Shown one piece after another: positions 1 through 64,000 of a DNA stretch of 64,000 nucleotides (positions are counted from its first letter, which is position 1; every line of letters starts with the position of its first letter). Made by a program: the position numbers and the translations under genes. The stretch spans positions 1 to 64,000 of the forward strand of contig JAHIUW010000012.1 in assembly GCA_018816865.1 (NCBI GenBank), in the 5' to 3' direction. The stretch comes from Pseudomonadota bacterium. GTDB lineage: Bacteria > Desulfobacterota > Desulfovibrionia > Desulfovibrionales > Desulfovibrionaceae. The notes below the pieces were generated by a model. That model was given only the letters and a program-made list of their open reading frames with translations, was not told the origin of the DNA and did not search any database.

Positions 1-114
1 ACGTTCTCCTGGCTTGAGGTTTCGGTGAAGTTTCGCAACTCCAGCCGTACCCCAACCAAGGGCGGCATGACCACGTTCACTTTTGTGGCCAACTGTCAGG
101 TGATAACCATCTCA

Positions 115-267
115 CTACACCCAGTTGCCATTCAACGTGCTGGTAGTGTTGGCGTAGTTGTCAGCGGCGAAGGCCGGAGTCAGGCACAGGGTCAGGAGCA
201 GGATAGCCATGGGCAGGGCCAACGCCACGGCCCGGATTGTCTTGGTGAGAGAATGAATGTTGTTCAT
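115..267 (-). CDS. small secreted peptide, 50 aa (hypothetical)
   Basis: Unrecognised short ORF. The start ATG at 267 follows a run of eight G on the coding strand, which can act as a ribosome site. Residues 1-34 form a classic signal peptide: basic start with K9 and R12, a hydrophobic core, and a TPAFA-A cleavage motif. That would release a mature peptide of only about 16 residues, rich in Asn and Thr, ending at a TAG. It could be a genuine secreted peptide or the 5' stub of a larger exported protein broken by a stop, since nothing recognisable continues beyond it. Upstream sequence (300-420) is AT-rich, as expected for a promoter. Coding status is uncertain. Confidence 0.4.
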   Translation of the reverse strand: MNNIHSLTKTIRAVALALPMAILLLTLCLTPAFAADNYANTTSTLNGNWV

Positions 268-473
268 GTGATCCCCCCCGGGATGCTTGAGTTGTCATGT
301 TGAAGAACTGTGTCTGTTGCTTCAACGCTATGAAAACAATGAAAACATAATTGCCACGCTTTGATTTCAACAATCGGAAACAGGTGTAGCGGTCTTGTTC
401 ACGGGAAAACAAGATGTTTTCTCGTGGTCAATGTTGCACAAGCGATGATTGCCGGGCTTCCAGGTAAATGACG

Positions 474-599
474 TTAGTGATTTACCGGGACCGCCAACAA
501 ACCATGCGTTGAAACTATGGGATAAGGAAGAAAATGAGCGGCCATGATGACCAGTGCGACAGGCCAGAGTGCCTGTCTGAAATACGAAATGCCGTGCAT
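474..599 (-). CDS. short hydrophobic peptide ORF, 41 aa (hypothetical)
   Basis: Unrecognised. The ATG at 599 (or an in-frame ATG two codons upstream) lies just after a G-run resembling that before the 267 start. The product has a single hydrophobic stretch from about residue 11 to 28 (ALWPVALVIMAAHFLPYPIV), which could be a membrane segment or uncleaved signal. An AT-rich region at 680-760 upstream could hold its promoter. No family is recognised and the length is within chance expectation. The main support is the shared G-run leader with the neighbouring peptide ORF. Confidence 0.25.
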   Translation of the reverse strand: MHGISYFRQALWPVALVIMAAHFLPYPIVSTHGLLAVPVNH

Positions 600-1090
600 A
601 AACATCCCCCCCCGGGTGTTGATGACAGTGGACTCGTCTGGTGAAAGAGAGCTTGATGTGCGCAGCGAGTGCGCGTGTCGTTAATTATTGTTTTTAAGTG
701 TCTCTTGCAAGTAAATATCAATCAATTGCTCATCTTTCTTAAAATTCAATTGACGTCCATAGCTGGGATGAGGCCAGTGGATCGCGAGTTTGAGCCGTCA
801 AATAAGGGTGTAACTGTGCTTGTTGCGTATGCAATTAGATCGTGGTGTGATTGCAACAGCCTGATGCCTGTGTCTGCGTCAAAAACTGTGGATTTCATGC
901 AGCCGTGTTCATCGGGGTGGGATGCGGTTCAGGGGAGTTGCTATGGCTCCGGTTCGACCAAGGGCCATGGACAAGGGTGGGGTGAGACAGGGGGCGGACG
1001 GGGTCGGGGTTCCGTTCCGGCAAAGGGGATTGGCCCGGGGTGCGTGAGGGTGGGGCGGTAGCCCGGGTCTACTGAAAAACGATTCGACCA
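600..1090. other. intergenic region without a supported gene
   Basis: About 490 bases with no convincing coding sequence. Positions 680-760 are notably AT-rich in a GC-rich neighbourhood and may hold a promoter for the minus-strand peptide ORF. Open frames on the plus strand here are low-complexity and Gly/Arg-rich, with no ribosome site. Confidence 0.5.
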
Positions 1091-1126
1091 CAAACAAAGG
1101 CCCCGCTCCAGTCATGGAGCGGGGCC
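1091..1126 (-). terminator. intrinsic terminator downstream of mqnE
   Basis: An 11-bp perfect stem (GGCCCCGCTCC with GGAGCGGGGCC, loop AGTCAT, 1099-1126) is followed on the minus strand by TTTGTTTG. It lies about 120 bases past the mqnE stop. Confidence 0.7.
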
Positions 1127-1247
1127 TCATCGCGTCAGGGGGCGGCGCATGGCGCTGCTGCCCTTGGCGAAACAAGGGGTCAGCCGTCGCGTGGGGCTGG
1201 CCGCCTCGGGGTAGGGCTCGCGAAGAATGGCGCGAGGTTAGCGCCCG

Positions 1248-2303
1248 CTAGATCTCGTTGAAGAAGGTGTCGCGTTCCACAGGGTTGAATCCGGCCTGCT
1301 CGATGGTCTCGCGCAGTCTGGTCACGGTCATGCCCTTGGGGCTGGTCGCGCCTGCGGCGTGGCCGACCTTTTCCTCCACCAGGGTGCCGTCGAAGTCGTC
1401 GGCGCCCGCGTGCAGGGCCAGTTGGGCGGGTTTGACGCCTGAGAAGGCCCAATAGGCCTTCAGGTGGGGCACGTTGTCCAGGAACAGGCGGGCCATGGCG
1501 ATCATCTTCAGGTAGTCCACGCCGTCGGTGCCCTGGGCCTCCAACGGATTGTTGCCGGGCTGGTACTGCAGGGGGATGAAGCAGATGAAGCCCCCGGTGC
1601 GGTCCTGCAGGTCGCGCAGGGCGGCCATGTGTTCCAGGCGGTCGCGCCAGGTCTCGATGTGCCCGAAGAGCAGGGTGCAGTTGGTCCTGAGGCCCATGGT
1701 ATGCGCCAGCTCGTGGATCTGAAGCCAGACCTCGCCCGAGACCTTCTCGGGGCAGAGCTTTTCGCGCAGCTTGGGCGAGAAGACCTCGGCCCCGCCGCCG
1801 GGCAGCGCGCCCAGGCCCGCATCGCGCATGTCCAGAAGCACCTGCTGGTAGCTGATGCCCTTCAAGCCCGCCAGATAGGCCACCTCCACGGCGGTGAACG
1901 CCTTGATCACGGCCTGGGGCCGCTCGGCCTTCACCCCGGCGATGAGCTCCAGATAGTACTCGTAGGGCAGGGCCGGATTCAGCCCGCCCACGATATGCAC
2001 TTCGCGGATGGGCTCTTGCGCCCGTTCGCGGATCTTGGCCTGGGCCTGGTCCACCGTGTAGGTGAAGCCGCTCGCGTCGCCCACGCGCTTGGAAAAGGCG
2101 CAGAAGCGGCAGGCGTTGGCGCAGATGTCGGTGTAGTTCAGGTGCTGGTTGTAGACGTAATAGGCCGTGTCGCCAAAGCGGGCGCGGCGGGCCGCACCGC
2201 CCAGTTCGCCAAGCGTGTGCACGTCGCAGTGTTCGGCCAGTTCAAGGCCTTCTTCCAGGCTGATGCGCCCGCCCTGTTTCAGGGTCTCGATGATATTCTG
2301 CAT
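1248..2303 (-). CDS. mqnE: aminofutalosine synthase MqnE (radical SAM)
   Basis: The 351-residue cytoplasmic radical-SAM enzyme joins a radical derived from the chorismate-based enolpyruvyl substrate to SAM, making aminofutalosine in the futalosine route to menaquinone. The cluster motif CANACRFC gives C61, C65 and C68 (CxxxCxxC). Family signatures follow: HIVGGLNP, LPGGGAEVF, LFGHIET, GGFICFIPLQ, LDNVPHLKAYW and a C-terminal DDFDGTLVEEK. MqnC is related, but the order and spacing of these motifs favour MqnE. The ATG at 2303 has a GGAAG site; an in-frame extension upstream to 2453 has no family-like sequence. It is monocistronic, between two terminators. Menaquinone here fits anaerobic respiration. 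Confidence 0.88.
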   Translation of the reverse strand: MQNIIETLKQGGRISLEEGLELAEHCDVHTLGELGGAARRARFGDTAYYVYNQHLNYTDICANACRFCAFSKRVGDASGFTYTVDQAQAKIRERAQEPIREVHIVGGLNPALPYEYYLELIAGVKAERPQAVIKAFTAVEVAYLAGLKGISYQQVLLDMRDAGLGALPGGGAEVFSPKLREKLCPEKVSGEVWLQIHELAHTMGLRTNCTLLFGHIETWRDRLEHMAALRDLQDRTGGFICFIPLQYQPGNNPLEAQGTDGVDYLKMIAMARLFLDNVPHLKAYWAFSGVKPAQLALHAGADDFDGTLVEEKVGHAAGATSPKGMTVTRLRETIEQAGFNPVERDTFFNEI

Positions 2304-2375
2304 GGGGTCTTCCCTTTGTGTTGTGGTGGGCAGGACCATACGGCGCAGCCGGGCATGAGTAAAGCCTTGGTCATG

Positions 2376-2395
2376 AAAAAGCCGCCCGGGGGCGG
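2376..2395 (-). terminator. intrinsic terminator downstream of sppA
   Basis: On the minus strand CCGCC-CCCG-GGCGG is followed by CTTTTT. It lies about 200 bases after the sppA stop and before mqnE. Confidence 0.6.
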
Positions 2396-2589
2396 ACGCT
2401 GGCGGTGCATTGGGAAGGCGTGGCAACCCTGCTGCCACCATTGCCCCGCTCATGGCAGGTTCCAGGCTGGTTGCTCAAAAGAGTGAGGGAGCTTACGCGA
2501 GATTCAATCAAGACCGCAGCCTTTGCCCTTGTAGGCGAGGCTATCTTTGGAGCAGGGCAACGCGGCAAAAGGGGCTGGTCCAGCAGGCG

Positions 2590-3507
2590 CTAGCGGATGA
2601 CGACGCCGCCCTGGGGCAGGTCGGTGTGGATGTCCAGTTGGATGGCCCCGAGGATCTGTTTGAGCCAGGGTTTGTCTTCCTTGGGACCCTCGACCACGGG
2701 CATGGGTTTCTTGGGGTCCAGCCCGCACAGGGTCTTCAATTCCTCCACGGCCTCCTCGAATCCGCCGAGCTTGTCCACCAGTCCGGCAGCCAGGGCCTGG
2801 TTGCCGGTCAGGGCGCGACCATCGGCAAAGGGGCGCAGGGTCTCGATATCGATCTTGCGGGCCTTGGCCACGTCATTCACGAACTGTTCGTGGATGTCGC
2901 CGATGAGCCCCATCAGGTACTGGCGGTCCTCGGGGGTCATGGTCCGGAACGGGGACCCGGCGTCCTTCAGTTTGCCGCTGGTCAGGGCTTGACGCTCGAT
3001 GCCCAGCTTTTCGAACAGGCCCACGACGTTGGACATCTCCATGATCACACCGATGGAGCCGGTGATGGTGGAGGGGTTGGCCATGATGAGCTGGGCCGGG
3101 GCGCTGACGTAATACCCTCCCGAGGCCGCCACGGAACCCATGGTCACCACCACGGGCTTGACCGCGGCCAGTCGGATCACGGCGTGGTAGATTTCCTGGG
3201 ACGGGGCCACGGCACCGCCGGGGCAGTTGACGCGCAGGATGACGCCCTTGATGGAGTCGTCGTCGCGCAGCTCGCGCATCCAGGTGTTGATCTTCTCGGC
3301 GTTGGTCAGCAGGCCTTCGATGCGTACGATGCCCAGCTTGTCGCCATCAAAGTCCAGGGCAGTGCTCTGCCCCCCGGAGAAAAAACGAAAGGCGACTATG
3401 ACCCCCGTGAGGAGGATCATAGTCGCCATAATGAGCATTATTCCGAAGAGGAACGGGTGCTTCTGGGAGAAGCCGCTATTCCTCTTCGTCGGGCTGCTGC
3501 TGAGCAT
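2590..3507 (-). CDS. sppA: signal peptide peptidase SppA (36K type)
   Basis: A 305-residue inner-membrane serine peptidase that degrades cleaved signal peptides. One N-terminal transmembrane segment (residues 19-41) anchors a ClpP-fold S49 domain on the periplasmic side. The probable catalytic serine is S129 in VAASGGYY, with K181 in SGKLKDAGSP as the general base, as in the short SppA family. NCPGG and ITGSIGV motifs are present. The chosen ATG overlaps the end of rpsA by 32 bases, so translation is probably coupled to rpsA; a later start near residue 24 would remove the cytoplasmic end of the anchor. It likely shares the rpsA transcript. Confidence 0.88.
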   Translation of the reverse strand: MLSSSPTKRNSGFSQKHPFLFGIMLIMATMILLTGVIVAFRFFSGGQSTALDFDGDKLGIVRIEGLLTNAEKINTWMRELRDDDSIKGVILRVNCPGGAVAPSQEIYHAVIRLAAVKPVVVTMGSVAASGGYYVSAPAQLIMANPSTITGSIGVIMEMSNVVGLFEKLGIERQALTSGKLKDAGSPFRTMTPEDRQYLMGLIGDIHEQFVNDVAKARKIDIETLRPFADGRALTGNQALAAGLVDKLGGFEEAVEELKTLCGLDPKKPMPVVEGPKEDKPWLKQILGAIQLDIHTDLPQGGVVIR

Positions 3508-5218
3508 CCAGATTTGCCTTCAGCAAGTCGCCCAGGTTGGTCCCGGCAGCGTCACTGGACGAGCCATGGAATTCCTTGGGGGAGGACTTGCGGTCTTCTT
3601 CCTGCTTCAACTGCTTGATGGACAGGCCCAGGCGGCGCTCGTCGGCGCTGACATGGATGACCTTGGCCTGGATTTCCACGCCTTCCTTGAACATCTCCGA
3701 AGGGCTCTTGATCTTCTTGCGGGAGATTTCGGAAACGTGGACCAGACCCTCGATGCCTTCCTCCACCTCAACAAACAGGCCGAAGTCGGTGATGTTGGTC
3801 ACGATGCCGTTGATCAGGGTCCCGACGGGGTAGCGGGCCGGAACCTGCAACCACGGGTCTTCGGTCAACTGCTTGATGCCCAGGGTGAACTTCTCGGCTT
3901 CCTTGTCCACGGTGAGGACAGTGGCCTGCACGATGTCGCCCTGCTTGAAGACCTCGTTGGGGTGACGGATCTTCTTGGTCCAGGAGATGTCGGAGACATG
4001 GATCAGACCGTCGATGCCGTCTTCGATGCCGATGAACATGCCGAATTCGGTGATGTTCTTGATGGTGCCTTCGAGGATGGTTCCCTCGGGGTACTTCTCG
4101 GCCACGAGATCCCACGGGTTGGGGCTGATCTGCTTCATGCCCAGGCTGATGCGCTTCTTGTCGGGATCAACACCCAGGATGACCACTTCGACTTCGTCGC
4201 CGGCGTGGACCATCTGGGAGGGGTGACGCAGCTTGCGGGTCCAGGACATCTCGGAGATGTGCACCAGGCCCTCGACGCCTTCCTCGAGTTCCACGAACGC
4301 GCCGTAGTCCACGAGGTTGGTGATCTTGCCGTTGAAGCGGGCACCTTCGGGGTATTTCTCGCCGATGGTCTCCCAGGGGTCGTTGCGCAGCTGCTTCAGG
4401 CCAAGGGAAACCTTCTGGTTGTCCTTGTCGAAGTTGAGCACGCGCAGTTCGAGTTCGTCGCCCAGCTGGACCATTTCCTTGGGATGCTTGATGCGCTTCC
4501 AGGACATGTCGGTGATGTGCAACAAACCGTCCAGGCCGCCCAGGTCCACGAACACGCCGTACTCGGTGATGTTCTTGACCTTGCCGACGATGGTCTGGTT
4601 CTCTTCCAGGGTGCTGAGCAACTCGGAGCGTTTGCCCTCGCGCTCTTCTTCGAGCAGCACACGGCGGGAGACAATAACGTTGGAGCGGCGGCGGTTGATC
4701 TTCAGGATACGATATTCGAATTCCTGGTCCACCAGCGCGTCCATATCGGGAACGGGCCTCAGGTCCACGTGCGAGCCGGGCAGGAACGCTTCCACGCCGC
4801 CCAGATCCACCGTGTAGCCGCCCTTGATGCGGCGAACGATACGGCCCTTGATGGTGTTGTTTTCTTCCTGAGTCTTTTCGATCTCGTCAAAGAGCTTCAT
4901 CCGCTTCGCACGTTCGCGCGAGAGGACGATGGTCCCTTCGGACTCGTTCTTGCGGACGACGTAAACGTCGACCTTGTCGCCTTCGGCCACATCCAGGTTG
5001 CCTTCGACATCCCTGAATTCCGCGATGGGAATCTGGCCTTCGGATTTGAAGTTGACATCAACGAGGACATGTTCCTCGCCGATTCGGACGACTTCGCCTT
5101 CAACGATGCTGCCTTCGCCCAACTCACCGCAGTCTGCGATGGGAAGGTACTGCTCGAGCGCATCCTCGAAACACATGTCATCCATCATAAGATTTTCTTG
5201 TTCCATAGTTTCTACCAT
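3476..5218 (-). CDS. rpsA: 30S ribosomal protein S1
   Basis: A 580-residue protein with six S1 (OB-fold) RNA-binding repeats, starting near residues 35, 120, 205, 290, 375 and 460. The last four carry the well-conserved pattern G-x-V-x-N-I-T-x-(Y/F)-G-x-F-V and (G/L)-L-(L/V)-H-(I/V)-(S/T). It binds mRNA and helps place it on the 30S subunit. The ATG at 5218 has a strong GGAGG five bases upstream; a longer open frame to 5251 is not supported. The acidic tail ends in DEEE. It is followed by overlapping sppA. Confidence 0.96.
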   Translation of the reverse strand: MVETMEQENLMMDDMCFEDALEQYLPIADCGELGEGSIVEGEVVRIGEEHVLVDVNFKSEGQIPIAEFRDVEGNLDVAEGDKVDVYVVRKNESEGTIVLSRERAKRMKLFDEIEKTQEENNTIKGRIVRRIKGGYTVDLGGVEAFLPGSHVDLRPVPDMDALVDQEFEYRILKINRRRSNVIVSRRVLLEEEREGKRSELLSTLEENQTIVGKVKNITEYGVFVDLGGLDGLLHITDMSWKRIKHPKEMVQLGDELELRVLNFDKDNQKVSLGLKQLRNDPWETIGEKYPEGARFNGKITNLVDYGAFVELEEGVEGLVHISEMSWTRKLRHPSQMVHAGDEVEVVILGVDPDKKRISLGMKQISPNPWDLVAEKYPEGTILEGTIKNITEFGMFIGIEDGIDGLIHVSDISWTKKIRHPNEVFKQGDIVQATVLTVDKEAEKFTLGIKQLTEDPWLQVPARYPVGTLINGIVTNITDFGLFVEVEEGIEGLVHVSEISRKKIKSPSEMFKEGVEIQAKVIHVSADERRLGLSIKQLKQEEDRKSSPKEFHGSSSDAAGTNLGDLLKANLDAQQQPDEEE

Positions 5219-5475
5219 TGAATAACCTCCAGAACGATAATCCGGGTCCACTACCAGACGCGAGCCTGCCTTGCAACCCTTAAAAATAAGGGGGCAAGCG
5301 GTTTTTCAGGCCCTGTCGCCCAGGCTTGTGACAGCCTGCGTGTTTTCATCTTTGAATATGCAAAGATATTTCGAGGCGGGGCGCGGGGGGACGATGGTGC
5401 GTCCAAGCTCAGTATAAGCAGTTCTCGGCCCTTGGCAAGGCCCGGAGGACTGGGAAATTTTGGGCTGGACCCAGG

Positions 5476-6777
5476 CTAGGTCAGGGCCACGAGGTCGTAA
5501 GTCTTGGCCTCGTTGATCAGTGCGCTGACCATGGCTCCCGGTTCCACGTTGGGGCCGGAGATATAGGTCACGCCGTCGGCCTCGGGGGCCTGGAACCAAC
5601 AGCGCCCCACATGCAGTCCGGGCCATTCCTCGTGGGGGGCGTCCACCAGCACATCCTGGGTGGTGTCCTCGAAGTCCATGAGCAGTTCCTCGCTGATGCG
5701 GGCCTGGATGCGCATCAGTTCCTCGCGGCGCTCGTCAATGAGCTGCTGCTTGACCTTGCCGGGCAGTTCAAAGGATGCCGTGCCCTCTTCGTCGCAGTAG
5801 CCGAAGACGCCCAGGTGCATGAATCTGGCCTGGCGCACGAAGTCGGTCAGGGCCGCGAAATGCTCATCGGTTTCTCCGGGATAGCCCACGATGAGGCTGG
5901 TGCGCAGGGCCGCATTCGGGAAGCGTTCGCGGATGCGGTCAATGACCAGGCGCGGGTCGCGGGCAAAGGGGCGGCCCATGGCCGAGAGGATGTCCGGGTG
6001 GGAGTGCTGCAAGGGCACGTCGAAATAGGGCAGGATCGGCCGGCCCATATCCCGGATGCAGTCCAGGAGCGAGGGGGTCAGCCCCGCGGGATAGAGGTAC
6101 ATGGGCCGCAGCCACTTCAGCCCGTCCAGGGCAGCCAGGCGTTCCAGCAACCGGGGCAGGGCGTCCTTGTGGCCCAGGTCGTGACCGTAGGCGGTCAGGT
6201 CCTGGGCGATCAGCACCAGTTCCGAGACCCCGGAGTCCAACATGCGCCGGGCTTCATCTACGAGCTGATCCGCAGGACGGCTGGCCAGGGGCCCCCGGAT
6301 GGAGGGGATCGTGCAGAAGGCGCAGGCATGGTCGCAGCCCTCGGCCACCTTGAGGTAGGCGTAGGACGGTCCGGTGGACAGCACGCGTTCCCCGGGGGCG
6401 GGGATGCGCATGGGGCGGCCCAGGGCCTTGGCGATACGTTCGGGCCAGGATTCCACCTCGCGCGTGGTCAGCCAAAGGTCGACCTCGGGCAATTCCTTGG
6501 CCAAGTCTTCCCGATAGCGGCTGACCAGGCAACCGGTGACGGCCAGCACGGGACGGGGCGTGAGCCCCTCAATGGCCTGGGCGGCGTCGAGTACGGCCTG
6601 CACGGATTCATCCACTGCGGGGCCGATGAAGCCGCAGGTGTTGATGAGTACCACATCGGCCTCTTCCGGGGTCTCGCAGGGGGTCAGGCCCGGACCGAAA
6701 CAGGACAGCATGCGCTCGGTATCCACCCTGTTCTTGGGGCAGCCGAGGCTGATTGAGTAGACGCGGGTGATTTCCAT
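5476..6777 (-). CDS. rimO: ribosomal protein S12 methylthiotransferase RimO
   Basis: A 433-residue radical-SAM methylthiotransferase that modifies the conserved aspartate of ribosomal protein S12. An N-terminal UPF0004 domain carries cluster-binding C13, C48 and C83. The radical-SAM domain has C148, C152 and C155 (CDHACAFC), and a TRAM domain occupies roughly residues 370-433. SLGCPKNRVD and INTCGFI point to RimO rather than MiaB. It is probably a single transcript, since 257 bases separate it from rpsA. Upstream is a 194-bp divergent region shared with a histidine kinase gene. Confidence 0.93.
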   Translation of the reverse strand: MEITRVYSISLGCPKNRVDTERMLSCFGPGLTPCETPEEADVVLINTCGFIGPAVDESVQAVLDAAQAIEGLTPRPVLAVTGCLVSRYREDLAKELPEVDLWLTTREVESWPERIAKALGRPMRIPAPGERVLSTGPSYAYLKVAEGCDHACAFCTIPSIRGPLASRPADQLVDEARRMLDSGVSELVLIAQDLTAYGHDLGHKDALPRLLERLAALDGLKWLRPMYLYPAGLTPSLLDCIRDMGRPILPYFDVPLQHSHPDILSAMGRPFARDPRLVIDRIRERFPNAALRTSLIVGYPGETDEHFAALTDFVRQARFMHLGVFGYCDEEGTASFELPGKVKQQLIDERREELMRIQARISEELLMDFEDTTQDVLVDAPHEEWPGLHVGRCWFQAPEADGVTYISGPNVEPGAMVSALINEAKTYDLVALT

Positions 6778-6971
6778 GGGTGTATCCTACAGGATTTGGT
6801 TGGGCTCGGCGAGGCGCTTGCGAGGTGGTCTCTCCGACGATCTCCTTCCAGAGCGTCGCATCCGGCGAGGCAGGCTCTAGCCGACTTGTTGCAGGGTGGC
6901 AAGGTGTGTATAGGATGAGTGGACCTTGATCGTCCGCGGTGCTCATGCCGGGGCGCAGCGCAGGAGTAGGA

Positions 6972-8471
6972 ATGCAGGAAATCGTACTGACCGGGTCGGA
7001 GCCAAAATGCCTTGTAGCCATTGGGGGCAGCGGGCCTGAACTCCTGCGGCTGATCGAGATGTTCGAGTGCCAGGACATCCGCGAGGGATTCCCTTGGCTG
7101 CGTCTGGTGGGTGTGATCGATGGCACCGCCCGTGTACAGGTGAGCGGCACTCTGGCCCTGGCGAGGGTCCGTCTGTTTTCCACTGTGGGCGAGCTGTTGG
7201 CCGAGCATCCCGGTGTGGGGCTTGTCTTTGATCTGCATGCTTCCACCGAACGTTCAAACGCCCTGCGCGGTGGCCTGCCCGAGGGCGTCTCGGTGGTGGA
7301 CGGGCGAGCGGCCATGATCTTCTGGGAGATGATCATGTCCGGGAAGATCTGTGCGCCCTGCCAGTCCAATCTGCATCAGACGCGAGCCTTCCTGACCACG
7401 GTGCTGGACGGCATGGAGGAGGACATCCTGCTTCTGGACATCGATGGTCGTATTGTGGATTGCAACCGCAACGTGACCAAGCGCCTGGACAAGCCGAAAA
7501 CAGCCTTTCTGGGCCGCCATTGCCGTGAGATTGAGGGCGACGGTTTTTGCCAGCGCTCGCACCGGGAGTGCCCGTTCATGGAGACGGTCCTCACGGGCAA
7601 GAAGGCCGAGGCCGTGCATACCAAGCTGGATGAGGATGGGCGGGTGTTGTATTTCCGGGTCTACACCTATCCCCTGTTCAACGAGGAAGGCCAGTTGGCG
7701 CACGTGGTGGAGATCCGGCGCGACATCACGTCGCGCACCTATACGGAGCAACGCCTGCAACAGGCCCAGAAGATGGCCGCCATCGGCGAACTGTCCACCT
7801 ACATCGCCCATGAGATACGCAATCCGCTGTTCGCCATCGGCGGGTTCGCCCGTTCCCTGCTGCGCGCCGAGGACCTGAGTGTTGAGGCTCAGGGCAAGGT
7901 GAATATCATCCTTGAGGAGGCCAGCCGGCTGGACGGTATCCTGAAGACCATCTTGAACTACGCCCGGCCTTCGGACACCAAGGTCGGAGAGGTGGATGTG
8001 AATCTCGTTGTGGGCGACACCGTGCAGCTGATGTCCATCGGCTGTGACCAGGAGGGCATTCGCATCAAGACCAAGCTCGATTCCAAGGCGGCGAGGGCCA
8101 AGGGTGTGCCCGAGTTGCTCAAGCAGTGTCTGATCAACATGGTCAAGAATTCCATGGAGGCCATGGAATCCGGCAAGGGCTGCATCACCTTGTCCACGGG
8201 CATGGAGGACGAGTTCGTCGTGGTGCGCGTGGAAGACACTGGTCGGGGCATGTCCCCCGAGGTCAAGCTCAAGGTCTTTAATCCGTTCTTCAGCACCAAG
8301 GCCGATGGGTCGGGCCTGGGACTGGCCATGACCAAGAAGATCATGGAGGACGTGGGCGGGCGCATCAGCCTGACCAGCCACGAGGGGGTGGGCACGGTGG
8401 TGACCCTGTACCTGCCGCCTGTCCTGGCCGTGGATAGCGACACCCTGGACGCCGAAGACATCCCCGCGTAG
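6972..8471 (+). CDS. PAS-domain sensor histidine kinase
   Basis: A 499-residue histidine kinase. The first ~125 residues form an unusual N-terminal domain with a Rossmann-like pattern (KCLVAIGGSGPE), ending in CAPC. A PAS domain (about 135-255) contains cysteines in FCQRSHRECPF, a pattern of many deltaproteobacterial PAS sensors that might bind metal or sense redox. H280 in IAHEIRNPL is the phosphorylated histidine. A GHKL ATPase follows, with NMVKNSMEA, DTGRGM and GSGLGLAM boxes. No transmembrane segment is evident, so it is likely cytoplasmic. The start at 6972 was chosen over one 11 codons earlier for its AGGAG site. No cognate regulator is adjacent. Confidence 0.85.
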   Translation: MQEIVLTGSEPKCLVAIGGSGPELLRLIEMFECQDIREGFPWLRLVGVIDGTARVQVSGTLALARVRLFSTVGELLAEHPGVGLVFDLHASTERSNALRGGLPEGVSVVDGRAAMIFWEMIMSGKICAPCQSNLHQTRAFLTTVLDGMEEDILLLDIDGRIVDCNRNVTKRLDKPKTAFLGRHCREIEGDGFCQRSHRECPFMETVLTGKKAEAVHTKLDEDGRVLYFRVYTYPLFNEEGQLAHVVEIRRDITSRTYTEQRLQQAQKMAAIGELSTYIAHEIRNPLFAIGGFARSLLRAEDLSVEAQGKVNIILEEASRLDGILKTILNYARPSDTKVGEVDVNLVVGDTVQLMSIGCDQEGIRIKTKLDSKAARAKGVPELLKQCLINMVKNSMEAMESGKGCITLSTGMEDEFVVVRVEDTGRGMSPEVKLKVFNPFFSTKADGSGLGLAMTKKIMEDVGGRISLTSHEGVGTVVTLYLPPVLAVDSDTLDAEDIPA

Positions 8472-8532
8472 AACTCCACCTGTTCGTTTTGTTTTTTTCG
8501 TTCCCCCTTATCTATATATAATGGAGGCGCAC

Positions 8533-9144
8533 GTGGGCGCTGTCGTTTTGGCTACGCGGAACAAGGGAAAGATTGCGGAGTTGTCCGCCATGCTCGAAGG
8601 ATTCCATCTCGAAGTCCGCGGCCTGGACGATTATCCCGAGATCGGGGAGATCGAGGAAACGGGGACGACCTTTGAAGCCAACGCGCTGCTCAAGGCCCGG
8701 GCCGTGGCCGAGGCCACCGGACTGATCGCCGTGGCCGACGATTCCGGGCTGGAGGTGGATGCCCTGGACGGCGCTCCGGGCGTGTATTCCGCGCGTTACA
8801 GCGGGCTGGATGCCACGGACGTCAAGAACAGCGAGAAACTCCTGGCCGTGCTGCATGACGTGGATGACGAAGAGCGCACGGCGCGTTTTCGCTGCGTGAT
8901 GCTGGCCTATGCCCCGGGTGGAGAGCAGCTGGTGGCCTCCGGGGCCTGGGAGGGGCATATCACCCGCGAGTTCAAGGGCGACCAGGGCTTTGGTTACGAT
9001 CCCATCTTTGTGGACAGCGAGAGCGGGCGTCATTCCGCCGAGCTTTCCCGCGAGGAAAAGAATCAGCGTAGCCACCGAGGCAAGGCCCTGCGGGAGCTGT
9101 TGGCCCACTGGCCCGAGTTTTTGACCAGGGCAGGGGTTGAGTAA
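8533..9144 (+). CDS. rdgB: XTP/dITP pyrophosphatase (RdgB/HAM1)
   Basis: A 203-residue house-cleaning nucleotidase that hydrolyses dITP, XTP and ITP to monophosphates. The N-terminal VLATRNKGK loop, TFEANALLKA, the catalytic ADDSGLEVDAL and GFGYDPIF motifs are all present. An ATG at 8521 is in frame but lacks an upstream ribosome site, while the GTG at 8533 has GGAGG five bases before it, so GTG is preferred; the difference is four residues. The sequence TATATATAAT just upstream could be a -10 element. A separate promoter region lies before glmS. Confidence 0.92.
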   Translation: MGAVVLATRNKGKIAELSAMLEGFHLEVRGLDDYPEIGEIEETGTTFEANALLKARAVAEATGLIAVADDSGLEVDALDGAPGVYSARYSGLDATDVKNSEKLLAVLHDVDDEERTARFRCVMLAYAPGGEQLVASGAWEGHITREFKGDQGFGYDPIFVDSESGRHSAELSREEKNQRSHRGKALRELLAHWPEFLTRAGVE

Positions 9145-9265
9145 GCACTCCTGTCTGGGGTATTCAGCGCTGTACCGTTGGTCGCGTCCGGGGCTGATGG
9201 CTCGGGACCACTCGTTATCATTATAGATACAAAGTATTGAACCATAGCCTGATCGAGGATGAAAT

Positions 9266-11092
9266 ATGTGTGGCATTATCGGTTACGCGGGGCACAGGCC
9301 CGCCGTTCCCATTCTGCTTGAAGGCCTGAAGCGCCTGGAATACCGGGGCTACGACTCTGCCGGTGTGGCCTTTATCCAGGGCAAGGAACTGGAACTTTTG
9401 CGCGCCGAGGGCAAGCTCGTGGGCCTGGAGACCAAGGTCAACGGCCGCGACGTGTCCATGGCCACCAGCGGCGTGGGTCACACCCGCTGGGCGACCCACG
9501 GGGTGCCCGTGGAGCGCAACGCCCATCCGCACAAGGACAATGCGGGCCGTCTGGCCATGATCCACAACGGGATCATCGAGAACTACCAGGAGCACAAGGA
9601 CCGGCTGCTGGGGCTGGGCTACCGTTTTGAATCGGAGACAGACACCGAGGTCCTGGTGAACCTCATTTCCGAGGGCCTGAAAGAAACGGGTGAGGGTGTC
9701 CTTCAGGCCCTGTCCTGGGCGCTGGCCCGGGTCGAGGGTGCCTACGCCGTGGCCCTGGTGTCCCTGGACGAGCCGGGCGTGATCTACGCCGCCCGCCAGT
9801 CCAGCCCGTTGGTCTTCGGTGCGGGCACTGGCGAGAATTTCGTGGCCTCGGACATCCCGGCCTTTTTGAACTACACCCGCGACGTGGTCTTCCTGGAGGA
9901 CGGCGAGCTGGTGCGCATGGATGCCAATTCCTGGCAGGTCTTCGACGCCCTGACCTTGGCACCCATCGAGAAGCAGACCAGCCGCATCGACTGGGACGTG
10001 CAGTCCGCGCAAAAGGGCGGGCACAAGCATTTCATGATCAAAGAAATTTTTGAGCAGCCCAAGGTCATCGCCGACGGTCTGGCGGGCCGGGTGGACCAGA
10101 AGACGGGCACGGTACGCCTCTCGGAGCTGGAGGGCCTGACCCCGCCCAAGCGACTGCACATCGTGGCCTGCGGGACCTCGTTCCACGCCGGGTTGTGGGG
10201 CATGAATCTCATCGAGTCCTGGGCGCGCATCCCGGTGCGCGTGGAGATCGCCTCGGAGTTCCGCTACCGCGACCTGCTGCTGGACGAGGACGACGTGGTC
10301 CTGGCCATCAGCCAGTCCGGAGAGACCGCCGACACCCTGGCGGGCATTCGCCGGGCCAAGCAGATGGGTGCGACGGTCATCGGCCTGTGCAACGTGGTGG
10401 GTTCCAGCGTGGCGCGCGAGGCCAAGCACGTGATCTACACCCAGGCCGGCCCGGAGATCAGCGTGGCCTCCACCAAGGCCATGTGCAGCCAGTTGACGGC
10501 CCTGTACCTGCTGGCCCTGCACTGGGGGGCACAGAAACAGACCCTGTCCGCTGAGGTCGCCAAGCAGGGCGTGGCCGCCGTGCAACAGCTGCCCTCATTG
10601 CTGGAGGCCGAATTGCCCGCCATGCGTGAGCGTTCCAAGGAGCTGGCCCTGAAGTATTCGGGGGTCTCGAGCTTCATGTATCTGGGGCGCGGGCTGAATT
10701 TCCCCCTGGCCCTGGAGGGCGCGCTCAAGCTCAAGGAGATCTCCTACATCCACGCCGAGGGCTATGCCTCGGGCGAGATGAAGCACGGTCCCATCGCCCT
10801 CATTGAACGCAATTTCCCGACCTTTGCCCTGGCCATGCGCGACGATCTGTTGCCCAAGGTCAGGTCCAACCTGGAAGAGGTCCAGGCGCGAGATGGGCGG
10901 ATCATCGCCCTGACCAACCCGGGTCTGGACCTGGGCGTGGACGACGCCTGGGTGATCCCCGAGGTCTGGGGGCCGCTGTCGGCGTTTCTGGCCCTGCCCT
11001 GCCTGCAGCTGTTCGCCTACGAGGTGGCTGACTACCTGGGCAAGGACGTGGACCAGCCCCGCAATCTGGCCAAGAGCGTGACCGTGGAATAA
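9266..11092 (+). CDS. glmS: glutamine-fructose-6-phosphate aminotransferase GlmS
   Basis: A 608-residue cytoplasmic enzyme making glucosamine-6-phosphate from fructose-6-phosphate and glutamine, the first step to UDP-GlcNAc. The N-terminal Ntn-type glutaminase domain begins MCGIIGY, with C2 as nucleophile. Two SIS sugar-isomerase domains follow (roughly 290-420 and 460-590), with SQSGETADT and the C-terminal RNLAKSVTVE typical of the family. Length matches the usual 600-610. Its TAA overlaps the next ATG by one base, so it is cotranscribed with the DUF1007 and NicO genes. No glmS ribozyme is evident upstream. Confidence 0.96.
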   Translation: MCGIIGYAGHRPAVPILLEGLKRLEYRGYDSAGVAFIQGKELELLRAEGKLVGLETKVNGRDVSMATSGVGHTRWATHGVPVERNAHPHKDNAGRLAMIHNGIIENYQEHKDRLLGLGYRFESETDTEVLVNLISEGLKETGEGVLQALSWALARVEGAYAVALVSLDEPGVIYAARQSSPLVFGAGTGENFVASDIPAFLNYTRDVVFLEDGELVRMDANSWQVFDALTLAPIEKQTSRIDWDVQSAQKGGHKHFMIKEIFEQPKVIADGLAGRVDQKTGTVRLSELEGLTPPKRLHIVACGTSFHAGLWGMNLIESWARIPVRVEIASEFRYRDLLLDEDDVVLAISQSGETADTLAGIRRAKQMGATVIGLCNVVGSSVAREAKHVIYTQAGPEISVASTKAMCSQLTALYLLALHWGAQKQTLSAEVAKQGVAAVQQLPSLLEAELPAMRERSKELALKYSGVSSFMYLGRGLNFPLALEGALKLKEISYIHAEGYASGEMKHGPIALIERNFPTFALAMRDDLLPKVRSNLEEVQARDGRIIALTNPGLDLGVDDAWVIPEVWGPLSAFLALPCLQLFAYEVADYLGKDVDQPRNLAKSVTVE

Positions 11093-11733
11093 TGGCGGTG
11101 AAAAAATTCAAGAGCCTCGGCCGGAGTTTCGGGTGGGGTTTCCTTCTTGCGTCGGTAGCGGCGGCACTGCTGGGGCTGTTGGGTGCGGCACCGGCCATGG
11201 CCCATCCCCACGTCTTTGTGGACAACAGTGTGATCTTTGTCTTTGACGGGTCGGATCTGGCGGGGGTTCGGGTGCACTGGGTCTTCGATGACATGTTCGG
11301 GACCATGATCCGTGAGGACTTTGATGCTGACGGAGACGGGACCTTTTCCGAGGCCGAGATCCAGGCCGTCAAGGTCGGGGCCTTCGATAATCTCCGGAAT
11401 TTCGACTACTTCACCTTCATTGAGGTGGACGGCAAATCGTCTCGCGTACAGCAGGTCGAGGGCTTTCGGGCAGGCTTTTGCGAGGACAAGCTGTTCTATG
11501 ACTTCTTCGTGCCCTGCCGGGTCTCCGGGGCTGGAGGCCGGCATCGGGTGCTGCTTTCGCTGCACGATCCCGAGTACTACGCCGATGTCTATACCCCCGA
11601 GGACGCCGTGCCCGGGATGGAGAACGCCGCCGGGGTCGAGGCCCAGGTCTCGGTGTTCCTGAACTCTGAGCGGACCTATTCCACCTTTCAGGTCTGGACC
11701 CCGGAAATCACCCTGACCTTTGGTGCACGATGA
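11092..11733 (+). CDS. DUF1007 family periplasmic protein
   Basis: A 213-residue exported protein. Residues 1-37 are a signal peptide ending in AMA, with HPHVFVD at the mature N-terminus, the hallmark of DUF1007. This family usually sits beside nickel/cobalt or zinc uptake genes; here NicO follows with a 4-base ATGA overlap. The His-containing start (HPH) may bind metal. A DFDADGDGTFSEAEI segment near residues 78-92 matches the EF-hand loop pattern D-x-D-x-D-G-x-F-x-x-x-E. That hints at calcium binding or at a conserved family feature. The exact biochemical role is unknown. Confidence 0.8.
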   Translation: MAVKKFKSLGRSFGWGFLLASVAAALLGLLGAAPAMAHPHVFVDNSVIFVFDGSDLAGVRVHWVFDDMFGTMIREDFDADGDGTFSEAEIQAVKVGAFDNLRNFDYFTFIEVDGKSSRVQQVEGFRAGFCEDKLFYDFFVPCRVSGAGGRHRVLLSLHDPEYYADVYTPEDAVPGMENAAGVEAQVSVFLNSERTYSTFQVWTPEITLTFGAR

Positions 11734-12626
11734 AGACCTTGCTGATCGGCGTTCTTGCGCTGTCCTTCTTGTTGACGGCCTTGGCTCCTGGGTGGGCTGT
11801 CAACCCCTTTGCTTCCGGTTCGGGCGGTGGGCATCAGCAGGTGGCAAAGGCCTCGAACGGGGTCTCGGCCATGAGTGGCGTGCTGGGGCGGATAGCCCGC
11901 TGGCAGCGTGAGATGCGTGGGGAATTGTCGGCCCAAGTCAGAGCCTTGAAAAGCCAGCCATCGCCCTGGGGACTGCTGGTTTTTTTTGGGTTGTCCTTTG
12001 CCTACGGAGCGGTGCATGCCGCCGGGCCGGGCCATGGCAAGTCCGTGGCCACGTCCTATGTCCTGGCTCGCGGGCTGTCCGCCCGTCGGGGTGCGGCCCT
12101 GGGGGCGTTGATGGGGGCGGCGCACGCCGCTTCGGCAGTGCTGCTTGTGCTGCTGCTGCATGCCATAGCCCGACAAGCCATGATGAACCGCTTCGAGGCC
12201 ACGGCCATCTGGATGGAGCGGGGCAGTTATGCGTTGGTGACATGCATCGGCTTGTGGCTGGTCATCAGCGCGTTCAACTCGCGTTCGACCGAGGTTGGGC
12301 AGGATGCTGCGCAGAACAAAAGCCTTTGCGGGGTCGGCTTGTCCACCGGCTTGGTGCCCTGTCCCGGGGCGGCCATCGTGCTGCTCTTTTCCCTGGCGCT
12401 GGATGCGCTGTGGCTGGGGCTGGGCGCGGTGCTGGCCATGGCCTGCGGCATGGGAGCGACCATCGCCCTGGCCGCGGTGCTGGCAGCCTGTTGCCGGGGG
12501 ACGATCCTGTCTTGCACCGGGGCACGCCCTGGTCTGGCCCTGGCCCTGCAAAAGGGGTTGGCCATTGCCGGGGGACTTGTGGTGCTGGGCTTGGGGGTGG
12601 TGTTCCTGGGTGGCACGTTTGCTTGA
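11730..12626 (+). CDS. NicO family nickel/cobalt transporter
   Basis: A 298-residue polytopic inner-membrane protein of the NicO/RcnA-like family. An N-terminal signal-like helix is followed by a soluble stretch, then six or so membrane segments. Signature motifs are GAVHAAGPGHGKSV in the first core helix (H-x-x-GPGHGK) and GLVPCPGA in the later one. It overlaps the DUF1007 gene by four bases, a common pairing that suggests the two work together in Ni or Co movement. Direction (uptake or efflux) cannot be told from sequence; in an anaerobe rich in NiFe-hydrogenases, uptake is a fair inference. Confidence 0.84.
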   Translation: MKTLLIGVLALSFLLTALAPGWAVNPFASGSGGGHQQVAKASNGVSAMSGVLGRIARWQREMRGELSAQVRALKSQPSPWGLLVFFGLSFAYGAVHAAGPGHGKSVATSYVLARGLSARRGAALGALMGAAHAASAVLLVLLLHAIARQAMMNRFEATAIWMERGSYALVTCIGLWLVISAFNSRSTEVGQDAAQNKSLCGVGLSTGLVPCPGAAIVLLFSLALDALWLGLGAVLAMACGMGATIALAAVLAACCRGTILSCTGARPGLALALQKGLAIAGGLVVLGLGVVFLGGTFA

Positions 12627-12850
12627 ACTGCCAGTTCCTGAGCCTGAACCCGTGAGTGACTGTTTGACGCCTGAGGGTGCCCCTCGACGGGACTGATTCA
12701 ATTTTTTTTGGGCCTGAGCAGAGGATGGACGATTTCGTCTTCAGTCGGAAGCTCCGGTTCTTTTCTGGGGTCGGGGTTGCGGTTTGTCTGCAATCGCGGC
12801 TATATGACCACGGAACGCATCGGAACCCGGCCCACTATGGGCACAACGGA

Positions 12851-15256
12851 ATGACACAGACGCACACCTTGCCAAGCCATCGCAGTTCCCTCCACGTCGG
12901 GGGCACACCCCGGTACCTCGTTGTCCTTCTGGCCGCGTTGGTCCTGCTGTTCGCCCTTGACGGTCAGGCCCGGGCCACGGACCAACAGCCCCTGTACGCT
13001 GCCGCCCTGGAAAGCTTCAAACAGCTCCAGTCCTCGGATCAGCGGGCCTCGCGCCGAGATTTGTGGATCGAGGTCCATGCCAGGTTCGAACGGACCTTCA
13101 AGATCAGTCCCACCTCGGGTTACGCTCCCAAGTGCCTGTATTACATGGGTCGTTGCTACGAGGAACTGGCCTTGCGTTCCGGGGGGCGCAGCGACGCCTT
13201 CCGTGCCGTTGACTATTTTCAGCGCGCCACCACCCGCTTCCCACCCGGGAATTCCTGGATCGACGACTGTCTGTACCGCAAGGCCGAGATCACTTTCGTG
13301 CGTCTGGGGGAAACCAGGACGGCGGCCGAGGACCTGCGCATCATCCTGCGCCTCTATCCCAAGGGGGATCACGCCTCCAAGGCCGCGAAGCTCTTGGCAC
13401 GCATCGAGGGCAGGAGCACCGCAGGGGCCTCCGTGGTGACGAAGTCTCGGGCCGAAAAGGCCGCCTCCCCCGAACCGGCCAATAGGTCTTCAAGCGCGAC
13501 CCCGTCCGGGATCAAAGCCGCCTACGCCAAGGCCCTTGAGGCCTTCAAGGCGTTGCGCGCCAAGAAGAATCCCACCCGTGACGAGTTTCTGCGCGTGGTC
13601 AGGCGTTTCGCAGCGCTGGAGGAAGCCGCCGGGCGGGACGTCACGGCCGCCCGCAGCGCCTATTTCCAGGGCTTCACCTGGGACGAGTTGGGCCGCATCT
13701 CCCGACGCGATGACGATTACATGAAGGCCGTGGCGGGCTACGAGCGGGCCGTTGAACTGTTCAAGGACTCTGATTCCTGGCGTGATGATGCCCTGTTCCG
13801 CAAGGGGTACGTGGAATACATGCACCTCAGCGACGAGGATCAGGCCTATGCGGACCTCCTGCTGGTGGTGCGCGACTATCCCGACGGTGATCAAGCTGCC
13901 GAGGCCAAGGATCTTTTGCGGGCCATGGACGAGGCGCGGGCCAACGAACTCCCCGATGCCGCCGACGCCGTGGCCCAGGACGCTGCCAACGCCTCTACGG
14001 CTCTCGCCCTGAGCAGTATTCCTCCGGTGGCTCCCGAGATCATGCCTTCCGGGGCGGGCACCTCGAGCTTTAACGGTAAGACCGGCGAAGCGACCCTGCT
14101 GGGTGTGCGCTATTCCAGCGGCGACGATTTTACGCGCGTTGTGCTGGATCTGGACAATGCCGTGGAGTTCAAGGAAAATTCTTTGCCCGGCAATGACGCC
14201 AACGGCAAATTGCACAGGATGTTCGTGGATCTGCAAAAGACCCGGGTTGCCAAGACGGTCCAGACCCGGCAGGAGCTCCCCGGCGGGTTCCTGAAGAGCG
14301 TGCGCACGGGTCAGTACACGCCCGACACCGCCCGGGTGGTGCTCGATTTTACGGAAAAGCAGGAATACCACATTCTGACCTTGGAGAATCCTTACCGCAT
14401 CGTGATCGACGTCTTTGCCCGCAAGGCCGTGGTCGAGGAGACCCCCGGGAAGCTGGACGGCTTTTCCGCGGCGACCCCGACCCCCGGCAAGAAAGAGCGC
14501 CAGACCGCCAAGGATGTCTTGGCGCAGCTGGGCATGACCATCGGCACCGTGATGATCGACGCCGGTCATGGCGGGCGCGACCCCGGTGCCGTGCAGTATG
14601 TCCATTACAAGGATGACAAGGGCAAGCTCCACAAAAAGCTGCGGACCATGGAAAAGGACGTCACCTTGCAGCTGGCAATGATCCTTGGCGATGCGCTCAA
14701 ACGCAAGGGCTACACGGTTCTCTATACCCGGGACCAGGACCGCAAGGTGGCTCTGGAGGATCGCGTTCTGGCGGCCAACATCAAGAAGGCCGACCTGTTC
14801 ATCTCGCTGCACTGCAACGCCAACAACAAGAGTTCGGTGCGCGGCTTTGAGACGTATTACCTGGGCAAGGCCAAGAATGACCTCGTGCTCAAGCTGGCTG
14901 CCAAGGAGAACAACGTCGATCCCATGAAGATCAGCGACACCCAGAAGATCGTTCTGGACCTGGTGCACAGTTTCAAGATCGAGGAATCCAAGGTCCTGGC
15001 CAGCCACGTGCAGAAGAACTCGGTACGCGGGTTGCGCTCCAAATACAGGGACATCAACGATCATGGGGCGCGCGCCGCGCCGTTCTTTGTGCTCATCGGG
15101 GCCAGGATGCCCGCCGTACTGGTGGAGGTGGGCTACATCTCCAATTCCACTGAGGCCAAGCTGCTGCGCTCGGAAGGGTATCTGCAAGAGGTCTCCAAGG
15201 GGATTGTCGCCGGGGTCGAGGCCTATCGCAAGGAGCTGCAGACGGCAGGATTGTAA
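12851..15256 (+). CDS. N-acetylmuramoyl-L-alanine amidase (TPR + AMIN + Amidase_3)
   Basis: An 801-residue exported zinc amidase that cuts the MurNAc-L-Ala bond of peptidoglycan. A signal/anchor segment spans about residues 22-40 (RYLVVLLAALVLLFALDGQA). Two TPR-like helical modules follow, then an AMIN domain around residues 415-525. The C-terminal Amidase_3 domain has the zinc ligands H in DAGHGG, E in MEKDV and H in SLHCN, and the catalytic E in LVEVGYISN. AmiC-like proteins are about 420 residues; the extra N-terminal TPR half is notable. The ATG at 12851 places the signal segment correctly, although its ribosome site is weak; earlier starts at 12677 or 12725 are possible. Confidence 0.85.
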   Translation: MTQTHTLPSHRSSLHVGGTPRYLVVLLAALVLLFALDGQARATDQQPLYAAALESFKQLQSSDQRASRRDLWIEVHARFERTFKISPTSGYAPKCLYYMGRCYEELALRSGGRSDAFRAVDYFQRATTRFPPGNSWIDDCLYRKAEITFVRLGETRTAAEDLRIILRLYPKGDHASKAAKLLARIEGRSTAGASVVTKSRAEKAASPEPANRSSSATPSGIKAAYAKALEAFKALRAKKNPTRDEFLRVVRRFAALEEAAGRDVTAARSAYFQGFTWDELGRISRRDDDYMKAVAGYERAVELFKDSDSWRDDALFRKGYVEYMHLSDEDQAYADLLLVVRDYPDGDQAAEAKDLLRAMDEARANELPDAADAVAQDAANASTALALSSIPPVAPEIMPSGAGTSSFNGKTGEATLLGVRYSSGDDFTRVVLDLDNAVEFKENSLPGNDANGKLHRMFVDLQKTRVAKTVQTRQELPGGFLKSVRTGQYTPDTARVVLDFTEKQEYHILTLENPYRIVIDVFARKAVVEETPGKLDGFSAATPTPGKKERQTAKDVLAQLGMTIGTVMIDAGHGGRDPGAVQYVHYKDDKGKLHKKLRTMEKDVTLQLAMILGDALKRKGYTVLYTRDQDRKVALEDRVLAANIKKADLFISLHCNANNKSSVRGFETYYLGKAKNDLVLKLAAKENNVDPMKISDTQKIVLDLVHSFKIEESKVLASHVQKNSVRGLRSKYRDINDHGARAAPFFVLIGARMPAVLVEVGYISNSTEAKLLRSEGYLQEVSKGIVAGVEAYRKELQTAGL

Positions 15257-15396
15257 GTCGCTTTGTTTTGCACAGTCGGTGGATTTCTGGCATAGAATTG
15301 AGCATCAGCCTTTGCCCGGGTCGGCGGAGAATGGCCGCCTGGGTTATATCTGTTCCATGATCCGTCGCCCATGCGCTACGGAGAGGAGATATCCCC

Positions 15397-16212
15397 GTGA
15401 ATAGTCAGTCTGCTGCTGCCCGAATCCTGGTCATCGAGGACAGCCACGTCCAGGCCAAGATCATCTCCCGCCATATCGAGGGGCTTTCCCATTTCGAGAC
15501 AGTGAGTGTCCATTCCCTGGAAGAGGCCTCGCAGGTTTTGGACTCCGAGCGGGAGAGCCTGTTTGCCGCGGTGGTCGACCTGAACCTGCCCGATGCCCCG
15601 GACGGGGAGGCCGTCGACCTGGTGCATTCCCATGGCCTGCCCGCCATCGTGCTCACCGCCACTTTCCACGACGATGTCCGTGACACCCTGCTCAAGAAGA
15701 ACGTGGCGGACTATGTGCTGAAAAGCAGCATGATCGTGCTCGACGACGTGGTGGATGCCCTGGCCCGCCTGTACAAGAATCAGTCCCTGAAGGCGCTGGT
15801 CGTGGACGACTCCAAGACGGCCCGGAACCTGGTGCGAGGCTTGCTGGAAAACCAGAATTTCCAGGTTCTTGAGGCCGAGGACGGCAAGCAGGCCTTGGAA
15901 ATCCTCGAAGCCGAAGGCGATATCACCGTGGTGGTCACGGACTTCGAGATGCCCGTGATGGACGGATTCGAGTTGTGTGCGGAGATTCGCAAGACCCGCA
16001 AGAAGGACTCTCTGGCCATCGTCGGGGTCTCCGGGGCGGGCGAGTCCTCCATGACGGCCAAGTTCTTAAAGCACGGGGCCAACGATTTTCTGACCAAGCC
16101 TTTTGAGGCCGAGGCCTTTTCCTGGCGCATCAATCAGACGGTGGAGATGCTTGAGATCGCCCGGGAGCTGTCCCAGTGCCTTGGATCGTTGTCCACTCCC
16201 CAAAAGAGTTAG
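15397..16212 (+). CDS. tandem double-receiver response regulator
   Basis: A 271-residue protein made of two CheY-like receiver domains and no output domain. The first (residues 9-125) has ED acidic residues and phospho-acceptor D61. The second (132-255) has DD, D182 in VVTDFEMP and K in TKPFE. It starts at a GTG preceded by GAGAGGAG. Such double receivers act as phosphate sinks, chemotaxis-like signal proteins or regulators of diguanylate cyclases encoded elsewhere. No kinase gene is adjacent, so the partner is unknown. Confidence 0.83.
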   Translation: MNSQSAAARILVIEDSHVQAKIISRHIEGLSHFETVSVHSLEEASQVLDSERESLFAAVVDLNLPDAPDGEAVDLVHSHGLPAIVLTATFHDDVRDTLLKKNVADYVLKSSMIVLDDVVDALARLYKNQSLKALVVDDSKTARNLVRGLLENQNFQVLEAEDGKQALEILEAEGDITVVVTDFEMPVMDGFELCAEIRKTRKKDSLAIVGVSGAGESSMTAKFLKHGANDFLTKPFEAEAFSWRINQTVEMLEIARELSQCLGSLSTPQKS

Positions 16213-16380
16213 CCCTCGGACCCCTAATCTGCGGTCGGCAGTCGATCGTGGGCAGCAGTCGCCTCATCGGATTTTCGGCTCCTGGGAATTTCATTCTTTA
16301 CCTCCAGCGCTTTTCCGTTTAACAGGTTTGCCCTTCCTGCGCTGATGCTTTGCAATATTATACAGCGAGTTTCTATCATA

Positions 16381-17415
16381 ATGCCTAAGAAAAGCTTTGC
16401 CAGTGACAACAACTCTGGTGTCCATCCCCAAGTGATGGAGGCCCTGGCCGAGGCCAATGCGGGACACTGCGTGGCCTACGGCAATGACCCCTACACTGAG
16501 GCTGCCCGAGAGGTGTTCAAGGACGTCTTCGGGCCCGAGGCGGAACCGTTTTTTGTCTTCAACGGCACAGGGGCCAATGTCTCGGCGCTGGCGTCGCTGA
16601 CCCGCCCCTGGAATGCCGTGGTCTGTTCGGATTGCGCCCATATCAATGTGGACGAATGTGGCGCTCCCGAGCGGGGCGCGGGCATCAAGATGCTGGCCGA
16701 GCCGCATGTGGACGGCAAGATCGGGCCCGAAGCCATTGAGCGGCACCTGCACTGTTTGGGCTTCGAGCATCATTCCCAGCCCGCGGTGGTCTCCCTGACC
16801 CAGGCTACGGAACTGGGCACTGTCTATACCCCCGAGGAGATCAGGGCCGTGGCCGATCGCGCCCACCAGGCAGGCATGGTCGTGCACATGGATGGGGCAA
16901 GGCTGGCCAATGCCGCGGAATTTCTGGGCTTGGGGCTCAAGGCGTTGACCGTGGACTGCGGCGTGGATGTCTTGTCCTTCGGGGGCACCAAGAACGGGCT
17001 GATGTTTGGCGAGGCCGTGGTCTTCCTGAATCCCCTGCACTCTGATATCTTCAAATTCGTCCGCAAGCAGTCCATGCAGCTGCACAGCAAGATGCGTTAT
17101 ATTGCAGCGCAGTATGTGGCCCTTCTTGCGGGCGATCTGTGGTTGTGCAACGCGCGCAACGCCAATGCCATGGCGCGGCTGCTGGCCGAGCAGATTGCGG
17201 CCATCCCCGGAGTGGAGATCACCCGTCCGGTGGAGACCAACGGCGTCTTCGCCACCCTGCCGTCCGAGGCCATTGAGCCCCTGCGCGAGCAATACTATTT
17301 TTATACCTGGGATCAGGACTTGCCCGAGGTCCGCTGGATGTGTTCCTTTGATACTACTGAAAAGGATGTCTTGGGCTTTGCGCGAGCCCTGGCCGAGGTG
17401 GTTGCCGGGCACTGA
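16381..17415 (+). CDS. ltaE: low-specificity L-threonine aldolase
   Basis: A 344-residue fold-type I PLP enzyme cleaving L-threonine or allo-threonine to glycine and acetaldehyde. The PLP lysine is K204 in SFGGTKNG; HMDGARLANA and SGVHPQ are further family motifs. Length matches family members near 340. The start at 16381 gives an N-terminus aligned with relatives (MPKKSFASDNNSG); its ribosome site is poor. An upstream in-frame ATG at 16345 would add 12 residues. It is followed after 97 bases by an amino-acid ABC operon, though co-regulation is not evident. Confidence 0.88.
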   Translation: MPKKSFASDNNSGVHPQVMEALAEANAGHCVAYGNDPYTEAAREVFKDVFGPEAEPFFVFNGTGANVSALASLTRPWNAVVCSDCAHINVDECGAPERGAGIKMLAEPHVDGKIGPEAIERHLHCLGFEHHSQPAVVSLTQATELGTVYTPEEIRAVADRAHQAGMVVHMDGARLANAAEFLGLGLKALTVDCGVDVLSFGGTKNGLMFGEAVVFLNPLHSDIFKFVRKQSMQLHSKMRYIAAQYVALLAGDLWLCNARNANAMARLLAEQIAAIPGVEITRPVETNGVFATLPSEAIEPLREQYYFYTWDQDLPEVRWMCSFDTTEKDVLGFARALAEVVAGH

Positions 17416-17512
17416 TATGCCAGTTGACGGTCTTGCCCCTGTCTCCGGGGTCTGCTACGGAATGCACACCCCTGAAGGGACAACTTTAATCAATGATCAG
17501 TAGGAGGCGGCT

Positions 17513-18241
<729 letters not shown>

Positions 18242-18306
18242 CCCGGGTGGGCGGGTCGGTTTTTGGTTGTGTGTATCAAACAATCAACTCATCTGTGGAG
18301 GATGGC

Positions 18307-19134
18307 ATGAAACTGTGGAAGATTGTAGCGATGGCCCTGGTGGCCACGCTTGCAGTGGCCTCTGTGGCCCTGGCAGGTCCGGCGTACGACAACATCATGA
18401 AGACCAAGGTGCTGCGCGCCGGTATCATGACTGATTCGATCCCCGGTGCGTTCTACAACGAGAAGAACGAGTGGGTCGGCATGGACGTGGACATCGCCGA
18501 AGAGATCGCCAAGCGCATGGGTTGCACCCTTGAGCGTGTGGCTGTGAACAACAAGACCCGCATCGCTTTTGTGCAGCAGGGTCGTATCGACCTCTCCGTG
18601 GCCAACATGACCCACAAGCGTGAGCGCGACAAGTCCATCGACTTCTCCATCACCTACTTCTTCGACGGCTAGAAGCTGCTGGCCAAGAAGGGTCAGTTCA
18701 CCAAGGCTGAGCAGTTCGTGGGCCAGAAGATCGCCACCATGCAGGGCACCACTTCCGAGATCAACATCAAGAATCTCCTGAAGAGCCTGGGCGACAAGGA
18801 CTACGACAAGAACGTCATCTCCTTCCAGAAGGAATCCGAGTGCTACCAGGCCCTGAAGATGGGCCGCGTGGCTGCCTGGACCACCGACTCCACCATCCTG
18901 CTCGGCTATGCCGCCAAGGATGCCGGCCAGTTCGAGCTCGTGGGTGATTTCATCTCCGAAGAGCCTTACGGCATGGGCCTGCCCGAGGACGATTCCAAGC
19001 TGCGCGACGCCGTGAACTTCGCCCTCCAGGACATGTGGGCCGACGGCACCTACATGACGATCTACAACAAGTGGTATGGCCCCGACACCCCGTACTACTT
19101 CCCCATGACCGAAAAGATCGAGATGTGGCCCTAA
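18307..19134 (+). pseudogene. amino-acid ABC substrate-binding protein interrupted by in-frame TAG
   Basis: The reading frame runs from ATG 18307 (after GGAGG) to TAA 19134, 276 codons, but codon 122 (18670-18672) is TAG. The N-terminal part has a signal peptide (residues 1-23) and lobe 1 of a periplasmic binding protein (GMDVDIAEEIAKRMG). The downstream part continues without a frame change through lobe 2 to a normal C-terminus. Homologs as I know them have Gln after YFFDG, so a CAG-to-TAG change is the simplest explanation. Codon bias after the stop is as strong as before, so the lesion is recent, a sequencing error, or is suppressed. Without readthrough the transporter would lack its receptor. 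Confidence 0.85.
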
Positions 19135-19166
19135 CCTGCCGCTGAACCCTGATTGACAACTCTAAC

Positions 19167-19198
19167 GCATGAGCCCGGTCCTTTCTCCGGGCTCATGC
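19167..19198 (+). terminator. strong hairpin between binding protein and permease genes
   Basis: A perfect 12-bp stem (GCATGAGCCCGG with CCGGGCTCATGC) and 8-base loop, followed by TTCTCCCT. It is probably a partial terminator or mRNA-stabilising hairpin that keeps binding-protein mRNA above permease mRNA. Confidence 0.7.
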
Positions 19199-19214
19199 TT
19201 CTCCCTAAGGCGCT

Positions 19215-21086
19215 ATGATCAGATTCTGGATGGAAAAGAAATGGGTGCAGCTGTCCCTGCTGCTGTCCCTGGTACTGCTGGCCGTCTATTATTGGGGCTG
19301 GGTGTTCGACTTCGGGTACAAGTTTGACTGGAGCGTGCTGTTCACGGTCAACGAAACCTATGGTGAACACTACGGCCTGCTGATGCTCAAGGGGGTCTGC
19401 TGGACCGTCGTCCTGTCGCTGATCAGCGCGGTCCTGGCCCTGAGCCTGGGTGTCGCCGTTGGCCTGGGCCGGGTGTCTCAGTTCAAGCCCGTGTATTGGC
19501 TGTCCACGGCTTACGTTGAATTCTTCCGGAACACGCCGCTGCTGGTCCAGCTGCTGTTCTGGTATTTCGCCTTCCCTTCAGCCCTGCCTGACGCCGCGCG
19601 CGAGTGGGTCTTCCAGCTGGGGTTCGGGTTCCAGGATCTGTTGCCCGGTTGGATGTCCTGGATGCTGCCACCCTGGTTGGCAGAGATGAATTTCGGGTTC
19701 GAGTTCCTGACCGCCGTGCTGGGTCTGTCCACCTATACGGCCTCCTTCATGGCCGAGGTCATTCGCGCCGGGTTGCAGTCCATCCCCAAGGGCCTGCTCG
19801 AAGCCGCCTATTCCAGTGGCCTGACCTATTCGCAGGTGCTCAGCAGGATCATTCTGCCCATCTCTTTTCGGGCCATCATTCCGCCCCTGGGCAGCGAGTT
19901 TCTGAACAACATGAAGAACTCGTCCCTGGCCATGTTCGTGGGCATCACCGAACTGGCTTGGTGCTCGCAGCAGGTGGAATCCATGACCTTTCGCGGCTTC
20001 GAGGCCGCGACCGCGGCCTCGGTGCTGTATCTTTCGCTGTCGCTGGGTATCTCCGCCGTGCTCAATGCCGTCAACATCCGGCTACGCATTGGCGGCAATG
20101 GCCGCAGCTTTGGCGAGCGGCTGGTCAACGGCGTGTTCGGCCCGGTGAGCCAGACCTTCAGCCTGCTCACACGTCCGGTGCGCCGCGTCGTGCGCCGGGC
20201 CATCGCCAAGCGGCGGCGTCAGCGCACGGTGAGCTATTCCCCGGCCCGGGCGGCTCTGAACAAGACCGTGAGCAGTAGCTGGGTGTTCCTGGTCCTGGGG
20301 CTCAAGGCCGTGTTCATCGGCTCCATCGCTTACGTCCTCTACCGGGCGTTGATGGGGGTGATCCATTTCCAATGGGACGTGATCTTCGACAACTTCAAGT
20401 TGATGCTTTACTGGCGCTTCCCCTCGGACGACCCGAGCGATGTGCTGGCCGGGGTGGGTGGCTTGTCCATGGCCGTGCTGATGGCTGTGATCGCCATTAC
20501 CTGTAGTTTTCCTCTGGGCCTGTTCGCCGGTCTGGGCCGGACCTCAAGGAACCTGCTGTGGAAGGTTCCCAGCGTGGTCTACATTGAGGTCATTCGCGGC
20601 AATCCGCTGATCATGGTCATCTTCTGGGTCTACTTCTTCATCCCGGTGCTGACCGGCACCTTCCTGCATGTCTTCTGGAGCGCCACCATCGCGCTGACCG
20701 TGTTCACCGGAGCCTATCTGGGCGAGATCGTGCGCGCGGGTATCGAGAATCTGCCTCCGGGCCAGTTGGAAGCCGCCTATTCCACGGGTCTGTCCTATGT
20801 TCAGACCATGCGCCGGGTGATCCTGCCCCAGGCCCTGAAGCAGATGATTCCGCCCATTGTGGGGCAGTTCATCGCCATCTTCAAGGACACGTCCCTGGCC
20901 TATGTCCTGGGTGTGATGGAACTGACCAACGTGACCATGGTCCTGAACAACCGGATCATGATCTATCCCATTGAATTGTACACCGCAGCGGCATTTTTGT
21001 ATTTTATCTGTTGCTACGCCATGAGCCAGTATGCCCGCATCCTGGAACAGAGGCTCTCCCCTGAAAAATCCCGTTTGGCGATGTAG
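19215..21086 (+). CDS. fused amino-acid ABC transporter permease (two permease domains)
   Basis: A 623-residue inner-membrane protein containing two complete amino-acid permease units. Unit 1 (about residues 55-300) has EFFRNTPLLVQLLF, EVIRAGLQSIPKGLLEAAYSSG and the EAA loop. Unit 2 (about 390-610) has EVIRGNPLIMVIFW and EIVRAGIENLPPGQLEAAYSTG. A basic linker near residues 320-345 (VRRVVRRAIAKRRRQR) joins them on the cytoplasmic side. In most bacteria these are two proteins like GltJ and GltK. No frameshift or start signal lies at the junction, so the fusion appears real. Confidence 0.9.
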   Translation: MIRFWMEKKWVQLSLLLSLVLLAVYYWGWVFDFGYKFDWSVLFTVNETYGEHYGLLMLKGVCWTVVLSLISAVLALSLGVAVGLGRVSQFKPVYWLSTAYVEFFRNTPLLVQLLFWYFAFPSALPDAAREWVFQLGFGFQDLLPGWMSWMLPPWLAEMNFGFEFLTAVLGLSTYTASFMAEVIRAGLQSIPKGLLEAAYSSGLTYSQVLSRIILPISFRAIIPPLGSEFLNNMKNSSLAMFVGITELAWCSQQVESMTFRGFEAATAASVLYLSLSLGISAVLNAVNIRLRIGGNGRSFGERLVNGVFGPVSQTFSLLTRPVRRVVRRAIAKRRRQRTVSYSPARAALNKTVSSSWVFLVLGLKAVFIGSIAYVLYRALMGVIHFQWDVIFDNFKLMLYWRFPSDDPSDVLAGVGGLSMAVLMAVIAITCSFPLGLFAGLGRTSRNLLWKVPSVVYIEVIRGNPLIMVIFWVYFFIPVLTGTFLHVFWSATIALTVFTGAYLGEIVRAGIENLPPGQLEAAYSTGLSYVQTMRRVILPQALKQMIPPIVGQFIAIFKDTSLAYVLGVMELTNVTMVLNNRIMIYPIELYTAAAFLYFICCYAMSQYARILEQRLSPEKSRLAM

Positions 21087-21095
21087 GAGGCCCGC

Positions 21096-21587
21096 ATGGC
21101 AGAGATCCGCATTCTCGTGACCGGCGGCACGCTGGACAAGGAATACAACCAGTTGGACGGCGAACTGGTCTTCACCAAGACCCATTTGCTGGAAATCCTG
21201 GCCCAGGCCAAGTGCACCGTGGATGTGGCCATCCAGACCGTGATGCTCAAAGACAGCCTGCACATGGTGGATGCTGACCGTGAGCTGATCCTCGCGAAGG
21301 TCTTGGCTGCTCCGGAAGACAAGGTGGTGGTCACCCATGGCACCGACACCATGCCCGAGACCGCGCGCTTCGTGGGCCCGCGGACCGAAGGCAAGACCGT
21401 GGTCCTTGTGGGTGCCATGGTCCCCTATTCCTTTGTCAATTCCGATGCCCTATTCAATCTTGGTTGCGCCTTCAGCGCGGCGCGGCTGCTGCCTCCCGGG
21501 GCCTATATCACCATGAACGGCAAGATTTTTGCCTGGGACAACGTGCGCAAGAATCGCCAGAAGGGCGAGTTCGAGACCCTGGGCTGA
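21096..21587 (+). CDS. asparaginase-domain protein, N-terminal domain only (163 aa)
   Basis: It has the catalytic motifs of the asparaginase N-terminal domain, ILVTGGTLDK (first Thr) and VVTHGTDTM (second Thr, Asp), but stops at about 163 residues where L-asparaginases continue to about 330. The ribosome site is GGAGG, nine bases after the permease stop. Short stand-alone members of this family exist, so it need not be a fragment; the end is clean and followed by a terminator. The placement in an amino-acid uptake operon suggests asparagine or aspartate handling. Catalysis is unproven. Confidence 0.78.
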   Translation: MAEIRILVTGGTLDKEYNQLDGELVFTKTHLLEILAQAKCTVDVAIQTVMLKDSLHMVDADRELILAKVLAAPEDKVVVTHGTDTMPETARFVGPRTEGKTVVLVGAMVPYSFVNSDALFNLGCAFSAARLLPPGAYITMNGKIFAWDNVRKNRQKGEFETLG

Positions 21588-21616
21588 TCCCTTTCCTTTT
21601 TGATAAGTTGAGTTCA

Positions 21617-21654
21617 GGGCGCCCCCTCCGCTACGGAGGGGGCGCCCTTTTTTT
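21617..21654 (+). terminator. strong intrinsic terminator of the amino-acid ABC operon
   Basis: A perfect 14-bp GC-rich stem (21617-21630 with 21634-21647, loop CTA) is followed by seven T. Confidence 0.95.
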
Positions 21655-21806
21655 GCAACACAAGGGAGGGAGTGGGTGGTGTGCCTTTGGCCGTGTTTGT
21701 CTTGAGACCTTTTTGCAGCATGACATGTGACGAGGAGCAGCTCTTTGTGACACAGTTTATGCTGATTTTATCAAATATTCTGGTGTGTTGAAAACTCAAA
21801 TGAATT

Positions 21807-21860
21807 GTCACACATTCTCATTCCAGCTGTCACTGATTCGTAACAGAGCACTCCTATACC
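21807..21860 (+). promoter_or_regulatory. Pho-box promoter of pstS
   Basis: GTCAC (21829) and GTAAC (21840) are spaced exactly 11 bp, the period of PhoB direct repeats. A further GTCAC at 21807 is 22 bp (two periods) upstream. TATACC at 21855-21860 is a plausible -10. The same layout (TGTCAC-N6-GTAACA-N9-TAnnCC) recurs before pit and phoB. Confidence 0.75.
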
Positions 21861-21920
21861 TCTCCTACGCCACTTGAGGCAACCAATCACGAATGTGTCT
21901 GTATACTACAGGAGGACGAA

Positions 21921-22736
21921 ATGAGGATGAAAAGCATTTTTCTCGCCGCGCTGATGGTCATGGCCTTCTCCATGACGGCTTCAGCGGCCACCAGCATGAG
22001 CGTCAATGGTTCCACCACCGTCCTGCCTATCATGCAGATGGCCGTCGAGGCCTACATGAAAGCCAATCCTGACGTCAGCATTTCCGTGTCCGGCGGCGGC
22101 TCCGGCAACGGCATCAAGTCCATCATCGATGGCACCACCGACATCGCCATGGCCTCCCGGTTCATGAAGAACTCCGAAGTCAAGCAGGCCGCGGAAAAGG
22201 GTGTCTACCCCGTGCCCTTCGCCGTGGGCATCGACGCCCTGGTGCCCATCGTGCACCCTTCCAACGGCATTTCCGGCCTGACCGGTGCACAGTTGAAGGA
22301 CATCTACATGGGCAAGGTCACCAACTGGAAGGATGTGGGCGGCGACGACAAGCCCATCGTGGTCATTTCCCGTGACACCTCCTCCGGGACCTACGAGACC
22401 TGGGAAGGAAAGATCATGAACAAGGAGCGCGTGTTCGCCGGAGCCCTGCTGCAAGCCTCCAACGGCGCCGTGGTCCAGGCCGTGTCCAAGAACAAGTACG
22501 CCATCGGTTACATCGGCTACGGCTACCTGGACAAGAGCACCAAGGCCTTGACCGTGGATGGTATCGAGGGCAACCCCGAGACCGCTTCCTCGGGCAAGTA
22601 CCCTGTTTCCCGCTTCCTGTATGTCTTCACCAACAACTGGCCCACGGGCGAGACCGCCAAGTTCATCATGTACCTGATCAACCCCAAGCAGGGCCAGGTT
22701 CATGCCAAGGCTGCCGGTTACGTGCCCCTGTACTAG
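21921..22736 (+). CDS. pstS: phosphate ABC transporter substrate-binding protein PstS
   Basis: A 271-residue periplasmic phosphate receptor. Residues 1-22 are a signal peptide ending in ASA. Phosphate-binding loops include VNGSTTVLP, GGGSGNGIKSI and SRDTSSGTYETW. The ribosome site is AGGAGG. It heads pstSCA and has a Pho-box promoter about 60 bases upstream, so induction under phosphate starvation is expected. It is shorter than E. coli PstS (346), as in the PtsS-like group common in this lineage. Hairpins separate it from pstC. Confidence 0.93.
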   Translation: MRMKSIFLAALMVMAFSMTASAATSMSVNGSTTVLPIMQMAVEAYMKANPDVSISVSGGGSGNGIKSIIDGTTDIAMASRFMKNSEVKQAAEKGVYPVPFAVGIDALVPIVHPSNGISGLTGAQLKDIYMGKVTNWKDVGGDDKPIVVISRDTSSGTYETWEGKIMNKERVFAGALLQASNGAVVQAVSKNKYAIGYIGYGYLDKSTKALTVDGIEGNPETASSGKYPVSRFLYVFTNNWPTGETAKFIMYLINPKQGQVHAKAAGYVPLY

Positions 22737-22748
22737 AGAAATCATTAG

Positions 22749-22814
22749 CCCGCCGGTAACGGGCGGGTGTGCGTGAACATCCCGCCGCCCGCCCCTCGGG
22801 GGGCGGGTTCACGC
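22749..22814 (+). other. paired intercistronic hairpins between pstS and pstC
   Basis: Two stems: CCCGCC with GGCGGG (22749-22767), then a longer one closed by GCGTGAAC (22771) and GTTCACGC (22807) with an inner CCCGCC/GGCGGG. No T-run follows. They probably stabilise pstS mRNA or partly terminate, giving more receptor than permease. Confidence 0.65.
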
Positions 22815-22858
22815 GCTTGAGCACAAGTCTCGCGTATTCTTTCGGAGTAAGGAACGAC

Positions 22859-23746
22859 ATGAACCGCAAGAAAAAAGAAAAGGTGATCAAGCTGGCCTTT
22901 ATGGTCGCCGCGTCAACCTCCATCCTGATCCTCTTTTTGATCCTGATCTTCCTGTTCATGGAAGGGCTGCCGATCTTCAAGCAGTACCCGGTCTTCAAGT
23001 TCCTGTTTGGAAACGAATGGTATCCAACGGCCAATCCGCCGGATTTCGGGATCTTCCCGCTGGTGATCGGCTCGCTTGTGGTGACGGCAGTTTCGTCGGC
23101 CATCGCCATCCCGCTCGGCGTGATGACCGCCATCTATCTGGCCGAGATCGCCACCCCCCGGGTGCGTGGGGTGGTCAAACCCGTGGTCGAGTTGCTGGCC
23201 GCGCTGCCGTCGGTGGTCATCGGCTTTTTCGGCATGGTGCTGGTCGCCCCCTACCTGCAGGAAATCTTCGACGTGGCCACGGGACTGAACCTGTTCAATG
23301 CGTCCCTGATGCTGGCCTTTATGTCCGTGCCCACCATCTGTTCCATCTCCGAGGACGCCATCTTCAGTGTGCCCGGCGAACTCAAGGAGGCCTCCCTGGC
23401 CCTGGGCGCGACCCATTGGGAGACGATCTTGAAGGTGGTGCTCCCCGCGAGCCTCTCGGGCATCTCCACGGCGGTCATCCTGGGTATGTCCCGGGCCATC
23501 GGTGAGACCATGGTCGTGCTGATGGTTGCCGGCGGAGCGGCCATGGTTCCCGGAAGTCTGTTCTCTCCGGTGCGGCCCATGCCGGCCTCCATTGCCGCCG
23601 AAATGGCTGAGGCCCCTTTCCGGGGCGAGCACTATTACGCCCTGTTTGCCACCGGCATCGTCTTGTTCATGTTCACCATGCTGTTCAACATCCTCGCCGA
23701 CTACATCTCCGAAAAGCACAAGCAGGTCGGTGCGGCCACCCTGTAG
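22859..23746 (+). CDS. pstC: phosphate ABC transporter permease PstC
   Basis: A 295-residue inner-membrane permease of the high-affinity phosphate transporter with about six membrane helices. The first helix is at residues 15-38. The EAA loop is ELKEASLALGATHWETILKV and MSRAIGETM is the downstream family motif. The ATG at 22859 follows GGAGTAAGGA; an upstream in-frame ATG at 22769 falls inside the hairpin region and is not supported. It pairs with PstA downstream. The ATPase PstB is encoded 8 kb away on the opposite strand. Confidence 0.93.
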   Translation: MNRKKKEKVIKLAFMVAASTSILILFLILIFLFMEGLPIFKQYPVFKFLFGNEWYPTANPPDFGIFPLVIGSLVVTAVSSAIAIPLGVMTAIYLAEIATPRVRGVVKPVVELLAALPSVVIGFFGMVLVAPYLQEIFDVATGLNLFNASLMLAFMSVPTICSISEDAIFSVPGELKEASLALGATHWETILKVVLPASLSGISTAVILGMSRAIGETMVVLMVAGGAAMVPGSLFSPVRPMPASIAAEMAEAPFRGEHYYALFATGIVLFMFTMLFNILADYISEKHKQVGAATL

Positions 23747-23780
23747 GAACGACTTCCCCGAAGTCCCAAGAGAAGAGATT

Positions 23781-24707
23781 ATGCAAAACGTTGGAGAGAC
23801 CACCATGGACAGCAACGCCCCTGCCATTCCCGTGTATTTTTCGACCGGTCTTCGGGGGCGCGGACATCGCGGGCTGGTGGAAAGAATCATGTTCGGGACG
23901 TTCAAGGCCGCTGCCGGAATCAACGCTCTGGCCCTGCTCGTGATCTGTGGTTTTCTGCTCTACTACGGGCTGCCCGCCATTTCCTGGGAGTTTTTGTCAG
24001 AGGTTCCTCGCAGCTCCATGACCGAGGGCGGGATCTGGCCGTGCATCGTGGGCACCTTCCTGTTGGCCTTTGGCTCCATGCTTGTAGCCTTCCCCCTGGG
24101 GGTGGCCAGCGCCATCTACCTCAACGAGTATGCCACCAATCCCAAGGTGGGGCGCATCATCCGCCTGGGCATCAACAACCTGGCGGGGGTGCCCTCGGTG
24201 GTCTTCGGCCTGTTCGGGCTGGCCTTTTTCGTGACTTTTCTGAAGATGGGCGTTTCTATCCTGGCGGGCGTGCTGACTCTGGGCGCCCTGACCCTGCCGG
24301 TGATCATCGGCACGGCCGAGGAAGCCCTGCGTAGCGTGCCCAATACCTACCGCGAGGCGTCCCTGGGGCTCGGGGCCACCAAGTGGCAGACCATCTCCAA
24401 GGTCGTCCTGCCTGCGGCCATGCCCGGCATGCTGACGGGTGCCATCCTGGGCCTGTCCCGCGCGGCCGGTGAAACCGCCGCCATCATGTTCACGGCGGCG
24501 GTGTTCTACACCCCCAAGATGCCCGATTCCATCTTCAGTAACGTCATGGCCTTGCCGTATCATGTCTACGTGCTGGCCACCGCCGGAACCCAGATCGAGA
24601 AGACCCGCCCCTTGCAATACGGGACCTCCCTGGTGCTCGTTGCGCTGGTTCTGGGCATGAACCTTGTGGCCATCTGGCTCCGGGCACGCTTGCAGAAAAA
24701 ACTCTAG
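23781..24707 (+). CDS. pstA: phosphate ABC transporter permease PstA
   Basis: A 308-residue partner permease of PstC, with about six membrane helices and the EAA loop TYREASLGLGATKWQTISKV followed by LSRAAGETAAIM. Two starts are reasonable: ATG 23781 (AGAAGAG upstream) or ATG 23805 (GGAGAG six bases upstream); the longer is given. It ends the pstSCA transcript, with no pstB or phoU following as would be usual. Confidence 0.92.
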   Translation: MQNVGETTMDSNAPAIPVYFSTGLRGRGHRGLVERIMFGTFKAAAGINALALLVICGFLLYYGLPAISWEFLSEVPRSSMTEGGIWPCIVGTFLLAFGSMLVAFPLGVASAIYLNEYATNPKVGRIIRLGINNLAGVPSVVFGLFGLAFFVTFLKMGVSILAGVLTLGALTLPVIIGTAEEALRSVPNTYREASLGLGATKWQTISKVVLPAAMPGMLTGAILGLSRAAGETAAIMFTAAVFYTPKMPDSIFSNVMALPYHVYVLATAGTQIEKTRPLQYGTSLVLVALVLGMNLVAIWLRARLQKKL

Positions 24708-24880
24708 CGAAGCGACCCTGCCGGCCCCCTACCGTGGGCCTCAATGCCCCAGGGCATTAGAGCTGTCCAGCGGTCGTGCGGCTCGGGGGTTGTGGTGGAC
24801 ATCGGGCAGGGTTGCAACCTGGGTTTCTGTGACCAACGGGTGACAGTTCTAGAGACTTTCTAAAAAAAAACCGGGGTGCG

Positions 24881-24909
24881 TTTACAGGTCGATCGGTTTC
24901 GCCTATGCT
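24881..24909 (+). promoter_or_regulatory. sigma70-type promoter of the PIN-PhoH gene
   Basis: TTTACA and TATGCT are separated by 17 bases, 100 bases before the ATG. The rest of the 300-base gap from pstA (24708-24880) holds only a short AATGCCC/GGGCATT hairpin and a GTGAC pair. Confidence 0.5.
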
Positions 24910-25008
24910 TTGACAAAATCCGGGCTCATCGTCCCCCGGAGATGCTCCAGGCTGGAGCATGGCGACCCCCCTGTTCTTTCAAACTACAAGACAAGGGAAA
25001 ACCAATCG

Positions 25009-26211
25009 ATGACCACCATCCAAAAGAATTATGTCGTCGATACCAACGTCCTCATTGAGAACCCCTACAGCATTCTGAGTCTCAAGAATGGCAATGACAA
25101 CAACATTTACATTCCCTACCATGTCCTCATCGAGCTCAACAAGCTCAAGACCAACCCCCGCCTGAGGCATATCGTTTCCAAGGTGATTGATGTCCTCCTG
25201 GAGAACAAGGACAGCATCAATTTCATCCAGAACGATTCCAGCGTTTCCCCCTTTTCCGAAGAACTTGTCGACAGCTTCATTCTCAAGGAAATCCTGGCCA
25301 GTTCCGAGATCATAGACCCGATCCTGGTGACCAATGACCGGATTCTGCAATTGCAGGCGGGACTTTCGCACATCAATAGCGAGGAATTCAAGGACTCCAA
25401 ACCGTTTGAGTCCGAGTCGCAGCGCTACACGGGGTTCTGTGAGAACGGTGACAAACCCCTGGCCAACAGTTTTTCCTGGGTGGAGGGCAAGCCCGTGCTC
25501 CATGGGCCGGACGGAGGGCAGCATGTCATCTCCTACATGCATTCCCCCTGGAACATCAAACCCCGCTCCATGTATCAGAATCTGGCCCTGGAGCTGATGG
25601 ACAACCCTGGTGTCGATGTGGTCTCGGTGCAGAGCGACGCGGGTTTCGGCAAGACCTATCTGGCTTTGGCCGCGGCGTTTTATCAGGTCCTTGAAAAGCG
25701 CAATTTCGAAAAAATCTACATGCTCAAGCCGACCATCGAACTCGGTGCCAAGATGGGCTACCTGCCCGGCGACATCGACGAGAAAATGGAACCCTATGTG
25801 CGCTATATCATGGATCTCGTGCTGAAGCTGCATGGCCAGCGGCCGGCGAACAAGATCTTTGTGGACCCTGATGCCCATGTGCCCAAATACAACACCAAGA
25901 AGTTCGAGATCCTGCCCCTGGCCTATGTGCGCGGCATGAACATCGAGCATTCCTTCGTGATCATCGATGAATGTCAGAACCTGTCACGGACAGAGGTCAG
26001 GAGTCTCTTGACCCGCATGGGAGAGGGCGTCAAGTGCATCTGTCTGGGTGACACCAGCCAGGTGGACAACCCCTATCTCAGCGAGGCCAATAACGGTCTG
26101 AACTGGATTGTCCGCAAGTTCAAGGGGCAGCCGAACTACGCCCATATCGTCCTCAAGGGAGAGCGCTCGCGGGGGCCGATCACGGACCTGGTGCTCAAGA
26201 CAAAGCTCTAG
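25009..26211 (+). CDS. PIN domain-PhoH family ATPase/RNase
   Basis: A 400-residue protein of the PhoH2 type. Residues 8-150 form a PIN nuclease domain (VVDTNVLIENP at its start, LVTNDRILQ near its end, supplying acidic metal ligands). Residues 190-400 form the PhoH P-loop ATPase, with Walker A SDAGFGKT, Walker B FVIIDECQN, GDTSQVDNP and a C-terminal RG motif. Related PhoH2 proteins couple RNA unwinding to cleavage. The ATG at 25009 has a distant AGGGAAA. It is a single gene between a promoter and a terminator, within a phosphate-related island, though no properly placed Pho box is seen. Confidence 0.87.
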   Translation: MTTIQKNYVVDTNVLIENPYSILSLKNGNDNNIYIPYHVLIELNKLKTNPRLRHIVSKVIDVLLENKDSINFIQNDSSVSPFSEELVDSFILKEILASSEIIDPILVTNDRILQLQAGLSHINSEEFKDSKPFESESQRYTGFCENGDKPLANSFSWVEGKPVLHGPDGGQHVISYMHSPWNIKPRSMYQNLALELMDNPGVDVVSVQSDAGFGKTYLALAAAFYQVLEKRNFEKIYMLKPTIELGAKMGYLPGDIDEKMEPYVRYIMDLVLKLHGQRPANKIFVDPDAHVPKYNTKKFEILPLAYVRGMNIEHSFVIIDECQNLSRTEVRSLLTRMGEGVKCICLGDTSQVDNPYLSEANNGLNWIVRKFKGQPNYAHIVLKGERSRGPITDLVLKTKL

Positions 26212-26237
26212 GCGTTTTGACGGATGATCTCTGGTTC

Positions 26238-26274
26238 ACTGTGGCACCGTCCCTGGCCGGTGCCACAGTTTTTT
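26238..26274 (+). terminator. intrinsic terminator of the PhoH gene
   Basis: A perfect 12-bp stem (ACTGTGGCACCG with CGGTGCCACAGT, loop TCCCTGGC) leads into TTTTTTG. Confidence 0.95.
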
Positions 26275-26379
26275 GTTGTGTTGTCATAAAATTATACGCA
26301 CCTAAGCAGCTGTTATAGCATGTTAATTATATTAGTTTCCTTCGCGTATGCTTTTATGTACGTTCCGCCAAGGCTGATT

Positions 26380-26411
26380 GTCACATCCCCGTAACAGAAC
26401 TGTAATACTCC
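26380..26411 (+). promoter_or_regulatory. Pho-box promoter of pit
   Basis: GTCAC (26380) and GTAAC (26391) are 11 bp apart, inside TGTCAC-N6-GTAACAGA, with TACTCC at 26406 (or TAATAC at 26403) as -10. Spacing is the same as before pstS and phoB. An AT-rich stretch lies upstream (26280-26340). Confidence 0.72.
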
Positions 26412-26482
26412 CCGCAGGCACGAGTCCATGGTGATCTCGTCTCGCTCGTGCCACAGTCCTCTGTACCGGAAGGAAATAGCGA

Positions 26483-27718
26483 ATGGATTTATACGATTTG
26501 TTCTTTATCCTGTCCCTCGGGGCGGGATTCCTGATGGCCTTCAATCTCGGGGCCAACGATGTTGCGAACTCCATGGCCACGGCCGTTGGTGCTCGCGCCA
26601 TCACCGTCAAGCAGGCGGTGTTCATCGCCGGCATCCTGAACTTCGTCGGGGCGGTCTTCCTCGGTTCCCATGTCACGGCCACGATCAGCAAGGGGATCAT
26701 CAACCCGGACATGATTTCCGATCCCAAGCTGGTCATGATCGGGATGTTCGCCTCACTCCTGGCGGCGGGGATATGGGTGCTCATCGCTACACTGACGGCC
26801 CTGCCGGTGTCGAGTACACACTCCATCGTCGGGGCCATTCTTGGTTTTGGGCTGGTGGCGGGCGGCCCTTCCGTGGTCAACTGGGCCAAACTGGGCGGAG
26901 TGGTCCTGTCCTGGTTCGTTTCCCCTTTCCTGGCCGCAGGGATTGCGTATTTCATCTTCACCCAGATCCGCAGGGACATCTTTCTCAAACCGAATTTTCT
27001 CGAGAATGCGTGCAAGTACGGTCCCCGCTGGATGGCCCTGACCATGGCTCTGGTGGGCTTCTCCTTCATGTACAAGACCCCGGTGGGCAAGGAATTGGCC
27101 CTTGTTTGGTATGAGACCCTGGCGCTGATTACCCTCCTGTCTCTGGGTGTCTGGATTGCTTCGTCCAGGATGATTCTGCGCATGTCCCTTACGGTGGAGG
27201 ACGGGGCCGAAGGCGTGGAGGCCATTTTTCGCAGGATGCAGATTTTCACCTCGTGCTACGTGGCTCTGTCTCAGGGGGCCAATGACGTGGCCAATGCCAT
27301 CGGTCCCATTGCGGCCATCTACATCCTGGCCAAGCAGGGGACCTTCCTGACCAATGCAGAAGTCCCGATCTGGCTCCTGGCAGTTGGAGGGGCGGGTATC
27401 GCCCTGGGTATCTGCGTGTTGGGCCACAAGGTCATGAAGACCGTGGGCGAGAACATCACCACGTTGACCAACACCCGTGGCTTTGCCGTGGATTTTGCGG
27501 CGGCCACGACGGTGCTTGTGGCCTCCAAGCTCGGACTGCCGGTTTCCACCACCCATGCGACGGTGGGCGGCGTGACCGGCGTGGGCCTGGCCCGGGGATT
27601 CAAGGCCGTGAACTTCAACGTCCTGGGCAAGATCGTCCTCTATTGGGTGCTGACGGTGCCCATTGCCGCGTTCACTTCCATCGTCATTTTTCAGGTACTC
27701 AAATGGTCGGTCTATTGA
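26483..27718 (+). CDS. inorganic phosphate transporter (PiT family)
   Basis: A 411-residue inner-membrane low-affinity phosphate transporter. It has the two inverted PiT halves, each with the signature GANDVAN (NLGANDVANSMAT near residue 22 and SQGANDVANAIGP near residue 263) and the paired LPVSSTHSIVG and LPVSTTHATVG re-entrant motifs. About ten membrane segments are visible. Ribosome site is GGAAGGA. It is followed after 31 bases by a DUF47 protein. A Pho-box upstream implies PhoB control, less usual for a PiT transporter than for Pst. Confidence 0.93.
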   Translation: MDLYDLFFILSLGAGFLMAFNLGANDVANSMATAVGARAITVKQAVFIAGILNFVGAVFLGSHVTATISKGIINPDMISDPKLVMIGMFASLLAAGIWVLIATLTALPVSSTHSIVGAILGFGLVAGGPSVVNWAKLGGVVLSWFVSPFLAAGIAYFIFTQIRRDIFLKPNFLENACKYGPRWMALTMALVGFSFMYKTPVGKELALVWYETLALITLLSLGVWIASSRMILRMSLTVEDGAEGVEAIFRRMQIFTSCYVALSQGANDVANAIGPIAAIYILAKQGTFLTNAEVPIWLLAVGGAGIALGICVLGHKVMKTVGENITTLTNTRGFAVDFAAATTVLVASKLGLPVSTTHATVGGVTGVGLARGFKAVNFNVLGKIVLYWVLTVPIAAFTSIVIFQVLKWSVY

Positions 27719-27749
27719 TAAGTTACGACCAAAGACAAGGAGAACATCC

Positions 27750-28418
27750 ATGAGGTTGCCTTTTTTCGGATTGTTGTCCGACCGCTCTCCTCTTGAAGGT
27801 CTGATCGAGCATAACACCAAGATCAAAGAGTGTGTGGACGTGATCAAGGAGTCCATGGAGTGTTATGTGGCCGGCGGTGCCTGCCGCGAATTCGTGGACC
27901 TCGCCAAGCAAGTGGACGACATCGAGAACCAGGCGGATCAGATCAAGCGGCGCATCAGGAATCATCTGCCGCGTGGGCTGTTCATGTCTGTGGATAAGGG
28001 GCTGTTCCTGCAATACACCAGGGCGCAGGACAATATCCTCGACGAGGCCCAGGAGGCCATGCAGTGGCTAGCCATGCGTCCGGTGGAAATCCCTGTCGAG
28101 TACCAGAAGTCCATCATTTCCATGATCGACGAGGTGGATACGGCTTGCACGCAGCTTGGTCCGGCGCTGAAGGCGACTCTCGGTTTGATCAACCACGAGC
28201 ATTTGGACCGTCAGGGTACCAAAGACAAATTCTGGGCCATTCGCGGCGTGCGCCAGAGAATCTTCAAGATGAAGAACAAGCTTTGCAGCGAGATTTTCAA
28301 CTCGCAGATGGATTTCAAGGATATCTATCAGCTGATCCACTACGTGGAGAAACTGGATGGCATGGGCCACAACACCGAGAATTGTGCCGACATCCTGCGC
28401 AACATGATCGCCCGCTAG
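27750..28418 (+). CDS. DUF47 (TIGR00153) PhoU-like protein
   Basis: A 222-residue soluble all-helical protein, related in fold to PhoU, starting MRLPFFGLL as typical of TIGR00153. Acidic/helical motifs VDDIENQADQIKRRI and YTRAQDNILDEAQEA correspond to the two metal-coordinating three-helix bundles. It is encoded directly after pit with an AAGGAG site, the standard Pit-accessory arrangement, so it probably regulates phosphate import through Pit. A structured repeat begins five bases after its stop. Confidence 0.88.
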   Translation: MRLPFFGLLSDRSPLEGLIEHNTKIKECVDVIKESMECYVAGGACREFVDLAKQVDDIENQADQIKRRIRNHLPRGLFMSVDKGLFLQYTRAQDNILDEAQEAMQWLAMRPVEIPVEYQKSIISMIDEVDTACTQLGPALKATLGLINHEHLDRQGTKDKFWAIRGVRQRIFKMKNKLCSEIFNSQMDFKDIYQLIHYVEKLDGMGHNTENCADILRNMIAR

Positions 28419-28422
28419 GGCA

Positions 28423-28543
28423 GGCCGCTGAAAAGCGGCAATCTGCATCGTTGTTGCAAAAGGGCCAAACCCTCACGTATGTTCAGATACGCATCGGGCT
28501 TGGCCCTTTTTTGCGCCTCGCATCTCACCACTTTTGAGCGGCC
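28423..28543. repeat. nested-hairpin intergenic repeat, copy A
   Basis: The 121-bp element folds on itself over its full length. Outer arms are GGCCGCT/AGCGGCC, inner arms AAAAGGGCCAA (28458) and TTGGCCCTTTT (28500), and the core is CGTAT-GTTCAG-ATACG (28476-28491). Conserved unpaired blocks GGCAATCTGC and TTGCGCC are shared with other copies. The inner stem with its T-run may terminate the pit-DUF47 transcript. Confidence 0.85.
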
Positions 28544-28550
28544 TACGGGG

Positions 28551-28672
28551 CCGGTGGTAGAGCCATCTTCAGCGTCGCCTTCAAGCGCCCCGACTCTTGC
28601 GTGTGTTCAGATACGCGGCGAGCTGGGACGCTTTTTGGCTTTTTGAATCCGACGCACTTTTGAGTGACCTGC
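28551..28672. repeat. nested-hairpin intergenic repeat, copy B (diverged)
   Basis: The core GCGTGT-GTTCAG-ATACGC lies at 28599-28616. Inner arms AGCGCCCCGACTC and GAGCTGGGACGCT pair with each other yet differ in sequence from copies A and C. The outer 5' arm is poorly kept. End positions are approximate. Confidence 0.6.
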
Positions 28673-28681
28673 TGGAGTTGA

Positions 28682-28851
28682 GCGCTGAAAAGCTGCAATC
28701 TGCTTCGTTGCTGCAAAAGGGCCAAACCCTCACGTATGTTCAGTACAGCGCTGCTCTCTGTATCCGTAAAGCTCAGGGTCTCGCTTAACGGCTAGAGGCC
28801 GTCGGGCTTGGCCCTTTCTTGCGCCTGTCATCGGCCCACATTTGAGCGGCC
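28682..28851. repeat. nested-hairpin intergenic repeat, copy C with enlarged core
   Basis: The arms match copy A closely (AAAAGGGCCAAACCCTCACG on the left, GGGCTTGGCCCTTT on the right). After GTTCAG, however, the expected ATACGCA is replaced by about 55 extra bases (28746-28800). Copies A, B and C lie head to tail within 430 bp. Confidence 0.75.
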
Positions 28852-28909
28852 TATCCGAGGCGGCCATGAAGGCAGCTGCTGAGTCTTGTGAAGCAAAGAC
28901 AGCAAAGGT

Positions 28910-28935
28910 CCGTTCCCAAAGGAGCGGCTTTTTTT
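28910..28935 (+). terminator. intrinsic terminator at the end of the repeat cluster
   Basis: CCGTTCC-CAAA-GGAGCGG followed by CTTTTTTTATT, on the plus strand. It just touches the stop of the convergent C-GCAxxG-C-C gene. Confidence 0.7.
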
Positions 28936-29386
28936 ATTTGTCGAGCAGTTGTTCCAACAGTTCACCTGCGGTGTGCACAAAGCCGGGGCAGATCGTCTTG
29001 AACAGCTTTTGGGATCTGGCCTGGGCATAGCCCTCGGGGGTGCTCAGGTCGCAGCCCAGAAGCTGCTTGCAGTTCGAGGAGCCGTGGCGTTTTTCGAATT
29101 CGCTCATGAATTGTGTGACGGCCTCTTTGACGGGTTTGCGGGCCTTGGAATTGGTGGGGTTGTCCGGGGCCAGTGCCATGCCGATGGCCATGATCGCACC
29201 GGTCACTGCCCCGCAGGTCCGGCCCAGTCCGCCAATCCCTCCGCCGAAGCCACAGGCCGCGCGGCGCAGGGGTTCTTCGGGCAGTCCCAAATGGGCGGCA
29301 AAGATCGAGGCCACGGCCTCGGAACAGGAATAGCCGTCCAGGAAACGCTGTTCGGTCTGGCGGGCAAGGGGCGAGGGCAAGGTCAT
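28934..29386 (-). CDS. C-GCAxxG-C-C family protein
   Basis: A 150-residue cysteine-rich redox-type protein. Family signature cysteines are C21 (GYSCSEAV), C45 (AACGFGGGIGG) and C58 (RTCGAVTGAIMAIG), with further cysteines at CKQLLGCDL and TICPG. The glycine-rich hydrophobic stretch between them is diagnostic. Members are frequent in anaerobes and are thought to be redox or membrane-associated proteins of unknown function. It may share a transcript with the TetR-family gene 27 bases upstream, which would make it that regulator's likely target. Confidence 0.82.
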   Translation of the reverse strand: MTLPSPLARQTEQRFLDGYSCSEAVASIFAAHLGLPEEPLRRAACGFGGGIGGLGRTCGAVTGAIMAIGMALAPDNPTNSKARKPVKEAVTQFMSEFEKRHGSSNCKQLLGCDLSTPEGYAQARSQKLFKTICPGFVHTAGELLEQLLDK

Positions 29387-29413
29387 CGGGTTCTCCAGGA
29401 ATGCGTAGAGGTG

Positions 29414-30025
29414 TTAGCCGAAAATGCGCAGCAGCATGTCGTCCAAGACGGTATGTACTCGCTCCCAGCCTTCCTGGCTGGAGAGGTCGATGCCCCCCAG
29501 GCTGCCGCGGCGCAGCGAGGCGATGGCCAGGTAGTTCACGGCCCCGGCCAGGAGGGTCACGACCACCGACGGATCGGTGCGCAGGCTCGCGCCATCGCCC
29601 AGGTGTTCCATGAGTTCCGCACCGGTGCGTTCACGCCTGGCGTTCAGGATATCCGTGAGTTCGTTGCGCTCCACCAACTCCCAGGCCAGGATTTCGATGG
29701 TCTGGGGGCGATCCAGGATGGCTCTGGTGAAGTTTCTGAAATACAGTGAAAGCTGGCGCGCCGGAGGGCAGGGAGAGGGCAGTTCCCCATCCCCTGTGAG
29801 CAGTTCTTCCACCGAGGGCCAGAACTCGGAACTGACGGCGTAGGCACTGACCAGTTCGGCCAGCCCGCCGAAGTAACGGTAGATGAGGACCTTGTCCACT
29901 CCCGCATCGCGGGCGATGCGGTTGATGCCGAGCGCCCTGAAACCGCCCTGGGCCAGGACGGCGCCCACGGAAGAGATCAGCTTTTGCTCGGTCTTTGCCC
30001 GGTCTCGCTTGATTTTTTGGGCCAT
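29414..30025 (-). CDS. TetR/AcrR family transcriptional regulator
   Basis: A 203-residue repressor with an N-terminal helix-turn-helix (residues 15-60: GFRALGINRIARDAGVDKVLIYRYFGG) and an all-helical ligand domain. The ATG at 30025 has AGGAGG; a longer frame upstream crosses the operator and is rejected. A perfect inverted repeat lies 24 bases before the start, fitting autorepression. The next gene on the strand, a C-GCAxxG-C-C protein, is the only obvious co-regulated gene. The ligand is unknown. Confidence 0.87.
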   Translation of the reverse strand: MAQKIKRDRAKTEQKLISSVGAVLAQGGFRALGINRIARDAGVDKVLIYRYFGGLAELVSAYAVSSEFWPSVEELLTGDGELPSPCPPARQLSLYFRNFTRAILDRPQTIEILAWELVERNELTDILNARRERTGAELMEHLGDGASLRTDPSVVVTLLAGAVNYLAIASLRRGSLGGIDLSSQEGWERVHTVLDDMLLRIFG

Positions 30026-30048
30026 GATGTCCTCCTGGAAAGATAGTA

Positions 30049-30066
30049 TGTCACTTGCAGGTGACA
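30049..30066. promoter_or_regulatory. TetR operator candidate
   Basis: The perfect dyad TGTCAC-TTGCAG-GTGACA sits just upstream of the tetR-family ATG. Its half-sites also resemble Pho-box GTCAC repeats at 11-bp spacing, so PhoB binding is an alternative reading. Confidence 0.6.
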
Positions 30067-30091
30067 CGTCAAGAGGCAGATCATCCATTCA

Positions 30092-30131
30092 ATGAGAAAG
30101 GCGAGCGACCCCCTGTAGGGGGGCCGCTCGC
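30092..30131 (-). terminator. terminator of the phoB-phoR-pstB-phoU transcript
   Basis: On the minus strand a stem of GCGAGCG plus CCCCC/GGGGG (30101-30131) is followed by CCTTTCTCATT. It is 25 bases past the phoU stop. Confidence 0.65.
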
Positions 30132-30155
30132 CTGATGGGGCTTTGAGTGCTGAGT

Positions 30156-30818
30156 CTAGAGGCGTCCGCAATTGTGTTTCACGGAGATGCCTTCGGCGAT
30201 GAAGATCGTGGTCTCGGCAATGTTGGTGGACAGGTCGCCGATGCGCTCCAGACTGCGTGAGGCCAAGATTGTGTTCACCGCACGGCGTACGCCTGTGACC
30301 TCGGTGACCATGTCGTCCATGGTCTTCTTCAGGATGCGCACGTTCAGCTCATCGGCCTTGTTGTCCATGCGGCAGACATCGATGGCCATCTCGGCATTTT
30401 CCTCTTTGAAGGCCTCCACGGAGGTCCGCAGCATATCCTGGGCCGTGTCCACAAGTTCCTGCAGCATGGGGTTGTGCGGGACCTCGGGCAGCTTGGAGAG
30501 ATAGATGGTCTTCTCTGCGATGTTCACCGCCTCGTCGCCGATGCGCTCCAGGTCGATGACGGCGCGGCGGCAGCCGGTGATGAAGCGCAGGTCGCGGGCC
30601 ACGGGTTGGTCGCGGGCCAAGAGCAGCAGGCTGAACTCGTCGATATCAAGCTCGATGGCGTTGATTTCGGCGTCTTTTTCGATGACCTGTTCAGCCAGTT
30701 CGATGTCCTTGTCAATGAGCGCAATGCAGGCATCGCTCACGGCGCGCTCGGCATAGGCGGCCATGTGCAGGATTTTCATTCTCAATTCATGAATGTTTTT
30801 ATGAAACTGGGTTTCCAT
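30156..30818 (-). CDS. phoU: phosphate signalling protein PhoU
   Basis: A 220-residue cytoplasmic protein of two PhoU three-helix bundles. Metal-binding family motifs are DLERIGDEAVNIAE (residues ~88-101) and SLERIGDLSTNIAE (~190-203). It links the Pst transporter to the PhoR kinase, lowering PhoB phosphorylation when phosphate is plentiful. Its AGGAG site lies in a 10-base gap after pstB. It is last in the minus-strand phoB-phoR-pstB-phoU run and is followed by a terminator. Confidence 0.95.
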   Translation of the reverse strand: METQFHKNIHELRMKILHMAAYAERAVSDACIALIDKDIELAEQVIEKDAEINAIELDIDEFSLLLLARDQPVARDLRFITGCRRAVIDLERIGDEAVNIAEKTIYLSKLPEVPHNPMLQELVDTAQDMLRTSVEAFKEENAEMAIDVCRMDNKADELNVRILKKTMDDMVTEVTGVRRAVNTILASRSLERIGDLSTNIAETTIFIAEGISVKHNCGRL

Positions 30819-30828
30819 AACCTTTCTC

Positions 30829-31587
30829 CTAACCGAACCGGCCGGTAATATAATCTTCGGTCTGCTTGTGCTTGGGGCGTGTGAACAGGGTTTCAGTGGA
30901 ATCTGCCTCGATCAGTTCGCCCATGTAGAAGAAGGCCGTGATGTCGGAGACGCGCGCGGCCTGCTGCATGTTGTGGGTGACGATGATGATGGTCAGTGCG
31001 CTTTTCAGGGTGTGGATGAGCTCTTCGATCTTTTGGGTGGCGATGGGGTCCAACGCGCTGGCGGGCTCATCCATGAGCATCACTTCGGGTTGCACGGCCA
31101 GGGCACGGGCGATGCACAGCCGTTGCTGCTGGCCGCCGGATAGTCCCAGGGCAGAGGCGTGCAGGCGGTCCTTGACCTCGTCCCACAAGGCTCCCTGTTG
31201 CAGGCTCTGTTCCACGCGTTCGGCGATTCGGTTCTTGTCCTTCCAGCCGTTGACCCGCAGTCCGTAGGCCACGTTCTCGAAGATGGTCTTGGGGAAGGGA
31301 TTGGGTTTTTGGAACACCATGCCCACGCTGCGGCGCAGGTCCACCACGTCGAGCTTGGGGGCGTAGATGTCCTGGTTGTCCAGGGTGATCCTGCCCTCGA
31401 CCCGTGTGCCGGCGATCAGATCGTTCATGCGGTTCAGGCAGCGCAAAAAGGTGCTTTTCCCGCAGCCCGAGGGGCCGATCAAGGCCGTGACCTTGCATTC
31501 CTCGAAACTGAGGTTGATGTCTTTGAGGGCCTTGAAGTCCCCGTAATAGAAGTCGAGGTTTTCGGTGGCCATTTTCAGGGTGCTCAT
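30829..31587 (-). CDS. pstB: phosphate ABC transporter ATPase PstB
   Basis: A 252-residue ATPase of the Pst phosphate importer. Walker [11 protein letters not shown]-loop [19 protein letters not shown] (the PstB-specific sequence), signature LSGGQQQR, Walker [14 protein letters not shown] and H-loop VTHNMQQA are intact. The start at 31587 ([11 protein letters not shown]) is preferred for its AAGG site; an in-frame ATG at 31620 adds 11 residues without a ribosome site. It lies between phoR and phoU, while its permeases and receptor are on the other strand at 22-25 kb. Confidence 0.94.
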
Positions 31588-31629
31588 GGGTACCTTGCCT
31601 TCCGTCATTGTCTGGGCCATGGCCCGGTA

Positions 31630-33447
31630 TTAGGATTCGTCCTGGTCGTCTTCGGCGGGCAGTGTGAAATAAAATGTCGAACCCGTGTCGGCGTCCTTGC
31701 GGGTCTCGACCCAGAGTCGACCGCCAAGGCGTTCCACGATGTGTTTGCAGATGGCCAGCCCAAGCCCGGAAGAACCGCTTTGGCCAGATCGGCTGCGGTG
31801 CTTCTCCACGCGATAGAATCGCTCGAAGATGCGTTCGGTGTCTTCCTTAGGGATGCCGGGGCCGACGTCGCTGACTCCGAACACCGCCTGATTGCGGTCG
31901 AGCCGATAGTCCACGCTGATGGTCGAGTCTGCGGGACTGTACTTCACGGCATTCTCAACCAGATTTCGGAAGACCTGGACAAGCCGGTCAAAGTCCGCCC
32001 GAACTGGGACTCCCTCTGCGGGCAGGGTGCTGGACAGACGGATTCCCTTGGTCTCCGCCAGGGGCTCACAGGTGCGAAAGGCCTCGTTCAGAGCATCCGC
32101 CGCATTGACCCGCACCGGTGAGAATTGTTGCTTGCCGCTTTCCAGACGAGACAGCGAGAGCAGGTCCTCAACCATCTTGGCCATGTGATCGGCGTTTTTC
32201 AGGATGACCTCGAGGAACTTGAGCGAGGTCTTGGGGTCGGTCTTCTTGTTGGTTAGGATGGTTTCCGCATAGCCCTTGATGGTGGTCAACGGGGTGCGCA
32301 ATTCGTGCGAGACGTTGGCCACGAAGTCCCTGCGTACAAGTTCCAGGCGTTTGAGTTCGCTGATATCGTGAAAAACGATGATCGCCCCATCGCCACAGTC
32401 AGGGGTTTCCAGGCGCACAATGTTCACGTCGTAGACGCGGTTGCGCTCAGGTTCGATTTGCAACGACCAAGGGCCGTGCCCCTGGTCCTCGCTGTCGGAT
32501 AGGGCGCGATCACAGGCGTCCTGCAGCTCCGGGGAAAGAACGATCTCCAGCGGACGGCGACCGATATACAGGGTCGTGCCGGGGAAGATGCGGGTCAGGG
32601 CGTGGTTGACCTTGGCGATGCACCCCGAGGCGTCCAGGACCATCAGGCCTTCGCGCATCCCGTTGAGGATGCCCCCCACTTCGTTGGCCTGGCTGGAGAT
32701 GGTGGCGATCTGGGATTCGATGGATGCGGCCATGGTGTTGATGGATTGGGCCAGGGGTTCGAATTCGGTGCCAGGGAAGAAGCGCAGGCGTTTGCCGTAT
32801 TGGCCTTCGCCGATGGCCTTGGCCACGGCGCTCATCTCGGCCACGGAGCGGGCGATGCTCCGGGTCAGCACCATTGAGAGGATGAAGGCCAGCCCCAGTG
32901 CCAATCCGAAGATCAGCAGGATGTTGCTCTGAAGCCTCTCAAGACGGTTGGCGATGGTGGAATAGGCCACTGACAGCCGCAAAAAACCGGGGTTGATGCC
33001 CGTGATGCCTTCGATGCGGGTGGCGGCGTAGATCAGGGTCTTGTCCAGAGTGGCGCTGTAACGCTGGCTGATGCCGTAGTGTTCCTGCTCTGCCTGGAGC
33101 ACTTCGGGGCGGTTGGCGTGGTTGTCCAGATCCGTAACCTGTGCGTAAGGCACATGGGAATCGGCGATGACCCGCCCCCCGCTGGTCAGATAGGTGATGC
33201 GAGCGTCAAGACGGCTGCCAAGGTCGGTCAGCCAAGTATGCAGGGCCTCTTCGTTGTCGAACGCTCCACGTTCCTTGAGTAGCATAGAGGCCAAGCGCAG
33301 TTCGCGGATGGCCCCGGCCTGGGCGTCGTCGAGGATCTCATCCTTGAAGAGCTCCCGGGCATAGAACGTCGGCAACAGCAAGGCCAGGATGATGACAACG
33401 GCGAAGGACAGAAGCAGCCGTGTTCTGAAGGTCATGGACGCAGGCAT
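31630..33447 (-). CDS. phoR: phosphate regulon sensor histidine kinase PhoR
   Basis: A 605-residue membrane histidine kinase. Two membrane segments (about residues 8-28 and 170-192) flank a periplasmic region of roughly 140 residues, longer than in E. coli PhoR and nearer the Gram-positive form. HAMP, PAS (255-370), HisKA with H381 in VSHELRTPL, and HATPase with NLVENAVKYSP, DVGPGIP and GSSGLGLAICKHIVE follow. It starts two bases after the phoB stop, so the pair is translationally linked. It phosphorylates PhoB under low phosphate. Confidence 0.93.
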   Translation of the reverse strand: MPASMTFRTRLLLSFAVVIILALLLPTFYARELFKDEILDDAQAGAIRELRLASMLLKERGAFDNEEALHTWLTDLGSRLDARITYLTSGGRVIADSHVPYAQVTDLDNHANRPEVLQAEQEHYGISQRYSATLDKTLIYAATRIEGITGINPGFLRLSVAYSTIANRLERLQSNILLIFGLALGLAFILSMVLTRSIARSVAEMSAVAKAIGEGQYGKRLRFFPGTEFEPLAQSINTMAASIESQIATISSQANEVGGILNGMREGLMVLDASGCIAKVNHALTRIFPGTTLYIGRRPLEIVLSPELQDACDRALSDSEDQGHGPWSLQIEPERNRVYDVNIVRLETPDCGDGAIIVFHDISELKRLELVRRDFVANVSHELRTPLTTIKGYAETILTNKKTDPKTSLKFLEVILKNADHMAKMVEDLLSLSRLESGKQQFSPVRVNAADALNEAFRTCEPLAETKGIRLSSTLPAEGVPVRADFDRLVQVFRNLVENAVKYSPADSTISVDYRLDRNQAVFGVSDVGPGIPKEDTERIFERFYRVEKHRSRSGQSGSSGLGLAICKHIVERLGGRLWVETRKDADTGSTFYFTLPAEDDQDES

Positions 33448-33449
33448 GG

Positions 33450-34133
33450 TTATTCCTTGAAGCGGTAGCCAACGCCGCGCACGGTTTCAATCAGGTTGGC
33501 GTGGTCGGTCAGCTTTTGGCGCAGGCGGCGGACATGGGTATCCACGGTGCGGGCGTAGCCTTCGAATTCGTAGCCCCAGACCGTTGTCAACAGCTGGTCG
33601 CGGGTGCGTACCCGGGGGCCGGTCTTGATCAGTTCGGCCAACAGCTTGAATTCCGTGGCCGTGAGGATGATCTCCTCGTTGTTGGCAAAGACCTTGTGCG
33701 ATTCCAGGTCCACGATGAGGCCGTCGCGCTGTAGGGTGGTGCGTACCGGGATTACGCCGATGGAGCGGCGTAGGACTGCGCGTGCGCGCAGCAGCAGTTC
33801 GCGGAAACTGAAGGGTTTGACCACATAGTCGTCGGCACCCAGTTCCAGACCCACAATGCGGTCCACTTCTTCGCTGCGGGCGGTGAGCATGATTACAGGA
33901 ATCTGGGCGGTCTCGGAATCCCTTTTCAGTTCCTTGCAGATGTCGAATCCGCTCATGCCGGGTAGCATGAGGTCGAGCATAACCAGGTCGGGGCGCAGGC
34001 GCTTGGCCATGGCCAGGCCTTCGCGCCCGTCCATGGAAGTGTTCACCTCGAACCCGGCGGACTCGAAATTGAATTGCAGCAGCTGCAAGATGTCTTCGTC
34101 GTCTTCGACGATCAGGATCGTTTCCTTGGTCAT
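33450..34133 (-). CDS. phoB: phosphate regulon response regulator PhoB
   Basis: A 227-residue OmpR-type regulator: receiver domain with acidic pocket EDDED and phospho-acceptor D54 (VMLDLMLPG), K in VVKPFSFREL, then a winged-helix DNA-binding domain ending in TVDTHVRRLRQKL and GVGYRF. The ATG at 34133 follows GGAGAAG. A Pho box in its own promoter implies autoregulation. It probably controls pstS and pit in this window as well. Confidence 0.95.
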   Translation of the reverse strand: MTKETILIVEDDEDILQLLQFNFESAGFEVNTSMDGREGLAMAKRLRPDLVMLDLMLPGMSGFDICKELKRDSETAQIPVIMLTARSEEVDRIVGLELGADDYVVKPFSFRELLLRARAVLRRSIGVIPVRTTLQRDGLIVDLESHKVFANNEEIILTATEFKLLAELIKTGPRVRTRDQLLTTVWGYEFEGYARTVDTHVRRLRQKLTDHANLIETVRGVGYRFKE

Positions 34134-34194
34134 GGCTTCTCCATCGCAGGGTTTATGCCCCACTGATTTAGCGCCTCTTATACACACGGGGACT

Positions 34195-34232
34195 GTGACG
34201 GGAATATGATTAGATTGTTACAACTCCGTGAC
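34195..34232 (-). promoter_or_regulatory. Pho-box promoter of the phoB operon
   Basis: Read on the minus strand: GTCAC (34232-34228) then GTAAC (34221-34217), 11 bp apart, in TGTCAC-N6-GTAACA. TATTCC (34206-34201) is the -10 at the same offset as before pstS and pit. A third repeat, GTCAC at 34199-34195, lies 22 bp further on. No gene occupies 34233-34344. Confidence 0.72.
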
Positions 34233-34344
34233 AATTGATGCAATTCATAACAACACACCGAAGTCGTTGATGATCATCAAGTCATGAAATTGTAAAGATG
34301 AGCGAGCGCCCTCAAGGGGGGTAGGGGCGGGACAGGAAAAGAAA

Positions 34345-35940
34345 TCAGCCCTGGAGCAGCTCGTGCGCCAGGACGTCGCCCTGCTGACCACCTCCGGCCA
34401 TGCGCGAGAGTTCGGAGAAGATCTCCTTGTCGGCCAGCCTGTTGCAGCTGACAGAGGTGGTGCCGTTGCCCACGGCCTTGCTGATGTTGAAATGGCGGGC
34501 GGCCTTGGCGGCCAGCTGGGGCCAGTGGGTGATCAGGATCACCTGCTGCTGGTCGGCCAGGGCCTGGATTCGCTGGCCCACGGCGTTCAGGGTCAGTCCG
34601 CCGATGCCCGAGTCCACTTCATCAAAGATCAGAGTCGGCAGGGATTCGCGGGTCATGAGGCCCACCAGGGCCAGCAGGAAGCGTGACAGTTCGCCTCCCG
34701 AGGCGATCTTGTCCAGGGGCTGGGGGGCTTGTCCCGGGTTGGGCACCCAGAGCAGGCGAGCCCTGTCCTCGAAGAGTCCGGGGTATATCTCGACGGGCGT
34801 GAAAGCGATGCGGACCTCTACGGAGGGGTCGAAGCCCAGGCCGGCCAGGTCCCGGGCCATGTTGATGCAGAGTTCGAGGGCGGTCTTTTGCCTGGCGTTG
34901 TTCAGGGTCTCCAGGGCCTTGCCCAGCCCGCTTGCCAGTTCGGCCTCGCGGCGTTCCAGGGCTTTGCTATCAAGGGCGCAGGAATCCAGAAAGGAGAGGT
35001 TTTCCTCGATCTCCTGGCGCAGGTTCACGATCTCGTCCAGGGAGCGGTTCAGCTTGCGCTTGAGCTGCGCCAACTCGAAGAGCCGCGATTCCACCTTTTC
35101 CAGGTCGTAGTCCCCGTCGGGAAGATCATAGCTGCGCAGCTGGACGTCCAGGTCCAGGAGTCGTTGCCGGAAATCTTCGCAGGCGCTGGCCTCATCGGCC
35201 CAACGCTCTTCGTGGGCGGTCAGGGTCTGCATGGCGCGCACCAGGGTGGCGGCCTGGTCCAACATGCCTTCGCCCTGACCATGCAGGGCGCCCAGTGCTT
35301 CTTCCACGGCCTGGATGGTGCGTGCGGCGTTCTTGTGACCATTCTTCCTGGCCTGGAGTTCATCTTCCTCGCCGGGATGGGGATCGACCTTCTGGATTTC
35401 GGCGGCCTGGAATTCCAGGATTTCACGTCGATCGCTTAAGGTTCGTACGCGATCGTCCAGTTCCTGCTTTTGAAGAAGCAATTCGCGCATGGCCGACAGC
35501 AGCTGGTCCTTGTGGGTGATGACGTCCTGCTCGGGCAGGAAGCGGTCGATGAGCCGGGCCTGATAGGCCGGGGACAGGAGGCGCTGTTGGCCCTGCTGGC
35601 TGGTGTGCCAGACGAGGCGTTCGCGCAGCTCCAGCACGGCTCCCTGGGAACTCAGGGCGTCGTTGATGAACAGCCGACTGCGTCCCGTGTCGCCGGACAG
35701 TTCGCGGCGGATCACCAGTTCCTCGCCGTCCTGGATGAAGATGGCATCCACCTGGGCCTTGGCGGCTGTGTCACGCACCATGTCGGCATTCAGCTTGTCG
35801 CCCAGCAGGAAGTTCACGGCGCGCAGGATGAAGCTCTTGCCCGCGCCGGTCTCACCGGTGAGGACGTTGAGCCCTCCGGCGAATTCCAGTTCAAGGTCTT
35901 CGATGAGCGCGAGGTTTTGTATTCGCAGAAATTCTAGCAT
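34345..35940 (-). CDS. recN: DNA repair protein RecN
   Basis: A 531-residue SMC-like ATPase for double-strand break repair. The N-terminal Walker A is GETGAGKSF (residues ~29-37), the signature IASGGELSRFLLAL and Walker B LIFDEVDSGIGG are near the C-terminus, and a long coiled-coil region separates them. Length is near the usual 550. The frame begins MLEFLRIQNLALIEDLELEF, the standard RecN start. No LexA-type box was recognised upstream. It is downstream of the TrmO-aldolase gene, with a strong hairpin between. Confidence 0.93.
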   Translation of the reverse strand: MLEFLRIQNLALIEDLELEFAGGLNVLTGETGAGKSFILRAVNFLLGDKLNADMVRDTAAKAQVDAIFIQDGEELVIRRELSGDTGRSRLFINDALSSQGAVLELRERLVWHTSQQGQQRLLSPAYQARLIDRFLPEQDVITHKDQLLSAMRELLLQKQELDDRVRTLSDRREILEFQAAEIQKVDPHPGEEDELQARKNGHKNAARTIQAVEEALGALHGQGEGMLDQAATLVRAMQTLTAHEERWADEASACEDFRQRLLDLDVQLRSYDLPDGDYDLEKVESRLFELAQLKRKLNRSLDEIVNLRQEIEENLSFLDSCALDSKALERREAELASGLGKALETLNNARQKTALELCINMARDLAGLGFDPSVEVRIAFTPVEIYPGLFEDRARLLWVPNPGQAPQPLDKIASGGELSRFLLALVGLMTRESLPTLIFDEVDSGIGGLTLNAVGQRIQALADQQQVILITHWPQLAAKAARHFNISKAVGNGTTSVSCNRLADKEIFSELSRMAGGGQQGDVLAHELLQG

Positions 35941-35970
35941 GGTTCACCCGTGCCGGACTGTATCCGAGCC

Positions 35971-36001
35971 CCCGGACGAGGGCAAGAGAGACTCGTCCGG
36001 G
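35971..36001. other. perfect 10-bp hairpin between recN and the TrmO-aldolase gene
   Basis: CCCGGACGAG pairs with CTCGTCCGGG around an 11-base loop. There is no T-run on either side, so it may be a weak or factor-dependent terminator or an mRNA stabiliser. Confidence 0.6.
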
Positions 36002-36055
36002 TGTCCGTGATCGAGGGTCATGGTTCTCCTCGTGGGTCGTCCCTGGTCGTCCTTG

Positions 36056-37045
36056 TCAGTTGCGGTCCAGGAGCAGCCGTATCTTGGCCAGGGAGTCCAG
36101 CTCTTCAGACAGGGCCAGGCAGTCGGTCAGGCTCTGGCCGTGGACCACCAACCCGTGGTTGGCCATGAAGATGGAGCGGTACTCTGCCGCTGCCTTGCCC
36201 ACGGCAATGCCCAGTTCGTGGCTGCCGGGCTCCATGGCCGGGATCTCGGCCAGGCCTTGTTGATACATGGCGGCCTCGAACAGGGGCAGGTCCACCAGGG
36301 CCGTGCCCAGACGCATGAAATGCGCCAGCAGGTGGGGCGGGTGGGTGTGTGCCACGGCCATGGTCCCGGGGACGTTGCGATAGATTTCCAGATGCACGGG
36401 GGCCTCGGACGAGGCCTTGCCGGGGCCTGTGGTGCGCCCGGAGGCGATGTCCATGAGCGTGAGCCTGCCGGGTGTAAGTCTGCCCTTGGCTGCGCCGGAG
36501 CGGGTGATGATCATGGAATCCCCCAGGCGCACGGAGACATTGCCGTTGAATCCCGAGAACAGGCCGCTCATCCAGGCCGCGGTGCAGGCCTCGCCAATCT
36601 CACGGCCCACGGCCGTAGGGATGCCCGTGCCCCAGTTCTCGATCTCGGGGGTCTCGCTGGCCACGGGCTTGATGTCCACGATGGGGGTCCCGTCCAGCAC
36701 CTCCAGCCGGTCCACGGTCAGCTCCGAGCCCTCGACGCGCAGCAGGCGGCAGTGGTGCAGACCGATGGGATTGGGGCGGTCGGGCGAGCGGGTGTTGAAG
36801 ATGCCCCTGGTGGGGAGATGTCTGTCGCCCCGGGGGTGGCATTCCAGCAACTCTCGCTGGGCCTTGTGCAGCCAGCTGAAGACCAGGATGTCCTGCCCGG
36901 GTTCCAGGGTGCGTACCGCCGCAGCATAGGCCGGGTCCATGACGATCACGGCCTGGGGTGCGTTTTCGGAATACTGTTTCGGACAGTCCTTGAGCCGGGT
37001 CAGAGGGGAACGGACGGTGCCGAGGATTCGCAGGGTCATGTTCAT
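36056..37045 (-). CDS. fusion: TrmO/TsaA-like methyltransferase + class II aldolase/adducin
   Basis: A 329-residue two-domain protein. Residues 1-135 match the TrmO (TsaA-like, UPF0066) beta-barrel family, which methylates t6A37 of tRNA: LGTVRSPL, FSWLHKAQRELLECHPRGD, RGIFNTRSPDRPNPIGL and DGTPIVDIKPV. Residues ~145-329 form a class II aldolase/adducin domain, with FNGNVSVRLGD, TRSGAAKG, zinc-type histidines HTHPPH and FMANHGLVVHG. The two halves are continuous with no internal start or frame change. It overlaps thiL by four bases (ATGA). The aldolase substrate is unknown, and a joint role of the two halves is not obvious. Confidence 0.85.
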   Translation of the reverse strand: MNMTLRILGTVRSPLTRLKDCPKQYSENAPQAVIVMDPAYAAAVRTLEPGQDILVFSWLHKAQRELLECHPRGDRHLPTRGIFNTRSPDRPNPIGLHHCRLLRVEGSELTVDRLEVLDGTPIVDIKPVASETPEIENWGTGIPTAVGREIGEACTAAWMSGLFSGFNGNVSVRLGDSMIITRSGAAKGRLTPGRLTLMDIASGRTTGPGKASSEAPVHLEIYRNVPGTMAVAHTHPPHLLAHFMRLGTALVDLPLFEAAMYQQGLAEIPAMEPGSHELGIAVGKAAAEYRSIFMANHGLVVHGQSLTDCLALSEELDSLAKIRLLLDRN

Positions 37046-38037
37046 GCTGGATCCTGTGTGTTGGCGAAGTGATCGAATCCGGCGCCGGGTGCCGGGGCGC
37101 CGTTCAGGGTGATGCCGGGGGAGCTTGTCACCGTGCCGATGCGCAGCGCACCGGGGATGGCCCGGGCCACGGCGTCGGCTTCCTCGGGCGTGACGCAGGC
37201 CAGCAGGGCATAATCCTCGCCACCCAGGTAGGCGAAAGGCACGGGGTCCAGGCCTTGGGACTCGGTCCAGGCCAGGGTCTCGGCATGCAACATCCCGACG
37301 CTGATTTCCAGCCGCGCACCCAGGGCGGGGCCAAGGAAGCGGGGCAGATCCTGGGCCAGGCCATCGGAGAGATCCATGCTGCCGCGTACCGCGCGGCGGG
37401 CGGCCAGGGCCAGTCCTTGCGCGACTTTGGGCCGTGGCCGCAGGTGCGCGGCCACGGCTTGGGGATAGCGTTCGGCCGCTTGTGGACCGCCCTGCTCCAG
37501 GGCCATGAGTCCGGCGCGGACCAGACCGAAGCCACCCACCACCAGCAGCACGTCATCCGGCCAGCAGTGGCGGCGCTGCAGGATGCGCCCCTGGGCTCCG
37601 GGTTGCCCCCAGATGGTGATGTTCAGCCCCAGCAGGGGGGCCTTGGACAGGTCGCCGCCAGTCAGCGGGAGGTCGTATTCCCCGGCAAGCTCGGCCATTC
37701 CGGCAAAGAGTTCGTCCCAGAAGTCCCCGGGATGATCGGGGGCCACGGGTGGGACCATCAGTCCCAGGCTGAAGCCCAGCGGCTTGCAGCCCATGGCCGC
37801 AATGTCGCTGATGTTCACGGCCAGGGCCTTCCAGCCGATGTCTGCCGGGGAGAAATAGGAGTTGCGGAAATGGATGTCCTGGATGAACAGGTCTCCGGAG
37901 AGGACCATGTCCGGCGGGCATTTCAGATGGACGCAATCATCCCCGCGCGCCACGGGCATATGCCGGTGGGTGTTCGGGAAATGGCGGTCGATGAGTTCCA
38001 GGAACGCCTGTTCCGAGGCTGGGGCTGGCTGGGGCAT
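37042..38037 (-). CDS. thiL: thiamine-monophosphate kinase ThiL
   Basis: A 331-residue ATP-dependent kinase forming thiamine diphosphate from the monophosphate. AIR-synthase/PurM-like features are present: GDDCVHLK near the start, DIHFRNSYFSPADIGWKALAVNISDIAAMGC, LTGGDLSKAP, SMDLSDGLAQDLPR and LGGEDYALL. The ATG at 38037 has GGAGAG; an upstream extension to 38322 has no family sequence. No TPP riboswitch is seen in the 115-base gap. It is cotranscribed with the TrmO-aldolase gene. Confidence 0.9.
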   Translation of the reverse strand: MPQPAPASEQAFLELIDRHFPNTHRHMPVARGDDCVHLKCPPDMVLSGDLFIQDIHFRNSYFSPADIGWKALAVNISDIAAMGCKPLGFSLGLMVPPVAPDHPGDFWDELFAGMAELAGEYDLPLTGGDLSKAPLLGLNITIWGQPGAQGRILQRRHCWPDDVLLVVGGFGLVRAGLMALEQGGPQAAERYPQAVAAHLRPRPKVAQGLALAARRAVRGSMDLSDGLAQDLPRFLGPALGARLEISVGMLHAETLAWTESQGLDPVPFAYLGGEDYALLACVTPEEADAVARAIPGALRIGTVTSSPGITLNGAPAPGAGFDHFANTQDPA

Positions 38038-38152
38038 TGTCTCTCCGTCTGGGCTTCGGGGTGTGACCCCATGCGCGCAAAGGTAATCCAAAACCCGCGG
38101 GAAAGGAACCGGCCCACATGGGTACCTGACCGGAGAGAATGCGCGCCAACGG

Positions 38153-38356
38153 CTAGAGGTTGCCGCACATGCGTCGGTAGGAGTCGCATTCGATCTTGTT
38201 GACGAACGGGCAGGGCACGGCGTTGAACCATTGCCTGCGAGGACACCAGTACCAACGTTTGAAGGGTTCATTGCATCCGGACGTGGTGATGCGCTTGCGT
38301 CTGGCTTCTCCGAACTGCACATCCTTGCTGTCCATGGTCACCTTCCAGACTGCCAT
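38153..38356 (-). CDS. small cysteine-containing protein, 67 aa
   Basis: Unrecognised small basic protein with five cysteines (C28, C38, C49, C57, C64), three aromatic Trp in WYWCPRRQW and many Arg/Lys. The ATG at 38356 has an excellent AGGAGG five bases upstream, and the frame is closed just before the thiL leader. There is no signal peptide or membrane segment. The cysteine spacing could suit a zinc ribbon-like fold, but I know no matching family. The strong ribosome site is the main reason to believe it. Confidence 0.65.
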   Translation of the reverse strand: MAVWKVTMDSKDVQFGEARRKRITTSGCNEPFKRWYWCPRRQWFNAVPCPFVNKIECDSYRRMCGNL

Positions 38357-38686
38357 GGGGGACCTCCTGTTCTCGTTCCCGGAACAGATGACTGTCTGAA
38401 TAAATCCCTACAAGGACTGTGCCGAAATCATACTCATCGGCGAACCTGGGGGGCTCTGGTCAACGGTCGTTAGGGATGCCTGCTCTTTGCGTTCCACGCG
38501 TGGTTATTCAGTGATTCGGGGGAGGGTTCCAAGCCCCATAAATATAGTGCTATTTTTTGAAATACACTAGAGCGACAGGCATTTGACATTGCAAGGCCCC
38601 TGGCGCTGTGCCATACTTTTGGTTGGGAAAAGGTGTTTGGTTGCGGTGCAAGTGGGCCTGTTTTTTACCCTGTCGAGGACGATCCG
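38357..38686. other. intergenic region, 330 bases, no gene seen
   Basis: Upstream of two divergent genes. It holds an AT-rich segment near 38535-38570 and a TTGACA at 38584 without a well-spaced -10. No hairpin with T-run was seen. Confidence 0.4.
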
Positions 38687-40027
38687 TTGAGCAAGAAAGT
38701 CAAGCAACGTCTCTATGAAAAGACCCTCATTGATTTTGTGACAGTCGAGGATGGTGCTTTTTTTGCCGTCAGTCATGATTCGACTTTTCTGAAACTGTTC
38801 CGGCAGACCCTGAACAAGGAACTCGTCATCGGGCTGGATCGGATCCGCACCTTCTCCGAGGAGAATAAGCTGCTGGCCGAGTTGAAGAGCCCGATGTTCA
38901 AGGACAAGAAGTCACTGCTGATCATCGAGCGGGTGCTGCATAACCGCAGCATGATGTCCTTCATCAGGAATATGAAAACCATCTACGATGACATGCACAT
39001 CATTGTCCTGACCTCCGAGGTCGAGCGTCAGGTCCTGATCCTGCTGCACGAGATCGGGGCCAGCAATTTCATCACCAAACCCATCTCCGTGGATACCCTG
39101 ATCGAGAAGCTGGCCTTCACCATCAAGCCCCTGGGCAAAATCGGGCAGTACGTCGAGCGGGCCAAGTCGCATCTCTCCAAGGGCCTGTGGGATGAGGCCA
39201 TCACCCTGGCGGACAAGGTTCTGGATCTGAAGCCCGGCAGCGCAGCGGCGTTGATGGTCAAGGGTGATGCTCTCAAGGCCAAGGGTGAATCCGGGCAGGC
39301 CGAGGCCTCGTATCTGGAAGCTCACCAGGGGGCGTCCCTGTACCTTGAGCCGTTGAAAAAACTCGCCGAATTGTACAAGGATGAGGGCGATCCCAACAAG
39401 CAGCTGGAGTACATGAACAAGTTGGACAGGCTCTCGCCACTCAACGTGGAGCGCAAGATCCATATCGGCGAGATCTATCTGGACTTCGGCGATAAGGAAA
39501 AGGCTGGCGAGTATTTCGAGCAGGCCGTGGACAATGCCCGCAAGGAAGCCCAGAGCATGATCGAGGAGGTCAAGCGTTCCATCGCCGAGAAATGCCTGGA
39601 TAGTGCCCCGGCCACAGCCGAGAAGTTTTTACGCTCCATCATCGATGACAAGCGCGGCTCCCTGAAAAAATCCGACATCGAGACCTTCAATCGCCTGGGC
39701 ATGGCCCTGCGCAGGCAGGGACGCTGGGAGGACGCCGTCGGCGAGTACGAACAGGCCCTGAAGATCAGCCCCGACGACGAGAATCTGCATTTCAACCGGG
39801 CTGTGGCCCTGACCGAGGGCGGCAAGCATTATCCGGCTGAACAGGCACTCTCCAAGGTGCTGGAGTTGAATCCCGACTTCGGCGGCCAGAGTCCGTTGCT
39901 GACCTTCAATATCGGGGTCATGTTTTCCAACGCCCGCAAATCCAAGGAAGCCCTGCACTTCCTGAAGCGGACCCTGAAGCTGGACCCCAATCACGAGGGA
40001 GCCAAGTCCCTGCTCAAGGATCTGTGA
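38687..40027 (+). CDS. degenerate receiver domain-TPR protein
   Basis: About 446 residues. The first ~150 look like a CheY fold (FAVSHDSTFLKLFRQTL, LLIIERVLHNRSMMSF, HIIVLTSEVE, FITKPISVDTLIEKL), but the phospho-acceptor position appears to be Glu in LLIIERV rather than Asp, so normal phosphorylation is doubtful. At least five TPR repeats follow (about 175-440), for example GLWDEAITLADKVLDLKPGS and GRWEDAVGEYEQALKISPDD. The likely start is TTG 38687, with GAGGA seven bases before; GTG 38633 is an alternative. It is probably a scaffold in signalling. A CGGGTCGC hairpin follows its stop. Confidence 0.78.
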   Translation: MSKKVKQRLYEKTLIDFVTVEDGAFFAVSHDSTFLKLFRQTLNKELVIGLDRIRTFSEENKLLAELKSPMFKDKKSLLIIERVLHNRSMMSFIRNMKTIYDDMHIIVLTSEVERQVLILLHEIGASNFITKPISVDTLIEKLAFTIKPLGKIGQYVERAKSHLSKGLWDEAITLADKVLDLKPGSAAALMVKGDALKAKGESGQAEASYLEAHQGASLYLEPLKKLAELYKDEGDPNKQLEYMNKLDRLSPLNVERKIHIGEIYLDFGDKEKAGEYFEQAVDNARKEAQSMIEEVKRSIAEKCLDSAPATAEKFLRSIIDDKRGSLKKSDIETFNRLGMALRRQGRWEDAVGEYEQALKISPDDENLHFNRAVALTEGGKHYPAEQALSKVLELNPDFGGQSPLLTFNIGVMFSNARKSKEALHFLKRTLKLDPNHEGAKSLLKDL

Positions 40028-40046
40028 CGGGTCGCTTCGCGACCCG
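40028..40046 (+). other. hairpin after the receiver-TPR gene
   Basis: A perfect 8-bp stem CGGGTCGC-TTC-GCGACCCG starting at the base after the stop codon. No T-run follows, so termination is uncertain. Confidence 0.55.
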
Positions 40047-40143
40047 CTGCACAGAGACCGTCAGGTCGCTCTGGACTTGAAACCCGCGCCGGGGTAATTT
40101 TGTTATCTTGGTGTGGGTTTTTTTCGTGCAAAGGAGACCGGGA

Positions 40144-42072
40144 ATGCAGCGAGCCGAACAGATCGTCCATGGCGTCAGCCTGCTCACGGACCATGACATT
40201 TACCTCTTTAAGGAGGGGCGTCACAGCCGGCTGTATGACAAGCTCGGTGCGCACCTTCTGACCCACGAGGGCCAAAGCGGGACCCTGTTTGCGGTTTGGG
40301 CGCCCAATGCGCGTGCCGTCTCCGTGTATGGGGATTTCAATGCCTGGGACGCCGCTGCGCATCCGCTGGCCGTGCGCCTTGACGGCTCCGGCATCTGGGA
40401 AGGCTTTGTGCCGGGGGTGGGCCACGGAACGCAGTACAAGTATCACATCGTGTCGCGCGTGGCTGAGTACAGCGTGGACAAGGCCGATCCCTTCGCTTTC
40501 CTGGGCGAGGGCGCGCCGCGCACCGCTTCGGTTGTCTGGGATCTGTCCTACGGCTGGAACGACGCCGGGTGGATGGCTCGCCGGGGCAAGTGCAACGCCC
40601 GCGAGGCCCCGTGGTCCGTGTACGAGATGCACCTTGGCTCCTGGCGACGGGATCATGGCGACGATTTTCGCTCCCTGCACTACGAGCAGTTGGCGGAGCA
40701 GCTGCCGAACTACGTACGTGATCTGGGCTTCACCCATGTGGAGCTGATGCCCGTGATGGAGCACCCGTTTTTCGGCTCCTGGGGCTACCAGACCACCGGA
40801 TACTTCGCACCCTCCAGCCGTTTTGGGCCGCCGCAGGACTTCATGCGCCTGGTGGACAAGCTGCACAACGCAGGGGTGGGCGTGATCCTGGACTGGGTGC
40901 CCTCGCACTTCCCCACGGATGAGCATGGTCTGTCCTATTTCGACGGCACCTATCTTTTCGAGCACGCCGACCCGCGCAAAGGCTTTCATCCTGACTGGAA
41001 TGCCTCGATCTTCAACCATGCCCGATACGAGGTTCGCTCGTTCCTGATCTCCAGCGCCCTGTTCTGGCTGGACCGCTATCATGCCGACGGGTTGCGCGTG
41101 GACGCCGTGGCCTCCATGCTCTACCTGGACTACTCCCGCAAGGACGGCGAGTGGGAGGCCAACGAATACGGCGGACGCGAGAACATCGGGGCCGTCGAGT
41201 TCCTGCGGACCCTCAATCAGGCCGTGTACGCCGAATTCCCGGATGTGCAGACCGTGGCCGAGGAGTCCACCGCCTGGCCCATGGTCAGTCGTCCGGTGTA
41301 CTTGGGCGGGCTGGGATTCGGCATGAAATGGAACATGGGCTGGATGCATGACACCCTGGACTATTTCGCCAACGATCCGGTGTTCCGCAAGTTCCATCAG
41401 AACCTGCTGACCTTCAGTATCTGGTACGCCTTTACCGAGAATTTCATGCTGCCCCTGTCCCACGACGAGGTGGTGCACGGCAAGGGTTCGCTCTATGGGC
41501 GCATGCCCGGGGACCAGTGGCAGAAATGCGCTGGCCTGAAGGCCTTGTACGGCTACATGTATGCCCACCCCGGCAAGAAGTTGCTGTTCATGGGTGCGGA
41601 GATGGGCCAGGTCCCCGAGTGGAACCACGACGCCGAGGTGGAATGGCATCTGCTGGACGTGCCCCTGCACAAGGGCGTGTTCGATTTCCTCGGGGCCCTG
41701 AATCGCCTGTATCGCGAGCAGCCCGCCCTGTATGCCGATGACTTCTCGCCCGAGGGTTTCGAATGGATTGATTTCCGCGACGCGGACGCCGGGGTTCTGG
41801 TGTTTCTGCGCAAGGGCCAGGGAGTGGCCCCGGTGCTGGCGGTGTGCAATTTCACACCGGTCCCGCGCGAGAACTATCGCGTGGGCGTCCCCGCCGCCGG
41901 GCACTGGAAAGAGATCCTGAACTCCGACGCCCTGGAGTTCGGGGGCAGTGGCTGGGGGAATCTGGGAGGAAGGACTTCAAGCCCCGTCCCTGTGCATGGC
42001 AGAGAGCATTCACTGGTGCTGCAGATCCCGCCCCTGTCCGTGTCCTATTTCCTGTTCGAGGGAGTCTGCTGA
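40144..42072 (+). CDS. glgB: 1,4-alpha-glucan branching enzyme GlgB
   Basis: A 642-residue GH13 enzyme forming alpha-1,6 branches in glycogen. An N-terminal CBM48 domain ([21 protein letters not shown]) precedes the catalytic barrel with [23 protein letters not shown], nucleophile region [26 protein letters not shown] and LSHDEVVHG, and a C-terminal beta domain. The ATG at 40144 follows AAGGAG. It overlaps malQ (TGATG), so glycogen branching and maltodextrin handling are cotranscribed. No glgA or glgC is adjacent. Confidence 0.95.
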
Positions 42073-43586
42073 TGACCCCCGTCATGTCTCGCCGGGGGAG
42101 TGGTGTGCTGTTGCACATCACCAGTCTGGCCTCGCCCTATGGCATTGGCGACATGGGGTCGGCCGCGCGGCGGTTCGCGGACTTCCTGCAGCGCGCAGGG
42201 CAGCGCTATTGGCAGATCCTGCCGTTGAACCCCTCGTCGTCGTTTCTGGGGAATTCCCCGTACTCCAGCTATTCCCTGTTCGCGGGCAATCCTCTGCTCA
42301 TCAGCCCGGAGGGCCTAGCCGGTGACGGTTGGCTGCGTCTGGCCGATATCCAACAGACGGCGCCAGGATGGGAGGGGCCGGTGGACTTCAGGGCGGCGGA
42401 GGTCTTCAAACTGGGGCTGGTGACTCTGGCCCATGATCGGGCGCAGGGCATGCTGGCGGAGCATGAGGGCTTTCAGGCCTTCCGTGCTGGGCACGGCCCC
42501 CGCTGGCTGGATGATTTCGCGGCCTTTGCCGTGCTCAAGGATCGTTTCGGGGGTGCGGCCTGGGACACCTGGCCCGAGGAGTTCAAGCTCCGCGACCCGA
42601 AGGCCCTGGAGCTTTTGCGCCGCGAGGCGCGTCTGGAATTGGAGCGTATCGAGTTCACCCAGTATCTGTTCTTTTCGCAGTGGGCGGCCCTGCGCAGCTA
42701 CTGCAATGAGCGCCAGATCCGGATCATCGGTGACTTGCCTTTCTACCCCACCTCCGACAGCGCCGATGTCTGGGCCCAGCCCGAGGCTTTCCAGCTGGAT
42801 GGGGAGGGCCGGCCCGCCGTGGTGGCCGGGGTTCCGCCGGACTATTTCAGCGAGACCGGTCAGCGCTGGGGAAATCCGGTCTACGACTGGGCCTCCCAGG
42901 TTCAGGACGGTTATTCCTGGTGGCTCACGCGCATCGCCCATAATCTGGGCTGGGCGGACATCATCCGTCTGGACCATTTCCGGGGGTTTGCGGCCTACTG
43001 GGTGGTGCCGCCGCATGAGGAGACGGCCATCAACGGCTGGTGGGTGGATGGCCCGGGACAGGCGTTCTTCGAGGCCGTGCGCGGGCGCTTTCCGGAACTG
43101 CCGATTATCGCCGAAGACCTGGGCCTGATCACCGAGGATGTGGTGGCCATGCGCGAGGCCTTTGAATTGCCGGGGATGAGTGTGCTGCAGTTCTCTTTTG
43201 GGCCGGATACGGGTGAAAGCTCCAACTCATTACATAATCATCAGCGGCGCAGCGTGGCCTATTCCGGGACCCACGACAATAATACCTCGTCTGGCTGGTT
43301 CGCCCAGGACCTGGGAGAGGATGGCCGCAAACGGTTGAACGACTATCTCGGGCGCGACGTCGGCCCCCGGGACGCGGCCTGGGTGCTGATCCGCCTGGCG
43401 TTGATGTCTCCGGCCGCCACGGCCATCATCCCCATGCAGGATCTGCTGGGTCTGGGTGGGGAGGCCAGGATGAACGTTCCGTCTCGTCCTACTGGAAACT
43501 GGTCATGGCGACTGAGCCCCCGGCAGTTGTCCCCGGGATTGGCCGACAGGCTGCGCGGGCTGTGTGATTTGTATGGCAGAACATGA
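42072..43586 (+). CDS. malQ: 4-alpha-glucanotransferase MalQ
   Basis: A 504-residue GH77 amylomaltase that disproportionates maltodextrins. Motifs: GVLLHITSLASPYGIGDMG, WQILPLNP, NSPYSSYSLFAGNPLLIS, IGDLPFYPTSDSADVW, IIRLDHFRGFAAYW (nucleophile Asp), IIAEDLG (acid/base Glu) and AYSGTHDNNT. The start overlaps the glgB stop, with GGGAG upstream. Its length matches bacterial amylomaltases of about 500 residues. Confidence 0.95.
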   Translation: MTPVMSRRGSGVLLHITSLASPYGIGDMGSAARRFADFLQRAGQRYWQILPLNPSSSFLGNSPYSSYSLFAGNPLLISPEGLAGDGWLRLADIQQTAPGWEGPVDFRAAEVFKLGLVTLAHDRAQGMLAEHEGFQAFRAGHGPRWLDDFAAFAVLKDRFGGAAWDTWPEEFKLRDPKALELLRREARLELERIEFTQYLFFSQWAALRSYCNERQIRIIGDLPFYPTSDSADVWAQPEAFQLDGEGRPAVVAGVPPDYFSETGQRWGNPVYDWASQVQDGYSWWLTRIAHNLGWADIIRLDHFRGFAAYWVVPPHEETAINGWWVDGPGQAFFEAVRGRFPELPIIAEDLGLITEDVVAMREAFELPGMSVLQFSFGPDTGESSNSLHNHQRRSVAYSGTHDNNTSSGWFAQDLGEDGRKRLNDYLGRDVGPRDAAWVLIRLALMSPAATAIIPMQDLLGLGGEARMNVPSRPTGNWSWRLSPRQLSPGLADRLRGLCDLYGRT

Positions 43587-43655
43587 GGGAACTGTTTAAA
43601 ACACATTGCCCCTGTTGACTTTAAGTGGTTTTTACTGTTTGCTTCGCGCTACTCA

Positions 43656-43674
43656 GCGGGGTAAGATACCCCGC
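43656..43674 (+). other. 5' leader hairpin before the TolC-family gene
   Basis: A perfect 8-bp stem GCGGGGTA-AGA-TACCCCGC lies 36 bases before the ATG. It may protect the leader or mark the end of the glgB-malQ transcript; there is no T-run. Confidence 0.5.
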
Positions 43675-43709
43675 AAATACATAGGGACCTACACATTAAG
43701 GATCAAGCA

Positions 43710-45035
43710 ATGAACATGAAAAAGACTACGACCCTGTTCTCTCTGGCGGTCGTATTTGTGATGGCGGCGGCTTCCTTGGCGCAGGCGAATACCGTGTACA
43801 ATATGCAGCAGGCCGTGGATCAGGCTCTGGAGGCCAATCCAACGATGCTGGCCGCAAGGCATGATATGTTGGGGGCCGAGGCCGGACGCAAGTCCGCGCG
43901 CGGCTCCTTCCTGCCGTCTGCGTCTGTGAGTTATGGCTATACCCGCTATGACCACGACCAGCCCACCCGTGACAATCCTACCCGTGATCAGGACGTCTGG
44001 TCCGCGAGTTTCAACGTCCACCAGGACCTGTTCACGGGCTGGCGCATCCTGTCCACCTACCAGCGGGCCCAGCTCTCCGAGGAAAATGCTACGGCGAGAG
44101 TACTCAACACCGAATTGTCCCTGGTCAACACCGTGCAGGAGAATTTCCTGGGGCTGTTGAAGGCCCGGGAGGACGTACGGAGCGCCAAGGATTCAGTCAC
44201 GCGTCTGCGCGAGCAGCTGAAGGTGACCCAAGCCTTTTATGACGTGGGCTTGCAGCCTCGGTTGGACGTGCTCCAGGCCGAGGTGGACCTGGCCGGGGCC
44301 GAGGATGCCCTGTTGACCGCCGAGAATAGCGTCGCCACCCAGATCGTGCGCCTGAACACCCTGCTGGGCCTGGCCCACGACGCCGATGTGGACTACGAGG
44401 GTAACCTGGCCTACCAGCCCTTTACCCTGACCATCGAGGACGCTCTGGAAAGGGCCTACAAGGACCGTCCGGATTTGATCATCGCCAAGCGCAGTGTCGA
44501 GATCGCTGTCAAGGACAAGTCGATCACCGACAGCGCCTTCTATCCGCAGGTCGGGGCTGATTTCGATTGGTCCACCTACGGCGATGATCCCAACGCCAGC
44601 GGCGATGGCTACGCCAATACCGAATACAGCGAATGGACCGTGGGCGTCAGGGCCTCCTGGACCTTCTGGCAGTGGGGCAAGACCTATTACGCCAGCGAGC
44701 AGGCCAAACAGAATGTTTCCAGCCTGTTGCAAAGCGCTGATAACACTCGCAATGAAGCGACCTATTCCGTCAAGTCCTACCACCTGGCCATCGGTAACGC
44801 CAAGGAAAGCATCCGTGTGAACAAGAAGGCCGTGGAAGCCGCACAGGAGAGCTATCGCATGGCCGTTGCCCGCTATCAGGCCCAGGTGGGCACCAACACC
44901 GATGTGCTGGACGCCCAGTCCCGCCTGACCTACGCCGAGGCCGCTTTGACCGCCGCCCTGGCGAACTACGAGATTGCTCTGTCCAGGCTGTTTGTGTCCA
45001 TTGGAGAGAAGAATACGGCTCTGACCAGCCGCTAG
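43710..45035 (+). CDS. TolC family outer-membrane channel protein
   Basis: A 441-residue exported protein with a signal peptide (residues 1-26, ending SLAQA-N) and two outer-membrane efflux repeats, each with long heptad-like helices: MQQAVDQALEANPTMLAARHDMLGAEA and ERAYKDRPDLIIAKRSVEIAVKDK, plus GTNTDVLDAQSRLTYAEAAL near the end. It forms the outer-membrane duct of type I secretion or RND efflux. No inner-membrane partner is adjacent, and it is not part of the Cus operon, which has its own TolC homolog on the other strand. The stop codon abuts a nested-hairpin repeat. Confidence 0.88.
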   Translation: MNMKKTTTLFSLAVVFVMAAASLAQANTVYNMQQAVDQALEANPTMLAARHDMLGAEAGRKSARGSFLPSASVSYGYTRYDHDQPTRDNPTRDQDVWSASFNVHQDLFTGWRILSTYQRAQLSEENATARVLNTELSLVNTVQENFLGLLKAREDVRSAKDSVTRLREQLKVTQAFYDVGLQPRLDVLQAEVDLAGAEDALLTAENSVATQIVRLNTLLGLAHDADVDYEGNLAYQPFTLTIEDALERAYKDRPDLIIAKRSVEIAVKDKSITDSAFYPQVGADFDWSTYGDDPNASGDGYANTEYSEWTVGVRASWTFWQWGKTYYASEQAKQNVSSLLQSADNTRNEATYSVKSYHLAIGNAKESIRVNKKAVEAAQESYRMAVARYQAQVGTNTDVLDAQSRLTYAEAALTAALANYEIALSRLFVSIGEKNTALTSR

Positions 45036-45159
45036 CAGGCTGATGAAAAAGGCACGTTTACTGTGTTGCATCGCTAAAGATAAATCCTCGCGTACGGGGA
45101 GTACGCATCGGCCTTATCTTTAGCTTGCGCCTTGCCTACGCACCTTTTTGAACAGCCTG
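45036..45159. repeat. nested-hairpin intergenic repeat, copy D
   Basis: It begins right after the stop of the TolC-family gene. Outer arms are CAGGCTG/CAGCCTG with AAAAAGG/CCTTTTT, inner arms TAAAGATAA/TTATCTTTA, core GCGTAC-GGGGA-GTACGC. All three stems differ in sequence from copy A yet remain paired. TTGCGCC follows the inner stem as in the other copies. Confidence 0.82.
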
Positions 45160-45201
45160 CCTGTTTGGTAGTGATTTGGTTCAGGCTTTTATTCAAAAAT
45201 C

Positions 45202-45235
45202 AAAAGGCTCCCGGAATCTTCCGGGAGCCTTTTTT
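45202..45235. terminator. bidirectional terminator between convergent genes
   Basis: AAAAGGCTCCCGG pairs with CCGGGAGCCTTTT (loop AATCTT), with T-runs on both strands. It serves the TolC-family gene (plus) and the Cus operon (minus). Confidence 0.95.
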
Positions 45236-45260
45236 GATGCCTGAACAGGAGCCTTTCGGG

Positions 45261-45695
45261 CTACTTGTGGTCGTACCAGAACTTCACGATGTGCTTGCCT
45301 GCGTCGTCCTTGAACAGGCAGATCACGCCCCATTTGCCGGGCTCGTCGAAGCTGAAGTTGGCGGCGAAATTGCCACCGCCAAAGTCCTTCAGGGTCTGGA
45401 CCTGCTCCTTGCCCGAGGGCGCGATGAGCTTGATCTTGCCCACGGCCTTCTCGATCATTTTGTTGTCCTTCATGAACATGGCCATCACGTGGTGGGTCTT
45501 GCCCTCGGGGTCGCTCATGTTCATGGAGGCCAGGTCCATGACCTGGAATTCGGCGTGGATGCCGTCGACCATGGCCGCGTGTTTGTATGCGTCACCATCG
45601 GTCGTGCTGCCGTGGGTCATGTCTTCCATGGCAAAGGCCGAGCCTGCGATGGTCAACAGGGCGGCAATGGTCAGGGCGATCAGGGTATTTTTCAT
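45261..45695 (-). CDS. periplasmic protein of the copper efflux operon, 144 aa
   Basis: An exported protein with a signal peptide (1-22, SAFA-M) and a Met/His-rich mature start (MEDMTHGS). The rest looks like a small beta-sandwich (IHAEFQVMD, KIKLIAPSGKEQVQTL, FDEPGKWGVICLFKDDAGKH), with methionines in MNMSDPEGKTHHVMAMFMKD. It resembles in outline FixH/YtkA-like or copper-chaperone folds, but I cannot name a family. It is last in the Cus-type operon with an AGGAG site, so a role in periplasmic copper or silver binding is inferred. Confidence 0.7.
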   Translation of the reverse strand: MKNTLIALTIAALLTIAGSAFAMEDMTHGSTTDGDAYKHAAMVDGIHAEFQVMDLASMNMSDPEGKTHHVMAMFMKDNKMIEKAVGKIKLIAPSGKEQVQTLKDFGGGNFAANFSFDEPGKWGVICLFKDDAGKHIVKFWYDHK

Positions 45696-45715
45696 GGTTT
45701 TCTCCTGCTTATGGA

Positions 45716-46198
45716 CTATTGTTTGCTGCTTTTGTTCATGGTGCCATCTTGCATCATGCCCTGGGGCGTGGTGCCGTTTTGCATCATGCCCTGGGGCGTG
45801 GTGCCGTTTTGTATCATGTGCTGCTGCGTGCCTTCCTGCATCATGTTCTGCTGGGGGGTCGTGCCATCGTGCATCATGCCTTGGGGCGTGGTGCCATTTT
45901 GCATCATGTGTTGCTGCGCCGTGCCCTCCTGCATCATCTGCCCTGAGCCCTGGCCGGGCTCCATTTTCATGTTGCTCATGTCCATGTCAGAGGCCTCGCC
46001 GGTGTTGTGGGTGGGCATCTGCTGCATCCCGCTCTGGGGCTGCTGCATCTGTCCCTGGGCCGCCTGGTTGGAATCGTGTTGCTGGCCCTGCATCATATTC
46101 GAGCCGCCCATCTTGGCGAAGGCTGGTCCCGTCAGCGCGAGGGTTGCGGCCAGGGTCAATCCCGCCAGTGTTGTTTTGATTGCCGATTCGTTTTTCAT
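45716..46198 (-). CDS. methionine-rich tandem-repeat periplasmic protein
   Basis: A 160-residue exported protein: signal peptide 1-29 (TGPAFA-K), then a low-complexity region very rich in Met, Gln, Gly and Asn. The C-terminal half is seven imperfect copies of a 9-11-residue unit of the form MMQ(N/E/D)GTTPQG. Pairs of methionines recur about every ten residues, and there are some histidines (MMH, QQH), a composition suited to soft-metal binding such as Cu(I) or Ag(I). The ATG at 46198 follows GGAGAG. It lies just downstream of cusA and would fill the place of a CusF- or PcoE-like metal scavenger. No family was recognised. Confidence 0.72.
   Translation of the reverse strand: MKNESAIKTTLAGLTLAATLALTGPAFAKMGGSNMMQGQQHDSNQAAQGQMQQPQSGMQQMPTHNTGEASDMDMSNMKMEPGQGSGQMMQEGTAQQHMMQNGTTPQGMMHDGTTPQQNMMQEGTQQHMIQNGTTPQGMMQNGTTPQGMMQDGTMNKSSKQ
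45751..45936. repeat. tandem DNA repeat, ~30-bp unit, in the Met-rich gene
   Basis: Units of 30 bp (27 in one) run through the coding region. Units 45751-45780 and 45781-45810 are identical, and 45871-45900 differs from them at two positions. Recent duplication or slippage is likely, so repeat number may vary between strains. Confidence 0.85.
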
Positions 46199-46217
46199 TG
46201 AGTGCTCTCCGTATTGC

Positions 46218-49200
46218 TTAGGGTGTGTTGTTGGGGGTTGGTTCCGTGTTGGGCAGGCAGCCCGTTTCCGGGTTGCAGTCATCGCTGGGCAGGGAGGTCT
46301 TGGGCAGACCCCAGCCCTTCCAGAGGCCATAGATGGCCGGGACCACCACCAGCGTCAGGATCGTGGCGCTGACCATGCCGCCCACCATGGGAGCCGCGAT
46401 GCGCTTCATGACCTCGGAACCGGTGCCACTGCTCCACATGATGGGGGCCAATCCAGCCATGGTGGCCACCACGGTCATCATCTTGGGCCGTACGCGCAGC
46501 GCGGCCCCTTCCTCGATGGCCGTTTTCAGATGCTGTTTTGAGAAGGAGTGCCCGTACATCTGTTTGTACTTGTTGTAGGAGATGTCCAGATAGATGAGCA
46601 TCACCACGCCGGTTTCGGCGGCCACGCCAGCCAGGGCGATGAAGCCCACGGCCACGGCCACGCTCATGTTATAGCCCAGCAGATACATCAGCCAGAAGCC
46701 ACCCGTGAGGGAGAAGGGTACCGAGAGCATCACGATCAGGCTCTCGCTGATGCTCTTGAAGTTCAGATACAGCAGCAGGAAAATGATGATCAGCGTGGCC
46801 GGGACCACGATCATCATCTTCTTCTGGGCGCGGACCATGTATTCGTACTGTCCGCTCCAGACGATGCTGTAGCCCGGGGGCAGGTCGATCTTGTCGCGCA
46901 CGGCGGCTTGGGCGGCCTTGACGTAGGTGCCCACGTCCACGCCAGCGATGTCCACGAAGACCCAGGCGTTCTTGCGGGCGTTCTCGCTCTTGATGGCCGG
47001 GGCACCCTTGTGGATGCTGATATCCGCCACCTGGGTGATGGGGATTTGCGCCCCCGTAGGCGTGGCGATCAGGATGCGTCTGAGCTTTTCCGGGGTGTCG
47101 CGCAGTTCCGAACCGTAGCGCAGGTTCACGGGATAGCGTTCCCGGCCCTCCACGGTGAAGGTCACGTTCTTCCCGCCCACGGCGCTCATGATCACGTCCT
47201 GTATGTCGCCCACGGTCAACCCGTAGCGCGCGGCCTCCTCGCGCTTGATCTCGAAGTCCAGGAAGTTGCCGCCGGTCACGCGCTCGGCGTAGACGCTGGC
47301 CGTGCCCGGAACCTGGCCGATGACGGCCTCCACTCGCTCGCCGATGTCCGAGAGAACTTGCAGGTCGTCACCCATCAGCTTTAGGCCCACCGGGGTCTTG
47401 ATGCCCGTGGAGAGCATGTCGATGCGGGTCTTGATGGGCATGGTCCAGGCATTGGTCAGGCCCGGGAACTGGATGGCCTTGTTCATCTCGTCCACCAGGG
47501 CCTCCATGGTCAGGCCCGCTCGCCATTCTTCCTTGGGCCTCAGAGTGATGGTGGTCTCAAGCATGGACAGGGGTGCCGGGTCCGTGGCCGATTCGGCGCG
47601 GCCCACCTTGCCGGTGACGTGCTCCACTTCCGGGAAGGACTTGATGAGCTTGTCCGTCTGTTGCAGCAGCTCGCGGGCCTTGGTGATGGAGATGCCTGGC
47701 AGGGTGGTGGGCATGTACAACAGGTCGCCCTCGTTCAGCGGAGGCATGAACTCCGAGCCGATATTCTTCCAGGGGATGTAGGTCACGGCCAAGGTCATCA
47801 CGGCCAGGGCGATGACCAGCACCTTGACCTTGAGCACCAGCTTGATCACCGGGAGGTAGAGCCAGATCAAGAGGCGGTTCACCGGGTTCTTGGCTTCGGG
47901 CAGGATATGCCCGCGGATCATGTAGCCCATGAGCACCGGGACCAGGGTCACGGACAACAGCGCCGCACCCATCATGGAGTAGGTCTTGGTGTAGGCCAGG
48001 GGGTGGAACATCCGGCCTTCTTGGGCTTCCAAGGCGAACACCGGCACGAAGCTGACAGCGATGATCATCAGCGAGAAGAACAGCGAGGGCCCCACCTCCA
48101 GGGCGGAGTCGCGGATCAGCTCCCAGCGGTCCTTGGTGTCTCCGAATTGCTCCAGGTGTTTGTGGGCGTTCTCGATCATCACGATGGCCGCGTCCACCAT
48201 GACCCCCACGGCGATGGCGATGCCGCCCAGGCTCATGATGTTGGCATTGATTCCCTGGCGCTCCATAATGATGAAGCTTACGAGCACGGCGATGGGCAGG
48301 GTGATGATGCTCACCAGGGCGCTACGCAGGTGGAACAGGAAGACCAAGCAGACCAGGGCCACGATGATGCTTTCCTCGATCAGTGTGCCCTTCAGGTTGT
48401 CGATGGCGCGATTGATGAGGCCTGAACGGTCGTACACCGGGAGGATGGTCACACCCTCGGGCAGCCCGGTCTTGAGCTCTTCCAGGCGCTTCTTGACGTT
48501 GCTGATGACCTCCAGGGCGTTTCCGCCGAAGCGCATGATCACCACGCCGCCAACGACCTCGCCCGTGCCGTTGTAATCCAGAAGCCCGCGCCGCAGCTCC
48601 GGGCCGATGTCCACGGAGGCCACGTTCCTGAGCAGGATCGGGGTGCCGCGGGCATCCGTGTCCAGAGGGATGCTTTCCAGGTCTTCGCGGCTCTTGATGT
48701 AGCCCAGGCCGCGGACCATGAATTCCGTTTCGCCCATTTCCACGAGGCGCCCGCCCACGTCGTTGTTGCTGCGCTTGATGGCTGCGGTCACTTTTTGCAG
48801 GGGGATGCCATAGGCCAAGAGTTTGTTGGGATCGACCATGACTTGGTACTGCTTTACGTAGCCGCCGATGGAGGCCACTTCGGACACGCCGGGGACGCTG
48901 GTTAGTTCAAAGCGTAGAAACCAGTCCTGGATGGAGCGCAATTGTTGCAGGTCGTGGCGGTCGCTCTCCAGGATATATTCGAAGACCCAGCCCACGCCCG
49001 TGGCATCCGGCCCCAGCTGTGGGGAGACCCCCTGGGGCAGGCGTCCCGAGATGTAGTTCAGGGACTCCATGACCCGGCTGCGGGCCCAGTACATGTCCGT
49101 GCCGTCCTCGAAGATGATGTACACAAAGCTCATGCCGAAGAAGGAATAGCCGCGCACCACCTTGGCGAAGGGCACGGCCAGCATGGCCGTGGTCAGGGGG

Positions 49201-49400
49201 TAGGTGATCTGGTCCTCCACCACCTGTGGGGCCTGGCCCGGGAACTCAGTGAACACGATGACCTGGACGTCCGAGAGATCGGGGATGGCGTCCAGGGGCG
49301 TCTTGAACATGGCCCACAGGCCGCCCACGATGAGGAAGACGGTCATCAGCAACACCAGGAACTTGTTGCGGATGGAATATTCGATGATGCTTCGGATCAT
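46218..49400 (-). CDS. cusA: Cu(I)/Ag(I) efflux RND pump CusA
   Basis: A 1060-residue heavy-metal efflux (HME) RND inner-membrane pump with 12 membrane helices and two large periplasmic loops. CusA-type motifs: FTEFPGQAPQVVEDQITYPL, DMYWARSRVMESL, the helix-4 sequence VGVMVDAAIVMIENAHKHLE (proton relay Asp and Glu), DMLSTGIKTPVGLKLMG and SGTGSEVMKRIAAPMVGGM. The VDAAIVMIENAHK form separates Cu/Ag pumps from Co/Zn/Cd (Czc) pumps. The site is GGGAG before the ATG. It works with the adaptor and the TolC homolog encoded upstream. Confidence 0.93.
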   Translation of the reverse strand: MIRSIIEYSIRNKFLVLLMTVFLIVGGLWAMFKTPLDAIPDLSDVQVIVFTEFPGQAPQVVEDQITYPLTTAMLAVPFAKVVRGYSFFGMSFVYIIFEDGTDMYWARSRVMESLNYISGRLPQGVSPQLGPDATGVGWVFEYILESDRHDLQQLRSIQDWFLRFELTSVPGVSEVASIGGYVKQYQVMVDPNKLLAYGIPLQKVTAAIKRSNNDVGGRLVEMGETEFMVRGLGYIKSREDLESIPLDTDARGTPILLRNVASVDIGPELRRGLLDYNGTGEVVGGVVIMRFGGNALEVISNVKKRLEELKTGLPEGVTILPVYDRSGLINRAIDNLKGTLIEESIIVALVCLVFLFHLRSALVSIITLPIAVLVSFIIMERQGINANIMSLGGIAIAVGVMVDAAIVMIENAHKHLEQFGDTKDRWELIRDSALEVGPSLFFSLMIIAVSFVPVFALEAQEGRMFHPLAYTKTYSMMGAALLSVTLVPVLMGYMIRGHILPEAKNPVNRLLIWLYLPVIKLVLKVKVLVIALAVMTLAVTYIPWKNIGSEFMPPLNEGDLLYMPTTLPGISITKARELLQQTDKLIKSFPEVEHVTGKVGRAESATDPAPLSMLETTITLRPKEEWRAGLTMEALVDEMNKAIQFPGLTNAWTMPIKTRIDMLSTGIKTPVGLKLMGDDLQVLSDIGERVEAVIGQVPGTASVYAERVTGGNFLDFEIKREEAARYGLTVGDIQDVIMSAVGGKNVTFTVEGRERYPVNLRYGSELRDTPEKLRRILIATPTGAQIPITQVADISIHKGAPAIKSENARKNAWVFVDIAGVDVGTYVKAAQAAVRDKIDLPPGYSIVWSGQYEYMVRAQKKMMIVVPATLIIIFLLLYLNFKSISESLIVMLSVPFSLTGGFWLMYLLGYNMSVAVAVGFIALAGVAAETGVVMLIYLDISYNKYKQMYGHSFSKQHLKTAIEEGAALRVRPKMMTVVATMAGLAPIMWSSGTGSEVMKRIAAPMVGGMVSATILTLVVVPAIYGLWKGWGLPKTSLPSDDCNPETGCLPNTEPTPNNTP

Positions 49401-49412
49401 GTCTGCTCCCAG

Positions 49413-50792
49413 CTATTGGGCCGGAGTTCCGTTGACGGGGGGCTTGCCCATGTCTTGTCCATCCATCTTCAGCTCGTCCATCTTCAACTCGTCACCAGCC
49501 ATGTCCATGTCGTCCATGTCCAGTTCGTCGGCGGATGGCCCGCCCGTGGCGCGGGCGCCCAGCATCTTCTGGATGGCCTCGCGCAGTCGGGACTCGGAAT
49601 CCATCATGAATTGTGCGGAGAGCACGATCTCTTCGCCCTCGCCAAGGCCCGAGAGAACCTGGAAGTTGCCGTCGTCCCCCTCGGCCCCGATCCTGACCTC
49701 GCGGGGTTCGAAGCGTCCCTTGCCCTGGGCCACAAAGACCAGCTTGCGCACGCCCGAATCGATGACAGCCTCCTGGGGGATCACCAGCGCCGCGGGGTCG
49801 ATCTGGGCCTGTAGAAAGACGTTGGCGTACATGTCCGGCTTGAGTTTATTGTCGGGATTGGGGAACTCCAGGCGCAGGCGCACGGTGCGCGTCTTGGGGT
49901 TCAGGAAGGGATAGATGAACAGCACTTTGCCCGAATAGGTTTTGCCCGGCATGTAGGACAGTTCCATGCGCGCGGGCATGCCCTTGCGCATGAAGGGCAG
50001 CTCGTATTCGAAGACCTCCACGTCTACCCAGACGCGGGACAGGTCGGCGATGTCGTACTGGTGCATCCCGGCCTTGACGAAATGCCCCAGCAGGGCGTCT
50101 TTCTTGATGACCACGCCCGATTCCGGGGAATAGACCGTCACGGTCTTGCGCACCTGGCCGCCCTGTTCCAGGCGTCTGATCTGCGATTCGCTCAAATCCC
50201 AATAGCTCAGGCGCTTGCGCGAGGCCTCCCGCAGTCGCTCGGCATTGGCGCGCACGGAGGGGTAGGCGCTGTGGCCGAGGCTGGCGACCTGATCCAGGGC
50301 CAGGCGGTATTCCTCCTGGGCAGTGACAACTTCCGGGCTGTAGATCTCGAACAGGGGTTGGCCCTTCTTCACGGTCTCGCCCACGAAATCCACATAGAGC
50401 TTCTCGATCCAGCCGTCGAACTTGGTGTTCACGGCGTACATGCGAGTTTCATCAAAAGTTACGGAACCCAGGGCGCGGATGGACTTGGAGAGCGGAGCGC
50501 GGCGTACCTTGCCCGTGCGCACGCCCATGTTCTGGACGGTCACCGGGTCGATGCGGATGGTGGAGGTGGGTTCCTTTTCACCGCCCTGATCCTGATACAC
50601 GGGCACCAGATCCATGCCCATGGGCGACTTGCCGGGGGTGTCGCGGATATAGGCCGGGTCCATGGGGGCCACCCAGTACTTGATGACCTTGCCGGTCTTG
50701 GGGTCCACCTCACCGGCCTTGGGGCCTTCGGCGGCCAGGGCGGCACAGGCCATCAGCAGCAGGGCGGCAAGGATGACGATCAAGCGTTTCAT
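49413..50792 (-). CDS. cusB: RND efflux periplasmic adaptor CusB-like, with heavy-metal-binding domain
   Basis: A 459-residue membrane-fusion protein. Residues 1-21 are a signal peptide; 37-66 form the HMBD-type metal domain (YWVAPMDPAYIRDTPGKSPMGMDLVPVY); then come barrel, lipoyl and helical-hairpin adaptor domains (FDGWIEKLYVDFVGETVKKGQPLFEIYSPEV). The last ~45 residues are a low-complexity Met/Asp tail (DELDMDDMDMAGDEL and DELKMDGQDMGK), not usual in CusB. It overlaps the TolC gene by four bases and has a GGAG site. It likely passes Cu(I)/Ag(I) to CusA. Confidence 0.91.
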   Translation of the reverse strand: MKRLIVILAALLLMACAALAAEGPKAGEVDPKTGKVIKYWVAPMDPAYIRDTPGKSPMGMDLVPVYQDQGGEKEPTSTIRIDPVTVQNMGVRTGKVRRAPLSKSIRALGSVTFDETRMYAVNTKFDGWIEKLYVDFVGETVKKGQPLFEIYSPEVVTAQEEYRLALDQVASLGHSAYPSVRANAERLREASRKRLSYWDLSESQIRRLEQGGQVRKTVTVYSPESGVVIKKDALLGHFVKAGMHQYDIADLSRVWVDVEVFEYELPFMRKGMPARMELSYMPGKTYSGKVLFIYPFLNPKTRTVRLRLEFPNPDNKLKPDMYANVFLQAQIDPAALVIPQEAVIDSGVRKLVFVAQGKGRFEPREVRIGAEGDDGNFQVLSGLGEGEEIVLSAQFMMDSESRLREAIQKMLGARATGGPSADELDMDDMDMAGDELKMDELKMDGQDMGKPPVNGTPAQ

Positions 50793-52162
50793 TGTCTGTT
50801 CTCCTCGGACTGGGCCGCGGTCCTGATCTTATTCTGGATCGGGCCGCCCAGCAGTTCTTCCAGTTCGGCCAGTTTTTTGAGCCGCTCAAATTGGTAGCGC
50901 TCGGTGCGCAACTCATAGCGCAGCAGGCGCATCTGGGCCGAGAGCATGGTGTCGAATTCGATCTTGCCCACCTCGTAGGCCGCCAGGGAGGCCCCCGCCC
51001 ATTGTGCTGCCTGGACGGTCAACGCCGAGTCCAGCAGGTCATAGTTTTTGGCGTAGCCGTCGATCTCGGCCAGCAGCGCATCCAACTGGTGGGGTAGAGT
51101 CCGTTCCAGGGCGGTCAGGGACATCTTGGCGGCGTCGAGTTTCTTCTGGGCCCCATCGAGCTTGCTGTCCTGGCGGGTGGCCTGCCACAGGGGCACGGAA
51201 AAGCCGACGGACCCGGAGATGAAGTCCGCTCTGTCCTGGCCAGTCATGGGGTTGTCCTCGCGCTGGCCGTAGGCGAGCTTGAAATCCATGTCCGGGTAAT
51301 AGTCCTTTTCGGCCAGCTGCACGGCCAGGGCCGCGCTGTCGACGTCGGTCCGGCGCACGGCGACTCCGGGGTTAGCTTGGAGCACTAGGCGTTTGAGCTC
51401 CTCCGCGTGGGGCAGCGTGGTTTCGGGCCATGGCCCCTCTGCCATGGGCAATGCACGGAAGGCGTCGCGGTTCAGAAGCGAGTTGATGCGATCGCTCAAG
51501 GTGCGGCTGCGGCGCTCCAGGGTTTCCTGTTCGTCCAGCAGTTCAGAGAGCTGCACCTGGGCGGAAAGGATATCCTGCTGCAGGCCCTTGCCCGTGGCAT
51601 AGCGGGTCTCGGCCACGCGCAGGGCCTGGGTGACCAGCGCTTCCAGGCTGAGGTTGGTCTGAAGGCTGCGCTGCACAAAGGCCAGATCATACCAGGCTGC
51701 GGAGATCATCCGTGTCAGTTCCAGGGACTTGGCCCTGACCTGGGCCTCTTGGCGTACAGCCTTGAGCAGGGCGGCCTGCTCGGACAGCGCCAGGGTGCCG
51801 AACCAGGGGACCTTCTGACCGATGAACAGCTGTTTCTGGGTCATGGCCTCCTGGTCCAGGGCAAAGGTATCCAGGGGTACGTTGGCCAGCCCGATGCCCA
51901 ACTGCGGATCCTGGAGCGAACCCGCGAATGGGGCCTCGGCGCGCAGGGCCTCGGCCATGCGACGCAGGCTGGCCAGCTCCTGGTTGTTGGCTTGTCCTTC
52001 GGCAATCAGGGCCTGGAGGTCGTCGCTCCCGGCCCGTGCGGGCAGGGTGGCGAGCAGCAAGGTCAGCGCCGCCAACAGCGTCAGCAGCGCCGGCTTCGCC
52101 AACAGCATGGCCCGAATCAGGATATCCTGTGGGACTCTGATGGAAATGGCTTGTTCTCGCAT
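50789..52162 (-). CDS. outer-membrane TolC family protein of the Cus system (CusC-like)
   Basis: A 457-residue outer-membrane efflux protein, first gene of the Cus-type operon. It has a signal region ending LPARAGSDD and two OEP repeats with long coiled-coil helices (ASLRRMAEALRAEAPFAGSLQDPQLGIGL, ETRYATGKGLQQDILSAQVQLSELL). No lipobox is seen, unlike E. coli CusC. The start at 52162 has only a weak ribosome site and gives a long n-region; an ATG at 52111 would give a more standard signal peptide. Last codons overlap the adaptor start (ATGA). Confidence 0.88.
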   Translation of the reverse strand: MREQAISIRVPQDILIRAMLLAKPALLTLLAALTLLLATLPARAGSDDLQALIAEGQANNQELASLRRMAEALRAEAPFAGSLQDPQLGIGLANVPLDTFALDQEAMTQKQLFIGQKVPWFGTLALSEQAALLKAVRQEAQVRAKSLELTRMISAAWYDLAFVQRSLQTNLSLEALVTQALRVAETRYATGKGLQQDILSAQVQLSELLDEQETLERRSRTLSDRINSLLNRDAFRALPMAEGPWPETTLPHAEELKRLVLQANPGVAVRRTDVDSAALAVQLAEKDYYPDMDFKLAYGQREDNPMTGQDRADFISGSVGFSVPLWQATRQDSKLDGAQKKLDAAKMSLTALERTLPHQLDALLAEIDGYAKNYDLLDSALTVQAAQWAGASLAAYEVGKIEFDTMLSAQMRLLRYELRTERYQFERLKKLAELEELLGGPIQNKIRTAAQSEENRQ

Positions 52163-52216
52163 TGTCTTCGGCCCCGTCCATTGGTTCCGGTTTGAATCGG
52201 TTTTTGGGCGATTCTG

Positions 52217-52247
52217 AGACCCTTCCTTATAGCACGCTGGAAGGTCT
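52217..52247 (-). promoter_or_regulatory. candidate operator for the Cus operon
   Basis: An imperfect dyad AGACCTTCC-N12-GGAAGGGTCT on the minus strand, 55-85 bases before the first gene. The half-site ACCTTCC is that of CueR-type copper regulators, but the 12-base spacer is longer than CueR sites I know. Confidence 0.4.
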
Positions 52248-52342
52248 ATGACTAGCCTGCCACAACTTGGTGCGGGAAAATTGCTTGGCTCAGTACAAGA
52301 GATATGCCAAAGTTGACTAAATTACTATGGATTGGCCAGGGG

Positions 52343-52469
52343 CTTGCACAAACAGGGGGCTGGCAGGGAGCTGGACCGGAGGCCTGCTGACGGGATGTGC
52401 AAGTTTATGCGGATATGTAACATGTGATATGCAGATATTTGCACGTTGGCCTGCACAGACGCTTGCACA
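52343..52469. promoter_or_regulatory. TTGCAC motif cluster with 12-bp-period array upstream of nifU
   Basis: CTTGCACA occurs at 52343 and 52462, its complement TGTGCAAG at 52396, and TGCAC at 52440, 52452 and 52464 with an exact 12-bp period. The segment 52396-52445 is also a long imperfect inverted repeat. The whole gap 52163-52602 has no gene. Cluster and dyad suggest cooperative regulator binding, for nifUS or for the divergent Cus operon. Confidence 0.55.
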
Positions 52470-52602
52470 TAAAAAGCAGCCAGGGAAAAAGCCCACAAGC
52501 CCTTCCCACATCCCGAAAGAGGTATTATACTACAACGATACGGATAAAATTGAGCAATAACACGTAAATCCATTGGGTTGCAGATACATATCAGGAGGCC
52601 AC

Positions 52603-53436
52603 ATGTGGGAATACACGGACAAGGTCAGGGAACTGTTTCTGAATCCCAAGAATGCGGGTGAGATCCCCAATGCCGACGCCGTGGGCGAGGTCGGCAGCCT
52701 GGCCTGCGGAGACGCACTGAAGCTGTTCCTGAAGATCAGCGAGGACGGCGTCATCGAGGACGCCAAGTTTCAGACCTTCGGCTGCGCCAGCGCCATTGCC
52801 TCGTCCTCGGCACTGACCGAGATGCTCAAGGGCAAGACCCTGGAACAGGCCGAGAAGATCACCAACAAGGACATCGCGGCGTATCTGGGTGGCCTGCCCA
52901 AGGAGAAGATGCACTGCTCGGTCATGGGCCAGGAAGCCTTAGAGGCCTGCCTGCTGGACTACCGGGGTGAAGAAGCCCCGGAGAAGATCACCGAGGGCGA
53001 GGTGGTCTGCCACTGCTTCGGAGTGACCGACGTGGCCATCCGTCGGGCCATCGAGGAGAACGGCATCACCAGCGTGGAGGACATCACCAACTTCACCAAG
53101 GCCGGCGGTGGTTGCGGCGAATGCGTGGGCAAGCTGGAGGAGATCCTGTTCGATGTCCTGGGCACCAAGCGCGAGGTCAAGACCGAGCCCAAGCCTATGA
53201 CCAATATCCAGCGCATGCAGAAGGTGATGCAGGTCATCGACGAGGTCATCCGCCCCAGCCTGAAGCAGGACGGCGGCGACATCCAGCTGGTGGACCTGGA
53301 CGGCATGGACGTCATCGTCTCCCTGCGCGGGGCGTGCGGCTCGTGCCCCTCGGCCAAGCTGACCCTGAACGGGTTTGTGCAAAAGACCCTGCGCGAGCAG
53401 GTTGAACCGGGAATCCGCGTGCGGGAGGCCTCCTGA
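52603..53436 (+). CDS. nifU: Fe-S cluster assembly scaffold NifU (three-domain)
   Basis: A 277-residue modular scaffold. The N-terminal IscU-like domain has cluster ligands C35, C61 and C105. The central BFD-like [2Fe-2S] domain has C136, C138, C171 and C174 (CHCF, CGEC). The C-terminal Nfu domain has C245 and C248 (GACGSC). All are intact. It assembles Fe-S clusters on sulfur from NifS, whose start overlaps its stop (TGATG). The ATG at 52603 has AGGAGG. In organisms of this kind NifU/NifS serve general cluster assembly, not only nitrogenase; no nif genes are nearby. Confidence 0.94.
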   Translation: MWEYTDKVRELFLNPKNAGEIPNADAVGEVGSLACGDALKLFLKISEDGVIEDAKFQTFGCASAIASSSALTEMLKGKTLEQAEKITNKDIAAYLGGLPKEKMHCSVMGQEALEACLLDYRGEEAPEKITEGEVVCHCFGVTDVAIRRAIEENGITSVEDITNFTKAGGGCGECVGKLEEILFDVLGTKREVKTEPKPMTNIQRMQKVMQVIDEVIRPSLKQDGGDIQLVDLDGMDVIVSLRGACGSCPSAKLTLNGFVQKTLREQVEPGIRVREAS

Positions 53437-54623
53437 TGAAGACCCTGTATTTCGACAACAATGCCACGACCATGGTCGCCCCCGAGGTCCTCGAGGAGAT
53501 GTTGCCGTTCTTTTCCGAGATGTACGGCAACCCGTCGAGCATGCATCTCTTCGGCGGTCAGGTGGGCAAGCACCTGACCCTGGCGCGCCAGCGCGTAGCC
53601 CAGGGCCTGGGCTGCGAGCCCGACGAGATCATCTTCACGGCTTGCGGCACCGAGAGCGACAACACCGCCTTCTATGCCGCGACCATGGCCCAGCCCATGA
53701 GTAAGCACATCGTGACCACCAAGGTCGAGCATCCGGCCGTGCTCAACGTGGTCCAGCGCCTGGAACGGCACGGTTATGACGTGACCACTCTGGGCACAGA
53801 CAGCCAGGGGCGGCTGGACCTGGACGAACTGCGCGACAGCCTGCGCGAGGACACCGCCCTGGTCTCGGTGATGTACGCCAACAACGAGACGGGCGTGGTC
53901 TATCCCCTGCCCGAGATCGCCGAGATCGTGAAGGCGCGCGGCATCCTGCTGCACACCGACGCGGTGCAGGCCGTGGGCAAGGTGCCCTTCAGGCTGTCCG
54001 AGCTGCCCCTCGATTTTCTGGCCCTGTCGGGCCACAAGCTGCACGCGCCCAAGGGCGTGGGCGCGCTGTTCGTGCGCCGGGGCACGCCTTTCAGGACCTT
54101 CATGCTGGGTGGGCACCAGGAGCACGGCCGCCGGGCGGGCACCGAGAACACCGCAGGCATCGTGGCCCTGGGCAAGGCCGTGGAACTGGCCACCGCCCAT
54201 ATCGAGGATGAGAATACCCGGGTCCGCGCCCTGCGTGACCGCCTGGAGCAGGGCCTGTTGGCCGCCATCCCGGACACCCGCCTCAACGGCCACCCGGACG
54301 AGCGCTTGCCCAACACCAGCAACCTCTCCTTCAAGTACGTGGAGGGCGAGGCCATCCTGCTGATGATGGACCAGCACGGCATCTGCGCCAGCTCCGGCTC
54401 GGCCTGCACCTCAGGTAGCCTGGAACCGTCGCACGTGCTGCGCGCCATGGGCGTGCCCTTCACCTTCGCCCACGGCTCCATCCGCTTCTCCCTGTCGCGC
54501 TATAACACCGTCGAGGAAGTGGATATGGTCCTGGACGTCATGCCGCAGATCATCGCGCGGCTGCGGGAATTGTCCCCCTTCAAGAAGGATCAGGAAAACG
54601 TCCCCCCGGCCTGCACCTGCTAG
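53436..54623 (+). CDS. nifS: cysteine desulfurase NifS
   Basis: A 395-residue fold-type I PLP enzyme that removes sulfur from cysteine as persulfide for NifU. The PLP lysine is K201 ([11 protein letters not shown]), and the active cysteine is C324 in [19 protein letters not shown], the class I NifS/IscS loop. H99 region [10 protein letters not shown] and NNETGVVYP are family motifs. It ends with an unusual PPACTC tail carrying two extra cysteines. It overlaps nifU and is followed 25 bases later by cysK, joining cysteine use to cysteine synthesis. Confidence 0.94.
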
Positions 54624-54648
54624 CGGACCGGGAGCCCTGCGGAGGCCC

Positions 54649-55584
54649 ATGATGAACATCGCCCACGACATGTCGGAACTGATCGGGCGCACCCCTCTGG
54701 TGCGCCTGAACCGTGTGACCCAGGGCTGCAAGGCCTCGGTGGCCGCCAAGCTGGAATTTTTCAATCCCTGCGGTTCGGTCAAGGATCGCATCGGGGCGAA
54801 TATGATCATCCAGGCCGAGCAGGACGGGCTGATTGGGCCCGGTGCCAGGCTGGTGGAGCCCACCAGCGGCAACACCGGCATCGGTCTGGCCTTCATCTGC
54901 GCGGTGCGCGGCTACAGCCTGACCCTGACCATGCCCGAGAGCATGAGCCTGGAGCGCCGGATGCTGCTCCAGGGCTTCGGGGCGAAACTGGTGCTGACCC
55001 CGGCGGCCCAGGGCATGAAGGGGGCCATCGCCAGGGCTGAGGCCATTGCCCAAGAGACCGGGGCCTTCATGCCCCGTCAGTTCGACAATCCCGCCAATCC
55101 GGCCATCCATTCCTGCACCACGGCCCATGAATTGTGGGACGATACCGATGGCGGTATCGATATTCTCGTGGCCGGGGTGGGCTCGGGCGGCACTCTCTCC
55201 GGTGCGGCCCGGACCCTGAAGCAGCAGAAGCCCGGCCTCAAGGCCGTGGCCGTGGAGCCCGTGGATTCGCCCGTGCTCTCGGGTGGGGCCCCGGGGCCGC
55301 ACGGCATCCAGGGCATCGGTGCGGGATTTGTGCCCGGCAATGCGGACGTGAGCCTGTTCGACGAGATTCTTCAGGTCAGCACCGACGACGCCGTGAACAT
55401 GGCCCGGCGCCTGATGCGCGAGGAAGGCATCCTCTGCGGCATCTCTTCCGGGGCCGCGGCCCATGCGGCGATTGAGGTGGCGAGGCGCGAGGAGAACGCG
55501 GGCAAGCTCGTGGTGTGCATCATCCCCGACACCGGGGAGCGCTATCTGTCCACACCCCTGTTCCAGGGGTTGGACGAGAGCTGA
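54649..55584 (+). CDS. cysK: cysteine synthase (O-acetylserine sulfhydrylase)
   Basis: A 311-residue fold-type II PLP enzyme making L-cysteine from O-acetylserine and sulfide. PLP lysine K45 lies in [25 protein letters not shown], the [10 protein letters not shown] phosphate loop and [11 protein letters not shown] follow. The Cys before GSVKDR replaces the more common Ala or Ser. The start has GGAGG; a double ATG leaves the first residue uncertain. Lying between nifS and cysE, it matches supply of cysteine for Fe-S assembly. Confidence 0.93.
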
Positions 55585-55587
55585 GGC

Positions 55588-55709
55588 GAGCGCTGAAAAA
55601 ACGGCAATCTGCGTTGTTGCTTCGGATCAGGCAAAATCTCGCGTATGTTCATATACGCGTCGATCTTGCCTGATCCTTGCGCCGCGCATCTCACCATTTT
55701 TGAGCGCTC
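55588..55709. repeat. nested-hairpin intergenic repeat, copy E
   Basis: Four bases after the cysK stop. Outer arms GAGCGCT/AGCGCTC, inner arms GGATCAGGCAA (55624) and TTGCCTGATCC (55666), core CGCGTAT-GTTCAT-ATACGCG. GGCAATCTGC and TTGCGCC blocks match copy A. Sequence 55730-55800 is similar to that following copy C (GGCTATGAAGG / GGCCATGAAGG), so the element may extend further. Confidence 0.85.
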
Positions 55710-55847
55710 GCGGGGTGCTGCCTCCAGCTGTTTTGGAGAAAGACCCGAAGCCCGTTTGAGTGGCTATGAAGGACGGTGTTGAGCGCCTGTAAAGAACCGC
55801 TTTGAGCGCTCGTGAAGAATAGAAACCTGTTGGGAATTGAGATCATC

Positions 55848-56768
<921 letters not shown>

Positions 56769-56851
56769 CCGTCCTGGTCCTGTCGGGCAGGGTGAGCGCG
56801 GATTATGCGCAAGGGAGCGGGCGCGGTTGCCCTGCCCAAGAAATCAATGGG

Positions 56852-56885
56852 AAAGCCCCGGAAGCGCATGCGCTTCCGGGGCTTT
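56852..56885. terminator. bidirectional terminator, 34-bp perfect palindrome
   Basis: AAAGCCCCGGAAGCG-CATG-CGCTTCCGGGGCTTT, between convergent cysE and the GGDEF-TPR gene. The T-tracts are short (three), so efficiency is uncertain. Confidence 0.75.
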
Positions 56886-56916
56886 GATCGTTGAACATTG
56901 ATGGCTGGAGGGTTGC

Positions 56917-59274
56917 CTACATCCTTTCCAGGCGGTCCAGGACCTCGGCGGCTTCCTTGTGCTTGCCGCGGGCCGTGAGCGCCCGGGCCAAATCCTTCCA
57001 GAACGGCGCGTGGCCGGGGGCCAGGGCCGAGGCCTGGCGGGCCAGGGCTTCGGCCACTTCCGGGTCCTCGCCGTTGTCCAGATAGATACGTGCCATGAGC
57101 GCCAGGGACGGGGCGTCCTTGGGGTCGTGGATCAGGGCCTGGTGCAGATGCTCGCGGGCCTCTTCCACGTCGCCTCCGGCCAGGGCCAGTTGCGCCAGAT
57201 AGCGCCGGGTCAGGCCCTTGCCTCCGGGCAGGGACTGAGCCTTTTCGAAATAGCGGCGGGCATCGGCGAAGCGGCGGTTTTTTTGGGAGAGCTGGCCCAG
57301 CCGGATCTGGCTGAAGAGGTGTTCGGGGTCCACGGCCAGACATTTTTTGTAGTTTTCCCGGGCTTCTTTGAGCTGATTCATGCGCTGGCAGATGTAGCCG
57401 TAGTTGTACAGGGCGAAGACATCCTTGGGGAGCTTGGCAAGCACGGTCTTGAACTGCCGCTTGGCCTGGCCCAGATCGCCCATGCGTGCGTGGCAGACGC
57501 CCAGCGAGTTGCGGGCCATGGTGTTGGCCCGGTCGGCAGCCAGGGCCATTTTGTATTCCTCGATGGCGTCATACATGCGGCCCTGGGCAAAGAGCTTGTC
57601 CGCATGGATGTTCAGGGCCAGGGAATCCACCAGACCGAGGTGTGGCTCGGGCAGCAGCACGGCGTATTCCAGGGCCTTGCGTGCGTTGTCCAGGGCGTCG
57701 GACTTGGCATAGGACAGGAAGGGGTGCTTGGCGATGCCCGCTGCGGGGTGGGGGACATTCGGCGGCAGGGAATCCAGCAGCTTCTTGCACAGGGCCTTGG
57801 CCTTGGGACCGCTGACCCCGGGCAGCAGCCAGGCCAGACCGCTCAGACTGGTGCGCCCGCCGAGGGCCGACGGCCCAAAGATCTTGGCGCAGTCCGTTGC
57901 CAGGTCGCGCAGATGGGTCTCGGTCAGACTGTCCGAAGGGCGGTCCGTATCGGGCAGGCGCAGCAGCACCAGGGAAAAGGTCTCGTGCCTGTCCCGCTCG
58001 GCGGCCAGTTGCTTGAGAAAGGCGCGGTAGGTGGGCAGGCCGGTCAGCAGATCGGCATCGGCCTGGCCGCCGTTTTCGGCGGGGTCGGTCTCCTGGATCA
58101 GGGCCAGGCGGTCGCCGGCCTCGATGCTCAGGGATGCATCCGCTTGGTGCATGACCTCTGCCAGGGAATGGCCGCGCCGCACCTCCATCAGAGCGATCTC
58201 GCCCTTGCAGATCGCGGGGTCTTTAGGATTGCTGGGCCCGCCCCAGACCAGGAAGCGCTGGCCCTCGCGGGCGCCCACGCCCACTTCCAGGTCCACTGTC
58301 AGGCGTCCCTGGGGCAAGACCTCCAGGACATGGCCGCCCTCGGTCACGATTTGGCTGTGGGCAAAGGCGCGGCCCGTGCCGTTTTGGGCCGCGGCCCTAG
58401 CAGCGCGCATGGCCTTGCGCAGCAGCAGGGCGGCTTGGTCCGGCGCGCTCTGGCGCAGGACATGGCCGTTCACGTCATGGGGGTAGCTGGCGCAGCCCAC
58501 CGAGGTGGCGGGATGCAGGTAGCCTTCCAGGACAGGGTCTTTGATCTGCAGGGCCGAGAGCTCTGCGGCCAGGGTGCCCGCCAGCTTGCGGCAGGCCGGT
58601 GGTGCGATGGCAGGCAGCAGGATGGCCAGGGCGTCGTCACCGGCGCGGGCGGTGAGGGCCCCCTGGGGTGCCATGTCGTTGACCACGGCGGCGGCCTTGT
58701 CCAGGGCGCTGGCCGCAAAGGCCGGGCCGTAGGTCTCCGCATTGCGCTCCAGGTCGTGCAGCCGGACCAGGATCAGACCGAAGCTGGCGGCAAACCCCGA
58801 GTCCCCGGCACGGCAGCCGTCGGCGTCGGGACGCAGGCAGCCCTGGACCCGTTCGATCTCGTCGGCCGTGGCCCGGGACAGGAGTTCGCGGGTGGCCAGT
58901 CCGGTGCCCGCATCGGTCACGGAAATTTTATAGAGCTGGAGCTTTTCCAGGCACATGCGGGCCATGGCCGCCAAGAGCGGAGGCATGGCCCGGGGGGCCT
59001 GCACCCGGACCCCCTTGGCCACGAATACTCCCAGCAGCTCCCCGTTCAGGGCCAGGGGCAGCAGGGCCTTTTTTTCCCCGGGCAGGAACACGGCGCGGCC
59101 TGCGGCCAGTTCGCTCAGGGAGTCGCCGTCCAGGGAGCGCGGAAAAAACAGGCTGTAGGAGGAAAAGGGCAGGAAGGAGGAGATTTCGTCTCGCAGCAGA
59201 TGCTCGTAGGTGATCAGATCGCTACGGGTCAGCCGCGGGCCACCGTCGGGGAGCAGGCATTTGTGGACTTTCAT
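56917..59274 (-). CDS. degenerate GGDEF-TPR protein
   Basis: A 785-residue soluble protein. After a GAF-like N-terminus (residues 1-120) come two GGDEF-like folds: the first (about 120-300) has AGDDALAILLP where GGDEF should be, and the second (about 405-550, from LLTGLPTYRAFLKQL) has GGRTSLSGLAWLLPG. Neither keeps catalytic residues, so cyclase activity is unlikely. Residues 575-785 hold five or six TPR repeats (AIEEYKMALAADRANTMARNSLG, ARRYFEKAQSL). It may bind a nucleotide or act as a scaffold. The start codon has only a weak ribosome site. It stands alone between convergent and divergent neighbours. Confidence 0.78.
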   Translation of the reverse strand: MKVHKCLLPDGGPRLTRSDLITYEHLLRDEISSFLPFSSYSLFFPRSLDGDSLSELAAGRAVFLPGEKKALLPLALNGELLGVFVAKGVRVQAPRAMPPLLAAMARMCLEKLQLYKISVTDAGTGLATRELLSRATADEIERVQGCLRPDADGCRAGDSGFAASFGLILVRLHDLERNAETYGPAFAASALDKAAAVVNDMAPQGALTARAGDDALAILLPAIAPPACRKLAGTLAAELSALQIKDPVLEGYLHPATSVGCASYPHDVNGHVLRQSAPDQAALLLRKAMRAARAAAQNGTGRAFAHSQIVTEGGHVLEVLPQGRLTVDLEVGVGAREGQRFLVWGGPSNPKDPAICKGEIALMEVRRGHSLAEVMHQADASLSIEAGDRLALIQETDPAENGGQADADLLTGLPTYRAFLKQLAAERDRHETFSLVLLRLPDTDRPSDSLTETHLRDLATDCAKIFGPSALGGRTSLSGLAWLLPGVSGPKAKALCKKLLDSLPPNVPHPAAGIAKHPFLSYAKSDALDNARKALEYAVLLPEPHLGLVDSLALNIHADKLFAQGRMYDAIEEYKMALAADRANTMARNSLGVCHARMGDLGQAKRQFKTVLAKLPKDVFALYNYGYICQRMNQLKEARENYKKCLAVDPEHLFSQIRLGQLSQKNRRFADARRYFEKAQSLPGGKGLTRRYLAQLALAGGDVEEAREHLHQALIHDPKDAPSLALMARIYLDNGEDPEVAEALARQASALAPGHAPFWKDLARALTARGKHKEAAEVLDRLERM

Positions 59275-59411
59275 AGCCGGGCGTATACCTCGAACCTGGG
59301 CGGGTGTTCAAGCTATTGCAGTGGAAAGTTCCGGACCGGAGTCCACTTTTGCCCTGCCAGGGGCGGGCCGATGGTCTGCACTCGTTGATTTAAGCTAGTC
59401 CATTTGGATAG

Positions 59412-59440
59412 TTGGACATACGAATGGATTACGATACAGT
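59412..59440 (+). promoter_or_regulatory. promoter of the nitroreductase operon
   Basis: TTGGAC and TACAGT with a 17-base spacer, 24 bases before the ATG. It is the likely source of transcription for 59.4-62.2 kb. Confidence 0.5.
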
Positions 59441-59463
59441 TGCGCACCGAATGCGGAGGAATC

Positions 59464-59985
59464 ATGCCACATACTAATAATCCGTTGCTGCGCTGCATCC
59501 TTGAGCGCCGCAGCGTACGCAAGTACACGGACGAGCCGGTCTCACGCGAGGCTCTTTTGGCCATCCTTGAGGCCGGGCGCTGGGCCCCTAGCGGCTTGAA
59601 CAACCAGCCCTGGCGGTTTCTGGTCGTCAGTCGGGGCGACGAGCGCACCCTTGCCCTCGCCGGATGCACCAAGTACGGAACCATCGTCCGTGCCGCCGGG
59701 GCGCTCATCGCTGTATTTCTGGACAGGGAAGCCATGTACAGCGAAGTGAAGGACCACCAGACCGCCGGGGCCTGCATCCAGAACATGCTGCTGGCCGCCC
59801 ATGCCCTTGGATTGGGCACGGTCTGGCTTGGCGAGATCGTCAACCAGGCTCCCCAGGTGCTGGATTGCCTGGACCTGGACCCCGCCGCCTATGAATTCAT
59901 GGCGCTCATCGCCGTGGGGCATCCCGCGCACCCGGGGGCCTCTTCCCGCAAACCCTTGCCCGAACTCATGCTGGAGGCTTTTTGA
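59464..59985 (+). CDS. nitroreductase family protein
   Basis: A 173-residue FMN-dependent oxidoreductase of the short nitroreductase family. ERRSVRKYTDEPV (FMN phosphate-binding Arg residues), AGRWAPSGLNNQPWRF, DHQTAGACIQNMLLAAHALGLGTVW and an ALIAVGHPA C-terminal strand are present. AGGAATC precedes ATG 59464. The natural substrate is unknown. It is first in a tightly packed operon: its TGA overlaps the ATG of the next gene. Confidence 0.9.
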   Translation: MPHTNNPLLRCILERRSVRKYTDEPVSREALLAILEAGRWAPSGLNNQPWRFLVVSRGDERTLALAGCTKYGTIVRAAGALIAVFLDREAMYSEVKDHQTAGACIQNMLLAAHALGLGTVWLGEIVNQAPQVLDCLDLDPAAYEFMALIAVGHPAHPGASSRKPLPELMLEAF

Positions 59986-60602
59986 TGGATATTCGTAGTT
60001 ACGCCTTGGGTCCGCTGATGACCAACGGCTTTCTTGTGCGCAACGGCCCCGAGGCCCTGTTCATCGATCCCGGCGGCGATCCGGCGCTGGTGCTGGAGGA
60101 TATCCGCAAACAGGGGCTGAGCCTGAAGCAGATCGTCATCACCCACCTGCATTGCGACCATATCTATGGTGCGGCTGCCATGGCCAAGGCCACGGGTGCC
60201 CCCGTGCTGGCCCACCCCAAGGACGAGTTCCTGTTGGGCACCGAGGTTGGCGGCGGAGGGTTGATGGGCCTGCCCCTGGTGGACGATTTCCCGTATGGGC
60301 CACTGCAGCCCGGCTCGGCCCGGTTCCTGGGCCTGGAGGTGGAGGTGCTGCATACCCCCGGGCACTCCCCCGGCAGCGTTTCCCTGTATTTTAGGGAACA
60401 GGGGGTGGTCTTTGTGGGCGACCTGTTGTTCAAGCGCTCGGTGGGGCGAACTGATTTTCATGGCGGCAGCACGGCCACGCTGATGGACAGTGTGCGCGAC
60501 AAGATCTTCACCCTGCCCCCGGAGACGGTTGTCTACTCCGGGCATGGACCGGAAACGACTGTGGGTGACGAGCGTCTGCACAACCCCTTTTTCCAGGAGT
60601 AG
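59985..60602 (+). CDS. MBL-fold metallo-hydrolase (glyoxalase II-like)
   Basis: A 205-residue metallo-beta-lactamase-fold hydrolase. The metal motif THLHCDHIYG (HxHxDH), LHTPGHSPGS, VFVGDLLF and YSGHGPETT supply the two-metal ligands. The pattern is that of the YcbL/GloB-like group that hydrolyses thioesters, though persulfide dioxygenases also share it; the exact substrate is unknown. It overlaps the nitroreductase stop by one base, and its last codons include the AGGAG used by the next, selenocysteine-type gene. Confidence 0.9.
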   Translation: MDIRSYALGPLMTNGFLVRNGPEALFIDPGGDPALVLEDIRKQGLSLKQIVITHLHCDHIYGAAAMAKATGAPVLAHPKDEFLLGTEVGGGGLMGLPLVDDFPYGPLQPGSARFLGLEVEVLHTPGHSPGSVSLYFREQGVVFVGDLLFKRSVGRTDFHGGSTATLMDSVRDKIFTLPPETVVYSGHGPETTVGDERLHNPFFQE

Positions 60603-60607
60603 GACCC

Positions 60608-60835
60608 GTGCCTGAGGATCGGATCGAGCTGGATTTGCGGGGCAAGTGCTGAGGAGTGGGCATGGAGGTAGGTTGGTACCTCCGCCTATCAAAGGCCACG
60701 GAGATCGTGGCCCTGGTCCAGCCGGGAGCGCTCTCCGCCCTGGAAGAGCAGTGCCTGATCAACCCGCCGTGGGGACTGGACTCCGTTCTGGAGGGTGATT
60801 CCCTGCGCGTCGTGTTCAAACGGGAGAAGAGATGA
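60608..60835 (+). CDS. candidate selenoprotein, TusA/SirA-like, with in-frame TGA (Sec15)
   Basis: GTG 60608 has AGGAG eight bases upstream. The frame reads 14 codons (ending DLRGKC), then TGA at 60650-60652, then 60 more codons in the same frame to TGA 60833, overlapping the next ATG (ATGA). If TGA is selenocysteine the product is 75 residues, the size of TusA. In the TusA pattern L-D-L-R-G-x-x-C-P, the TGA falls at the catalytic cysteine; the usual CPxP becomes C-U-G-V-G. The C-terminal GDSLRVVFKR resembles TusA's last strand. A SECIS-type hairpin lies just downstream. The weaker alternative is a 14-codon stub plus a separate 57-residue ORF starting at ATG 60662. A sulfur or selenium transfer role with the flanking redox genes is inferred. 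Confidence 0.75.
60657..60688 (+). promoter_or_regulatory. candidate bacterial SECIS element
   Basis: The stem-loop starts four bases after the TGA. Lower stem TGGGC with GCCTA (one G-U pair), two-base AT bulge, upper stem GGAGGTA with TACCTCC, six-base loop GGTTGG. The loop starts 18 bases after TGA and begins with G, both within the known bacterial SECIS pattern; the bulged U also recalls the E. coli fdhF element. Confidence 0.72.
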
Positions 60836-61449
60836 GCAAGATTCCCATGCCCGCAGTGATTTCCGCCAGCCCCCGCCCCGGGGGCAACAGCGATCGCGCC
60901 GCCGCCCTGTTTGCCAGGGGAGCGGCCCAGGCTTCGGGGGGCGAGGTTCGGGTTCAGCACCTCAGGCGTTACAAGGTACAGCCCTGCACGGCCTGCTATC
61001 GCTGCCAGCACGATCCGTCCGGGCAATGCTTTCTGAACGGCAGCGATCAGAGCGGGGCCTTGTTCCAGCAGTTGCTGTCCGCCCCGTCGCTGTTCCTGTC
61101 GGCTCCCATCTTTTTCTATCATCTGCCCGCTGGGCTCAAGGCCTGGATCGACCGCGGCCAGAGCTACTGGTTGCGCCGCCGCGAGGGGGACCCTGTGCTG
61201 CTGTCCCTGCCGTTGCGGCCTGCCTGGATCTGCCTTGTTGCCGGGCGCAAGCAGGGCGAGAAGCTCTTTGAGGGCAGCCTGCTCACCCTCGATTACTTCC
61301 TCAAGATCTTCAATTTCGAACTGCGGGACCCATTGACTCTGAAGGGCCTGGAAGGGGCCGGCGATCTGGCCGTGCATCCCGGGGCCAGCAACGCCCTGCT
61401 GCAGTTGGGTGCCGAGGCCGGGGACCTGGCGTTGTCAACCAAGGAGTGA
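60832..61449 (+). CDS. flavodoxin-fold NAD(P)H-dependent FMN reductase
   Basis: A 205-residue protein of the NADPH-dependent FMN reductase/iron-sulfur flavoprotein type. An FMN phosphate loop SASPRPGGNSDRAA is near the N-terminus. Four cysteines occur in CTACYRCQHDPSGQC (about residues 53-67), like the compact C-x2-C-x2-C pattern of iron-sulfur flavoproteins. SAPIFFYHLPAGLKAWIDR is the family dimer/FMN motif. The start overlaps the upstream TGA (ATGA). It is part of the nitroreductase-MBL-TusA-like operon. Confidence 0.87.
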   Translation: MSKIPMPAVISASPRPGGNSDRAAALFARGAAQASGGEVRVQHLRRYKVQPCTACYRCQHDPSGQCFLNGSDQSGALFQQLLSAPSLFLSAPIFFYHLPAGLKAWIDRGQSYWLRRREGDPVLLSLPLRPAWICLVAGRKQGEKLFEGSLLTLDYFLKIFNFELRDPLTLKGLEGAGDLAVHPGASNALLQLGAEAGDLALSTKE

Positions 61450-61453
61450 GCCC

Positions 61454-62194
61454 ATGTTCGGGGTGCGGGACGTTTTGTTTGCGCTCCTGGGCGGCCGCTG
61501 CCAGGCCTGCGGTGCTTCCATGGCGGGGACGCTGGATGCGGAGTCATTGGTTCGTCTCTGTGCGCATTGCCAGCCTCTGCTCATGCCCCGTCGCGGGGGA
61601 TACTGTCCTCTGTGCGGCGAGATGGTCGCCGATCAGGGGGCCGTGCCTCTGGTCTGTGGCCGCTGCCGACGCGACCCTCCCCCCTGGTCCGGTCTGGCCT
61701 TTTTCGGGTCCTACGCGGGCCTGTTGCGCGACTTGCTGACAGGGTTCAAGTTCAACAGCCGCCTGGGATTGGGCCGCCTGTTGCAGGCTCTGGCCGTGGA
61801 GGCCTACGCCTTGCATGGCGCGTGCTGGGAGCGTCCGGAATTGGTGATCCCCGTGCCGCTGCACCCCCGCCGCTTGAGGGCGCGTGGATTCAACCAGAGT
61901 CTGGAAACATCCCGCCTGTTGGCCCGCGAATTGGGAGTGCCTGTGGGGGCGGAAGTGCTCCGGCGTTGTCGTCATACCCGGCCCCAGGTCAGCCTGCCTG
62001 CCAGGGAGCGCAGGGAAAACGTCCAGGGCGCTTTTGTGGCTGATGAAGCGGCTGTCTTGGGGCGGCGTATTCTGCTGGTGGATGATATCATGACCACCGG
62101 CGGGACGCTGCGGGAATGCGCCCGGACCTTGCGCCGAGCCGGGGCCTCGAATGTGTCGGCCCTGGTCATCGCCAGGACAGCTGCGGACGGTTGA
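61454..62194 (+). CDS. comF: ComF family phosphoribosyltransferase-like protein
   Basis: A 246-residue protein with an N-terminal double zinc-ribbon region (CQACG, CAHC, CPLCG, CGRC) and a C-terminal type I PRTase fold: VIPVPLHPRRLRARGFNQS and the PRPP loop ILLVDDIMTTGGTLREC. ComF proteins support DNA uptake in competent bacteria and have other roles in others. ATG 61454 is preceded by AAGGAG, four bases after the flavin reductase stop, so it ends the operon. Confidence 0.9.
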   Translation: MFGVRDVLFALLGGRCQACGASMAGTLDAESLVRLCAHCQPLLMPRRGGYCPLCGEMVADQGAVPLVCGRCRRDPPPWSGLAFFGSYAGLLRDLLTGFKFNSRLGLGRLLQALAVEAYALHGACWERPELVIPVPLHPRRLRARGFNQSLETSRLLARELGVPVGAEVLRRCRHTRPQVSLPARERRENVQGAFVADEAAVLGRRILLVDDIMTTGGTLRECARTLRRAGASNVSALVIARTAADG

Positions 62195-62305
62195 TCGGCC
62201 CTTGCCTTTGCCTGGGAATCCGGGGAATCTGAGCTTGGCTCCTTTTTCGTGCCAGGGTGCCGGTGTTGCCGGATGTTCACAAATGTATGGCTGTGGAGGG
62301 TCGAG

Positions 62306-63328
62306 ATGACGGCGAAGAGCAAATCGGAATGTCTGTGCGTCCTGCCCGGGCAGCGTTCGTTGTGCAAGCTCCTCGCCGAGGTCCGCCTGCCTGATGACCC
62401 CAAGTGGATTTCCCTCGTGCTCTACATGCGCAGCCTGGAGTACAACGAGGCCCTGGGGATATCGCAACGGGCCAGTCTGCAGAAGCTCCTGCTGACCATG
62501 TTGCAGGACGGTGATTTCAGCGACTCCAAATTCCAGACCATCATTCGCATGCAGGAGCGGGTGGTCACGGCCCCTTATCGGCAGAAGCTGGAGGCTGCGG
62601 TGGCGGAGTCCAGCTCCCTGCTGCGCGAGTTCGAGTCGATCCTCACCAGGCGGCGCGGCGATGTGCAGGACCTGGGCCAGACCACGGTGGCTGTTGTCGA
62701 GAGCGGAGACCAGCCGGCGACCATGGTCCGCAAACTGCGCAAGTCTTTCCGGGAGTTGGTGCAGGTCATGGATGATGACGCGAAGATCCTTGAGGAGGTG
62801 GCGCGCACCGACGTCTTGACCGGTCTGGCCAACCGCCGTTTCCTGGACGAAGTCTTGTTGCGCACAACAGAGAAGGCTGTTACCACCGACTCGGCCTTGT
62901 CGATGCTGCTGTGCGACATTGATGAGTTCAAGAAGGTCAACGACCGGTTTGGTCATGCCGGGGGCGACGTCGCCCTGCAGATGGTAACCGAGATCATTCG
63001 CTCCGTGGTCGATGATTGCGTTTCCGGCGAGTTCTATTGCGCCAGGTTTGGCGGGGATGAATTCGCGCTGGTGCTCTGCGGCATGGATCTGGGAGACGCC
63101 AGGGTCATGGCCGAGCGGGTGTGTGTGGCCGTCGAGCAGGGCCGTGTCGACGTCGGGGCAGGCGGGGATCAAGCAGACTCTGATACCCTGGCAGTGACGC
63201 TGTCCATTGGGGTTGCGCAGCTTGATCCCACATGGGGCGACGTCATGACGGACCGGCTGGTGCAGGATGCGGACAGCGCCCTGTACCAAGCCAAGGCCGC
63301 AGGCCGGAACCGTGTGGCTTGTGCCTGA
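62306..63328 (+). CDS. diguanylate cyclase (GGDEF domain)
   Basis: A 340-residue cytoplasmic enzyme making c-di-GMP. The N-terminal ~165 residues are helical (coiled-coil-like) and of unknown type, with a CLCVLPGQRSLC start. The GGDEF domain (about 175-335) begins TDVLTGLANRRFLDEV and has an intact ARFGGDEFALVL. No RxxD inhibitory site is seen five residues before GGDEF (the sequence is GEFYCARF), so product inhibition may be absent. ATG 62306 has GGAGGG; the upstream extension to 62249 is not supported. Confidence 0.9.
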   Translation: MTAKSKSECLCVLPGQRSLCKLLAEVRLPDDPKWISLVLYMRSLEYNEALGISQRASLQKLLLTMLQDGDFSDSKFQTIIRMQERVVTAPYRQKLEAAVAESSSLLREFESILTRRRGDVQDLGQTTVAVVESGDQPATMVRKLRKSFRELVQVMDDDAKILEEVARTDVLTGLANRRFLDEVLLRTTEKAVTTDSALSMLLCDIDEFKKVNDRFGHAGGDVALQMVTEIIRSVVDDCVSGEFYCARFGGDEFALVLCGMDLGDARVMAERVCVAVEQGRVDVGAGGDQADSDTLAVTLSIGVAQLDPTWGDVMTDRLVQDADSALYQAKAAGRNRVACA

Positions 63329-63376
63329 ATCGTTCGTGAGGCAACCGGGGGTCGGCAGAAAAATGGCCTCCGGGGG

Positions 63377-63406
63377 TTGACTTTCCTATCTTGAATCAAG
63401 TAAACA
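63377..63406 (+). promoter_or_regulatory. promoter of rplU-rpmA
   Basis: TTGACT and TAAACA with an 18-base spacer, 30 bases before the rplU ATG. Confidence 0.55.
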
Positions 63407-63435
63407 CCCCTTCTCTTTCTTTGGAGGTATTATAA

Positions 63436-63747
63436 ATGTATGCTATCGTAGAAACTGGCGGCAAGCAGTTCCATGTTGAGGAAGGCCGCACCCTTAAGAT
63501 TCAGAAGCTCCAGGCCGAAGCCGGTTCTGAGCTTGTGCTGGATAAGGTTCTTTTGGTTGGTGAGGGTGCTGACATTACCGTCGGTGCGCCCTATGTCGAG
63601 AAAGCCAAGGTCTCTTGCGAAGTGGTTGAGCATGGCCGCGATAAGAAGATTATCGTGTTCCACAAGCGCCGTCGCAAGGATTCCATGAAGAAGCAAGGCC
63701 ACAGGCAGGACTACACCGCCATCAAGATCACGGCCATTCAGGCGTAA
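63436..63747 (+). CDS. rplU: 50S ribosomal protein L21
   Basis: A 103-residue large-subunit protein. MYAIVETGGKQ at the start, VGAPYV, KIIVFHKRRRKDSMKKQGHRQDYTAIKI in the C-terminal half are the standard L21 sequence. GGAGG lies eight bases before the ATG. rpmA follows 21 bases later, the conserved L21-L27 arrangement. Confidence 0.97.
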   Translation: MYAIVETGGKQFHVEEGRTLKIQKLQAEAGSELVLDKVLLVGEGADITVGAPYVEKAKVSCEVVEHGRDKKIIVFHKRRRKDSMKKQGHRQDYTAIKITAIQA

Positions 63748-63768
63748 GGCGCCTGCAAGGAGGCAGAT

Positions 63769-64000
63769 ATGGCTCATAAGAAAGCGGGCGGAAGCTCCAA
63801 AAACGGTCGCGACAGTGCTGGTCAACGACGTGGCGTGAAGCGCTTCGGCGGCCAGAAAGTGATCGCAGGCAACATTCTTGTTCGTCAGCTCGGCACCAAG
63901 ATTCATCCCGGCACCGGCGTTGGCATTGGCAGGGATTATACCCTGTTTGCCCTGGTCGATGGCGAGGTGAAGTTCGAGAAGTATTCGCGTAAGCGGAAGC
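63769..64000 (+). CDS. rpmA: 50S ribosomal protein L27 (cut by window edge)
   Basis: Begins [16 protein letters not shown], the conserved L27 start, and continues [19 protein letters not shown] and [21 protein letters not shown] in frame to the window end (77 codons of about 85-90). There is no N-terminal extension of the kind removed by protease in Firmicutes. AAGGAGG precedes the ATG. Confidence 0.96.

Follow-up and report, generated by a model that had tools for sequence, protein, structure and literature searches.

We analysed a window of 64,000 nucleotides from a Desulfovibrionaceae bacterium (contig JAHIUW010000012.1) and followed up a short reading frame at 60608-60835 that is interrupted by an in-frame TGA. 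The following features are present on and around the frame.

59464..59985 (+): nitroreductase-family gene (PF00881, by Pfam), first gene of the conserved cluster
59985..60602 (+): metallo-beta-lactamase (MBL)-fold hydrolase gene (PF00753, by Pfam), immediately upstream of the seleno gene
60595..60599 (+): AGGAG ribosome-binding site, 8 nt ahead of the GTG start (from the sequence)
60608..60835 (+): probable TusA-like selenoprotein gene, 75 residues plus stop, VPEDRIELDLRGKC-U-GVGMEVGWYLRLS...FKREKR (from the sequence and homologues)
60650..60652 (+): UGA proposed to encode Sec (U15), aligned with the paralogue Cys and the TusA CPxP Cys
60656-60689 (+): entire bulged hairpin around the apical stem-loop (from RNA folding)
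60664..60683 (+): SECIS-like apical stem-loop, arms 60664-60670 and 60677-60683, loop GGUUGG 60671-60676
60832..61449 (+): flavodoxin-fold FMN reductase of the iron-sulfur flavoprotein type with C52-x2-C55-x2-C58-x7-C66, its ATG overlapping the seleno gene's stop
61454..62194 (+): ComF-type phosphoribosyltransferase, the usual next gene (phosphoribosyltransferase by Pfam; ComF/GntX by NCBIfam, below cut-off)

The frame starts with GTG at 60608, runs for 14 codons to the TGA, continues for 60 further codons and ends at a terminal TGA, which forms an ATGA overlap with the ATG of the next gene. This layout, including the ribosome-binding site, had been described in an earlier sequence-only reading and was borne out. 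That reading also predicted that gene callers would report only a 57-residue fragment, and the ORF after the TGA indeed encodes 57 aa from an ATG, or 59 aa from a GTG two codons earlier. The nitroreductase, MBL hydrolase and flavin reductase that it named as neighbours are all supported by Pfam. Further upstream, genes for cysteine synthase A (cysK, above the NCBIfam cut-off; 54649-55584) and serine O-acetyltransferase (EpsC model, above cut-off; 55812-56768) lie ~4-6 kb away, placing genes for cysteine synthesis near the seleno cluster. Immediately ahead of the cluster, the other strand encodes a GGDEF and TPR protein of 785 residues (56917-59274, -).

Relatives were collected from 99 genomes, among them that of the window itself. 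Each of the 53 matches at E≤4.7e-4 had a single in-frame TGA and lacked any other stop. The first set of Sec-form sequences comprises 54 rows including the weaker L062, which belongs by alignment; L063 was excluded as a false match. A DNA pattern permitting TGA, TGC, TGT or TGG at the U codon, run genome-wide on a contig collection, retrieved 51 named contigs, and the codon was TGA in 51/51. The two sets overlap in genomes. Retention of the TGA in 53/53 matches and in all the pattern contigs rules out a chance TGA. The titles of 47 of the 51 contigs are Desulfovibrionales taxa (for the less obvious ones, membership of the order was checked), and the other four say only Deltaproteobacteria or Proteobacteria; none of the 51 titles lay outside Desulfovibrionales, the four being too vague to tell. 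No virus contig matched the pattern.

If the UGA were a true stop, the locus would encode a 14-codon leader peptide followed by a separately started protein of 57-59 residues. The window does contain an in-frame GTG and ATG 2 and 4 codons past the TGA, and annotation by gene callers would give the post-TGA ORF. However, 27 of the 105 pooled loci have no ATG, GTG or TTG within the first 15 codons past the TGA, and on this ground a leader peptide with a separate downstream gene was rejected. In addition, D9, which is ahead of the UGA, is invariant in 49 aligned members and belongs to strand 1 of the predicted structure, and the Cys paralogues described below continue through the site. A true stop is thus close to untenable. 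The sequence-only reading was to be given up if homologues did not keep the frame across the TGA or if their coding started only after it; the frame is kept, and the 27 loci without a nearby start speak against the second possibility.

A profile search at E≤0.01 matched 157 of 297 genomes of the order, at least one of which (G511) has the Cys paralogue only. Extra stops were found in at least four rows among the matches listed, namely a second TGA in G500, G558 and G602 and a TAA in G597. The copy with the in-frame TAA (L258) looks degenerate, as does a strongly diverged copy in G571 (L228). These degenerate-looking copies suggest loss of the gene in some genomes. In the wider phylum, from which both samples were draws, the Sec profile (A1) matched 6 of 395 genomes and the Cys profile (A4) 4 of 375, none of them outside the family to which the window belongs. 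Alignment A1 holds 49 of the 54 Sec rows, long-tailed or near-duplicate rows being left out.

A bulged stem-loop with a G-starting loop had been noticed at SECIS distance, and it was found where expected: GGAGGUA-(GGUUGG)-UACCUCC starts 11 nt past the UGA. The hairpin folds with a minimum free energy of -18.9 kcal/mol (z -3.05), and 2 of 200 shuffles were equally stable. Across the 54 rows, 85.7% of the stem cells pair and four stem pairs are changed on both sides; neither value was reached by any of 500 shuffles. At alignment columns 25/36, A is opposite U in 17/17 rows and G is opposite C or U in 33/37, with four G-G exceptions. The strongest test of the hairpin is codon use. Leu25 is encoded by CTC in 44 of 54 rows, as compared with 64 of 404 Leu codons elsewhere (p 3e-22), and Glu20 by GAG in all 45 rows with Glu, as compared with 161 of 283 elsewhere (p 1.4e-10); these are the codons required by the stem. 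The stem-loop is therefore maintained at the RNA level, as shown by the bias among synonymous codons and by base changes that occur in pairs.

Contrary results exist beside the codon bias, covariation and folding that support a SECIS hairpin. RNAalifold, run on all 54 rows, gave no consensus structure, and in nine rows pairs 22-39 and 24-37 of the stem are lost in favour of another pairing. Two of nine single folds were weak and no better than shuffles (L047, z -0.37; L085, z +0.82). When the covariation score was taken alone, a control slid by +2 scored higher (0.203 vs 0.178). Rfam gave no SECIS match at the locus, even at E≤10. In genus g55, six of seven rows (L040, L044, L047, L053, L055, L057) have UHVG replacing UGVG, and in the same six rows the hairpin seems to be re-registered to approximately GCC-(A/G)GUU-GG(C/U).

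Homologues with Cys or Sec at this site had been proposed as a check, and both forms were found. We obtained 35 non-TGA matches in 36 genomes, which had been chosen for two matches or an odd match in the profile search. Thirty-four of these loci were aligned, L225 being left out because its match begins past the site, and Cys occupies the U column in 34/34. The site reads CGLVP in 28 of the 34 rows. A Cys immediately before the site is present in only 7/34 Cys rows, in contrast to 53/54 Sec rows (Cys14). Comparison of profiles by hhalign related the Sec form (A3, the window plus 37 of the 51 named loci) to the Cys form (A4, 20 of the 34 sequences) with a probability of 98.6. In the tree, which includes 52 of the 54 Sec rows and has few columns for its rows, the Sec rows form a single clade with support 100/98, and no Cys form was seen inside this clade in the rows examined. 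The family would thus tend to be missed by methods that depend on Cys homologues being close at hand.

Seventeen of the 35 Cys paralogues lie directly behind mnmE (L221, L230, L232, L235-L238, L242-L244, L246-L249, L251, L253, L255), a gene for modification of the wobble uridine of tRNA (U34). The mnmE-adjacent paralogue is ~85 residues long and often ends in LNLMDF or LNIVEY. A role in carrying sulfur to tRNA U34 is possible. In the genome of the window, no Cys paralogue is present behind mnmE.

The sequence-only reading would also have failed if selA, selB and selC were absent. The genome contains tRNA-Sec (76.3 bits, anticodon tca), SelB (391.9 bits) and SelA (606.3 bits), so that none of the three refuting conditions is fulfilled. 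We divided the 99 genomes by their best tRNA-Sec match, which was at E≤3.3e-15 in 89 and only at E≥1.5e-8 in the other 10. The gene occurs in 55/89 of the former and 0/10 of the latter (Fisher p 1.6e-4, uncorrected for kinship). When the Rfam cut-off is used instead, 92 of the 99 genomes are positive and the gene occurs in 55/92 vs 0/7 (p 0.0026). Three of the ten negatives pass this cut-off with 47.3-47.9 bits, a level also reached by other loci in tRNA-Sec-positive genomes, and several negative genomes are incomplete assemblies. The absence of a match in 34 of the 89 positive genomes counts against the selenoprotein interpretation.

These results bear on the possibility that the UGA is read through by near-cognate decoding with Trp, Arg or Gly rather than Sec. 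It cannot be ignored that the identity of residue 15 rests on inference without measurement, and that the tRNA-Sec contrast is modest (none of ten genomes, or of seven by Rfam, some of them incomplete). Such readthrough would nevertheless leave unexplained why SelA, SelB and tRNA-Sec are present in the genome, why a SECIS-like stem conserved at the RNA level lies at the usual distance, and why paralogues have Cys, the usual counterpart of Sec, at the site. We regard it as very improbable. The gene thus very probably encodes a bacterial selenoprotein in which UGA15 is decoded as Sec; this confidence extends to identity and decoding, not to mechanism, and there is no protein-level proof of Sec. 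From established knowledge, SelB and Sec-tRNA would insert Sec at UGA15.

The structure predicted from A3 for this one-domain protein (pLDDT 94.5, pTM 0.83) has the order beta-alpha-beta-alpha-beta-beta. Its best VIA rows were the SirA-like 3hz7 (Z 10.7), YeeE-YeeD (10.6 and 10.2), TusA (9.3 and 9.1) and YhhP (8.1), with Smr and further folds of the IF3-like type coming next, at Z 8.1 or below. Foldseek alone was weak: it gave no row at E≤0.001, a RumA methyltransferase came first, YeeD was the best TusA-type row at sixth place, and TusA itself ranked 21 (TM 0.73). The predicted model nevertheless meets the beta-alpha-beta-alpha-beta-beta pattern of a TusA-like fold. The sequence-only reading had aligned the TGA with the catalytic Cys of TusA, and this register was confirmed by hhalign, which placed U15 on that Cys. 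Against a TusA alignment of 24 of 31 loci, the hhalign probability was low for the Sec profile A3 (8% and 28%) and middling for the Cys profile A4 (56% and 75%). The scores nevertheless exceeded those of all 100 column shuffles in each case (A3, 22.6 vs 15.0; A4, 29.3 vs 18.5; A1, 20.8 vs 19.2).

Membership of the TusA family itself was not supported. PF01206 hit none of the 49 Sec members or 20 Cys members scanned. Pfam and NCBIfam gave only chance-level hits both for the 49 Sec members (best NCBIfam E 0.092) and for 20 of the 34 Cys paralogues; membership of PF01206 or of an NCBIfam family was rejected accordingly. The CPxP motif is absent, Pro being at +1 or +3 in 0/54 Sec rows (UGVG in 24, others varying). 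A search of PDB sequences with the profile yielded only two hits, both at chance level and both to a phosphate-starvation regulator from plants. Because fold and register match while PF01206 and CPxP are missing, the family is, as judged from the predicted model, TusA-like in fold but not a TusA member. The earlier description as TusA-like thus stands for fold and register and fails for family membership, and the seleno-sulfurtransferase function proposed with it remains an inference.

The flavoprotein gene comes next after the seleno gene in 47 of the 54 rows. ComF is found in 46, the MBL hydrolase in 44 and the nitroreductase in 33; the corresponding numbers for the 105 pooled loci are 83 (flavoprotein), 77, 72 and 52. 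These counts cover four gene types only, and some contigs stop too soon. In several rows the upstream genes are ~1 kb further off, and in seven of the 54 the seleno gene is not part of the conserved cluster. Cysteines 52, 55, 58 and 66 of the flavoprotein are invariant in 47/47, and no NCBIfam model matched this protein at E≤1e-5. A compact Cys motif of this kind is known from Isf.

We tentatively favour, without being confident of it, a redox or chalcogen relay that is formed by the vicinal Cys14 and Sec15 where helix 1 begins and is reduced by the flavoprotein, since Cys14 is present in 53/54 rows and the Cys motif of the flavoprotein is invariant. The reaction is inferred. Sec15 would attack an oxidised sulfur or selenium substrate, or take up a persulfide-type group, and a Cys14-Sec15 selenenylsulfide would then close. 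The co-encoded iron-sulfur flavoprotein could reopen the selenenylsulfide with electrons, and the nitroreductase and MBL hydrolase may belong to the same pathway of detoxification or sulfur handling.

This relay competes mainly with two other explanations, plain sulfur transfer and selenium delivery. In the former, the protein would be a bona fide TusA-type sulfurtransferase that passes sulfur as TusA does, with Sec replacing the CPxP Cys. The top VIA matches to TusA, SirA and YeeD, the hhalign scores above all column shuffles for A3, A4 and A1, and the position of 17 of the 35 Cys paralogues behind mnmE, as a TusA-like role would suggest, are consistent with this explanation. It is harder to reconcile with the failure of PF01206 to hit any of the 49 Sec and 20 Cys members and with the absence of CPxP. 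Moreover, the neighbours in the window (the only locus considered in this respect) are not IscS or TusBCD, and the second Cys beside U in 53/54 Sec rows points to redox chemistry. Plain sulfur transfer is therefore unlikely, although it cannot be dismissed.

In the latter, a perselenide on Cys14/Sec15 would be carried for selenophosphate synthesis or tRNA selenation. The Sec rows form a clade, as would suit a selenium carrier, and in one relative (L072) the seleno gene is away from the usual cluster and 1.3 kb from selB, which is on the opposite strand. A TusA-domain protein, YedF, has been linked to SelD, according to the accessible part of PMC5322559. On the other hand, the next gene is the flavoprotein in 47 of the 54 rows, and we consider selenium delivery quite improbable.

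A broader interpretation, possible but rather doubtful, is that TusA-like carriers specific to Desulfovibrionales have split, the Cys form acting with MnmE to feed sulfur to the wobble uridine and the Sec form, with its vicinal Cys-Sec pair, moving or reducing sulfur or selenium groups with the iron-sulfur flavoprotein. If this were true, the Sec form would be the first selenoprotein with a TusA-like fold.

We found no matching published selenoprotein family in the open-access literature, which does not prove its absence from print, and could not find this family described. A prokaryotic selenoproteome table of 2026 contains 119 families without a TusA/SirA entry (PMC13188914, Table 1). No match to these families was apparent from the table names and from NCBIfam, which has models for many of them, although they were not compared one by one. 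From a test on 20 genomes, Deep-Sep reported nine families comprising 12 new genes; as far as the accessible text goes, none of these is called TusA-like, and no new gene came from Salidesulfovibrio onnuriiensis (PMC12013277). For three of its hypothetical proteins, the NCBIfam models cited in PMC13188914 had no hits among the family members scanned. SirA and TusA are not mentioned in PMC1914089 or PMC9312934, nor is SirA in PMC1794560. To the selenoprotein families, the present analysis adds one that occurs in roughly half the genomes sampled from a single order (at least one with the Cys form only) and that annotation would either skip or show as a fragment of 57 residues. It places Sec in a TusA-like fold that is unlisted in the 2026 table (PMC13188914). 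It also provides a small, expressible Cys-Sec protein together with named partner genes.

Several known systems resemble the new family in part. YedF, which combines TusA and DsrE domains, places a TusA-type domain in a selenium context: from what is accessible of the two sources, its SirA-like domain carries CPXP and is linked to SelD (PMC5322559), and SirA-like genes occur near a SelD-like gene (PMC4210487). It differs from the new family in its two domains, in its CPxP with Cys and in its greater length. The window's own genome encodes a protein (L093) that matches PF01206 and that we read as YedF-like. KCU-star, which is DUF466 (NF033934) in the PMC13188914 table, shares a Lys-Cys-Sec motif to judge from its listed name; by the same name, Sec ends that protein, whereas it is residue 15 here. 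NF033934 hit 0/49 Sec members. Isf has CX2CX2CX(n)C in a flavodoxin fold, a likeness that concerns the downstream partner gene and not the seleno gene. The GCUG tail of mammalian thioredoxin reductase is flexible and C-terminal; it likewise has a vicinal Cys-Sec followed by Gly, and no relation is claimed, since the pair lies there in a C-terminal tail and here at a helix N-terminus of a small fold. The closest likeness is to TusA/SirA/YhhP and YeeD (PF01206), with which the family shares the predicted fold (VIA Z 8.1-10.7 in the top six rows) and the LD-x-R-G-x-x-C register that places the reactive residue ahead of helix 1. The new family is distinguished from them by the lack of CPxP, by Sec in place of Cys, by the adjacent Cys and by its escape from PF01206.
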